From Akkermansiaceae bacterium (lineage in GTDB: Bacteria; Verrucomicrobiota; Verrucomicrobiia; Verrucomicrobiales; Akkermansiaceae), in assembly GCA_029253285.1 (NCBI GenBank), contig JAQWZU010000028.1:1-41256 (forward strand): a stretch of DNA of 41,256 bases, in the 5' to 3' direction. Below the pieces are notes generated by a model. It did not search any database, had not been told where the DNA came from, and saw only the letters and a program-made list of their open reading frames with translations. Each line of letters begins with the position of its first letter. Within the stretch, counting starts at the first letter, position 1. The translations under genes and the position numbers were made by a program. Below are positions 1 through 41,256 of the stretch, in pieces.

Positions 1-161
1 GTCCGCAATTCTGCCGCCTTGGCGAGGCTCTCCTTCACTGAGTCCCCCGCCATCAGGGCCCCCAAAAGAACCATCGCCCCCACCGCCGCCCCAGCAACCA
101 CGCCCACATAAGCCGCCCGGTAATACCGAACACCCTTCCAGATAAATGAAATGCCTCTCAT
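1..161 (-). CDS. FtsX-like ABC transporter permease, N-terminal part
   Basis: The reverse strand opens at an ATG (161-159) and stays open to the window edge, giving 53 codons. The peptide starts MRGISFIWKGVRYYRAAYVG, then has a hydrophobic helix of about residues 18-38 followed by MAGDSVKESLAKAA. A short basic N-terminus, one membrane helix and a 'GDSV..SL' exit is the usual start of large MacB/FtsX-type permeases, which work with a LolD-like ATPase to move lipoproteins or lipids, or to do mechanical work in the envelope. The ATPase gene at 5136-5804 is of the matching class but lies about 5 kb away on the other strand, so pairing is only inferred. The rest of the gene is outside the window. 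Confidence 0.6.
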   Translation of the reverse strand, partial: MRGISFIWKGVRYYRAAYVGVVAGAAVGAMVLLGALMAGDSVKESLAKAAELR

Positions 162-328
162 GTGGCGAAAGTATAGCGGACCTCCAAGATCCCACAAGGA
201 GCAGGAACCCCCCATTAGTTTACGGTCGCGACACGAAGAGCATTTCGAAACTCCTTGGGGTCTAATAACTGAGGCAAGCCCACCAAGGGGCGAGATTTTC
301 TCCGAGGGACGATTGGATCAAAAGGAAA

Positions 329-526
329 CTATTTTTCTCCCAATCTCCTCATCTCGGCTCTGACTGGAGGGGTTATTTCCGTTGAATCCAAAGAGACCAG
401 AACAAGGTTATGACGTTTCAAGTCTTCAACTGAATCACGATCCAGGAGGATTCTTTGCCGATTCACCTTATCGCTCACATCCCAATCGGCCTTAAAGTGC
501 ACCCATTCCGGACAAGGAATCGCCAT
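329..526 (-). CDS. Small thioredoxin-like protein lacking the catalytic pair (possibly decaying)
   Basis: This 65-residue ORF starts 12 nt after the stop of the DsbD-like gene, in the same frame, so it is probably translated with it. Its sequence parallels the C-terminal thioredoxin domain of that protein: WVHFKADW matches VWVDYTADW, and the downstream VLVSLDST and AEMRRLGE match VLLVKADNT and ADLERYGE. The active-site U-L-T-C is replaced by D-V-S-D, so it should not be redox active. The ORF ends early at a TAG; the codons after it (FPLIQSSLGEN) still look like a thioredoxin continuation, and a second TAG follows after 21 codons. It is either a short redox-dead paralogue or a degraded second thioredoxin domain. 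The homology is judged by eye. Confidence 0.5.
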   Translation of the reverse strand: MAIPCPEWVHFKADWDVSDKVNRQRILLDRDSVEDLKRHNLVLVSLDSTEITPPVRAEMRRLGEK

Positions 527-538
527 CGTTGCATTCTC

Positions 539-2764
539 TTACTTGGTGGCTTGTTCGAGCGCTTCAAGTGCTTCCCCGGCACCGAAGAATTCAGGCATGA
601 TAATCAGTTTCTGATCGGGATCCGCCGGCACGATGATGTTCACGGGCAAATTAGATCGTCCATTTTCCCCGTAGCGTTCCAGATCGGCGTTAATGGCCGG
701 ATCACCATGGGTATTGTCCGCCTTTACGAGAAGAACATCGAGTTCCTCAAGACGCTCCAAAACTTCTTTGCTTGAGAACACACGGCCCTCATTTGCTTTA
801 CAGGTGAGTCACCAATCAGCGGTGTAATCGACCCAGACAATTCGTTTTTTGGTTCGAGAAAGCTCAATCACTCCGGGATACCATTCCTGCCAAGCGAGCC
901 CGTCCTTCGGCTTTTTCGACACCGAATAGGCCCAGGTCAATCCACCGAAAATCATCAGACCGGAGAGAGCATACCCCGTCACCATCCGTTTGGTTTTTGA
1001 GGTAATTGGAGTTCCCCAACGTCCGTAGAGATAGGCCCCAAGCCCGATCAAGGTCAGAGCAAAAAGGAAGTAATTGAAGTGTTCCTCACCCACGAGGGTA
1101 AGATAACTCTTAAGGAAAAAAACCACCGTCGCAAAGACCAGGAAAGCCATGATTTGCTTGAAGCTCTCCATCCAGGCTCCCGGCCGAGGAAGCTTTTTGA
1201 TCAATGCGGGGAAGAACGAGAGGACGATGTAGGGGCTGGCAATACCAAGTGCAAAAACAGTGAAAACAGCAAAGGCAATTGGCTTGGGTTGCGAGAGCGC
1301 AAAGCCCATCACTGCTCCGAGGAATGGTCCAGAACACGGCGTGGCAATGAGAGTCGTAAGCACTCCGGAAAAGAATGATCCGGAGTAGCCTTTCTTGCCC
1401 TGTAATTCACCACCAACCCCGGTGAGGCTCGTCCCAATTTCAAACAAACCAAAGAGGTTCAGGCCCATCGCAAAAAGGAGAACAATAATTGCGCCGAGGA
1501 AAATCGGATTACTCAGCTGTTCTCCCCAGTTCAAATTGAGGGATATAATTACCGCAGACAAAATCCACATCGTCACCAAAAGACCCAGACCAAATACCAG
1601 ACCATGAATTTTGATCTTCTTTTCGTCTTCTCCGGCTTGGGCCACAAAGCCCATGACCTTCAAGCCAAGAACCGGAAACACACAGGGCATTAAATTTAAA
1701 AGCAGACCGCCGATGAAGACAAAGAAAAGAGAGGATCCAAAAGTTACTTTCTTTTCCTCAATTCCGCCAGGCAGGACGATCTCAAGCTTGGCATCGACAT
1801 CGTAAAGTTCTGCTCCCGCCGCGATGTCTTCTGCCGTGGCTTTCACCGTTTCCAGATGAACTGCCGGCGCCGGAGCCATGTCCACTCCTGGAGGGTCGGC
1901 AGCATCGGGATTTGCCGAAAGCGGAATCGAGACATTCACCGCCGCTCTGCCGGTTTCCGTTTGGTAAACTAACATTCCCGACATGGTTTCCAGAGTCGGT
2001 CCTTTATCGATGAAGAGATCTTCATTTCCGAAATTACGGTCAAAATACGCAATGATCATTTGCCCATCAACTTCGGCGTCCTGCAATGACTGGCTGTCCA
2101 CTTGCTGGTCGGAAGAGAAGAAGTAGATCCCATCTTCCTGAATCGAAATTCCGTCCGGAGCGGTCGCAGTGAGAGAGAACGAGCCCTCTTCCTCAACAAC
2201 TTCAAAAATCCAGCCATCCGCTGGTTTGGCAACCGGAGGGTTTTCAAAAACCGCGACAGCGGCGGCATTAGGAACGGTCGCGGCGGCAGATTTGATTACG
2301 AGGAAAATCTCTCCGGATTCCTGAACACAGCTGCCTTCATCACAAATCTGCCAACCTGCTTTTCCGCTGATCGTGAGATCTTTTCCGAGAGCCAGTTCTT
2401 TTGGAGCGGTGATCTCGTAGTAAAAAGCAACTTCTCCTTCGTATCCGTAGAGCACGGTATCCAGCCCGCCTGACTTCGTTTCGATCGCCCGGGGAATAGC
2501 GAAAATCGTCTCACTCGCCGTAAACCCATCGGGGAGCGCCCAATCAACCTTCATCGAAGTCCCAAGAATTCCCGGGTTTACGTAATAAGAATGCCAGTGA
2601 TCGGGATGGTTGAGCTGCAGGGCAATTTTGAAAGTCTCGCCCGGAGCAATCCCAGTAACTTGAGATACCGATTTGAAGGTGGACTTATCACCACCACCAA
2701 ACTGCGCATTGCCCAGAGATGAGAGGAAAAACGTGAGGAGGAGAATCAGTGATCGTTGCATCAT
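539..2764 (-). CDS. DsbD-family thiol:disulfide interchange protein, probable selenoprotein (in-frame UGA)
   Basis: The product moves reducing power across the cytoplasmic membrane to periplasmic thiols. Read through one TGA (811-809) it is 741 residues: signal peptide (1-20); DsbD N-terminal domain with a C141/C146 pair in WQICDEGSC; membrane domain with about eight helices from residue 345 to 612, carrying the Cys of NLMPCVFP (361) and TPCSGP (477); and a C-terminal thioredoxin domain. The thioredoxin motif is normally ADWCLTCK. Here it reads ADW-TGA-LTCK, so the stop replaces the first catalytic Cys, and the frame continues for 89 more thioredoxin-like codons to a TAA. I read residue 652 as selenocysteine. 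The start at 2764 precedes the signal peptide; an open frame running further upstream overlaps trpS and is not believed. A sequencing error (TGC or TGT to TGA) or a truncated gene remains possible. Confidence 0.8.
770..796 (-). promoter_or_regulatory. Candidate bacterial SECIS hairpin after the in-frame UGA
   Basis: On the coding strand, TGAG (791-788) pairs with CTCA (776-773) around an 11-nt loop that begins GG (787-777). An outer GC/GC pair (796-795 with 771-770) is separated by a small internal loop. The first loop G is 22 nt past the UGA. Bacterial SECIS elements lie just downstream of the UGA, with a G at the top of the loop, so position and loop fit. The stem is short and was found by eye, so support is modest. 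Confidence 0.35.
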
Positions 2765-2944
2765 TGCTGGGTATTGATTTGCCGTTGGAGGGACCAAGCC
2801 GTCGTTTTCTTCCACGATATTTTCAGAAGATGGCCGGAAGATGGCACGGTGACGCCTTAACACCATCCAAAAAAGCGTCACGGATTGGTTGGATCGCGCG
2901 GGTTTACTCTTCCGCTTTTCGTGGAAAAGGCGTAAGTCCCGCGT

Positions 2945-3910
2945 ATGAGAATTTTGACCGGCCTGCAACCAAGCGGACGTCTTCACGTGGGAAATTACTT
3001 TGGCGCGATCAAACCAGCCATCGATGCCCAGGGCGAAGGCGACGGTTATTATTTCATCGCGGACTATCACGCGATGACGACGACCCACAATCCCGCCGAG
3101 CTCCGCGAAAACGTCCGCGGCGTGGCTATCGATTTCCTCGCCTGCGGTTTCGACCCTTCGAAAGGCGTCTTTTTCAAGCAAAGCGCGGTCCCTGAGGTCA
3201 ACGAACTGGCTTGGATTCTCTCGACAGTTTGTCCCATGGGACTTCTCGAACGTTGCCACTCTTATAAGGACAAAATCGCCAAGGGCATCTCGGCCAATCA
3301 CGCGCTTTTCGCTTATCCCGCGCTCATGGCGGCGGACATTTTGCTCTACGATTCCAACATCGTGCCCGTCGGTGATGACCAAAAACAACACCTTGAAGTT
3401 ACCCGTGATCTCGTCGGCAAGATTAACGACCAATACGGCGAGGGCACCCTCGTCATGCCTAAAGCCCGCATTCTTGAAGGCGTTGCCAAAGTCCCCGGAC
3501 TCGATGGCGAGAAGATGAGCAAAAGCTACAATAATACTCTCCCCATCTTTGGCGACGAGAAGCCGAACAAGAAACTCATCATGCGGATTCAGACCGATTC
3601 CGCCGCCGTAGAGGATTCCAAGCCCACGGAGAATTCCGTCATCCTAGCACTCTACCAACTCTTCGCCGGCAAATCGGAATACCAACAAATGATCTCCGAC
3701 TACGAGAATGGCGGATGTGGATACGGTGACTTTAAAAAGCGTCTGGCAGAAGCTTACTGGGATTACTTCGCTCCCATGCGTGCCAGACGCGAAGAACTCA
3801 TCGCCAATCCCGACGAGGTCGATTCCGTCCTCGCCGCCGGTGCCGAGAAAGCCCGCGAAGAAGCCAGCAAGGTCATCGACCGTGTGCGCAAGGCAGTGGG
3901 CTTGATATAG
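2945..3910 (+). CDS. trpS: Tryptophan--tRNA ligase
   Basis: A 321-residue class I aminoacyl-tRNA synthetase that charges tRNA-Trp in the cytoplasm. The N-terminus TGLQPSGRLHVGNYFG carries the HIGH-type signature (HVGN, residues 14-17), and GEKMSKS gives the KMSKS loop (190-194). GDDQKQHLEVTRD (143-155) is the usual tryptophan/dimer region. The length is normal for bacterial TrpS. It is divergent from the DsbD-like gene, with about 180 nt between the two starts that must hold both promoters. The next gene is convergent, so trpS appears to be a single-gene unit. The identification is secure. Confidence 0.97.
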   Translation: MRILTGLQPSGRLHVGNYFGAIKPAIDAQGEGDGYYFIADYHAMTTTHNPAELRENVRGVAIDFLACGFDPSKGVFFKQSAVPEVNELAWILSTVCPMGLLERCHSYKDKIAKGISANHALFAYPALMAADILLYDSNIVPVGDDQKQHLEVTRDLVGKINDQYGEGTLVMPKARILEGVAKVPGLDGEKMSKSYNNTLPIFGDEKPNKKLIMRIQTDSAAVEDSKPTENSVILALYQLFAGKSEYQQMISDYENGGCGYGDFKKRLAEAYWDYFAPMRARREELIANPDEVDSVLAAGAEKAREEASKVIDRVRKAVGLI

Positions 3911-3914
3911 CAAA

Positions 3915-4415
3915 TCACTTCTTCGGAGCCTTCCTGAACAGCATACGTTTGTCACCTGGTGCCTTGGCTTTCCAGAGCTCCTCTTGAGCCCTTTCGTAAA
4001 CCGCTTTTGCCTCATCGTATTGTTTCTCCGTATAGGGAGGATTGGGAACGAGGCGCATCTTCCCATCGTCATCTTCGCGAAAAGTATTTCCAATCATCTT
4101 CGCCAGAAGGCTTCGTTTCTCCTGAATCAGGGCGGAGAGCTTTTTGATCTCTGCATCTTCGCGCTTGAGAGACTCAAGAGCCTTTCGGTAAGTGAGTTTG
4201 GTATCGATAATTTCAGGTTGGACGCTCTTCGGCAAATCAAACAGCGGAACAAAAATCTCTCCGGGGCCCTTCTTGCTTTCCGCAAGAGCAACCCGCGCTT
4301 TATCGAGCGTTAATTTGTCGCGAGTCTGGGTGACTTTCTCCTTTTCCTGTCCCTGACAAGAGAAGGAAATAAGCCAGCTCCAAAAGAAATATTTGAGCAT
4401 CCTATTCATGTCCAT
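3915..4415 (-). CDS. Small exported charged helical protein, unknown function
   Basis: A protein of up to 166 residues. The N-terminus MLKYFFWSWLISFSCQGQ looks like a signal peptide with a Cys near the cleavage point, so it may be a lipoprotein, although the residues before the Cys (S-F-S) are not a canonical lipobox. The rest is rich in Lys, Glu and Ala and probably alpha-helical or coiled coil (about residues 75-145). I do not recognise a family. Three ATG starts are possible (4415, 4409, 4400). The first two overlap the stop of the upstream dioxygenase-like gene, so the two are probably translated together. Confidence 0.65.
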   Translation of the reverse strand: MDMNRMLKYFFWSWLISFSCQGQEKEKVTQTRDKLTLDKARVALAESKKGPGEIFVPLFDLPKSVQPEIIDTKLTYRKALESLKREDAEIKKLSALIQEKRSLLAKMIGNTFREDDDGKMRLVPNPPYTEKQYDEAKAVYERAQEELWKAKAPGDKRMLFRKAPKK

Positions 4416-5076
4416 CGTCAGGGGTCACTCCCAACACAATATTAAACTCGCCACTCAACTCCCCCGCTTTTGAATTTGGAATGGGAGCGAATTTCACCAT
4501 GAGATGTTTCACCGGATCACCGAGACGTTTGATCAATCCGTCTTTGGCATTTCCTTTGTCCCCATCGATAAAACACTGGGTCGTCAGCGCGCGTTTGTTG
4601 CCACGATAGACGGCGACATGGATATGCGGAGTCCGCGGTCCATAGGGAACCGGCTTGATCGTTCGAAAATAATAACGTCCGTCGCGCCCGGTCATGAAAC
4701 GCCCGAAGCCCTGGAAATTGGCATCGCGCTTCGGTCCGGTGAGCCCTCCGTCTTTAGAGTGGATATACGCGCCTTTATTATCTGCCTGCCAAATCTCAAC
4801 CCGCGCGTTGGAAACCGGATTGCCTTTCAAATCCGTCACCTTGCCATGAAGATGGGTGATCGCTCCCACGGCTGGCGTAATCCCATCGTTGATTCGCAAA
4901 AGATCATTATCCGTATCCAGAGGAAGCTTGTCCGGATAAAAAGGCCCTTCCGTCATTGGCGGGGTTTCGGAAAGCGCTTCAGCAAAAACCCCGGGCACAG
5001 TAAAAAAAGCAGCGGAACCCAATGTCGCTCGTTTTAAGAAGTCACGACGTTCGCAAAGGTGGTAGTTCGAAATCAT
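4402..5076 (-). CDS. Intradiol ring-cleavage dioxygenase-like protein, Tat signal
   Basis: This 224-residue protein resembles the beta-sandwich fold of protocatechuate 3,4-dioxygenase, which opens catechol rings using a ferric iron held by two Tyr and two His. Seen here: a Tat-type leader (CERRDFLKRA, residues 8-17) before a hydrophobic stretch; TEGPFYPD; GNPVSNARVEIWQADNKGAY, with a candidate Tyr ligand; and YGPRTPHIHV, which supplies a second Tyr and the H-x-H pair. All four metal ligands therefore seem present. Exported members are common in environmental bacteria and their substrates are mostly unknown, so aromatic degradation is not proven. It is upstream of, and overlaps, the 3915-4415 gene. 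It is divergent from the ABC ATPase, with 59 nt between the two starts. Confidence 0.85.
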   Translation of the reverse strand: MISNYHLCERRDFLKRATLGSAAFFTVPGVFAEALSETPPMTEGPFYPDKLPLDTDNDLLRINDGITPAVGAITHLHGKVTDLKGNPVSNARVEIWQADNKGAYIHSKDGGLTGPKRDANFQGFGRFMTGRDGRYYFRTIKPVPYGPRTPHIHVAVYRGNKRALTTQCFIDGDKGNAKDGLIKRLGDPVKHLMVKFAPIPNSKAGELSGEFNIVLGVTPDDGHE

Positions 5077-5135
5077 TTTCAGTCTTTCGCATAAAGATCG
5101 CTTTGAGGCGAGGCGATATCCCGTAAGGTATCCCC

Positions 5136-5804
5136 ATGATTCAGGTGCGGAACTTGTGTGTCGAATTCGAAACTCCCGGAGAAACGGTCAAGGTTCTTGG
5201 CGATCTTGATTTCGAACTCGCTGAGGGAAAGTCTTCTGCGGTGGTTGGTCCCTCCGGAAGCGGCAAGACGACCTTCCTCAATGTGCTCGGGGCGATGCTT
5301 CCGGCGACGAGCGGAGAGGTGGTCATCGGCGATCAGGACATCGCGCAACTCGACGAAAAACAGGCTGCGCAATTCCGCAACCACGAGTTAGGATTCATTT
5401 TTCAACAACACCAACTCCTTCCCCAGCTGACCGTCCTGGAGAATGTTCTCGTGCCGCGACTCGCCGGAGGCTGGAGTGAAAGCGAAGAAAAAACACGCCA
5501 ACGAGCCGAAAAATTATTGGAGCGTGTCGGCCTGGGTCATCGCTTGAGTCATCGGCCCGGCGAACTTTCCGGCGGAGAAAAACAGCGGACGGCCGTCGCC
5601 CGCGCGCTCATCAATCAACCTAAGCTCGTCCTGGCAGACGAACCGACCGGAGCTCTCGATGGCGAGACTGGAGATAAGGTGGTTGAACTTTTGCTCGAGC
5701 TCCAAAAAGAGCAAGGTGTGACGCTCATTGTGGTGACCCACGACCTCAAACTTGCGGAACGAGTCGGAAATATCTTTGAGATTCTCGGAGCCCCGGCGCT
5801 TTAG
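5136..5804 (+). CDS. ABC transporter ATP-binding protein, LolD/MacB type
   Basis: A 222-residue ATPase, the normal length for this class. Walker A is GPSGSGKTT (residues 38-46), the signature is LSGGEKQ (144-150), Walker B is LVLADE (164-169) with the D-loop GALD, and the switch His is in VVTHD. EFETPGETVKVLGDLDFEL at the N-terminus and the ADEPTGALD wording are typical of ATPases that drive FtsX/MacB-fold permeases. No permease gene follows directly; the nearest candidate is the partial one at 1-161. The lipoprotein-release function of LolD is possible but not shown, so I give no symbol. Confidence 0.9.
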   Translation: MIQVRNLCVEFETPGETVKVLGDLDFELAEGKSSAVVGPSGSGKTTFLNVLGAMLPATSGEVVIGDQDIAQLDEKQAAQFRNHELGFIFQQHQLLPQLTVLENVLVPRLAGGWSESEEKTRQRAEKLLERVGLGHRLSHRPGELSGGEKQRTAVARALINQPKLVLADEPTGALDGETGDKVVELLLELQKEQGVTLIVVTHDLKLAERVGNIFEILGAPAL

Positions 5805-5856
5805 AATTTTGCGATCGGTCTGCCCAAAGAAGACGATTTCATAAAAAGAAGCCCGC

Positions 5857-6291
5857 TTATCCGCAGGGAGCGGGAATGATTTCGGCCAGGCGACCGTCAT
5901 TTTCATGGGTCAACTGAATCCAAATTGTCCCTTCTGGGAGAAGATGGGGAAACAGAGCGGGCCATTCGACAATAACCAAGCCTCCTTGTTCTAGATAATC
6001 ATCCCATCCCAAATCCAGGAGTTCGTGGTCTGATTCCACACGATAAAAGTCGAAATGGAAAACATCCAGCCGTCCTCCGCGGTATTCCTGAACCAAAGAA
6101 AAAGTCGGGCTTGTCACCTCGCTCTGATAACCGAGAGAACGGACAATACCCTGAGTCATAGTGGTTTTTCCAGATCCAAGATCTCCCACCAAAGCAATCA
6201 CTCCACCGGCAAGAGCCGCTTTTCCCAGCGATTCTCCCAAGAGATCGGTCGCGACAGGATCGGCAAGATGGGTAGGCGAAAACTCCAACAT
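5857..6291 (-). CDS. tsaE: tRNA threonylcarbamoyladenosine biosynthesis ATPase TsaE
   Basis: A 144-residue small P-loop ATPase that works with TsaB and TsaD to make the t6A37 modification of ANN-decoding tRNAs. Walker A is GDLGSGKTT (36-44). The family motifs SPTF (61-64), HFDFYR (79-84) and VIVEWP (106-111) are all present, and the length is typical. The gene converges with the ABC ATPase (52 nt apart, no clear terminator) and diverges from rplU. tsaB and tsaD are not in the window. Confidence 0.95.
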   Translation of the reverse strand: MLEFSPTHLADPVATDLLGESLGKAALAGGVIALVGDLGSGKTTMTQGIVRSLGYQSEVTSPTFSLVQEYRGGRLDVFHFDFYRVESDHELLDLGWDDYLEQGGLVIVEWPALFPHLLPEGTIWIQLTHENDGRLAEIIPAPCG

Positions 6292-6374
6292 AGTGGTAAC
6301 AGGGCGGCACCAACCAATCGTGGCCCGCGCCCAAGGGCAATTTCTTTGTCTTCTTTTTGAAAAAAACCTTTACC

Positions 6375-6412
6375 GTGACGCTGCTCTGTGGTGAATTCCC
6401 GCCCCGCGTCAC
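6375..6412 (+). promoter_or_regulatory. Inverted repeat in the rplU leader
   Basis: GTGACGC (6375-6381) and GCGTCAC (6406-6412) form a perfect 7-bp inverted repeat around 24 nt, ending 34 nt before the rplU ATG. In RNA this would be a leader hairpin. Several ribosomal protein operons, including L21 operons in other phyla, carry leader structures for autoregulation; whether this is one is only inference. Confidence 0.35.
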
Positions 6413-6446
6413 TCCGGTGGCGTTTAACTATCCACGATTTCTATTC

Positions 6447-6761
6447 ATGGCCTACGCAATTTTCAAATCCGGCGGTAAGCAATACCGCGTGCAAGAAGGT
6501 GACACCATCAGTGTCGACAAACTTCCCGTGGCCGCTGGTGACGAGATCAAGCTCAGCGAAGTTCTCCTCGTGAACGACGGATCCAGCACCAAGGTGGGAG
6601 CTCCTACTGTTGACGGAGCCGGAGTCACCGCTCAGGTCGTCGAACAACACCGCGGCAAAAAAGGCGTTGCTTTCAAATTCAAGCGCCGCAAGGGATTCCA
6701 CAAAACGATCGGATTCCGCCATCATCTCACCAAGCTGAAGATCACCGGGATCGAAGGCTAA
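6447..6761 (+). CDS. rplU: 50S ribosomal protein L21
   Basis: A 104-residue protein starting [19 protein letters not shown], the standard L21 N-terminus, and containing [20 protein letters not shown], the basic rRNA-binding segment of the family. I chose the ATG at 6447 because it gives the canonical N-terminus and length; the open frame extends further upstream without homology. It is followed after 22 nt by rpmA, the usual rplU-rpmA pair. The GTPase gene obg, which often follows, is absent here; a terminator ends the unit after rpmA. Confidence 0.97.
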
Positions 6762-6783
6762 ACACACTTATCACTTACTAGTC

Positions 6784-7032
6784 ATGGCTCATAAAAAAGG
6801 ACAGGGTTCCGTTAAGAACGGACGCGACTCAAACAGCAAACGCCTCGGCGTGAAAAAGTTCGGTGGCGAAGTTGTCATCGCAGGAAATATTCTCATTCGC
6901 CAGCGCGGCACCAAGTGGCATCCAGGTGCCAATGTCGGCATGGGCAAGGACCACACTCTCTTCGCGCTGAAAGACGGCAACGTCTTCTTCGACAAGAAAG
7001 GCCGCCGCATCAACGTTGCGCTTGCTGATTAA
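6784..7032 (+). CDS. rpmA: 50S ribosomal protein L27
   Basis: An 82-residue protein: [20 protein letters not shown], then [23 protein letters not shown] and [12 protein letters not shown], all standard L27 motifs. The N-terminal tail of L27 reaches the peptidyl-transferase centre. This version begins directly with AHKKG after Met and has no extra cleavable leader as found in some Firmicutes. It is in a two-gene operon with rplU. Confidence 0.97.
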
Positions 7033-7063
7033 ATACTGATAATCAGTAGTTTATATTTAGAAA

Positions 7064-7089
7064 GGCGGGTCATTTGATCCGTCTTTTTT
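7064..7089 (+). terminator. Intrinsic terminator after rpmA
   Basis: GGCGGGTCA (7064-7072) pairs with TGATCCGTC (7075-7083) over 9 bp including two G-T wobbles, and is followed by six T (7084-7089). The perfect AT-rich palindrome just before it (7034-7048, TACTGAT-A-ATCAGTA) may add to it. Confidence 0.85.
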
Positions 7090-7124
7090 ATGCTCCAAGA
7101 GTCACTAACCTAACGGTGTGTGGC

Positions 7125-7130
7125 TATAAT
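7125..7130 (+). promoter_or_regulatory. Possible -10 element for trmL
   Basis: An exact TATAAT lies 76 nt before the trmL ATG and downstream of the rpmA terminator, the expected place for a separate promoter. No good -35 hexamer is visible 16-18 nt upstream, so this is tentative. Confidence 0.35.
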
Positions 7131-7206
7131 ACGCTTTGAATAAGTCATTTACTATTTTTCGTTGCAGCACTGCCTAAAACCCGTCTTCTTCTTTTTAAAT
7201 TTTCCT

Positions 7207-7659
7207 ATGAACATCGTCCTCGTCGAACCAGAGATTCCTCAGAATACCGGAGCAGCGGGACGGCTTACTCTGGCCACCGGGTCGACGCTGCATCTCATTA
7301 AACCGCTGGGATTTTCCATCGACGAAAAAACGGTTCGCCGAACCGGGTTGGACTATTGGAAAGATGTTGATCTTAAAGTTTGGGAAAATATCGAGGAATT
7401 TCATGCCGCCAATCCCAAAGCCCGATTGTGGTTTCTCAGCACGAAGGCGAGCCAGGGAATTTGGGATGTGAAATTCGAGGAAGATGATTTTCTTCTCTTC
7501 GGACGCGAGTCAAAAGGACTTCCCGAATCGTGGATTTTTGGCTCCCCGGAATCAGCCATCAAAATTCCCATGAGGGAAGATTCCACTCGCTCACTCAATC
7601 TCGCAACCTCAGTTGCGATCGTTCTCTACGAAGCGGAACGCCAGCTTTCGCTGAGGTAA
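7207..7659 (+). CDS. trmL: tRNA (cytidine(34)-2'-O)-methyltransferase TrmL
   Basis: A 150-residue SPOUT-class methyltransferase that 2'-O-methylates the wobble base of leucine tRNAs using AdoMet. The N-terminus MNIVLVEPEIPQNTGAAGRL is characteristic. The trefoil-knot motifs are LLFGRESKGLPE (around 98-109) and IPMREDSTRSLNLATSVAIV (around 119-138). The ATG at 7207 gives the canonical start; an upstream in-frame ATG at 7162 adds a non-homologous leader. Its stop directly abuts the stop of the convergent mnmG, with no nucleotide between them. Confidence 0.93.
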   Translation: MNIVLVEPEIPQNTGAAGRLTLATGSTLHLIKPLGFSIDEKTVRRTGLDYWKDVDLKVWENIEEFHAANPKARLWFLSTKASQGIWDVKFEEDDFLLFGRESKGLPESWIFGSPESAIKIPMREDSTRSLNLATSVAIVLYEAERQLSLR

Positions 7660-9537
7660 CTACTCGGAGATCGCGGAGGTTTTTTTACGCTTCTCGAGCC
7701 AAATCATCAATAAGGTCACATCAGCTGGAGTGATCCCAGAAATGCGCGCGGCCTGACCCAAGGTTCTGGGACGAATGGACGAAAACCGTTGTTTGGCTTC
7801 AGCCTTCAAACCAGTCAATTGGTGATAATCAAGATCATCGGGGAGGAGGGTCGCTTCCTGCTTTTTGAAGCGCTCCACCTCTTGAAGCTGACGATTGATG
7901 TGACCCTCGTATTTAAAATCCGCTTCGAGAGTCGGCCAAAGTTCCACGTGGAACTTATTGAGAATATCTGAAGGTAAACCTTTCCAATGGTTTCCTTCCT
8001 GACGGAACCAGTGATCCAGTTTGATTCGCTCGTGAGTTGTCGCGCGAATGAATTGCCGCGCTTCTTCAAGTCCAGCAAGCTTCTCCTTAAAACGACTCCC
8101 CTGCTCCTCTCCCAACATTCCAAGATCGGCGGCCAAGGGACTGAGCCTCTCATCAGCATTATCCTGGCGAAGAAGCAACCGATACTCCGCCCGACTGGTG
8201 AACATGCGATAGGGTTCGGTGCAACCCTTGGTGACGAGATCGTCGATCATCACTCCCAGATAAGCCTGTTCACGACCGATCACGAAATCCCCCTTCCCTC
8301 CCACTTTGAGTGCGGCATTGGCACCGGCAATCAATCCCTGTCCGGCCGCCTCTTCATATCCGGAAGTCCCATTAATCTGCCCGGCGAAATACAAGCCCTC
8401 CACCCTCTTGGTCTCCAGAGTCGGGTGAAGTTGGGTCGGCGGACAGTAATCATACTCCACCGCGTAACCAGGGCGAACCATCTCACAGTTCTCCAATCCT
8501 GGGATCTCGCGGAGGAAATTCAACTGCACTTCGTATGGCAAGGAGGTCGAAACACCGTTCACGTAGTATTCAGTAGTATGGCGACCTTCAGGTTCCAAAA
8601 AGACTTGATGACGGTCTTTCTCCGCAAAGCGCACCACTTTATCTTCAATCGAGGGACAGTAACGAGGCCCCACTCCCTCAATAACGCCGGAATACATCGG
8701 TGATTGATCGAGATTATCGCGAATGACATCGTGGGTATTCGGAGTGGTCCAGGTGATCCAGCATGGAAGTTGTTCCACGTGGAACGATGAATCCGCCCAA
8801 TTATTGAGGGTGAAGATATCGTTCTTCTCCTTCCTGATCCGGTCCCCAAAATGAGTGAACAGCGGAGGAGGCGTGTCTCCTTCCTGACGTTCGCATTTTG
8901 AGAAATCAATACTCCGCCCGTTCAAACGACACGGCGTACCGGTTTTGAAGCGATCTATTTCGAACCCCAAGACTTTGAGGGATTCCGAAACAGTCGAGGT
9001 CCCATCCCCCATTCTTCCCCCCTTTTCATTCTTTAGCCCAACGTGCATAAGGCCCCGCATAAAGGTTCCAGCCGAGAGGATGACAGTCTTCGAACGAATT
9101 TCCATCTGCAGCGAAGTTTGAATCCCCTGCACCTGATCATTCTCAACAAGGATCTTGGCGACATTGCCCTGATGGAGATCAATCCCCTTCGTCCCCTCGA
9201 TGAGATGTTTCATGCGAAACTGATACGCCTTTTTGTCACACTGGGCCCTGGGAGCCCGAACCGATGGCCCCTTGGCCGCATTCAACATGCGCCACTGAAT
9301 GGCCGTTGCGTCGGTATTCATCGCCATCGCACCCCCTAACGCATCAATTTCCCGAACCATGTGACCTTTAGCCAACCCCCCAATTGCCGGGTTACAGCTC
9401 ATCTGTCCGATGGTGTCGAGATTCTGAGTCAACATCGCCACCTGAGCCCCGAGCCGGGCCGCGGCAAGAGCAGCTTCTACACCGGCGTGTCCGGCACCAA
9501 TCACAAGGACGTCGTAATCTTTAGGATAGCGATACAT
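7660..9537 (-). CDS. mnmG: tRNA uridine-5-carboxymethylaminomethyl(34) synthesis enzyme MnmG (GidA)
   Basis: A 625-residue FAD protein, the usual full length. With MnmE it builds cmnm5U at tRNA wobble position 34. Visible motifs: the FAD-binding [20 protein letters not shown] (12-31); [19 protein letters not shown]; the [17 protein letters not shown] region; and a C-terminal helical domain. No mnmE, rsmG or parAB gene lies beside it, unlike the classical origin-proximal arrangement. The coding sequence contains two near-identical CCACGTGG palindromes (residues about 251-256 and 528-533), listed separately as parS-like sites. Confidence 0.97.
7940..7955. promoter_or_regulatory. parS-like centromere site 1 (within mnmG)
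   Basis: AGTTCCACGTGGAACT is a perfect 16-bp palindrome. The inner 14 bp GTTCCACGTGGAAC equals the core of the bacterial ParB-binding site parS (TGTTCCACGTGGAACA in several Gram-negative species; B. subtilis uses TGTTTCACGTGAAACA). It lies inside mnmG, where the codons read FHVEL. Confidence 0.65.
8771..8786. promoter_or_regulatory. parS-like centromere site 2 (within mnmG)
   Basis: TGTTCCACGTGGAACG matches parS TGTTCCACGTGGAACA at 15 of 16 positions and is 831 bp from site 1. The mnmG codons here read FHVEQ. Two copies of the same 14-bp core in one gene are very unlikely by chance. Confidence 0.7.
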
Positions 9538-9606
9538 GGAAGAGGCGGCACCCTAGCAGCAAGCCTTTGGATGACAAGAATGGTACAGCTATCTATCCGA
9601 AGAAAT

Positions 9607-9632
9607 CCCCTAGCCTCTTCTAGAATTAGGGG
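9607..9632. repeat. Inverted repeat between mnmG and the dikinase-like gene
   Basis: CCCCTA (9607-9612) and TAGGGG (9627-9632) flank a 14-nt centre containing TTCTAGAA (9618-9625). It lies in the roughly 155-nt divergent region, 60 nt before the GTG at 9693. It could be an operator; function unknown. Confidence 0.35.
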
Positions 9633-9692
9633 TTAAAAATACAGCGGTTTTCCCCTTCCCATCATTCCTTCTTATCGCGGCCCATTCACAGC

Positions 9693-11939
9693 GTGAACAA
9701 TTTGAATTTACCGGCACTTTTACTTTTAAGCCTCCTTGGAAATTTGGACGCTCAAAAGGTGAACCAGATCCTTCCCCAGGAAAACGGAAAGAATTCCATC
9801 GCGGTTCTCCCAGATCCGAATCACTACGCCGTCCTGTATCGCTCACGGGATCTACAAAACTGGAGCCCTGTCGATTTGGTTCCACAATGGTGGGACAGCT
9901 CCGACCGGGTTCTTGATGATCCGGGACTTCCCCGCAAAAACGGATTTTACGAAGTCCGCTATCATCATCGGCTCTCACCCGGCGACCTCGATTCGGATGG
10001 GCGGGATGACCTCTCGGAGATCTCTGCAGACAACGATTATTTAGCCGCCTTCAATCCGGCCGATCCATTCGATGACGTCGACGGAGCGCTTTTTCTCAAA
10101 GATATCGAGACATACAACACGCTTGCAAAGCGCGACAATTTTCCAGGAGCGCAAAGTGTCAAGGAAGTCAAATTCCTCATTACCGATATTAAGACAAATC
10201 CACGATTGCACTTCATTAACGTCAACGAAAACTCATATCACTACGACTTCGCACGATACGTATTGGGACGATATCGAGATTATGATTTCTGGACTGGAAA
10301 CTCGGTCTTTAGCAGCCAGACCTACTTCACCAACAACCGGATCAACCTCGCTGGCTCACTCGTGTCCCATGAAAACTACGTCGCTTCAGATGGAAAACGC
10401 GGTATCTACACCATGGAATTTTGGCCCACTGATCCGGTCTCATTTGAACATATCCAAATAGCCTACGAGTTGATCAACCGGACCACTCCATTCATTGATC
10501 GTCTGGCCTACCACGCACCGAGCGAGACCCAACGAGTCATTCAGGACGCCAACCGGGAGCGCTTTAAAAACTCATTTATTGAAATCATTAAAACCGATGA
10601 TCTTTTTTCTAACATCGACTACCAACCGATGAATCAGGAAGCCTCATTTGGGCGTCTCGTTCTCGCTTCTTCAGCCACCACCCTTTCCGCGCGAGACATT
10701 GTCATCTTCGAAAATCTTCCCAATGACCTCACTCATATTGCGGGCATTATTACCGAGATCCCTCAGACTCCCCTCTCCCATATCAACCTGAAGGCAAAAC
10801 AAAACGATACCCCTAATGCATTCATCATCAATGCATCAGAAGATCCACGCATCGTGCCCTTCATTGGGGAAAACATCTTCTATCAAGTCTCCCCTGAAGG
10901 CTTCGAAATTCGTTTGGCGAGCCAGACCGAGCTCGATAATTACTTCGATTCCATCCGCCCCACTACCACCAGCTATCCTGAACGAGACCTCAGCCACACC
11001 ACCATCCGACCTTTTAATTCGATCGCCTTTTCCGACACCAATAGCTTTGGAGGGAAGACAACTAACCTCTCCGTTCTCCATGATCTAATGCCGGACAAAG
11101 CACCCTTCGGATACGGAGTCCCCTTCTATTTCTATGACGAATTCATGAAGCACAACGGCTACTATGCGGAGGCTACCGCGATGATAGCTGAGGAGGATTT
11201 TCAAAACGATCCCACCATCCGCGAACAACGGCTCAAGGACTTTCGCAAACGCATCAAAACAGAAAGCAGTTTTCCCACCTGGATGATTTCAGCACTTACC
11301 GAGCTTCAAAATTCCTTTCCACCCGAAGTGACTCCACGTCTTCGCTCGAGCGCCAATGCCGAGGACTCAGTCGATTTTAATGGAGCCGGACTCTACGATT
11401 CCTATACCCACAAAGCGGACGAAGGGCACATCATCAAGAGCGTGCGACAAGTCTACTCATCGCTTTGGAATTACCGCGCCTATGAAGAGCGCGAATTCTA
11501 TCGCATCGACCACCTGACCGCTGCAATGGGAATTACAGTGCATCCCAATTTTAAAAATGAACAAGCCAACGGAGTCGCCGTTGCGCGCAATATTTTTGAT
11601 CCGACTTGGGAAGGCTATTACGTCAACTCACAGATTGGCGAAAATCTGGTCACCAACCCGGAACTGAACTCCACCCCCGAAGAACTTCTGGCAGCAGATC
11701 TTCTTGGCGATGAACCATACGAAATTCAGTATATTCGCTTCTCGAATCAACTCCCCGCCGGAGAAACGGTTCTCACAAAAGCCCAAGTGCTGGAACTCGT
11801 CGATGCTTTGAAACAACTCAACTCCCATTTCCGCTCTCTCTATCAACCTGTCCCCTCAGACTTTGCCATGGAAGTGGAATTCAAAATTACCGAAGGAGGT
11901 AATCTAGTCATTAAGCAAGCCCGGCCCTGGGTTAATTAG
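9693..11939 (+). CDS. Exported PEP/pyruvate-binding (glucan water dikinase-like) protein
   Basis: A 748-residue protein with a GTG start and a clear signal peptide (MNNLNLPALLLLSLLGNLDA). Next comes an Asp-rich calcium-binding-type loop, GDLDSDGRDDLSE (97-109). A segment at 359-378 (TPLSHINLKAKQNDTPNAFI) resembles the phosphohistidine swivelling domain, with His363 as the likely carrier. FGGKTTNLSVL (452-462), RLRSSANAEDS (549-559), NGAGLYDSY and the C-terminal IKQARPW form the ATP-grasp domain of pyruvate-phosphate dikinase relatives. Phosphohistidine before ATP-grasp is the order of glucan water dikinases and the reverse of PpdK or PpsA. An ATP-dependent dikinase outside the cytoplasm is puzzling, so binding or structural roles are possible. 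It stands alone and is divergent from mnmG. Confidence 0.75.
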   Translation: MNNLNLPALLLLSLLGNLDAQKVNQILPQENGKNSIAVLPDPNHYAVLYRSRDLQNWSPVDLVPQWWDSSDRVLDDPGLPRKNGFYEVRYHHRLSPGDLDSDGRDDLSEISADNDYLAAFNPADPFDDVDGALFLKDIETYNTLAKRDNFPGAQSVKEVKFLITDIKTNPRLHFINVNENSYHYDFARYVLGRYRDYDFWTGNSVFSSQTYFTNNRINLAGSLVSHENYVASDGKRGIYTMEFWPTDPVSFEHIQIAYELINRTTPFIDRLAYHAPSETQRVIQDANRERFKNSFIEIIKTDDLFSNIDYQPMNQEASFGRLVLASSATTLSARDIVIFENLPNDLTHIAGIITEIPQTPLSHINLKAKQNDTPNAFIINASEDPRIVPFIGENIFYQVSPEGFEIRLASQTELDNYFDSIRPTTTSYPERDLSHTTIRPFNSIAFSDTNSFGGKTTNLSVLHDLMPDKAPFGYGVPFYFYDEFMKHNGYYAEATAMIAEEDFQNDPTIREQRLKDFRKRIKTESSFPTWMISALTELQNSFPPEVTPRLRSSANAEDSVDFNGAGLYDSYTHKADEGHIIKSVRQVYSSLWNYRAYEEREFYRIDHLTAAMGITVHPNFKNEQANGVAVARNIFDPTWEGYYVNSQIGENLVTNPELNSTPEELLAADLLGDEPYEIQYIRFSNQLPAGETVLTKAQVLELVDALKQLNSHFRSLYQPVPSDFAMEVEFKITEGGNLVIKQARPWVN

Positions 11940-11959
11940 GTCCTAGCCTAAAATATCAA

Positions 11960-11989
11960 CAGCGGCTTTCCCCGAAGGAAAAACCGCTG
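11960..11989 (-). terminator. UUCG-capped hairpin, probable terminator
   Basis: On the minus strand CAGCGGTTTTTCC and GGGAAAGCCGCTG form a 13-bp stem (two G-T wobbles) capped by a C(TTCG)G tetraloop, followed by the T-rich TTGATATTTT. It lies 66 nt past the end of the minus-strand gene at 12056 and 20 nt past the plus-strand dikinase-like gene, so it may serve both. Pairing is better in the minus-strand RNA. Confidence 0.6.
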
Positions 11990-12055
11990 CTGAGCACACA
12001 CGCAACAACAAAAGATTTGTTACACTGGGGTAACGTTAAGATAGCAAAATTTTGT

Positions 12056-12442
12056 TCAAATAGTTTGAGGGATTGTTGATCCCTCTTCAATTGATTCGAC
12101 AGCGTCTTCCTCGGCTGACGGCGAAAATGCTTCTGAAGCTTTCTCGCGAGCTTTACGGGCAGCGGCCTTTCCGGCTCCAGCCCCTTTGGCTAGACCACTT
12201 TTAACAGTCTTCGGAACTAGTTCATTAGCAAAGGATCCAGTGAAAAACGCTCCGTAAGCGATACCGTAAGCAAGATCATGAAAAGCCTCCGCAACACAAG
12301 ATTTTAAACTAGGGGCCGCTTCGCGGGCCCTCGCCGAGCCTTCGTCTTTTCCGGCCCGAAGCGCATCGCCCATCGTATTAAACTGGCGCTTTGTTTCTTC
12401 TTCGACCGGCCATTCTTCTGTGGGTGGTATTTCTGGATTCAT
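12056..12442 (-). CDS. Hypothetical protein with central Gly/Ala-rich segment
   Basis: A 128-residue protein with no signal peptide. The N-terminus is acidic (NPEIPPTEEWPVEEE). A central stretch, FHDLAYGIAYGAFFTGSF (about 54-71), is moderately hydrophobic and may touch a membrane. It is followed by a basic Ala/Gly/Lys-rich helix (KSGLAKGAGAGKAAARKARE) and an acidic tail. I do not recognise a family. Coding is supported by length, biased composition and a hairpin terminator downstream. It is divergent from the small secreted protein at 12646. Confidence 0.6.
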   Translation of the reverse strand: MNPEIPPTEEWPVEEETKRQFNTMGDALRAGKDEGSARAREAAPSLKSCVAEAFHDLAYGIAYGAFFTGSFANELVPKTVKSGLAKGAGAGKAAARKAREKASEAFSPSAEEDAVESIEEGSTIPQTI

Positions 12443-12645
12443 TGTTTTTCAGTTATGTTCTGCAGTATTGGACCACATTTTTGCGATTTCATTCATTATA
12501 ATTTTCCAGTGAATTTGGAATGCCGACCATTGCTGTTTCTAGTTCGACACACTTCTTAAAGATCTGTTGGAAATTTTCTTCGAATTCTTCTGGCTGCCGT
12601 TGCGTCACATCCACCAGCACCAGAAACCATTGAGAAAAAAAGAAG

Positions 12646-13020
12646 ATGAAGAAAATCCTGATACTCACTATCACCCTTCTGAGCGGAGGACTCGCCCAAT
12701 CTGCCGCCGCCGCACCTTGTGGCCTCCATATCGGCCATTCCTATACCTACATGAGTGGCTACCTATCCTGCGGAACTCCAATCTACACCAAACGCGTTGT
12801 CGTGGGATTCGATTGCCGAAATAATCCCATTTATCGATACTACCGGGTAAGCGGACACTCATCACATCGCTCACATCATCTGAGCCATATCCCCCATCGT
12901 TCGTATCAACACTCACGCCGGACCTATGTCACACCAAGGCATTACTCCAGCCGGAGTCACTACCGTTCGCCTGGATGCTCTTCATCTTATCGGGGAGGTT
13001 TCGCAGTAAGACGACACTAA
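12646..13020 (+). CDS. Small secreted His/Ser/Arg/Tyr-rich protein
   Basis: A 124-residue protein with a standard signal peptide (MKKILILTITLLSGGLAQSAAAA). The mature part has four Cys in its first half (C24, C46, C60, and C113 near the end) and then a run rich in His, Ser, Arg and Tyr (about 78-124). No family is recognised. The His content suggests metal or surface binding, which is speculation. It is a single-gene unit with a very strong terminator 24 nt downstream. An ORF on the opposite strand (12489-12674) overlaps its start and is not believed. Confidence 0.75.
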   Translation: MKKILILTITLLSGGLAQSAAAAPCGLHIGHSYTYMSGYLSCGTPIYTKRVVVGFDCRNNPIYRYYRVSGHSSHRSHHLSHIPHRSYQHSRRTYVTPRHYSSRSHYRSPGCSSSYRGGFAVRRH

Positions 13021-13043
13021 TTTCCCTTTTCACCCGACCAAAG

Positions 13044-13077
13044 GAGGCCTTCTTATTCCGAGAAGGCCTCTTTTTTT
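13044..13077 (+). terminator. Strong intrinsic terminator
   Basis: GAGGCCTTCT (13044-13053) and AGAAGGCCTC (13061-13070) form a perfect 10-bp stem with a 7-nt loop, followed by seven T (13071-13077). It ends the small secreted-protein gene. Confidence 0.93.
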
Positions 13078-13129
13078 ACACGACAAAACCACAAAACCCA
13101 GTCTATTGGTGCGAGCACCTTTTTCTCTC

Positions 13130-14146
13130 ATGCACCGATTGATTATTTCTCTCTTTCTGTCCCTTGGGTTTTCGATGGCTTCTGTTCAAGCCTCACTGAC
13201 AACCAATGAAATCCTCACACGCCTACAAAACTGCATTGAAGAAAATCGTTCCACCGCGGAAATAGAAGAAGGCCTTATCGATCTCAGCAATAAAGAACTC
13301 TCTCTCCTCCTAAGAGAATACGACGCAACCTGGCCTAAACTCCGGGATGCTTATTACAAATCGTTTCAAACACATGCTCAAAGCCTCTATTCCGGCGATG
13401 CAAAATTGACCCGAAAACGCTCTATCAAAAATCACCGCGAACAATTCATAAGCGTCTACGTGCTCGGCGAGGGGGCGATGAAAAACAAACTTAGCTCGAT
13501 CAGCATGCCTGCGCTTCAAGAACTTCGCAAGTTATTGATGCCCAAAGCACAAGAGACACTCGCAACAGCTCCGGACCAACTCAAATCAAGACGAAAAATT
13601 GTCCACCTCCTTGCAAATTTTAGAGATGCGATTGTCGATGCCATTGTCATTCCGGACCAAGTAGAATCACTGGTTGCTGTCCTCGAGTTTGAAAAACAAA
13701 CGGTCTCGGCACTGAGTGATCTGCCGCAAGATGGGTTGAGAACGATCAAGAAAAATGACGAGATTGCTCTTAAATCCCAGATCCCGAAAAAAGAACGTGA
13801 AGGAATTCGTGAAGTCAACGAATGGCGTTTGCTCCTCGGACTGAATGCTCTCGATTTGGATCCAAAATTATGTGAGGCCAGCCGAGGTCATTCCGAGGAC
13901 ATGAACAAACACAAGTTCTTCGCACATGAATCTCCCATCGACGGCAAAGAAACCCCTTGGAAACGAGCTGCAGAAGCTGGAACAAAAGCCACCGGAGAAA
14001 ATATCTATATGGGATCCCAAGTCCCGGCTTCTGCCAACAAAGGATGGTTTTTTTCTCCAGGTCATCACAAAAACATGTTCAAAAATAGCCACATCCGAAT
14101 TGGTCTCGGGCAATACAATCGATACTGGACCCAGATGTTTGGTTAG
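13130..14146 (+). CDS. Exported CAP-domain (SCP/PR-1-like) protein
   Basis: A 338-residue protein. The ATG at 13130 is chosen because MHRLIISLFLSLGFSMASVQA is a signal peptide; a TTG eight codons upstream is an alternative. Residues about 25-220 are helical with no family I recognise. The C-terminal third is a CAP domain: VNEWRLLLGLNALDLDPKLCEASRGHSEDMN, then FFAHESPIDGKETPWKRA, GENIYMG and GWFFSPGHHKNMF. Both conserved His (HSEDM and PGHHKNM) and the Glu residues of the CAP cleft are present. Bacterial CAP proteins are secreted and often bind lipids or cell-wall material. The gene converges with ribD with a 4-nt gap. Confidence 0.85.
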   Translation: MHRLIISLFLSLGFSMASVQASLTTNEILTRLQNCIEENRSTAEIEEGLIDLSNKELSLLLREYDATWPKLRDAYYKSFQTHAQSLYSGDAKLTRKRSIKNHREQFISVYVLGEGAMKNKLSSISMPALQELRKLLMPKAQETLATAPDQLKSRRKIVHLLANFRDAIVDAIVIPDQVESLVAVLEFEKQTVSALSDLPQDGLRTIKKNDEIALKSQIPKKEREGIREVNEWRLLLGLNALDLDPKLCEASRGHSEDMNKHKFFAHESPIDGKETPWKRAAEAGTKATGENIYMGSQVPASANKGWFFSPGHHKNMFKNSHIRIGLGQYNRYWTQMFG

Positions 14147-14150
14147 AAGA

Positions 14151-15215
14151 TTATCTCTCCAATTTTTTCCGCGATTCTGTCGACACCAATCCTCGCAGAC
14201 AAAGATCGTTTCCAATTTGCTCAACCGAGGGATTTTCCAATCCCCAACGGTCCTCCAACCCGGAGATACCTTCTCCTCCAGTCGCACAATGCAAGCCCCC
14301 GGTCACCATGGGTGCATAGAAAATCATGAATTCATCAATGAGATTCGAATCAAGAAACGCCCCCATCAAGCTCCCTCCACATTCCAACATGACGGTATTA
14401 ACACCCTCATTTTCAGAAAGTTGACTTAGAACCTCTCGTAATTTGATATTTTCAAAAACACGTGTTCGATTTTTATACTCGTCGTTAAAAAGCTTCCACT
14501 GGGATTGATCTAGGCCGCATTTCGTTAAGACCACGCGGAGCGGTTGTTCTTTTTCCTCTGATATTTGAGGACTTCGAATTGTGAGCGAAGGATTATCCCG
14601 GCGCACTGTTTCTCCGGAGGTTACAATAGCATCCACTTCACCACGTAATAAATGGACCCTTTCCCTCGACAGTTCATTGCTTAACCACTGCCCTTCTTCA
14701 TTTGGTCTCGATATTTTTCCATCCAAACTCATCGCCGTTTTTGCAATGACCCAAGGGCGACCCCTTGTCTGCACTGAAATGAATCCTCTAATTTGATGGC
14801 GACATTCCTCTTCGCAAATCCCGCGTTCCACCTCAATACCCGCCGCATTCAATATTCCATCCGCCCTTCCGGCATGAAAAGGGTTGGGATCTTTGAGACC
14901 ATAAACGACTCTGGAAATTCCGGCTTCGATGATGGCATCTGTGCATGCACCGCTCCGCCCCTGGGTGCTACAAGGTTCCAGAGTTACATAAATTGTCGCA
15001 CCTTTTGCCCCATCTGGTTCCAAAGTGCTCAAAGCATCTCGCTCCGCATGATTTCCACCTACTTGGCGAGTCCTCCCTCTCGCAATCACTATCTCATCTT
15101 TCACGATGACTGCTCCCACTGCAGGATTCGGAGAAGTTAGGCCGGTGCTCCGCTGTGCTTCTTCCAAAGCCAAACGCATCCAATAATTATTTTCCGAAAT
15201 GTTCATCATCAACAA
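14151..15215 (-). CDS. ribD: Bifunctional riboflavin biosynthesis deaminase/reductase RibD
   Basis: A 354-residue enzyme for two riboflavin steps: deamination of the pyrimidine from GTP, then NADPH reduction of the ribose. Deaminase domain, residues 11-150: TSPNPAVGAVIV, the zinc His and catalytic Glu in NHAERDAL (56-58), and zinc Cys at 82 and 91 in PCSTQGRSGAC. This differs from the usual PC-x-H-x-G-R-T-P-P-C wording but keeps both Cys. Reductase domain, about 155-354: RPWVIAKTAMSLDGKIS, SGETVRRDNPSLT and LECGGSLMGAFL. I see no FMN riboswitch upstream and no other rib genes nearby. Confidence 0.93.
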   Translation of the reverse strand: MLMMNISENNYWMRLALEEAQRSTGLTSPNPAVGAVIVKDEIVIARGRTRQVGGNHAERDALSTLEPDGAKGATIYVTLEPCSTQGRSGACTDAIIEAGISRVVYGLKDPNPFHAGRADGILNAAGIEVERGICEEECRHQIRGFISVQTRGRPWVIAKTAMSLDGKISRPNEEGQWLSNELSRERVHLLRGEVDAIVTSGETVRRDNPSLTIRSPQISEEKEQPLRVVLTKCGLDQSQWKLFNDEYKNRTRVFENIKLREVLSQLSENEGVNTVMLECGGSLMGAFLDSNLIDEFMIFYAPMVTGGLHCATGGEGISGLEDRWGLENPSVEQIGNDLCLRGLVSTESRKKLER

Positions 15216-15472
15216 TCGTTAAAGACACTCAACAAGTTTGTGAATAAGGCGTTGGTAATCGGGATTAACTTACCCTCTTCCCAAAAACCCTTCATTCTTT
15301 AATCCCTTTTAGCATACTCATTCGCGACTTATTCTACCGGTGGAACACTGATCATGGCGGGGTGGAACTCCGTTTTGTATGACTTGTTCGCAGTAAGAAG
15401 AAGAAGAAGAAAATAAATTAATTCCATTCAATCCCCGTACTAGCGGGGAACAACTTATCCTTTATAGCCACT
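15216..15472. other. Non-coding stretch with AAG microsatellite
   Basis: This is the region between ribD and the small lipoprotein gene. It holds an (AAG)5 run (15395-15409) extending into an A-rich tract, and the presumed ribD promoter. No ORF with coding character is seen on either strand. Confidence 0.5.
15432..15449 (-). terminator. Hairpin after the small lipoprotein gene
   Basis: TCCCCG (15432-15437) and CGGGGA (15444-15449) form a 6-bp stem with a 6-nt loop. On the minus strand a loosely T-rich tract follows. It lies 24 nt past the stop of the 15473-15631 gene. Confidence 0.5.
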
Positions 15473-15631
15473 TCACTCACTCTCATCATCATTAGAACCA
15501 GGGGTAACCGCATCGACTCCCGAACCAAAATCCTGTTTGCCGCCGGACAGGTCATATATTGTATTCGTCACCACAGCGCACGAAGAACAAAGAAGAGACA
15601 AAAAAATAGCAAAAAGGGAAAGAATCCTCAT
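15473..15631 (-). CDS. Short lipoprotein, 52 residues
   Basis: This minus-strand ATG ORF encodes MRILSLFAIFLSLLCSSC followed by a 34-residue polar tail ending NDDESE. The N-terminus is a compact lipoprotein signal with Cys18 as the likely lipidated residue (lipobox S-S-C after a hydrophobic run). The tail is Gly/Asp/Ser-rich with no domain. It is divergent from the PQQ-like gene (70 nt between starts) and followed by a hairpin. A second lipoprotein of almost the same size and layout lies on the other side of the PQQ-like gene. Confidence 0.65.
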   Translation of the reverse strand: MRILSLFAIFLSLLCSSCAVVTNTIYDLSGGKQDFGSGVDAVTPGSNDDESE

Positions 15632-15701
15632 TGAAGGAGACTATGAAAAGAATCTCGAAAAGGAATAGAATAGTTCCATCAATTTAATCAATCTTAACTA
15701 C

Positions 15702-16907
15702 ATGAAAATCGTTCTGCTTTTCCTCGCCTGCAACGCAATCATCTCTGCCCAGCAATGGACCCAATTTCTGGGTCCGAATGGTAATGGAACGATTGATGGA
15801 GAAATTTCCGAATCGGTTCAAAAAAATGGTCCCAGAACCCTTTGGAAAGCCGAGGTGGGAATTGGTTGTTCTAGTTTTGTAATTGCTGACAACCGGGCGT
15901 TTACGGTCGGAAATAAAAACAACGAGGATACTATTTGGTGTTTTAATGCTTCGAGTGGAGATATTCTTTGGAAAAAAACTCACCCGGAAAAATTGGCACC
16001 AAAGTATTATGATGGCGGTCCCGGAGCAACGCCGACTCTCGATGGCGATTTGGTTTACGTTCTCTCAAAATCTGGAAAGCTAAGTTGTTTAATGGCTCAA
16101 GACGGCAAAGAGGTTTGGTCTAAGAGCTTCCGGGACGATTTCAAAGGAAACATGCCGACTTGGGGATATTCAGCATCACCACTTGTCTATGGAGATTCCC
16201 TAATTTGCCTTCCCTGCACCAAGGGAGCTGCTCTGATCGCACTCAACAAAAAAACCGGAGATCTCCTTTGGAAATCAAGTAACACCGCGAGACCTGGTTA
16301 TGCGGCCCCGGTTTTCTATTCTCAAAAAGGGAGTGATGCCGCGCTTGTTTTTCATGGACGTAGTTTGGTTGCCTATAATTTGAGCAAAAAAGGAGAGGTT
16401 ATTTTTGAGCATCCCTGGCGGACTTCATATGACGTCAATGCCTCCAATCCATTGATTAAAAACAACTTAGTTTATATTTCTTCAGGGTATGGCATGGGTT
16501 ATGCGGTGTTGGATGTTTCCGGACCTAAACTCAAGGTGGTTCATAGTGATCGCGATTTACGGATGATTTTTCAAAATGCCTATACTATTGGATCAGACAT
16601 TGTAGGAACACTTGGGGATAAGAATTTCGAAGCAGAATTGTTCCGCATGGATTTCAAAACTGGAAAGGTAAAATGGAAGCATCGTATTCCTGGAACACGA
16701 GGTTCGACCCTACAGGTTGGTGAAACGACGATAGTTTTGAGCGAGACAGGCTCTCTGGTTTTTGGAAGAGCGACTGAAAAAGAATTTGTGGAATCGGGCC
16801 GCCATCAGGTTTTGTCCAAACTTTGTTGGGCCCCGCTCGCAATTGGCGAGGGAAAACTATTTGCCAGAACAAACAAAGGTCAGGCTATCTGTCTCAGTAT
16901 CAAGTAG
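15702..16907 (+). CDS. Exported PQQ-like beta-propeller repeat protein
   Basis: A 401-residue protein with a signal peptide (MKIVLLFLACNAIISA). It begins QQWTQFLGPNGNGTIDGE, the usual start of a large family of exported planctomycete/verrucomicrobial propeller proteins. PQQ-type blade motifs recur: CFNASSGDILWKK, CLMAQDGKEVWSK, ALNKKTGDLLWKS and RMDFKTGKVKWKH. No quinoprotein dehydrogenase catalytic residues are evident, so it is more likely a BamB-like scaffold or sugar-binding propeller than an enzyme. The precise role is unknown. It is flanked by two divergent or convergent short lipoprotein genes. Confidence 0.85.
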   Translation: MKIVLLFLACNAIISAQQWTQFLGPNGNGTIDGEISESVQKNGPRTLWKAEVGIGCSSFVIADNRAFTVGNKNNEDTIWCFNASSGDILWKKTHPEKLAPKYYDGGPGATPTLDGDLVYVLSKSGKLSCLMAQDGKEVWSKSFRDDFKGNMPTWGYSASPLVYGDSLICLPCTKGAALIALNKKTGDLLWKSSNTARPGYAAPVFYSQKGSDAALVFHGRSLVAYNLSKKGEVIFEHPWRTSYDVNASNPLIKNNLVYISSGYGMGYAVLDVSGPKLKVVHSDRDLRMIFQNAYTIGSDIVGTLGDKNFEAELFRMDFKTGKVKWKHRIPGTRGSTLQVGETTIVLSETGSLVFGRATEKEFVESGRHQVLSKLCWAPLAIGEGKLFARTNKGQAICLSIK

Positions 16908-16919
16908 ACTCGAAACGAA

Positions 16920-17084
16920 TCATTTCTCCGGAGAGATCTCCTCTGTTTGCTCCAATCCAACACCCACAGTCCGTCCTACACTCTTAAGAAGACCAGCCGG
17001 AACCTGCGTTGCAGTTTGGAGTAATCCGCAGGAAGACAGAAAAATCGCGAAACCAAAGGCCGAGATAACAGAAAGTAACTTCAT
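16920..17084 (-). CDS. Short lipoprotein, 54 residues
   Basis: Starting at the ATG at 17084, the peptide MKLLSVISAFGFAIFLSSC is a good lipoprotein signal with the Cys at residue 19 (L-S-S-C). The mature tail GLLQTATQVPAGLLKSVGRT is small and uncharged, then ends acidic. The layout resembles the entericidin-like or other tiny outer-membrane lipoproteins, but no family is certain. An upstream in-frame start would add 13 residues that spoil the signal peptide. It is convergent with the PQQ-like gene, 12 nt apart. Confidence 0.7.
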   Translation of the reverse strand: MKLLSVISAFGFAIFLSSCGLLQTATQVPAGLLKSVGRTVGVGLEQTEEISPEK

Positions 17085-17199
17085 CAGGCTGAATCCATAC
17101 CCCCTTCTTCCCCAGTTCGTCAAACCTGCATTCTTTATTCTCGGTAACAGTTGTGGATTGCGCTCTGCGTAAAAATAGTAAGACTGGCTTTACCAAGTA

Positions 17200-19143
17200 A
17201 TGCCTACAATTTTTCTTTTATTCCTAACGAGCCTCATCTCGGTAGCGGCTCCCTATTCTGAATTCTCAAGAGCACCTTATGTGCAATTGGCAAATCATGA
17301 GATGACCACTGTCGTCTGGAGGACAGCAGGACCAAGCACACCAGTGGTAAAATATGGCCAAGCTGCTGATCAACTCACCGAAGAAGTTCCCGCCGATCAG
17401 ATTTTAATTCGACTTCATTCGGATGAAAGCGGACCAGCTCCCCTTTTCCATGATACCCCCAAAGGAACGCATCAATTTGAGGCGACTATCAAAGGCTTAA
17501 GCCCCGATACCATTTATCATTACGGGATTTTTCAAGATGGGAAGCAGATCACAGTGGCTGACGGAACCCATCATTTTAAAACACATCCCATTCCAGGATC
17601 GGAAGCTCCCGTTTATTTTTGGGTTGTTGGTGATTCGGGAACAGGTGGCTCGGCTCAGGCCAAAGTCCACGACGCAATGATCGCGCACAATGAAAAGACC
17701 GGACGCAAGCTCGACCTCTATCTCCACGTTGGCGATATGGCCTATGGGTCAGGGACCAACAAAGAATTCTCTGATCGCTTTTTCAAAATGTATGAGCCGA
17801 CCCTTCGGAATACGGTGTGCTGGGCTTCCATGGGAAATCACGAGGGTCGAACTTCCAAAGGAGCTTCCGGAATAGGCCCCTATTACGATGCCTACATTTG
17901 TCCGACTAAAGGCGAAGTCGGTGGTCTGCCCTCCGGTAAAGAGGCCTTCTACTCTTTCGATTATGGTAAGGTTCATTTCATCTGTCTTGATTCCCACGAT
18001 CTTGACCGGAAGCCCAGTGGAGAAATGGCCCAGTGGCTCAAGGCTGATTTGGAAAAAACCAAAGCAGAATTCTTAATCGCCTATTTTCACCATCCTCCTT
18101 ACACCAAAGGTTCGCATGACTCCGATCGGGAGGGACAATTGATTGAAATGCGCGAACACATCATGCCTATTCTCGAAAGCGGCGGGGTCGATGTCGTGTT
18201 TACCGGCCACTCTCATATCTACGAGCGTTCGATGCTAATCGACGGCGCCTATCAAACACCAACCACCGCGGAAGGGGTCGTTCTTGATGATGGTGACGGC
18301 GATCCAGCTGGAGATGGAGCTTATCGGAAGAGCAAAGGACTGACCCCGAATAATGGAACTGTTCAGGTCGTGACCGGACACGGTGGAACTGGAGTTCGCC
18401 GGGTTGGAACTATTCCTTTGATGAAGCGAATTATCGTAGAAAATGGTTCCTGTTTGTTCACCATCAAGGGCGACACCATCCTCGGTGAAATGCTCAATCT
18501 TAATGGCGAGATCCGCGACACCTTCGCTATTACAAAAAAAGGTGTCGTCGAACACACACCAATTGTTGACCCTTGGCAGCCGGAACCAAAGGGACGGGCC
18601 GCGGGGAAATCGAGTCCGAAAGTTCCCAAGAACACCACTGCGTTGATTCCGAAAAATGCCAAGTGGTCCTATCTCGCCGGCAAGCAGCCCGGGGGATCTG
18701 CGACTGACTGGACGCAAACTGCATTCGATCATTCCAGTTGGCCTACTGGCGCGGCCGGATTTGGATATGGCGATAAGGATGATGTGACCTACCTCAATAA
18801 AATGAGAGGCAAATACACCACGGTTTACTTGCGTCGTGAGTTTGATCTGCCCGAGGGAGCCAAGCTTGATTCGATGGGGCTTTCTGTTTCCTATGATGAC
18901 GCCTTCATTGCCTATTTGAATGGTAAAGAGGTTCTCCGGGTGGGAGTCGATAAGGGACAAGGCGCTACTGCTGATGGCTTTACGTTGCATGAAGCGGATA
19001 ATAAATTTGACTACTTCCCTCTTAAGAATATCGCCAAGTTATTGGAGCCTGGTGAGACCAATGTTCTTGCGATTGAGGGACACAACGCGAATCTAAAAAG
19101 CTCTGACTTTACGATTCATCCCCTTCTCTTGATCGCAAAGTAG
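17200..19143 (+). CDS. Exported purple-acid-phosphatase-like metallophosphoesterase
   Basis: A 647-residue protein with signal peptide (1-17). Residues about 22-128 form a fibronectin-III-like N-terminal domain (RAPYVQLANHEMTTVVW). The metallophosphoesterase domain follows, with every metal motif present: GDSG (144-147), GDMAY (178-182, with the Tyr that gives purple acid phosphatases their colour), GNHE (212-215), FHHPPY (296-301) and GHSHIYERS (336-344). Residues about 480-647 form a separate beta-sandwich (VYLRREFDLPEG, YLNGKEVLRVG, LAIEGHN) like a sugar- or surface-binding module. It hydrolyses phosphate monoesters outside the cytoplasm. A TPR gene follows after 7-10 nt and is surely in the same operon. 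Confidence 0.9.
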   Translation: MPTIFLLFLTSLISVAAPYSEFSRAPYVQLANHEMTTVVWRTAGPSTPVVKYGQAADQLTEEVPADQILIRLHSDESGPAPLFHDTPKGTHQFEATIKGLSPDTIYHYGIFQDGKQITVADGTHHFKTHPIPGSEAPVYFWVVGDSGTGGSAQAKVHDAMIAHNEKTGRKLDLYLHVGDMAYGSGTNKEFSDRFFKMYEPTLRNTVCWASMGNHEGRTSKGASGIGPYYDAYICPTKGEVGGLPSGKEAFYSFDYGKVHFICLDSHDLDRKPSGEMAQWLKADLEKTKAEFLIAYFHHPPYTKGSHDSDREGQLIEMREHIMPILESGGVDVVFTGHSHIYERSMLIDGAYQTPTTAEGVVLDDGDGDPAGDGAYRKSKGLTPNNGTVQVVTGHGGTGVRRVGTIPLMKRIIVENGSCLFTIKGDTILGEMLNLNGEIRDTFAITKKGVVEHTPIVDPWQPEPKGRAAGKSSPKVPKNTTALIPKNAKWSYLAGKQPGGSATDWTQTAFDHSSWPTGAAGFGYGDKDDVTYLNKMRGKYTTVYLRREFDLPEGAKLDSMGLSVSYDDAFIAYLNGKEVLRVGVDKGQGATADGFTLHEADNKFDYFPLKNIAKLLEPGETNVLAIEGHNANLKSSDFTIHPLLLIAK

Positions 19144-19150
19144 ATCGTTA

Positions 19151-20056
19151 ATGATGAGCCTGGGTAGATCGATCTTCCTTGCTGGCCTTCTCATGCCAAT
19201 CTCGGTTTGGGGGCATCACAGTGTTGAGGATACGATCAAGGAACTCACTCAAAAAATCTCCAAGTCCCCTACCCCCGAACTTTATTTCAAGCGGGCCATC
19301 GAATACCGCGCTCTTCGAAAGAGTAAAGAATGTGAGCGTGACTTGCGAGCGGTACTTCGGCTGGCGCCCGATCATTATTCCTCGAAGATGGCCTTGGCAC
19401 GATTGTTGATGACGTCGGATAAGTACGATGAAGCTCGTACTTATTCTCATGAGATTTTAAAGTCAGTCTCCACCCTTCCCCGGATGATTGAGGCCCGGTT
19501 TCTGAGTGCGGAACTCGCGCAGGTGCGTGGAGATTACAATAAGGCGTTGAAGGTTTGCGAAGATATTCAAAAGGAATTCCCTGATCATGATGAGACAATT
19601 GATTTGTTTCACGCTTATCTTTTGATCAAGGATGAAAAGGCATCTGAAGCGGCCCAGCTTTTACAGCAGGCCTACCGCCGGACCCATGGTGTGGTTTTAC
19701 GCAATTCTTGGATTGATGCCTCATTGTTGGCTGGAGAAATCGAGCCGGTTTGGCCGGTTATTCAGAAAGAATTGGTGGACTCCAGATTCAAGGCGGCTTG
19801 GTTGATTCGTCGCGCCCGGGTTGCGCAGTTACAGGGTGCTAGAGTGCAAATGCAGAAAGACTTGAAGTTGGCTCTGGCGGAGTTGGAAACGCGGATTAAG
19901 CCCGAGCGGCCTGATCTTACTCTGATTTCCGACCGCGGACTGGCCCTCGCGATGAAAGGAGATAAGGAATTAGCTAAAAAAGACCTCTTTCTTCTGCAAA
20001 AATCGGGTTTCCCCGCCCGTTCATTTCTGTTTTTGGAACAGCAGCTAAATGATTAG
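19151..20056 (+). CDS. Exported tetratricopeptide-repeat protein
   Basis: A 301-residue protein starting MMSLGRSIFLAGLLMPISVWG (signal peptide; the second ATG at 19154 is equally possible). The remainder consists of helical pairs with TPR spacing: PELYFKRAIEYRALRKSKECERDLRAVLRLAPDH, SKMALARLLMTSDKYDEARTYS and EARFLSAELAQVRGDYNKALKVCEDI. TPR arrays hold protein partners. Its position right after the phosphatase gene suggests a shared task at the cell surface, but no partner can be named. Confidence 0.85.
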   Translation: MMSLGRSIFLAGLLMPISVWGHHSVEDTIKELTQKISKSPTPELYFKRAIEYRALRKSKECERDLRAVLRLAPDHYSSKMALARLLMTSDKYDEARTYSHEILKSVSTLPRMIEARFLSAELAQVRGDYNKALKVCEDIQKEFPDHDETIDLFHAYLLIKDEKASEAAQLLQQAYRRTHGVVLRNSWIDASLLAGEIEPVWPVIQKELVDSRFKAAWLIRRARVAQLQGARVQMQKDLKLALAELETRIKPERPDLTLISDRGLALAMKGDKELAKKDLFLLQKSGFPARSFLFLEQQLND

Positions 20057-20059
20057 CAT

Positions 20060-22819
20060 TTAGTTCATCAGGTGTGCCCGGAATGATTCGCTAGTTTGGC
20101 CCATTCCATCGATTTCGGTGCGGATGACTGCGGCTTGGCTGTTAAGGCCGGCTTTATTAAGACGGTCAAGTTCTCTCATGAGCCTGGAGAGATAGCTGGT
20201 TCTTATGCTTGTGACTTCAGCATTAAATTTCTCTCGCTGGCGTTTTTGGGTTTCGAGTCCCCGAATAAGATGCTTTTTGATTTCTGCAGGAAGAAGGTCA
20301 GTAAACTCGGGACCTCCGGGAATCATTTCCTCGTTATTCAGCGTATCTTTGATCTTTTGAATACGGGCTCCAAATTTTTGCTGCTGGGATTTGGGAGCGC
20401 TGCTGTACCATTGTCCCAGGGATCCGCTGACAAACTTTTTGTTCTCGGTGAGCATTTGAGTATAATTTTCTACCTTCTTGACGAGAGACTTACGAATAAT
20501 TTGACGCCAAGTGAGGACATTCGCGCGGGCGGAATTACTGTCGCCCGTATCTGGTGTTGTGGTAGCTTCGTTGGAATTTGCAAAGTTTGTTGCGTCATTA
20601 CTCCATTCAATGAGGAAGGCTTCGACTTCTTGGGAATCAGGCGAGGTGTCATTCCAGCCGGGTGATGATGAGTCGTTCTTGAAATACAAGGCATCGTCAT
20701 TTGGACCGCCGTCGGGCGCGTTTTCCTGCCAACTTGCCTGCTTCCAGGCCTCTCGGGTGACCCAGTACCATGTTTCGTCGTTGCGACGTCCACCGAGCCA
20801 GGCGGATTCATCAACTCCGAGAGCGGCAATTAAGGTGTCCCTGATGAAATTCATTTCGAGAATATCAGAGGCGACAGCAAGGTGGCCTTTTCCGGAGCTC
20901 GCCGTGAGGTCGGCTTCGTCCCAGGTGAGCGGGCGATTGACGACGAGATAGTGTCGATTTTGCTGAACGACTGTTCCCGGTGGCCAGGACGGGCTGGGGG
21001 ATTCCAGGCTACTTTGCAAGCGAGCGAGTTGGGCTGAAAGAGACCCTTTGTTGTCTCCGAATTTGGACCATTGAAGGATGAAGGGGTTTTTTTCGCCATT
21101 GGGGCGGGCTTTGATCAGTCCTGATTGAGAAAGCGCGGCGCAAGAGCCCAGGTTAGTGGAGGGCTTGTTGTGGAGCCATTTTTGTCCGGTGACCCAACCC
21201 CAGTCGGTTCTTCCGAGGGCACCGCCGCCGACCCAGGCGCGTTTGTGGGTTTTGATGGTTGAAGCGAGAGCGGCGACATCGGCCGCAGTTTCGGCGGTGG
21301 CAAGATGGCCGCCATGGTCTTCAGCAAATTGGGCGGCTTGTGACCAGGTCATGGGAGAGTCGACCAGGAAAAGGAAGTTATTTCCTCGCTCGATGGATCC
21401 TTCGGGGAAACGCTCCCGTTTTCCGTTGGCGAGATCCGGTTTAAGGTAAGCTAACTCTTCCAAGGGGGTGGGCTTGGCCGTGGGGCTATGAATGTCCTCG
21501 GCGTGTTTTTTTGCGAGTTGTCTGGCACGTTCTTTGGCGGCTTCTTCAGCGGCTTTCTTTTTATCGGCTTCGGCTATGGCGGCGTTGCGCTCGCCGGCCG
21601 CTTTGTCAGATTTTCGTCGTTTTTCCCGGAGTTCTTTTTCTTCCTCAATGGCAATCCGCTCTTGTTTTTCCTGATATTTTCCCCAGGCGAAAATGATGGC
21701 CGGAATAAGAGCGGCGATGATGATGAGGTTTCGGATAATCGGCCAGTTGCCCGAATCCGCCATGGCAATGGCGGGAGTCGGGGCGGGGGCCGTTATGGTT
21801 TCTTCACTCTCGTTTTTTTCGCGGGTGACCGTGGTAAGTTTGGTGCGGGAAGGAGATGACTTGGCGGTGGTAAGCTTAACTTTGGAAGTTTCTTTTCGGG
21901 CGATTTTGACTCCGGAATTTTCCTTACGACTGAGCTTGGGGCTGCTAGGTTTGGAAATGGCTCCTAGCTTGAGTTTGGTGTTTCCGCCGGATCCACGGCC
22001 ACTCCTTGAGGTTTTTCTCAGGCGGGGAAGTAGATTTCTGAGTTCGTCCGCCATGTCCTGGGCATTTTGGAAGCGCATACGCGGATTGCGGCGGGTTGCG
22101 GTTCGAATGATGGTGTCGAGGCGTTGATCACTGCCACTGATAGAGGAAGCGGGGCGGGGTGGTTGTTCGGGAATAAACCCGGTCAGGAGTTCGTAAAGGA
22201 TGACTCCCACGGCAAAAATATCTGAAGGCACCCCGATGGCAGTGGGGTTCTCCAGGATCTCCGGTGCGGCGTAGCCTGGAGTTCCGAAGGCCATGTGCTC
22301 GCCGCCAACGCTGTCGGGATGAATGGCGAGCCCAAAATCTCCGATCTTAGCGTGGGCATCGGGGTCGAGGAGAATATTGGCTGGCTTGATATCGCGGTGG
22401 ATAATTCCTGCTTTGTGGGCGTGGGAGAGACCTTCGCAAATTTCTATAATCAACTCACAAGCAGTGTGTTGTTCAATGGCCGTTTTGTAGCAGGAATAGT
22501 AGAGGGATTTTCCCTCGACCAGCTCCATGACGATGTAGGGCATACCGTCGGCCTGACCAAAGTCGTAGATTCCGATGAGATTCGGGTGATTGAGCTTGGC
22601 CATCGAGCGGGCCTCGGCTTGGAACTGTTCGCGAAAGCTTTCGTCACCGAGTTCCCGAGGCAGCAATTTAATGGCGACGGGACGATCGAGGGAAACTTGT
22701 TTCGCGGCGTAAACGGCTCCCATGCCACCGGTGGCAATCAAGGAACTCACATCGTAACCGCTGAGCAAGTCGCTCAGTTCTTGTGGTTCCGGGGGATCAA
22801 ATGCAATTGGGTCGCTCAT
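20060..22819 (-). CDS. Transmembrane Ser/Thr protein kinase with two C-type-lectin-like domains
   Basis: A 919-residue protein. The cytoplasmic Hanks-type kinase spans about residues 20-265: glycine loop ATGGMGAVY (29-37), VAIK with Lys51, HRDIKPAN (141-148), DFG (161-163), GTPGYAAPE (179-187). A basic Ser/Lys/Thr-rich linker (270-335) could be autophosphorylated. One membrane helix lies at about 359-379, then a charged coiled coil (382-440). Outside are two C-type-lectin-like domains: about 478-586 (MTWSQAAQFAEDHGGHLATAET, WVGGG, GWVTG) and 620-740 (LTWDEADLTASSGKGHLAVASD, WLGGRRNDETWYWVT, FLIEW). The C-terminal 150 residues are helical. It looks like a receptor kinase sensing an external ligand. 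It converges with the TPR gene, 3 nt apart. Confidence 0.9.
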   Translation of the reverse strand: MSDPIAFDPPEPQELSDLLSGYDVSSLIATGGMGAVYAAKQVSLDRPVAIKLLPRELGDESFREQFQAEARSMAKLNHPNLIGIYDFGQADGMPYIVMELVEGKSLYYSCYKTAIEQHTACELIIEICEGLSHAHKAGIIHRDIKPANILLDPDAHAKIGDFGLAIHPDSVGGEHMAFGTPGYAAPEILENPTAIGVPSDIFAVGVILYELLTGFIPEQPPRPASSISGSDQRLDTIIRTATRRNPRMRFQNAQDMADELRNLLPRLRKTSRSGRGSGGNTKLKLGAISKPSSPKLSRKENSGVKIARKETSKVKLTTAKSSPSRTKLTTVTREKNESEETITAPAPTPAIAMADSGNWPIIRNLIIIAALIPAIIFAWGKYQEKQERIAIEEEKELREKRRKSDKAAGERNAAIAEADKKKAAEEAAKERARQLAKKHAEDIHSPTAKPTPLEELAYLKPDLANGKRERFPEGSIERGNNFLFLVDSPMTWSQAAQFAEDHGGHLATAETAADVAALASTIKTHKRAWVGGGALGRTDWGWVTGQKWLHNKPSTNLGSCAALSQSGLIKARPNGEKNPFILQWSKFGDNKGSLSAQLARLQSSLESPSPSWPPGTVVQQNRHYLVVNRPLTWDEADLTASSGKGHLAVASDILEMNFIRDTLIAALGVDESAWLGGRRNDETWYWVTREAWKQASWQENAPDGGPNDDALYFKNDSSSPGWNDTSPDSQEVEAFLIEWSNDATNFANSNEATTTPDTGDSNSARANVLTWRQIIRKSLVKKVENYTQMLTENKKFVSGSLGQWYSSAPKSQQQKFGARIQKIKDTLNNEEMIPGGPEFTDLLPAEIKKHLIRGLETQKRQREKFNAEVTSIRTSYLSRLMRELDRLNKAGLNSQAAVIRTEIDGMGQTSESFRAHLMN

Positions 22820-22927
22820 TTAAAATTGGGAAAGTAGGATGGGATGACGTATTTTGGGGACAGGATGGGGTCGTAGGCAACCCTTGAATTTTGCTGGATG
22901 AAAGAAATGATAGCATAAAAAATAGAA

Positions 22928-23317
22928 ATGATGACAGAAGAATTAATCTTTGCAACGCTTGGGGAAGAGGGTTTTGGACAATTAACGAAGGCGTTTTATC
23001 GGCGGGTCCGTGAGGATGAGTTAATTGGGCCAATGTATCCTGATCAGGATTGGGCGGGCGCTGAAGAGCGGCTAAGGGAGTTTCTTTTGTTTCGATTTGG
23101 GGCGGTGACGAGCTACCTGGAAAAGCGGGGTCATCCAAGGTTGAGAGCAAGGCACATGCCGTTTCGGATTGGAATCGCGGAGCGGGACCGTTGGTTATTG
23201 TTAATGGGAGAAGCTGCGAAAGAGGTGGTGGCGGATACCGGAGTGCGGAGCGCCCTGATGGAGTTTTTTGCGCAGGTCGCGGATTTTTTGCGAAACACCC
23301 CCGAGGAAGGGGAATAG
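22928..23317 (+). CDS. Truncated haemoglobin (group II-like)
   Basis: A 129-residue short globin, heme protein of the cytoplasm for O2 or NO chemistry. The start is ATG at 22928 (or 22931). Features: LGEEGFGQLTKAFYRRV with the B-helix Tyr24; REFLLFRFGAVTSYLEKRG; and RARHMPFRIGIAERDRWL, with His76 as the proximal heme ligand. This proximal region is the usual trHb wording. The 48-nt gap to the CPBP protease gene suggests a loose operon 22928-25079, but no functional link is evident. Confidence 0.87.
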   Translation: MMTEELIFATLGEEGFGQLTKAFYRRVREDELIGPMYPDQDWAGAEERLREFLLFRFGAVTSYLEKRGHPRLRARHMPFRIGIAERDRWLLLMGEAAKEVVADTGVRSALMEFFAQVADFLRNTPEEGE

Positions 23318-23364
23318 GCAGGGCTGGTGTTTTTGGAAGACCCCGATAGTTTTCGTGACGAGAA

Positions 23365-24207
23365 ATGACTGAACATGAGTTGATCGGGTATGTTTTCATG
23401 GGAACGCTTGGGGCCTTCTTTTTATTAGGCCTGCCTGCGTATTATTTTCTGCGGAAAAATCGAAACCTTGCTCGTCCGCCGGTTTTGGGGAAAGTGGCGA
23501 CTTGGCCGCTTCAGCCGCTCGATTTGATTGTTGCCAGCGGGTATATTGCCTTTTTCGTTGCGGGCTGGAAATTGTCCGGGTCGGTAGATCAAAAGGAGGC
23601 GTTCTCGAAGGCTAATGCTTGGATGATCGCCGGGAATTCCCTCGTTATGCTCATGTTTGCGGGGATGGTTCCGCTGGTGATGTTTTGGCGGATTCGTCCG
23701 GAAAAGTTTTTTGGACTGAATTGGCCGAAGTGGCGGTGGATTTTTCTGATCGTGCCCTGTTTTTTGGTGGGAGTGATGGTGGTCGCTACCATCATTATGG
23801 CTTCGGGCTGGCAGAAGTTTGTGGAGGGAAATTTTGGCGGCGATGTGCAGGCGACGGTTCAAATGATCATGGAGACCCATGACGTTGCCTTGATGGCGGC
23901 GATGATTTCCGCGGCTGTGATCGGAGCTCCGATTGCCGAGGAGATTATTTTCCGCGGTTACCTTTATCCGGTGGCCAAAAAATACACGAGCACCTGGTTT
24001 GCCGCTTTGTTTACCGGAGTGCTTTTTGGGGTGGTGCACATGAACCTTCTTGGTTTTCCTATTCTCGCCTTGATGGGAATGGCTCTGGCCGTTCTCTATG
24101 AACGAACCGGTTCCTTGTGGGCTCCGATATTTTGTCACATGGCCTTTAATGGGATGCAGATGTTCTTCATGTTGTTTTCGAAGTACTTTCCAGTTCCGGC
24201 GTCATGA
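23365..24207 (+). CDS. CPBP-family intramembrane glutamic protease
   Basis: A 280-residue membrane protein with about eight helices. The catalytic motifs are AEEIIFRG (191-198, catalytic Glu pair and Arg), FGVVHMN (His225) and CHMAFNG (His258, Asn262), which define the CPBP/CAAX-protease (Rce1/Abi) family. Substrates in bacteria are mostly unknown; some members give bacteriocin immunity. Its stop overlaps the thiL start by 4 nt (ATGA), so translation is coupled. Confidence 0.92.
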   Translation: MTEHELIGYVFMGTLGAFFLLGLPAYYFLRKNRNLARPPVLGKVATWPLQPLDLIVASGYIAFFVAGWKLSGSVDQKEAFSKANAWMIAGNSLVMLMFAGMVPLVMFWRIRPEKFFGLNWPKWRWIFLIVPCFLVGVMVVATIIMASGWQKFVEGNFGGDVQATVQMIMETHDVALMAAMISAAVIGAPIAEEIIFRGYLYPVAKKYTSTWFAALFTGVLFGVVHMNLLGFPILALMGMALAVLYERTGSLWAPIFCHMAFNGMQMFFMLFSKYFPVPAS

Positions 24208-25079
24208 AAACGATTGAAGAATTGGGAGAAGATGGATTGATCGCGCAATTGTGTGAAGGCCTTCCGTCGACTGAAAGAGTGGTCGTTGGTCCGGGAGATG
24301 ATTGCGCGGTGGTTGAGGTGGGGGACGAATGGGTTCTTTTGAAAACCGACGCGGTGGTGGAGGGCGTTCATTACTTGTCGGGCGAAAATGCCAAGCGAGT
24401 CGGCTGGAAAGCAGTGGCGAGAGTCTTGAGTGATTTTGCTGCGATGGGAGGGGAACCCGGTGAACTTTTGGTGACGGTAGCGGTCTCGCGAGAGGTCGAA
24501 GTACGGTGGCTCACGGATCTTTATGAAGGAATGAAATCCTGTCTGGAGCAATTCGGGGGAGTGATTGTCGGTGGCGAAACGAGCTCGCTACCAGCGGGTG
24601 CTCCGGCCGTGGTTTCTATCGCAGGACGGGGGAGGGTGTCGCGGAAGCGATTGGTGACACGGTCCGGAGGCAGGGCGGGAGACGATATTTTTGTCACCGG
24701 AGTGTTGGGTGGATCAATCAATGGAAAGCACTTGGATTTTCATCCCCGCCTTCGGGAGGCGACTTGGTTGACCGAAAATTTTTCCCTCACCGCGATGATG
24801 GATTTGTCGGATGGTCTGGCAAAAGATCTCCCCCGATTGGCGAAAGCCAGTGGCTGTGGATTTTCTATCGAGAAAGAATCTGTCCCTTGCTCGGAGGACG
24901 TGTCACTTCAGGAAGCGCTCGGAGATGGTGAGGACTATGAGCTCCTCTTCACCTGTGAGCAGGGGAGTAAATTACTGAAAAAATGGGCCGATTGCTTTCC
25001 CGGTTTGCGATTGACAAGGATTGGTGAATTGACCGCAGACCAGGAAGATTCGTTGGTCGGCGGCTGGGATCATTTTTGA
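24204..25079 (+). CDS. thiL: Thiamine-monophosphate kinase
   Basis: A 291-residue enzyme that phosphorylates thiamine phosphate to the active diphosphate. ThiL features: GPGDDCAVVEVGDEWVLLKTDAVVEGVH (about 30-58), WKAVARVLSDFAAMGG, MMDLSDGLAKDLPRLA and ALGDGEDYELLF. The related selenophosphate synthetase SelD shares the fold but has a Cys/Sec active loop and different metal motifs that are absent here. It overlaps the CPBP gene; no other thi genes are near. Confidence 0.93.
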   Translation: MKTIEELGEDGLIAQLCEGLPSTERVVVGPGDDCAVVEVGDEWVLLKTDAVVEGVHYLSGENAKRVGWKAVARVLSDFAAMGGEPGELLVTVAVSREVEVRWLTDLYEGMKSCLEQFGGVIVGGETSSLPAGAPAVVSIAGRGRVSRKRLVTRSGGRAGDDIFVTGVLGGSINGKHLDFHPRLREATWLTENFSLTAMMDLSDGLAKDLPRLAKASGCGFSIEKESVPCSEDVSLQEALGDGEDYELLFTCEQGSKLLKKWADCFPGLRLTRIGELTADQEDSLVGGWDHF

Positions 25080-25081
25080 AA

Positions 25082-25128
25082 GTTCACAGTTGAACAACCA
25101 TCGAAAATGTCTACGATTTTATTTTCGA
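25082..25128. promoter_or_regulatory. Candidate operators upstream of nagB
   Basis: Two symmetric elements lie in the 65-nt gap before nagB. GTTCA-CAGT-TGAAC (25082-25095) is a palindrome, and TCGAAAAT (25101-25108) with ATTTTCGA (25121-25128) is an 8-bp inverted repeat with a 12-nt spacer, ending 17 nt before the ATG. A TATTTTCGA / TATTTCGA direct repeat overlaps its right arm. The AraC regulator encoded two genes on is a natural candidate to bind here; this is inference. Confidence 0.4.
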
Positions 25129-25144
25129 GACTATTTCGACTTTT

Positions 25145-25894
25145 ATGAATCTTGTGAATATTGGTGAAAAAGGGGTTTCCGTGGTGGATTCTGATGAACT
25201 GTGCGCCCAGGTGGCGGACGAGGTGGAGGCACTCTTGCGAGGCGGGGAGGAGGTTGTGCTTGGTTTGGCGACGGGAAGTACGCCCCTGCCTTTGTATGGG
25301 GAATTGATTCGCAGGCACCGTGAGGAGGGATTATCCTTTGCCAAGGTCACGAGCTTTAATCTCGATGAATACGAGGGGATTGGGCGGGATAATTCCCGGA
25401 GTTACTGGGCCGAAATGTGGGAGAATTTGTTTTCGCATGTAGATATTGACCCGGAAAAAGTTCACGTGCCGCCTTCGCACTTTGAGAACGCCGAAGTGGC
25501 GGCAGCGGAGTACGAAGCGCGGATTCGGGAAGCGGGAGGCATTGACTGGCAGCTGCTGGGAATTGGGCGCGACGGCCATGTCGGCTTTAACGAGCCAGGG
25601 AGTGACGGCAAAACGCGGACGCGTCGGGTGGATTTGGCCGATGAGACGCGGGAGGATGCTGCTCCGACCTTCGGGGGGTTGGAATATGTTCCGACCCACG
25701 CGATGACGATGGGTGTGGGAACGATTCTGGAAGCGAAGAGAATTGTTCTGATAGCCCGCGGAACGGGAAAAAAAGAGATCGTCGTGGAGGCTTTAACAGG
25801 TGATGTTGGTCCGCACGTGCCAGCCAGTTATCTGAGAGGACACCAGAATGTCGGGTGGTTTCTTGATCATGCTGCGGCCGGTATTGATGCATGA
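25145..25894 (+). CDS. nagB: Glucosamine-6-phosphate deaminase
   Basis: A 249-residue enzyme converting glucosamine-6-phosphate to fructose-6-phosphate and ammonia. Key motifs: GLATGSTPLPLY (40-51, phosphate loop), FNLDEYEGI with the catalytic Asp74/Glu75, LLGIGRDGHVGFNEPGS with His145, and THAMTMGVGTIL. It opens an operon of overlapping genes (AraC regulator, transporter, small membrane protein, Gfo/Idh, DUF1080), so it may handle an amino sugar from an imported glycoside. No nagA deacetylase is present in the window. Confidence 0.9.
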   Translation: MNLVNIGEKGVSVVDSDELCAQVADEVEALLRGGEEVVLGLATGSTPLPLYGELIRRHREEGLSFAKVTSFNLDEYEGIGRDNSRSYWAEMWENLFSHVDIDPEKVHVPPSHFENAEVAAAEYEARIREAGGIDWQLLGIGRDGHVGFNEPGSDGKTRTRRVDLADETREDAAPTFGGLEYVPTHAMTMGVGTILEAKRIVLIARGTGKKEIVVEALTGDVGPHVPASYLRGHQNVGWFLDHAAAGIDA

Positions 25895-26751
25895 TGAGTG
25901 ATTTAGTTACAAAATCCCAACGACTAAAGGAACCCGGAAGTTACTTCCAGGGCCTTGATTGGAAAGGCGAACTACTTCCGCGCGAGATCGTATCTTTTTG
26001 CCGGACGGCTCAGGATCACAGCATCGGAGGATGGCAGGGGATTTCCGCGAAGACAGGGCGCTACGATCAGCACTCTCGCTACGTTTTATTGGTGGCGCTG
26101 GAAGGAAGCGGCCGGATCGGAGTAGAGGCGGATATTTGTCAGGTCAACGAAGGCGATGTGCATTTGTTGCTACCGTATCAGATTCATTACTACGTCGAGC
26201 TGCCGAAGAATTTCACTTGGCTCTACGTGACTTTCGATCTCGAGCAATCGTTTGACGGCTGGAAGAATGACGGGAGGAGCCTGTCAACGCGTTCCCGGGA
26301 ATTGCTTGATGACTTTATAGAGAAATACGAAAATGGTGAGGGCTTGCAAGCGAGCCTCACGCTGGGAGAAACCCTGCGGCAACTGGCAGGAAGCGAGCCG
26401 GTGGTGCGAAAGGTTGTCAACGAGGGTGATCTGGTGGTGAAGGTGAAGAACCATGTCATGAGCCATCTCGAGGGAGATTTGGCTTTGCCGGTTCTCGCGA
26501 ATGCGATGGGGGTTTCGGAGAGCTATTTGCGGGCGGTCTTTCGTGATGAAACCGGCGTCTCGGTCGGAAACTTCGTGCGCTCGGTGCGACTGGTACGGGC
26601 GACTCATCTTTTGGAGCGGCAAGCCCATGATCTTGGCGACGTCGCGCGGATGGCGGGCTTTGCTTCTCTTACTTCATTTACCCGGGCATTTCGCCGCATG
26701 TATGACCTCACCCCGAGCGCCTATCGTAAGAGGAGTAAGGTTGAGGTTTAA
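25891..26751 (+). CDS. AraC-family transcriptional regulator with N-terminal cupin
   Basis: A 286-residue regulator. The N-terminal half is a cupin-like sensing domain (HSRYVLLVALEGSGRIGVE, VNEGDVHLLLPYQIHYY). The C-terminal 100 residues hold two helix-turn-helix motifs (LALPVLANAMGVSESYLRAVFRDETGVSV, DLGDVARMAGFASLTSFTRAFRRMYDLTPSAYR). Its ATG overlaps the nagB stop by 4 nt. As a member of the catabolic operon it probably controls that operon in response to the sugar, acting at the repeats before nagB. Confidence 0.9.
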   Translation: MMSDLVTKSQRLKEPGSYFQGLDWKGELLPREIVSFCRTAQDHSIGGWQGISAKTGRYDQHSRYVLLVALEGSGRIGVEADICQVNEGDVHLLLPYQIHYYVELPKNFTWLYVTFDLEQSFDGWKNDGRSLSTRSRELLDDFIEKYENGEGLQASLTLGETLRQLAGSEPVVRKVVNEGDLVVKVKNHVMSHLEGDLALPVLANAMGVSESYLRAVFRDETGVSVGNFVRSVRLVRATHLLERQAHDLGDVARMAGFASLTSFTRAFRRMYDLTPSAYRKRSKVEV

Positions 26752-26777
26752 AAATTAGTAATTAATCTTTCAAAATT

Positions 26778-28361
26778 ATGAGCACAGAAAAAAGCAATCC
26801 GACGACGAAGTTATCGATCATGATGTTCCTCCAGTTTTTTGCGTGGGGGGCTTGGTTTGTCACCTTGGCCTTGGCGATGGGAAACAATGATCTCGGAGCG
26901 TTTATCGGGAGGGCTTACGAGAGTGCTCCGATTGCCGCGATTTTTGCTCCCTTGTTTTTGGGATTGATTGCGGACCGCCTGTTTTCTTCGGAACGAGTGA
27001 TGGGTGTGCTGATGCTCATTGGAGGAGTCTTGATGTGTCTCATTCCGGGAATGGCGGAGAGTACCCAGGCTTTGTATCCCGCGATGGCAGAAGCGATGGA
27101 AGCTTTGAAGAATACCGAGGCTGCTAAAACATTGTTGGCTGGAGCGCAGCCACCTACTGATTTGATCGCTGCGATGAGTCCGATGAGCGACCTACCGGCT
27201 GCCACCAAAGATTTGTTGGCGCAGGCGAAGGAAACTGAAAGTGTTTACATGGCGTCTGGCAGCAAGATCGTTTACGTGATGATCGCATACATGCTTTGCT
27301 ACATGCCGACCCTTGGCTTGGGAAATACTATTACCTTTTCCCACTTGGCACAGGTCGAGTTTCCCAAGGTGCGGGTTTGGGGCACGATTGGTTGGATTGT
27401 TGCCGGATTGGTTTTGGGCTTCCTGGGATGGTCGGATTCGTTGAATATTTTCTGGCTTGGTGCGATTTCAAGCCTCGCGTTGGGGCTCTATAGCTTCACC
27501 TTGCCACACACTCCTCCTCCAGCCAAAGGGAAGCCATTGGATATTGGATCTCTTTTCATGGTGGATGCCTTTAAGCTCCTCAAGAATCCGGCGTTTTTGG
27601 TCTTTGCAATATGCTCAATGTTGATCTGTATTCCGCTGGGATATTACTATGGCCAAACATCAGCCTTTCTCGGGGCAGCAGGATTTACGCAAGCAGCCTC
27701 CACGATGTCTCTGGGTCAAATGTCTGAGATCTTCTTCATGATCCTCATTCCGTTCTTCTTCAGAAAACTGGGAGTAAAAAAGATGTTGCTCATCGGAATG
27801 TTGAGCTGGGTGGCACGTTATCTTTTGTTCGCTTTTGGTGCACCTGATCAGGTGACCTGGATGTTGTTGCTGGGGGTTATTCTGCATGGAATTTGTTACG
27901 ATTTCTTCTTCGTGACCGGCTTTATTTATACCGACCGGAAAGCTCCTAAAGAGATTCGGGGGCAGGCCCAGTCGCTTCTTGTATTTCTGACACAAGGGCT
28001 GGGAATGTTCTTTGGATTCCGCATGGCCTTTGGGGGCAGTTGGCCTTTTACTTCGACTGCGCTTCCAAATACCGCAGGTGATTATGGAGTCGCTCCGGGT
28101 GGAAATAGTGCCTTGATGGACTCGATCAAAGAAAACTCGGGGACTGAAGAAATCAGCTTCCTTGACAGTTTGTTGGGCATGTTCGGCAAGGGATATCCGG
28201 ATGGTGTGTCTTCTGATTTGATCAGCACCGCTATGAATCAATGGAGGGATTACTGGATTTATCCGGCCGGGATGGCTGCCACGATTGCGGTCATTTTCTT
28301 CTTGGGATTTTGGGATAATAGCGCCGATGGCGACGAGAAAGAGGAAGAAGAAACTGCATGA
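26778..28361 (+). CDS. MFS transporter, nucleoside:H+ symporter-like
   Basis: A 527-residue protein with about 12 membrane helices. TTKLSIMMFLQFFAWGAWFVTL at the N-terminus and LGNTITFSHL, FPKVRVWGTIGWIVAG in the middle are the hallmarks of the nucleoside-symporter branch (NupG/XapB-like) that is abundant in Planctomycetes and Verrucomicrobia. There it often sits beside Gfo/Idh and DUF1080 genes, as here. Loops between helices 3 and 4 and near the C-terminus (about 430-475) are longer than in NupG. The substrate is more likely a sugar or glycoside than a nucleoside, by context. Confidence 0.88.
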   Translation: MSTEKSNPTTKLSIMMFLQFFAWGAWFVTLALAMGNNDLGAFIGRAYESAPIAAIFAPLFLGLIADRLFSSERVMGVLMLIGGVLMCLIPGMAESTQALYPAMAEAMEALKNTEAAKTLLAGAQPPTDLIAAMSPMSDLPAATKDLLAQAKETESVYMASGSKIVYVMIAYMLCYMPTLGLGNTITFSHLAQVEFPKVRVWGTIGWIVAGLVLGFLGWSDSLNIFWLGAISSLALGLYSFTLPHTPPPAKGKPLDIGSLFMVDAFKLLKNPAFLVFAICSMLICIPLGYYYGQTSAFLGAAGFTQAASTMSLGQMSEIFFMILIPFFFRKLGVKKMLLIGMLSWVARYLLFAFGAPDQVTWMLLLGVILHGICYDFFFVTGFIYTDRKAPKEIRGQAQSLLVFLTQGLGMFFGFRMAFGGSWPFTSTALPNTAGDYGVAPGGNSALMDSIKENSGTEEISFLDSLLGMFGKGYPDGVSSDLISTAMNQWRDYWIYPAGMAATIAVIFFLGFWDNSADGDEKEEEETA

Positions 28362-28543
28362 ACTTTCTCGCACTTCAGAGTGGTGATTGGGCCATCATTA
28401 CCATCGCGATCCTCATTCTTGGCAGTGTGATTGGGGGGATGGTAAAGTTTGTCCAAGCAATTAAAATTCTCCGAAAAGGACCTCCGAAAATTGATGAGGA
28501 AGTCTTGTTAGAACAGCAACGCGAATACGAAGAAAATGAGTAA
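28358..28543 (+). CDS. Small single-span membrane protein
   Basis: A 61-residue protein: a short N-terminus, one hydrophobic helix (about 11-33), a basic stretch KAIKILRKGPPK (partly in VQAIKILRKGPPK) and an acidic tail. Its start overlaps the MFS stop by 4 nt (ATGA) and its end overlaps the next start by 8 nt, so it is clearly translated as part of the operon. No family is recognised. It could assist the transporter; that is a guess from position. Confidence 0.75.
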   Translation: MNFLALQSGDWAIITIAILILGSVIGGMVKFVQAIKILRKGPPKIDEEVLLEQQREYEENE

Positions 28544-29615
28544 AACGATTAAAGTCCTGTGCGTTGGTGCCGGGCACATGGGAACGTCACATGCTCGGGC
28601 ATACCATGCCATTGATGGGTTTGAGATTTGTGGAATTGTCACTCGCTCCCAGGGGAGCCGGGCGGCTTTGAATGAAGATCTCGGAGCCTCCTACGCGGAG
28701 TTTAGAGATTTCTATGAAGCGCTGGAAGCAACCAAGCCGGACGCCGTTTCCATCTCAACTTATCCTGATACCCACGCAGCCTACGCCAAGGCGGCGATGG
28801 ATGCCGGGGCGGATGTCTTTATCGAAAAACCTCTCGCCGAGACCGTCGCGGAGGCTGAAGAGATTGTTGCCAAGGCACGGGAAACGGGACGCAAGGTGGT
28901 CATCGGATACATTCTCCGCCATCATCCAAGCTGGATCAAATTTATCGAGATTTCCCACACTCTCGGCAAGCCGCTGGTGATGCGGATGAACCTCAATCAG
29001 CAGTCGAGTGGCCCTAATTGGGAGACTCACAAGAATCTTATGTCCTCGATTTCCCCGATCGTTGATTGCGGTGTTCACTACGTGGATGTGATGTGCCAAA
29101 TGACACGGAGCAAGCCGGTGCGCGTGAGTGGAATCGGAGCGCGTCTTACTGACGAGCTTCCGGAAGGAAAAATCAACTACGGTCACCTGCAGGTAACTTT
29201 CGAGGACGGTAGTGTTGGTTGGTATGAAGCTGGCTGGGGTCCGATGATGAGCGAGACCGCCTTCTTCGTGAAGGACGTTGTAGGGCCGCAAGGTTGCGTC
29301 ACGATTTGCGCCAAGGATGCCGCCGGAGAAGGAGCATCTGCGGATGTTGATTCCCACTCGAAGACGGAGTCGCTTCGTCTTCATCACAGCGAATTGAATG
29401 ACGAAGGGAAGTTTGTCAAAACCGACGATTGGATCGAAACATCGGACGAGCCGGATCACGATGGCTTGTGTCATCGCGAGCAGGAATACTTTCTGAAAGC
29501 GATTCGCGAGGATATGGATCTGGGCGATCACATGGATGATGCCATCAATTCGATGCGCATTGTTGCCGCGGCCGATGAAAGTTTCCGGACTGGAAAAACA
29601 GTAGAACTATCCTGA
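28536..29615 (+). CDS. Gfo/Idh/MocA-family oxidoreductase
   Basis: A 359-residue NAD(P)-dependent sugar dehydrogenase-like protein. Rossmann motif VLCVGAGHMGTSHARAY (7-23), the conserved EKPLAETVAEAEE (97-109, Lys98 of the EKP motif) and a C-terminal alpha/beta domain with DCGVHYVDVM, where the family carries the catalytic His. No export signal. Together with the DUF1080 gene that starts in its stop codon it fits the keto-sugar route in which a glycoside is oxidised at C3 before cleavage; the exact substrate is unknown. Confidence 0.9.
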   Translation: MSKTIKVLCVGAGHMGTSHARAYHAIDGFEICGIVTRSQGSRAALNEDLGASYAEFRDFYEALEATKPDAVSISTYPDTHAAYAKAAMDAGADVFIEKPLAETVAEAEEIVAKARETGRKVVIGYILRHHPSWIKFIEISHTLGKPLVMRMNLNQQSSGPNWETHKNLMSSISPIVDCGVHYVDVMCQMTRSKPVRVSGIGARLTDELPEGKINYGHLQVTFEDGSVGWYEAGWGPMMSETAFFVKDVVGPQGCVTICAKDAAGEGASADVDSHSKTESLRLHHSELNDEGKFVKTDDWIETSDEPDHDGLCHREQEYFLKAIREDMDLGDHMDDAINSMRIVAAADESFRTGKTVELS

Positions 29616-30232
29616 TGAAAAAATTATTAGTAGCGATTGCTTGTGTTGGCTCGGTGTATGCCGGGGAATTTGTGTCCCTGTTTAACGGAAAAGATTTCAC
29701 CGGTTGGGGTGGAGCCGGGAAACCAGAGCAATCTGGTTATGTCATTAAAGAGGGGGGGATTATCGAGTCGACGAAGAAGTGTCGTTTCCTGATCACTGAG
29801 AAGGAATATTCGAACTATGTCTTTGAATTTGAATTCAAACTGACTGCCGGAGCAAACAACGGATTGGGGATTCATTATCCGGGAAAGGGAGATCCTGCAT
29901 ACACCGGCATGGAGATTCAGATTCTCGATAACACCCACCCGAAGTATGCCAAGCTTAAGGACTACCAGTTCCATGGCGGACTCTACACACTGGTGGCAGC
30001 CAAAAAGGGTCATCTCAAACCTGTAGGAGAGTGGAACAAAGAGATTGTCACAGTCAATGGACCCAATGTGAAAGTGGAGCTTAATGGTGTGGTGATCATG
30101 GAGGCCAATCTTGATGAGGTGAACAAATCAAAACCAAAGCACAATGGAGCAAAACGCCGGAAGGGGCACCTGTGCTTCTGTGGCCACGGAGCGATCATCA
30201 GTCTGAAAAATCTGCGCATTAAGGAGTTGTAG
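29615..30232 (+). CDS. Exported DUF1080 (3-keto-disaccharide hydrolase) protein
   Basis: A 205-residue protein with signal peptide MKKLLVAIACVGSVYA. The body is a concanavalin-like jelly roll: FVSLFNGKDFTGWGG, GYVIKEGGIIES, YSNYVFEFEFKLTAGANNGLGI, YTGMEIQILDN, YQFHGGLYTLVAA and KNLRIKEL. Members of this family cleave 3-keto-glycosides. The ATG shares the TGATG junction with the preceding gene, and it is the last gene of the nagB operon. No terminator is obvious; the SDR remnant follows at once on the other strand. Confidence 0.93.
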   Translation: MKKLLVAIACVGSVYAGEFVSLFNGKDFTGWGGAGKPEQSGYVIKEGGIIESTKKCRFLITEKEYSNYVFEFEFKLTAGANNGLGIHYPGKGDPAYTGMEIQILDNTHPKYAKLKDYQFHGGLYTLVAAKKGHLKPVGEWNKEIVTVNGPNVKVELNGVVIMEANLDEVNKSKPKHNGAKRRKGHLCFCGHGAIISLKNLRIKEL

Positions 30233-30238
30233 AATTTC

Positions 30239-30385
30239 TCAGGAGAGGCTTTTTGAGCCCAGAGATTTAATTGTCGTGGCGAGCTCGTGGAGTTTCACCT
30301 CACGGCGGGCGGGGAGGTAGAGATGTTTTCCAGGTTCCGCCAAGGTGATTACCAGAGCACGTCCGATGCCAGAACTGGCATCGTT
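30239..30385 (-). pseudogene. Remnant of a short-chain dehydrogenase/reductase gene
   Basis: The minus strand encodes DASSGIGRALVITLAEPGKH followed by LYLPARREVKLHELATTIKSLGSK and a TGA. This is the cofactor-binding start of an SDR (TGASSGIGRA...), with the first Gly of TGxxxGxG lost (D for G), no plausible start codon just before it, and only about 48 codons left of an expected 240 or more. It directly abuts the end of the DUF1080 gene, so the rest was probably deleted in a rearrangement. Confidence 0.6.
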
Positions 30386-30413
30386 ACGGCGGTGGCCTGA
30401 TGGATGGAGCTGA

Positions 30414-31580
30414 CTAGAGTTGTCGTTGCCAGAAAGACTTGTTGGCGACGAGGTCGAGGGCAAGGTTTTGCCAGGGGTCGTTTTGGGCGCTGGGTTTGGA
30501 GTATCCGGCGAGGAGACAGAGTGATTGTTGATCCTGGTCATTGGTGACCTCGAGGGTGCCACCGTGGTGGTGCCATTTCAGGAGGTGTTTTAAGACTTCG
30601 AGGCAGGCTTGGGATTTCTGAATGCTGGTTTGCGTGCTGTTGAAAATGGCCTGAAAAGCTTGTCTTACCGGGGCGGCGGGAAGTTTGAGTTCGAGTCCCC
30701 GGGAGGTTTCACGGAGAACGGCTTTGCTTGGTTTATCTGATAAACCAATTAGGGAGTTGGTCAGATTAATGAAGAGTGATCCCAGGTTTTCAAGTGGTCC
30801 TGGAAGTGGATGGGATGCACCCTTGGGAGGGGCCACAGTGAGTTCGGGAAGATGCTGGCTGGTAAGGTCGATGAGTTCGGAAACGGGGATGAGTTGGTTC
30901 GGGTCGAGCGGAGGACTGTCAGCCAGATTGTCGGGGAGAGCGGCGTGAGCAAGATTGAGGAACTTTCGGTGCTTTTCATAAGCATCCTTCCATTGCTGGT
31001 TCTGGTTGAAGTCGTCATAGTTGATTTGGCCAAGATCGATGAGAACACCGGTGGCGGCGGCGACATTGCGGAGGCTGCTTTCCTTGAAAACCGAGAGAGC
31101 GGCCAAGCTATGCACCCGCTCGATGGCGGCGAGGGCTTCCACGTTCGAGGATGTTTGCGAGCGGAGGGATTCGCGTTCGGTTTCCACGAGATAGAGTTCC
31201 ATTGCGCGGAGCAAAGTGACCTCGAGTTCCGAGACCTCCCAAGGCTTGGTGATGTAGCGATAGATGCCGCCGCTGTTCACGGCTTCAATGGCAGATTCGA
31301 CGTTGGCGTAGGCGGTGGAGAGAATGCGTTTGACCGATGGTTTCAGGGCGGCAGCTTTGTGGAGGAACTCTGTACCCGATTCGTTGGGCATCCGCTGATC
31401 GGTCATGATGAGGCCAATATCGTCGTGATGTTCGCGGAAAAGATCCATGGCCTCCAGCCCGTCGTGAGCGATGAGAATACGGAATCGACTGGAAAATAGT
31501 CGTTCGAAATGTCGGCAGATTTTCTTTTCGTCATCGACAAAAAGTAGGGCCGGGAGTTCTTCAGGGGGCTTGGATAGCAT
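30414..31580 (-). CDS. Response regulator with degenerate C-terminal output domain
   Basis: A 388-residue protein. Residues about 10-130 are a receiver domain: LFVDDEKK (13-20), the phospho-acceptor Asp61 in LIMTDQRMPNESG, STAYA and YITKPWE with the conserved Lys. The remaining 250 residues are helical. They begin AIERVHSLAALSVFKESSLRNVAAATG and end in a beta-rich section, loosely like a histidine-kinase core that has lost its catalytic motifs; I cannot assign it. The gene lies 63 nt after the hybrid kinase gene and is very probably its cognate regulator. Confidence 0.85.
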   Translation of the reverse strand: MLSKPPEELPALLFVDDEKKICRHFERLFSSRFRILIAHDGLEAMDLFREHHDDIGLIMTDQRMPNESGTEFLHKAAALKPSVKRILSTAYANVESAIEAVNSGGIYRYITKPWEVSELEVTLLRAMELYLVETERESLRSQTSSNVEALAAIERVHSLAALSVFKESSLRNVAAATGVLIDLGQINYDDFNQNQQWKDAYEKHRKFLNLAHAALPDNLADSPPLDPNQLIPVSELIDLTSQHLPELTVAPPKGASHPLPGPLENLGSLFINLTNSLIGLSDKPSKAVLRETSRGLELKLPAAPVRQAFQAIFNSTQTSIQKSQACLEVLKHLLKWHHHGGTLEVTNDQDQQSLCLLAGYSKPSAQNDPWQNLALDLVANKSFWQRQL

Positions 31581-31643
31581 GAATGAAAGCGTGAGTGATT
31601 AGGGTGACTTTGAACGAAAATCAGTCGTGAGAAAATGACATTC

Positions 31644-34283
31644 TCATTGAGACTCAGTGAAGTTGTCTCGGGGGCCAGGAAGGGTGATGGTAAAAATGGT
31701 CCCTCCTTGAGGAGCGTTTTTGGCATCGATGAGGCCGCCGTGGCTTTTGATGATCTTCAAGGTAAGACTGAGCCCCAGTCCCATTCCGATGCCAACCTCC
31801 TTAGTGCTAAAGAAGGGGTCGAAAATTCTCCTCCGAATTTCCTCGGGAATTCCATGACCGTTATCGGTAATGGTAATGATGACATTTTCAGCAACGGGTT
31901 TGGCTTCGATGGTAACTTTGGGATTCTCCTGCTCCCTGGTGGCATGGATGGCATTTTGAACCAGATTGACGAAAACCTGACAGAGCTGGTTGTCATTGCC
32001 GAAGACTTTGCTGGAATCAGGGATATTGACCAGAAGCTCGATGGAGCCCAATTCGTGGGAAAGGAGGTGGGTGGAGTTTTCGATGATGCGACGGAAGGGT
32101 GTGGCAGTTTTGGTGAGCTCATCACCCCGCGAGAGAGTACGAAGGTCGGTGATAATGCGGATAACCCGGCTAATGGCATCACCGAGGTCTGCCACGGTTT
32201 CGTCGTAGTCTTCGATTTCGTCTTCGGGGATGTGGGTGCGATAAGTTTTGAGAAGGTGGATTGCGGTATTGGCGTAGTTCAGCGGGTTGTTGATTTCGTG
32301 GACAATACCGGCGCTCATTTGTCCCAGAGAGGATAATTTCTCCGACCGGATGAGTTCTTCACCTTGGTTCTGAAGTTGTTCCAGGGCTTCGCTGAGGTTG
32401 AGGTTCAAGTTGAGGAGATCAGCGTAATACTTCTGGTTGAGAAGTAAGTTGGAAACCCGCGCGACCAATTCACTGGAGTAAAATGGCTTGGTGATGAAGT
32501 CATTGACACCGGCTTCGAGAGCGGCGAGCCGGGGGGCATCGCCACCGTGGGCGGTGATGAGAATGATGGGAATATTGGCGGTTGCAGGTTGGTTGCGGAG
32601 GAGTCGTGAGACTTCGATGCCGTCCATCTCCGGCATCATGTAGTCGAGAATGATGAGGTTTGGGAGATACTCTTGTGCCATCTGGAAGCCTTGTTCTCCA
32701 TTGGCGGCCTGAATGATTTGGTGGTTGTCGAGGAAGGAGCCGATGTAGGACCGCATGCGCGGTTCGTCATCAACAATGAGGATTCGGGATGACTTTTCCT
32801 CCAGCTTAGACGGCTGAGATTCTTCGTCAAAATATGGTTCTTCGAGGGCGGCGGAAAGGATGCGATTTTGAAGAAGATCGAAACTGTCTTCCTTCCGGGC
32901 GTTGGGGCGTGATTTTGGTAGGTCTTTCCGTGGAGGAGAGACCGGCATTACGAGAGTGAAAGTAGTTCCGACATTCGGGGCGGAGTTGACCAAGAGATAG
33001 CCGCCCATGCTTTCGGCGAGGTTTTTGGAGAGAGCCAGCCCAATACCGGCGCCGCGGGACTTACGGTGTGAAGAAGAATCAGCCTGCCAGAATCGTTCAA
33101 AAATGTGAGGGAGCTCCTCCGGGGTAAGACCGACGCCGTTATCGGATACGACGAAGTGGGTCGTATCGTCTTTTTCTTCCATGGTGACCTCGACGCGGCC
33201 TCCGTCGGGGGTAAATTTTAGGGCGTTGATACAAAGGTTAAGGAGAATTTTTTCGAGTCGATCGTGATCGAAGACCTGAATGGGGTTTTTGGGAAAGTCT
33301 GCTTCGACCTTGAAGCTGATATCTTTACTTTCCGCCATGGCGGAGAGGTTTCGGTTTAGGCTGAGAGCGAAATCCTGGAGGTTGATATTTTCGAGCCGCT
33401 CGGGAAGGTCTCCGGTATCTAGTTTAGCAATGTTGAGAAGGTCATTGATCATTCGCATGAGGCGGAAACCGTTCTCTGAAAGAGTATCGATATAGCTTAG
33501 GGCGCGGGGATCGTTTTGAAGGGAGGGCAGGGTGGTAAGTTGCTCAATTGGACCGAGAATGAGAGTGAGCGGGGTGCGGAGCTCGTGGCTGACGTTGGCA
33601 AAGAATCGGTTTTTGGCCTCGCTGAGCGCTTGAAGCTGTTCGTTGTTTGCTTTCAGGGTATGTCGGTTTGTTTCGACCTCTTTTCTCAGGTAGAATTCGC
33701 GGAAGCGGTAGCTTTCATAATAGAAGATTCCGAGGCAGGAGAGAACGGCTGTTGCGATGAGAAAGAAGAGCTGCGTTGCCAGTTCAATGAGAGGACCTTG
33801 GAGGTAAAAGTAGACTGCAGAGTAGGAGAGAACTGAAATAATACTGTGGAAGAAGCAATCGATGAATCGCCATCTCATCACCATGGCGGTGCCAATGATA
33901 AGTAAGGCGAGTGCCTGATAGAGAGGAGAATCAGGATCGCGGAGGTGAAAGATCATCCAAAGGGTCATCGCCAGAGGGAGGAGGGCGGCAAGGTGGCTGA
34001 TCGTGGTAATATTGCGGTTGGAATTGGAACGAAGAAAGCCGGTGAGGACGATCAGGAGAGAGGCGACTCCCATGCGAACGATTAGGAAGAGGATTGAATT
34101 TTCAGGGTAGTGGGCGTAGTCGATGACTGATCCGATGAGGATGAGCGCTGCAGCCAGGAGCATACTGCGGCTACAATGTTCGGCCCTGGTTTGGAGTTCA
34201 GATCGCTCAAAGCCTTTACTTGATGAGCTCAATGTTTTTGGCCGAGATTCGACGAAGGAATCTTCTGGAGGGGAGTCTGGCAA
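31644..34283 (-). CDS. Hybrid sensor kinase: membrane sensor, kinase, receiver, second kinase
   Basis: An 879-residue protein with the order: about six membrane helices (40-190), HisKA with His233 (FANVSHELRTPLT), first ATPase domain with N-box NLCINALKF, DNGVGL and GAGIGLAL, receiver domain with Asp547 (LIILDYMMPEMDG) and TKP Lys599, a coiled-coil linker (615-648), and a second HisKA with His662 (GQMSAGIVHEINNPLNYA) plus a second ATPase domain (NLVQNAIHA, DNGHGI, GLGLSL). Two complete kinase cores around one receiver is an unusual relay. The only in-frame start at this end is TTG (34283); an internal ATG at residue 41 is possible. It is divergent from a small AraC-type gene. Confidence 0.88.
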   Translation of the reverse strand: MPDSPPEDSFVESRPKTLSSSSKGFERSELQTRAEHCSRSMLLAAALILIGSVIDYAHYPENSILFLIVRMGVASLLIVLTGFLRSNSNRNITTISHLAALLPLAMTLWMIFHLRDPDSPLYQALALLIIGTAMVMRWRFIDCFFHSIISVLSYSAVYFYLQGPLIELATQLFFLIATAVLSCLGIFYYESYRFREFYLRKEVETNRHTLKANNEQLQALSEAKNRFFANVSHELRTPLTLILGPIEQLTTLPSLQNDPRALSYIDTLSENGFRLMRMINDLLNIAKLDTGDLPERLENINLQDFALSLNRNLSAMAESKDISFKVEADFPKNPIQVFDHDRLEKILLNLCINALKFTPDGGRVEVTMEEKDDTTHFVVSDNGVGLTPEELPHIFERFWQADSSSHRKSRGAGIGLALSKNLAESMGGYLLVNSAPNVGTTFTLVMPVSPPRKDLPKSRPNARKEDSFDLLQNRILSAALEEPYFDEESQPSKLEEKSSRILIVDDEPRMRSYIGSFLDNHQIIQAANGEQGFQMAQEYLPNLIILDYMMPEMDGIEVSRLLRNQPATANIPIILITAHGGDAPRLAALEAGVNDFITKPFYSSELVARVSNLLLNQKYYADLLNLNLNLSEALEQLQNQGEELIRSEKLSSLGQMSAGIVHEINNPLNYANTAIHLLKTYRTHIPEDEIEDYDETVADLGDAISRVIRIITDLRTLSRGDELTKTATPFRRIIENSTHLLSHELGSIELLVNIPDSSKVFGNDNQLCQVFVNLVQNAIHATREQENPKVTIEAKPVAENVIITITDNGHGIPEEIRRRIFDPFFSTKEVGIGMGLGLSLTLKIIKSHGGLIDAKNAPQGGTIFTITLPGPRDNFTESQ

Positions 34284-34381
34284 GATGATCAGTCTAATGG
34301 CTGGTCATTTTAATAAAAGTTCCGGTTTTGGTAAAAATTTGTCAACCCCGTCCGTAGAGCACTGTTAGCCCCCCAGCTAAT

Positions 34382-34789
34382 ATGTCCAAAAGCGCCAGCC
34401 TATCGAATAATCCTCTCTTCCGGAGAGGGGAACGAATTTATGACGAAAGTGGTCGAGATATTATCGAACTCGCTGAAAAAAAGAGCTATATGGTGTCCAC
34501 GGTTGCGGAAATTTTAGGGATGACAGTTCGTGAATTTGAGGGTGCCTTGGAGCGCAGCGTCGGAATCCGCCCGAAGGAACTTTTTCGAAATCATCGGGCC
34601 GTGATGGCGCGTCGGATGATCCAGGAAAGGCAGGATCTGCATGAAATTTCCAATAAATTGGGATTTCGTCACTATTCTCATTTTGCTACGGAAATTAAGA
34701 AGTATTACGGGATTCCTCCCCTCCAACTACAGGCAATGATCCGAGATCGCTGCGATGCTGCGAATCAGGGTTTGGCCGGCGATAAGTAA
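34382..34789 (+). CDS. Small AraC-type DNA-binding protein
   Basis: A 135-residue protein with an AraC/XylS DNA-binding domain and no sensing domain. Residues 25-125 contain the two helix-turn-helix units (YMVSTVAEILGMTVREFEGALERSVGI, and DLHEISNKLGFRHYSHFATEIKKYYGIPPLQL). It is divergent from the hybrid kinase gene, with 98 nt between the starts. It may regulate or be regulated by that two-component system; this is inferred from position only. Confidence 0.8.
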   Translation: MSKSASLSNNPLFRRGERIYDESGRDIIELAEKKSYMVSTVAEILGMTVREFEGALERSVGIRPKELFRNHRAVMARRMIQERQDLHEISNKLGFRHYSHFATEIKKYYGIPPLQLQAMIRDRCDAANQGLAGDK

Positions 34790-35103
34790 GGATCGGGTGG
34801 CGCGGCCTTTGGGATTTTTTGAAGGATCGCCTTTCGAGAAAATATGGGCCCGGCCGGAGTTGATGATTTGGATGTGATCTTACGATGGACTTGGTTTTAT
34901 GGGGAGCAAAGAGCGCGCCATAAACTCTGGGAGGAAGCATCTTGAGACGCTAATTTTCATAATTCAGTGAGTTAAGTATACTTGGAATTCTGAAATGGGC
35001 GGGAAGTGATCGCTCAGTTGATGCTGTGCAAAAAGGCTAGATTGTTCCGGAATTGAGTTCAAATAGATTTGAACAAAGAGCTGTTTTGTGAAAAGTTGTG
35101 CCC
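34790..35103. other. Intergenic region before the exopolysaccharide regulator
   Basis: About 314 nt with no convincing gene on either strand. It contains a 10-bp palindrome AAGTATACTT (34974-34983) and the larger palindrome listed next. It probably holds the promoter of the GbsR-like gene: TTGTTC (35043) and TAGATT (35064) are 16 nt apart, and the second overlaps the palindrome. Confidence 0.5.
35057..35074. promoter_or_regulatory. Palindromic operator candidate A (GTTCA-N8-TGAAC)
   Basis: GTTCAAAT-AG-ATTTGAAC is a perfect 8+2+8 inverted repeat ending 29 nt before the ATG of the GbsR/MarR-like gene. The same GTTCA-N8-TGAAC frame recurs at 36187-36204 before the biosynthetic operon. Dimeric MarR/GbsR proteins bind 16-20 bp palindromes of this kind, so this is the probable autoregulatory site. 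Confidence 0.6.
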
Positions 35104-35604
35104 ATGGCAGACGGGGATCGGAGTGAAAAGGCTCTCAGTGATTTCGAGTCGCAGGTGATTGAGTTCTTTTGCGATGGGGTGAAAATTTTGGGCCTTCCGA
35201 AATCGATTGGGGAAATCTATGGCCTGCTTTTCATCTCTCCGGATCCAATTTCCCTCGATGATTTGGTATGTCGCTTGGGGATTAGCAAAGGATCAGCGAG
35301 TCAGGGTTTACGGACCCTAAGGGAACTTGGAGCGGTACGGGAAGCCGAAGTAACTTCTGGCAGGAGGGTTTATTATGAACCGGATGTCGAGCTGAAGAGA
35401 TTGGTTGGAGGGTTTATTAAAGAGCAAGTTAGGCCCCATCTTTCCAGCGGAGAGGAAAAATTGGACTCATTGAAGAAGATGGTCGGAGACATGCCGGGAG
35501 ATGTTCGATCGGACTTTTATGCCGGTCGTTTGGAACGGCTGAGCCGATGGTCTAGCCGTGCCAAGGTCGTGCTTCCCCTCCTTCAGAAATTCTTGGGTAG
35601 CTGA
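35104..35604 (+). CDS. GbsR/MarR-type winged-helix regulator
   Basis: A 166-residue regulator. The ATG at 35104 is preferred over a GTG two codons earlier. Residues about 30-100 are a winged helix-turn-helix: PKSIGEIYGLLFISPDPISLDDLVCRLGISKGSASQGLRTLRELGAVREAEVTSGRRVYYEP, the wording of GbsR-like repressors. The C-terminal helices are for dimerisation. It is followed after 1 nt by the RfaH-like gene. Given the shared palindrome before itself and the exopolysaccharide operon, it most likely controls initiation of both. Confidence 0.85.
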   Translation: MADGDRSEKALSDFESQVIEFFCDGVKILGLPKSIGEIYGLLFISPDPISLDDLVCRLGISKGSASQGLRTLRELGAVREAEVTSGRRVYYEPDVELKRLVGGFIKEQVRPHLSSGEEKLDSLKKMVGDMPGDVRSDFYAGRLERLSRWSSRAKVVLPLLQKFLGS

Positions 35605-35605
35605 A

Positions 35606-36169
35606 ATGAACTCGGATAAAGCATCAGAGCCGAATTGGTATGTCTTGCGTACCCAACTGAAGCGTGAACGTTTGGCGGCGGCGAATCTTCGGCGTCTTGA
35701 GGGTGTCGAAGTCTTCCTGCCGCGCCTGCGCTACCAAAAGACTACCCGGCGGGGTCGCGTCTGGTGGGTGGAGCCCTTGTTTCCCGGATATTTATTAGCA
35801 AAATTTTCTTATTTGGAACTGAGTCGGGCGGTAACCTACACGGCTGGAGTCAGTCGAATCGTAACTTTCGGAGATGATACTCCGGCGGTTCCGGACCAAT
35901 TTGTGAAGGATCTCCAGGCTGAGGTGGCTCGCCATCAAACGGACGACGAAGAGATTGTCGTGAACTGGAAAGTGGAAGTGGGGGATGAGGTCGAATTGGC
36001 GGAGGGGCCATTCAAGGGGATGGAAGGGCGGGTGGTCGAGGTCAGGCCGGGAGCGGAGCGGGTGAGTTTGTTGCTCGAGTTTCTGGGAGAATCGAAACCG
36101 GTAGAGGTGAGCCTTTATAGTTTGATCCTGGCGAACCCGGACATTCCGGAAGGCTGGAAGGGAGAGTAG
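35606..36169 (+). CDS. RfaH/NusG-like specialised transcription antiterminator
   Basis: A 187-residue protein. The N-terminal NGN domain reads NWYVLRTQLKRERLAAANLRRLEGVEVFLPRLRYQ, then PLFPGYLLAKFSYLE and GVSRIVTFGDDTPAVPD. The C-terminal KOW domain reads VGDEVELAEGPFKGMEGRVVEV. A paralogue of NusG beside a polysaccharide locus is normally of the RfaH/UpxY/LoaP kind: it loads on RNA polymerase at a leader signal and suppresses termination through a long operon. The matching ops-like signal is at 36320-36330. The start is the ATG at 35606, 1 nt after the regulator stop. Confidence 0.9.
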   Translation: MNSDKASEPNWYVLRTQLKRERLAAANLRRLEGVEVFLPRLRYQKTTRRGRVWWVEPLFPGYLLAKFSYLELSRAVTYTAGVSRIVTFGDDTPAVPDQFVKDLQAEVARHQTDDEEIVVNWKVEVGDEVELAEGPFKGMEGRVVEVRPGAERVSLLLEFLGESKPVEVSLYSLILANPDIPEGWKGE

Positions 36170-36186
36170 CAGCGATTTCCAAATAA

Positions 36187-36204
36187 GTTCATTTTTAATT
36201 GAAC
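36187..36204. promoter_or_regulatory. Palindromic operator candidate B (GTTCA-N8-TGAAC)
   Basis: GTTCA-TTTTTAAT-TGAAC repeats the half-sites, spacing and AT-rich centre of the element at 35057. TTGAAC (36199-36204) could also act as a -35 hexamer for a promoter with a TATATT-like -10 around 36225-36230 (spacing 20 nt, longer than ideal). A repressor bound here would block the exopolysaccharide operon. Confidence 0.6.
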
Positions 36205-36319
36205 AATACCCTATTCCATGAGTCTATATTGCTAACTGAGACGGGATTTCCATTGTTTTCGGTCCCAGATTGCTGGATTTTATTGGTTTTACTCTATCGG
36301 ATGTGAGTAAGTGACCATT

Positions 36320-36330
36320 GGCGGTAGCTA
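36320..36330 (+). promoter_or_regulatory. ops-like element
   Basis: GGCGGTAGCTA begins with GGCGGTAGC, identical to the first nine bases of the E. coli ops signal (GGCGGTAGCGTG), the sequence at which RNA polymerase pauses and recruits RfaH. It is on the sense strand of the leader, 13 nt before the GTG of the first biosynthetic gene, and about 150 nt after the end of the RfaH-like gene. Confidence 0.7.
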
Positions 36331-36343
36331 GCTATTATTTGTT

Positions 36344-37456
36344 GTGAATGTGCCCTTATTAGATGTTCCCGCGCAAAATGCGCCCTTGCGGGACGAGTTA
36401 TTGCAGGTATTCGAGAGCGTTCTCGATTCGGGATATTTTATCTTAGGTCCCGAGGTTGAGGCTTTTGAAAAAGAAGCTGCGGAGTATCTCGGAGTGCCTC
36501 ATACGATTGGAGTGTCGTCCGGAACGGACGCCTTGATCGTGGCTCTTCTTGCGGCCGGGGTGGGACCGGGAGATGAAGTAATTTGTCCCTCCTTCACTTT
36601 TTTCGCTACTGCCGGAAGTGTGGTTCGAGTCGGGGCCACGCCAGTCTTTGCGGACTCTCTGGAGGACAGTTTTAATATCGACCTCGAATCGGTGAAGAGC
36701 CGGATCACGTCGAAAACTAAAGCCATTATTCCGGTCCATTTGTTTGGGCGGAGTTGTGAGATTGCAGGAGTGATGGAGTTTGCCGATGAACATGATCTCG
36801 TCGTGATTGAGGACACCGCACAATCATTAAGTGCGGGCGTTGATTCACGCAAATGCGGTACCTTTGGTCACTTTGGAACCTATAGTTTTTTCCCCTCAAA
36901 GAATCTGGGTGGCTACGGTGATAGCGGTCTCGTGAGTTGTCTGGATGATGACTTGGCAGAGAAAGTTCGACAGTTGCGAAATCATGGAATGCACCCTAAA
37001 TATTATCATGCCATGGTCGGAGGAAATTTCCGGATCGATGCGTTGCAGGCGGCCTTGCTGAGGAAGAAATTACCTCACCTGGATTCTTATGGTGAGGCCC
37101 GCGCTGAAAATGCCGGATATTATCTGGAGGAATTTGCGGAACTGGATTCAGAGCAAGTAACCTTGCCACTTCCGGGAACATCCGAAGAAGGTGTGATCTG
37201 GAATCAATTTACTCTGAAGGTCCACGGCCGGCGGGATGAGCTCAAAGCCCACTTACTGGAAAGTCAGGTTGGGTGTGAAGTTTACTACCCTGTTCCCTTG
37301 CACCAACAGGAGTGCTTTTCTCACCTTCAGGCTGGAGCACTTCCGGTCGCCGAAAAATTAGCGTCGGAGGCATTAAGTATTCCCGTTTTTGGCGAGCTTG
37401 GAGAAGAACGTCGGGAGCGCGTGGTTGAGGTCGTAAAATCATTCTTTAAATCATGA
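36344..37456 (+). CDS. DegT/DnrJ/EryC1/StrS-family sugar aminotransferase
   Basis: A 370-residue PLP enzyme that aminates a nucleotide keto-sugar. GTG start (36344). Motifs: [12 protein letters not shown] (58-69, PLP phosphate), ED 156-157 in [10 protein letters not shown], and the PLP Lys186 in [26 protein letters not shown] and the C-terminal [10 protein letters not shown] are typical. It is the first gene of the biosynthetic operon and its stop overlaps the next start by 4 nt. The keto-sugar it uses may be the GDP-4-keto-6-deoxymannose made by the product of the gene two positions on, giving a perosamine-like amino sugar, but this is not certain. Confidence 0.92.
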
Positions 37457-38388
37457 AGATTTTCATCGCAGGACACCGTGGAATGGTGGGAAGCGCACTC
37501 GTTCGCGAAGCGAGGAAAAGAGGAGGCTACGAGGTCCTGACGGCAAGCCGTGACGAATTGGATCTTCTCGATCAAGCCAGCGTTGCCGAATGGCTTGAAG
37601 ATCATGAACCGGATCAAGTAATTATCGCCGCTGCGAAAGTGGGCGGCATTCATGCCAATTCGACCTATCCGGCGGAGTTTATTTACGAGAATCTCGCCAT
37701 CGCCTCCAATCTGATCGAAGGCTCGCGGCAGGCGGGAGTCGGCAGGGTGTTGTTCCTTGGAAGTTCTTGTATCTATCCCAAAATGGCTCCTCAGCCAATG
37801 CCCGAGAATTGCCTGTTAACAAGCTCACTGGAGCTTACCAATGAGGCATACGCGATCGCCAAAATTGCGGGTTTAAAAATGTGCCAACATTATCGCGCCC
37901 AGTATGGTCTGATGTATCATTCGGCGATGCCTACGAATCTCTATGGTCCGGGTGACAATTATCATCCCGAAAATTCGCATGTGATACCAGCGATGATCCG
38001 GCGCTTCCATGAAGCGAAGGAGCGAGGCGATTCGGATGTGACGATTTGGGGGAGCGGAACCCCCCGCCGGGAATTTCTGCACGTCGATGATTTGGCTGAA
38101 GCGTGTTTTCATTTGCTGGGCCATGATCATCCGCCAGACTGGGTGAATCTGGGGGTTGGTGAAGACCTCACGATTTTGGATTTGGCGAAAACAATTGCGA
38201 AGACGGTGGGATTTGAAGGTGAGATTAAGACCGACCCTTCGAAGCCCGATGGCACTCCCCGGAAACTTCTCGATGTGAGCCTTCTCAACGAAACGGGATG
38301 GACCGCGAAGATCGCTTTTGAAGACGGACTCAAAGGCGCGTATCAGGACTTTTTAGCGACCCTCGAAGAGGGGACGGCGCGACTTTAA
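37453..38388 (+). CDS. fcl: GDP-L-fucose synthase
   Basis: A 311-residue bifunctional epimerase/reductase that turns GDP-4-keto-6-deoxy-D-mannose into GDP-L-fucose. NADP motif GHRGMVGSA (7-15), [22 protein letters not shown] (family signature), LGSSCIYPK (103-110), and the catalytic Tyr133/Lys137 in EAYAIAK. The length matches E. coli WcaG. It overlaps the aminotransferase gene and precedes gmd by 11 nt, the two genes making a complete GDP-mannose to GDP-fucose route. Confidence 0.95.
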
Positions 38389-38399
38389 CACCATTTATT

Positions 38400-39518
38400 A
38401 TGAAGAAAGCACTTATCACAGGCATCACGGGCCAAGACGGTTCCTACTTGGCGGAACTCCTTCTTGAAAAAGGATACGAAGTTCACGGCATCAAGCGTCG
38501 GGCTTCTTCATTCAACACCGAGCGAGTCGATCATATTTATGAAGATCCTCATGTCGAAAGTGCACGCTTCAAATTGCATTATGGGGATCTCACTGATACC
38601 TCGAATTTGACTCGGATCATTAGTGAAATTCAGCCGGATGAAGTTTACAATCTTGGCGCTCAATCCCATGTCGCAGTTTCTTTTGAATCGCCGGAATATA
38701 CGGCAGATGTTGATGCCATCGGAGCCCTCCGCTTGCTGGAGGCGATTCGCTTTTTGGGATTGGAAAAGAAGACCCGATTTTACCAGGCCTCGACTTCCGA
38801 ACTATACGGATTGGTGCAGGAAGTTCCGCAAAAGGAAACCACTCCGTTCTATCCTCGCTCTCCCTACGCGGCTGCAAAAATGTATGCCTATTGGATTACC
38901 GTAAACTACCGCGAGTCATACGGCATGTATGCCTGCAACGGAATTCTCTTTAACCACGAATCGCCTCGACGGGGTGAGACCTTCGTGACACGCAAGATCA
39001 CCCGGGCTATCGCAAATATTTCCCAAGGTTTGGAGGATTGTTTGTTCCTGGGAAACATGGACGCCCTTCGCGATTGGGGTCACGCCAAAGATTACGTTCG
39101 CATGCAGTGGATGATGCTTCAGCAAGACGAGCCGGATGATTTTGTCATCGCAACTGGCAAGCAGATTTCCGTCCGTGAATTTGTCACCCTTTCGGCCAAA
39201 GAAGCTGGCATTGAGTTGGTATTTTCCGGCGAAGGTGTTGATGAGATCGCTACCGTTTCGGCAGTCGATCACGAAAAATCTCCTGCGATAAATGTTGGGG
39301 ATGTCATTGTCCGCGTAGACCCAAGATACTTCCGCCCGGCTGAAGTCGAGACGCTCCTGGGAGATCCGACCAAAGCCAAAGAGAAGCTTGGTTGGGTTCC
39401 GGAAATCACCGTTGAGGAAATGTGTTCCGAGATGGTTTTCCATGACCTTGAGAAAGCGAAGCAACACGCGCTTCTTAAAAAGCATGGCCACCACGTGTCC
39501 GTTGCTACCGAAGGATAA
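38400..39518 (+). CDS. gmd: GDP-mannose 4,6-dehydratase
   Basis: A 372-residue SDR-type dehydratase. NAD(P) motif [12 protein letters not shown] (8-19), [20 protein letters not shown] (32-51), active-site STSE (131-134), Tyr156-x3-Lys160 in SPYAAAK, and [19 protein letters not shown], all of the family. The product feeds Fcl and perhaps the aminotransferase. The WecG-like gene starts 6 nt after its stop. Confidence 0.96.
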
Positions 39519-39524
39519 ACTTAA

Positions 39525-40283
39525 GTGCCAGGCTCACTAAAAACTCGAAACGTGATTGGGTATCCAATTGCAGTGACCACCTATGCTGATGCGACGAGTT
39601 GGAGTATGGAAGCGGCACATCGTGGGGATCGGGCCTATGCTGTGAGCGCCGCCAACACTCACGTTCTTGCCCATGCACGTCACGATCAGTTGTTCGGTGA
39701 AGCTCTTTCGAAGTTTGATCTAATTTGCCCTGATGGCACGCCTCTATTGTGGTCGGTGAATGCCCAGTTGCCCGAAGAAGAGAAATTGGAAGAGAGAGTT
39801 TACGGGCCAACCTTAATGCTCGAATTGCTGAAATCTACCGAAGGTGATTCAGATCAATCCCACTTCTTTCTTGGTGGAAAACAGGAAACTCTTGATCAGC
39901 TTTCCGAGCGGTTCGAATCAAATGAAATTGCCGGGACTTACTCACCTCCTTTTGGAGAATGGCCCGCTGAAGAGCATGAGAAAATTAAGGCGCTTATCCG
40001 CGAATCGGGCGCTCGATTTGTTTGGGTTGGCTTAGGCTGTCCCAAGCAGGAAAAATGGATTGCCGACCACCTCAGTTCCCTTCCTCCTGCCGTATATTTT
40101 GGTATTGGTGCGGCGTTTGCCTTCCACGCCGGCGACGTAAAACAAGCTCCGGAGTTTATTCAAAAATTTGGGATGGAGTGGCTCTACCGCCTCTGTGCCG
40201 AACCCCGCCGACTTTGGAAACGGTACGCCGTCTATAATTCGCTATTCCTCTTTTACACTATTAAAGATCATATCCGTGGCTGA
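39525..40283 (+). CDS. WecG/TagA/CpsF-family glycosyltransferase
   Basis: A 252-residue GT26-type transferase that adds a sugar to a membrane lipid-linked intermediate early in surface-polymer assembly. GTG start. Motifs: SAANTHVLAHARHD (around 42-55, with the family Asn-Thr), CPDGTPLLW (68-76, catalytic Asp), and VWVGLGCPKQEKWI (166-179). The C-terminus MEWLYRLCAEPRRLWKRY is the membrane-contacting tail seen in WecG and TagA. Its last 8 nt overlap the cysC start. Confidence 0.93.
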   Translation: MPGSLKTRNVIGYPIAVTTYADATSWSMEAAHRGDRAYAVSAANTHVLAHARHDQLFGEALSKFDLICPDGTPLLWSVNAQLPEEEKLEERVYGPTLMLELLKSTEGDSDQSHFFLGGKQETLDQLSERFESNEIAGTYSPPFGEWPAEEHEKIKALIRESGARFVWVGLGCPKQEKWIADHLSSLPPAVYFGIGAAFAFHAGDVKQAPEFIQKFGMEWLYRLCAEPRRLWKRYAVYNSLFLFYTIKDHIRG

Positions 40284-40851
40284 AAATATTCATACTCAAT
40301 TTCACCGTTTCGTTTCTTCTGACGAAAAAGAAGCTCTCCTCGGGCAGAAAGGCTCTGTGCTTTGGATGTATGGATTAAGTGGTTCGGGTAAATCTACTAT
40401 CGCGGCTGCAGTGGAACGAAAGCTTCACGTCCAGGGTCGGTTTGTCGTTATTTTGGATGGAGATAATTTTAGGAATGGCCTGAACTCCGACCTTGGATTT
40501 AGCGACGAGGACCGCGAGGAAAACGTGCGCCGCGTTTCTGAAGTCGCTAAGATGTTTGCGAGCCAGGGGATCATCGTCATTGTCTCTGTGATCACTCCGA
40601 AGCAGGCACTAAGAGATCAAGCGCGGGAGATTGTCGGCCCGATTTTCAAGGAAATCTTCATCAAGGCTTCTTATGAAACTTGCGCCCAACGAGATCCCAA
40701 AGGTCTTTATGCCAAAGTGGCTGCTGGCGAGATCAAACAATTTACCGGGAAAGACAGCGGGTTCGAAGAGCCTCCGAATCCCGATCTGCTCGTTGATACT
40801 GAAACGACCGAGATTGAGGATGCAGCCACCCAAATCAGTAGTTTGCTCTGA
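40276..40851 (+). CDS. cysC: Adenylylsulfate kinase (APS kinase)
   Basis: A 191-residue kinase making PAPS, the sulfate donor. GTG start at 40276, inside the end of the preceding gene; earlier in-frame starts only add that gene's shadow. P-loop GLSGSGKST (33-41), DGDNFRNGLNSDLGFS (61-76) and EDREENVRRV. The family's reactive ISP motif appears here as ITP (106-108), so Thr replaces the Ser that becomes phosphorylated in the E. coli enzyme. It is within a polysaccharide operon and followed by cysD. Confidence 0.93.
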   Translation: MAENIHTQFHRFVSSDEKEALLGQKGSVLWMYGLSGSGKSTIAAAVERKLHVQGRFVVILDGDNFRNGLNSDLGFSDEDREENVRRVSEVAKMFASQGIIVIVSVITPKQALRDQAREIVGPIFKEIFIKASYETCAQRDPKGLYAKVAAGEIKQFTGKDSGFEEPPNPDLLVDTETTEIEDAATQISSLL

Positions 40852-40954
40852 GTTAGGCTTTGAGACGGAAATTTTTTCACTTGCCAGTGACTCCAGCCGG
40901 TCTTAGGAGAGGCCCGAGCAAAAACCTGACAAACCTGAGCATCTTACTTATCTT

Positions 40955-41256
40955 ATGTCCGACTACAACCTAAGTCACCTCGATCAACTCGAGGCCGAGG
41001 CGATTTTCATTCTCCGGGAAACTGCGGCCCAGTTTGAAAATCCCGGCCTCCTTTTTTCAGCGGGGAAGGATTCGATCGTGATGGCACATATTGCGCGCAA
41101 GGCCTTTTACCCAGCGAGGATCCCTTTTCCCTTGGTCCACGTGGATACGGGTCATAATTTTCCTGAGACCATTGAATTCCGTGACGCCTATGCGGAGAAA
41201 ATCGGCGCAAGATTACACGTTGGCTTGGTTCAGGATTCCATTGACCGGGGAACAGC
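40955..41256 (+). CDS. cysD: Sulfate adenylyltransferase subunit 2 (CysD), N-terminal part
   Basis: An open frame from ATG 40955 to the window end gives 100 codons: [20 protein letters not shown], then [22 protein letters not shown] with the PP-loop (SAGKDS) and [16 protein letters not shown]. This is the ATP sulfurylase subunit that makes APS from sulfate and ATP with the GTPase CysN. It starts 103 nt after cysC, so it may have its own promoter. cysN is expected beyond the window edge. Confidence 0.93.

Follow-up and report, generated by a model that had tools for sequence, protein, structure and literature searches.

Transmembrane disulfide reductases of the E. coli DsbD type combine a DsbD_N domain, a DsbD_TM membrane domain and a C-terminal thioredoxin (gamma) domain, and are described by the NCBIfam model NF001419. 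ScsB-like reductases are represented here by the solved structure 6c29, annotated as a 'putative metal resistance protein', which we take to be ScsB. The conserved domain cd02953 is presumably the gamma domain of DsbD. A 2008 account of selenoproteins in the marine GOS data contains a row for 'Trx-like 2 (Thiol disulfide interchange protein)', assigned to cd02953 and carrying a UxxC motif, where U is selenocysteine (Sec); the figures in this row (22, 13 and 2,098) are read by us as Sec sequences, samples and Cys homologues, respectively (PMC2398784). Two reviews, one of them PMC13188914, list a 'Thiol:disulfide interchange protein' (PF13098, UxxC), and a 2006 table (PMC1794560) has entries for proteins of this name from Syntrophus and from two species of Geobacter; in all of these it is left unstated whether a full DsbD is meant. 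TsoB, a rhodanese/DsbD fusion-like double selenoprotein, has two Sec residues in a UxxxxU motif (NF045694; PMC13188914), and a further GOS entry is described as a 'Prx-like protein (U/CxxC) fused with ... Pfam11412' (PMC9402790). A literature search that covered few subscription journals found, in the passages it returned, no paper naming a Sec-containing DsbD.

The gene described here lies in a window of 41,256 nucleotides (the whole stretch of DNA analysed), which is contig C66 of an Akkermansiaceae genome of 4.3 Mb in 224 contigs, 96.7% complete. The closest named relatives are metagenome-assembled genomes (MAGs) of Verrucomicrobiaceae, Akkermansiaceae and Verrucomicrobiales, including TMED86 at 97%. 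The relevant features, all on the minus strand, are as follows.

2764-539, minus strand: DsbD/ScsB-like protein-disulfide reductase gene, 741 residues, Sec at 652
2327-2344, minus strand: redox pair of the N-terminal domain, Cys-141 and Cys-146, in invariant alignment columns
1682-1684, minus strand: membrane-domain Cys-361 (MPCVFP), invariant column
1334-1336, minus strand: membrane-domain Cys-477 (TPCSGP), invariant column
827-829, minus strand: Asp-646, equivalent of E. coli DsbD Asp-455 (PMC3961690)
809-811, minus strand: in-frame TGA read as selenocysteine, codon 652, at the position of E. coli DsbD Cys-461
800-802, minus strand: resolving Cys-655, the second Cys of U-x-x-C
788-790, minus strand: Glu-659 codon GAG, equivalent of E. 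coli DsbD Glu-468, within the 5' arm of the hairpin
773-791, minus strand: SECIS-type hairpin of 7 bp, loop CGUGU (784-780), the loop starting 24 nt past the UGA
539-808, minus strand: 89 thioredoxin-domain codons 3' of the UGA, then TAA

With E. coli-type DsbD the predicted protein shares the three-domain order, all redox positions and the alignment of the gamma domain; it differs in having Sec in place of Cys-461. Its N-terminal part is, we assume, longer than that of E. coli DsbD, and it is in this region that the protein resembles 6c29. The GOS cd02953 row is alike in having Sec first in UxxC, in describing a thiol:disulfide interchange domain and in being marine, and unlike in that the passage containing it gives no full protein, host or SECIS element. 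The NCBIfam model of TsoB matches the membrane domain and the larger part of the thioredoxin domain; unlike the window protein, TsoB has two Sec residues in UxxxxU, as well as a rhodanese domain, which Pfam did not find in the window protein. The GOS Prx-like fusion includes PF11412, the same DsbD_N model that matches the window protein, yet it is peroxiredoxin-like, and its short description does not mention a membrane domain. A Sec-containing UxxC thiol disulfide interchange domain is already known as a kind from marine reads, which may come from the same protein; new here are the full-length three-domain DsbD/ScsB-like protein, its hosts, the SECIS element and, close to the Sec/Cys position, what may be a switch between Glu and Lys.

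Translation of 2764-539 gave 742 codons including a terminal TAA (541-539), with a single internal stop, the TGA at 811-809. The sequence-only reading had claimed that this lone stop falls exactly on the first Cys of the thioredoxin motif and that the frame runs on for 89 more thioredoxin residues, and both claims hold: the TGA is codon 652, in the context VDYTADW-U-LTCKANEG, and the Thioredoxin_7 match extends across it. With the standard bacterial code the protein would end at residue 651, and the thioredoxin active site would be lost. Seven TGAs in the window have at least 100 open codons before and at least 60 after them, and only the one at 811-809 lies in a U-x-x-C motif. The frame is open upstream as far as 3433. 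We infer that the gene starts at 2764; the relative L024 shares the MMQRSLILLLTFF start with the window gene and L027 starts with MHRAL at the same place, the other aligned rows being trimmed to match coordinates.

With the TGA read through (C for U), Pfam matches DsbD_N at residues 40-156, DsbD_TM at 347-552 and Thioredoxin_7 at 624-712, all above cut-offs. The predicted protein also has a leader and follows the DsbD superfamily order of N-terminal periplasmic domain, DsbD_TM and C-terminal thioredoxin domain. In an alignment of 12 sequences (our own and 11 relatives), six redox positions, two per domain, are invariant, namely Cys-141, 146, 361, 477 and 655 together with position 652, which is Sec or Cys. 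While phmmer with the single protein gave no match in the PDB, the profile of this alignment matched the DsbD gamma-domain structures 4ip1, 2fwe, 1uc7, 4ip6, 7aye and 1vrs. In the printed alignments (4ip1, 2fwe and 1uc7), U-x-x-C falls on ADW-C-VA-C-K, i.e., on Cys-461/Cys-464 in the numbering of E. coli DsbD (PMC3961690), and position 652 corresponds to the first Cys. For the N-terminal region the best solved-structure match was 6c29 (profile 13-231 to chain 22-224). NF001419 scored 116.9 bits, below its cut-off of 330. The best NCBIfam score, 167.7 bits over residues 344-699, was obtained with the TsoB model NF045694, whose cut-off is 805; membership in TsoB was rejected. Since both scores lie below the respective cut-offs, we file the protein as DsbD/ScsB-like and as a member of neither model. 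The label 'DsbD-type' given by the sequence-only reading stands as regards the three-domain order and the redox positions, and is made more exact by 'DsbD/ScsB-like', as the N-terminal region is closest to 6c29. DsbD_TM matched once in the genome, and no second DsbD_TM protein was found in this assembly.

Directly 3' of the DsbD stop, at 224-526 on the minus strand, the window holds a degraded copy of a gamma-type thioredoxin, which is interrupted by an internal TAG and has lost both active-site cysteines (KADWDVSDK); among relatives, L026 has an uninterrupted Cys-less match to it, and L024 and L025 match at the two ends only. A class I tRNA synthetase of the W/Y type (2945-3910, plus strand) is divergent from the DsbD gene, and a neighbour protein with Pfam Dioxygenase_C is encoded at 4402-5076 on the minus strand. 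On contig C124 of the same genome (57917-58618), a 282-residue frame (L063) encodes a stand-alone protein that resembles the DsbD N-terminal domain and is possibly a separate partner. No tRNA was found within the window by ARAGORN, and no Rfam match at the gathering threshold.

According to the sequence-only reading, a Sec-x-x-Cys DsbD implies that this organism makes selenocysteine. The genome contains tRNA-Sec (54 bits, cut-off 47; named SeC(tca) by ARAGORN), SelA (490.6 bits), SelB (274.6 bits, cut-off 242.25) and SelD (373.5 bits). The selD gene (L020, 1501-2430, contig C135) has one in-frame TGA (SSCGG-U-ASKLG). An 8-bp hairpin lies downstream, its loop GUC starting 33 nt after the UGA, and fits the published SECIS pattern; SelD of this organism is, from its sequence, probably itself a selenoprotein. 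Judged by its genes, the organism is able to make selenocysteine.

Codon 652 was then compared among relatives. A search of 144 genomes, our own included, gave a match in 143, and the codon was read in 87 of the 144, each genome being counted once by its best match: it is TGA in 36, TGC or TGT in 51 and nothing else in any, a ratio that is no measure of prevalence given the fraction read. Eleven loci were set aside as duplicates of counted genomes (L053-L060, L064, L112 and L120, with L062 kept instead of L120), and L050, L061, L063 and L123, which fall short of codon 652, were left out of the counts. All 36 best matches with one in-frame TGA were read, and in all 36 the TGA is at codon 652. 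They come from ten genera and two families. Within the window's own genus, 24 of 27 genomes were readable and all 24 have TGA; the gene is cut by a contig end in G005, and matches are weak in G011 and G015. In an even sample of the phylum (387 genomes, 155 of them matched at 1e-40), TGA occurs, among the matches listed, only in our own genome and in G061 from the same family. A tblastn search against plasmids returned 280 records, all below 60% identity.

Across the 144 genomes, SelB was matched at E <= 1e-58 in 68, and over the curated cut-off in 67. A match is present in 34 of 36 Sec genomes versus 16 of 51 Cys genomes (one of these, G125, below the curated cut-off), the remaining 35 Cys genomes having none; the association is significant by Fisher's test with relatedness ignored (p 1e-9). 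As Cys-DsbD genomes with SelB do exist, the machinery does not force the use of Sec. SelA was sought in ten genomes without a SelB match. It is present in G008 and G118, the two Sec genomes without SelB, and in G005 and G015, and was not found in G029, which has no DsbD match, or in G030, G031, G066, G132 and G048, which have Cys-DsbD. All 36 TGA genomes have a match to SelB or SelA.

A tree of the 87 proteins was built by a quick method with the trait columns masked and was midpoint rooted, and it contains some long branches. One side comprises 36 rows, all Cys, and the other 51 rows, 36 Sec and 15 Cys. Approximately six changes of the Sec/Cys label are needed, at least five of them on starred branches. 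Nested most closely among the Sec rows are five Cys rows (L052, L066, L072, L067 and L092); none of their genomes has a SelB match, and SelA was found in neither of the two tested (G030 and G031). The mixed side has ten further Cys rows, and for five of these the genome does contain SelB.

The published model of bacterial SECIS elements specifies a loop of 3-9 nt, a stem of 4-16 bp, a G in the first two loop positions, a distance of 16-37 nt after the UGA and a minimum free energy (MFE) of -7.5 or lower (PMC13188914). The window gene agrees with this model as quoted there: its hairpin, UGAGGGC-CGUGU-GUUCUCA, has 7 bp and a 5-nt loop with G second followed by U, at a spacing of 24 nt, and the energy is -8.1 for the 51-nt segment and -5.7 kcal/mol for the hairpin alone. 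In Sec genes the hairpin occupies a fixed place, bases 20-26 pairing with 32-38 around a loop at 27-31 (the U of UGA being 0). All seven pairs are possible in 20 of 33 distinct Sec segments versus none of the 51 Cys segments (all Cys segments are counted), and at least five in 29 of 33, while five are possible in 4 of the 51. When 30 Sec segments were aligned, 87.6% of cells were able to pair, and sliding the partner lowered this to 27-67%. Covariation was also observed: 15 cells had changed on both sides, compared to 4.4 in shuffles, and none of 500 shuffles was as high. The exchanges seen in the stem are U-A/C-G and C-G/G-C. Among the five pair measures, two fail to rise clearly above the shuffles: pairs with changes on both sides number 3, a value reached by 27 of 500 shuffles, and further pair types number 7, reached by 466 of 500.

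An explicit rule (at least 5 bp, loop of 3-9 nt, G in the first two loop positions, spacing 16-37, -5 kcal/mol or lower) recovered a hairpin in 26 of 36 Sec genes, in one of 51 Cys genes and in 5.6-6.3% of codon-order shuffles. The Sec genes without one are L039, L042, L043 and L084, and six more in which it is weaker than -5 kcal/mol. In each gene's own best fold, the hairpin appears in 27 Sec genes (absent in nine) versus one Cys gene. RNAalifold, given 30 Sec sequences, kept only four of the seven pairs, and the consensus energy was weak (-0.8 kcal/mol). The published energy limit for 51 nt, taken alone, does not separate the two sets, being reached by 30 of 36 Sec and 36 of 51 Cys genes. 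Codon choice follows the hairpin: the stem Glu codon in the 36 Sec genes is GAG in 34 and GAA in one, compared with a GAG:GAA ratio of 600:635 upstream, and the loop Arg codon is CGT in 28 of 30 cases versus 69 of 357 upstream, these counts coming from related genes that are not independent.

Selection on the codons past the UGA was estimated from nine hand-chosen, non-independent pairs of Sec genes, eight of which yielded a dN/dS value for this part. The value was 0 to 0.17 in seven of them and 0.28 in L023/L026, the pair with the highest dN; seven pairs also had a value for the 300 codons preceding the UGA, and in six of these it was the lower of the two. The values indicate that the thioredoxin end is constrained, yet less so than the stretch before the UGA, and that the codons past the UGA are under purifying selection. 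The length of this end is also kept, with 89 codons in 21 of 36 TGA genes, 85-98 in 14 and one cut by a contig end. Elsewhere UGA still terminates genes: the AIRS-domain gene at 24204-25079 of the window ends in TGA, as do three more of the 14 window frames inspected, and the DsbD genes L027, L046 and L104 of relatives themselves end in this codon. A general reassignment of UGA was rejected on these grounds.

We conclude that the product of the gene is almost certainly a true selenoprotein. It would be a transmembrane reductase of the DsbD/ScsB-like type, with Sec-652 taking the position of the first, nucleophilic Cys in the gamma domain. The sequence-only reading had called it a probable selenoprotein, and this is now supported by the sel genes, by a codon 652 that is only ever TGA or Cys, and by the covarying hairpin 24 nt after the UGA. 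If this were a normal Cys-DsbD gene disrupted by a nonsense mutation, or one in which a base had been misread, its product would be a 651-residue stump; such a reading would fit the fact that a single codon is affected and that TGA is one base away from TGC or TGT. The presence of the same TGA in 35 other genomes shows that it is not a sequencing error; its spread over 36 of 87 genomes in ten genera and two families, the purifying selection downstream, and a hairpin that accompanies the TGA and is very rare in Cys genes make such a defect, whether misread or a pseudogene, extremely improbable, and it was rejected. It is likewise very unlikely, if slightly less so, that the UGA is decoded as Cys or Trp and not as Sec, owing to selenium shortage or a near-cognate tRNA. 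Cys is indeed always the alternative residue at the site in the 87 genes, and Cys in place of Sec has been reported for human selenoprotein P; against this stand the full Sec route of the genome, with its tRNA-Sec and a SelD that has its own TGA and hairpin, the SECIS-type hairpin in the gene itself, and codon 652 being TGG in none of the 87 genes.

A selenium switch could operate on top of Sec insertion, in that without selenium the stump would have a role of its own and with selenium the full form would be made. Termination is known to compete with Sec insertion, and the stump would retain the N-terminal and membrane domains; transfer by DsbD requires the gamma domain, and we consider a switch of this kind unlikely.

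The pKa of 10.6 of Cys-461, the attacking residue of E. coli DsbD, is due to Asp-455 and Glu-468 (PMC3961690). The equivalent of the former, Asp-646, is kept in 86 of 87 proteins. Position 659, the equivalent of the latter, is Glu in 35 of 36 Sec genes (His in the other), and in the 51 Cys genes it is Lys in 42, Glu in eight and Arg in one. The tree provides approximately five independent pairs, of which 4.4 on average change in the same way (median p 0.125), too few to decide on a coupling. The link between Glu/Lys and Sec/Cys may be a real coupling, as Sec needs no lowered pKa; equally, GAG may simply be needed for the hairpin stem. Seven Cys forms of family f3 (L068, L070, L071, L078-L080 and L114) have kept Glu at the usual Lys position, and in the same forms the ADW before the Cys is replaced by TTHN, TTIN or TTLG. 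A broader proposal, which we put forward tentatively and regard as rather doubtful, is that in this group of Verrucomicrobiales a selenoenzyme serves as the single DsbD-type channel through which reducing power is exported, and that the exchange of Sec and Cys is coupled with a switch of charge at a site four residues beyond the resolving Cys; the acidic pair would be tolerated by Sec and relieved by Lys in the presence of Cys, and the periplasmic thiol balance would follow selenium supply.

From the sequence and the machinery present, the hairpin located 24 nt downstream would bring SelB with Sec-tRNA to the UGA, and the ribosome would insert Sec there and read 89 more codons to the TAA. By analogy with E. 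coli DsbD and from the conserved residues, electrons would pass from the cytoplasm to Cys-361/Cys-477, on to the Sec-652/Cys-655 selenosulfide, then to Cys-141/Cys-146 and finally to periplasmic clients. The selenolate would be the better nucleophile, and would stay ionised next to the acidic Asp-646 and Glu-659, in whose vicinity a Cys would have a higher pKa. The role of strong electron donor that had been ascribed to a Sec-x-x-Cys DsbD would follow from selenium chemistry.

With a single DsbD_TM protein found in the fragmented, 96.7% complete assembly, this organism probably relies on selenium for the DsbD-type reducing power of its periplasm. Redox balance outside the inner membrane may be tied to this element, and if the protein is the sole DsbD, selenium supply would set periplasmic reducing power in these bacteria. 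Sec and Cys have replaced each other repeatedly at this site, possibly together with a Glu/Lys change, so that the reason why cells use Sec can be tested on existing natural variants.
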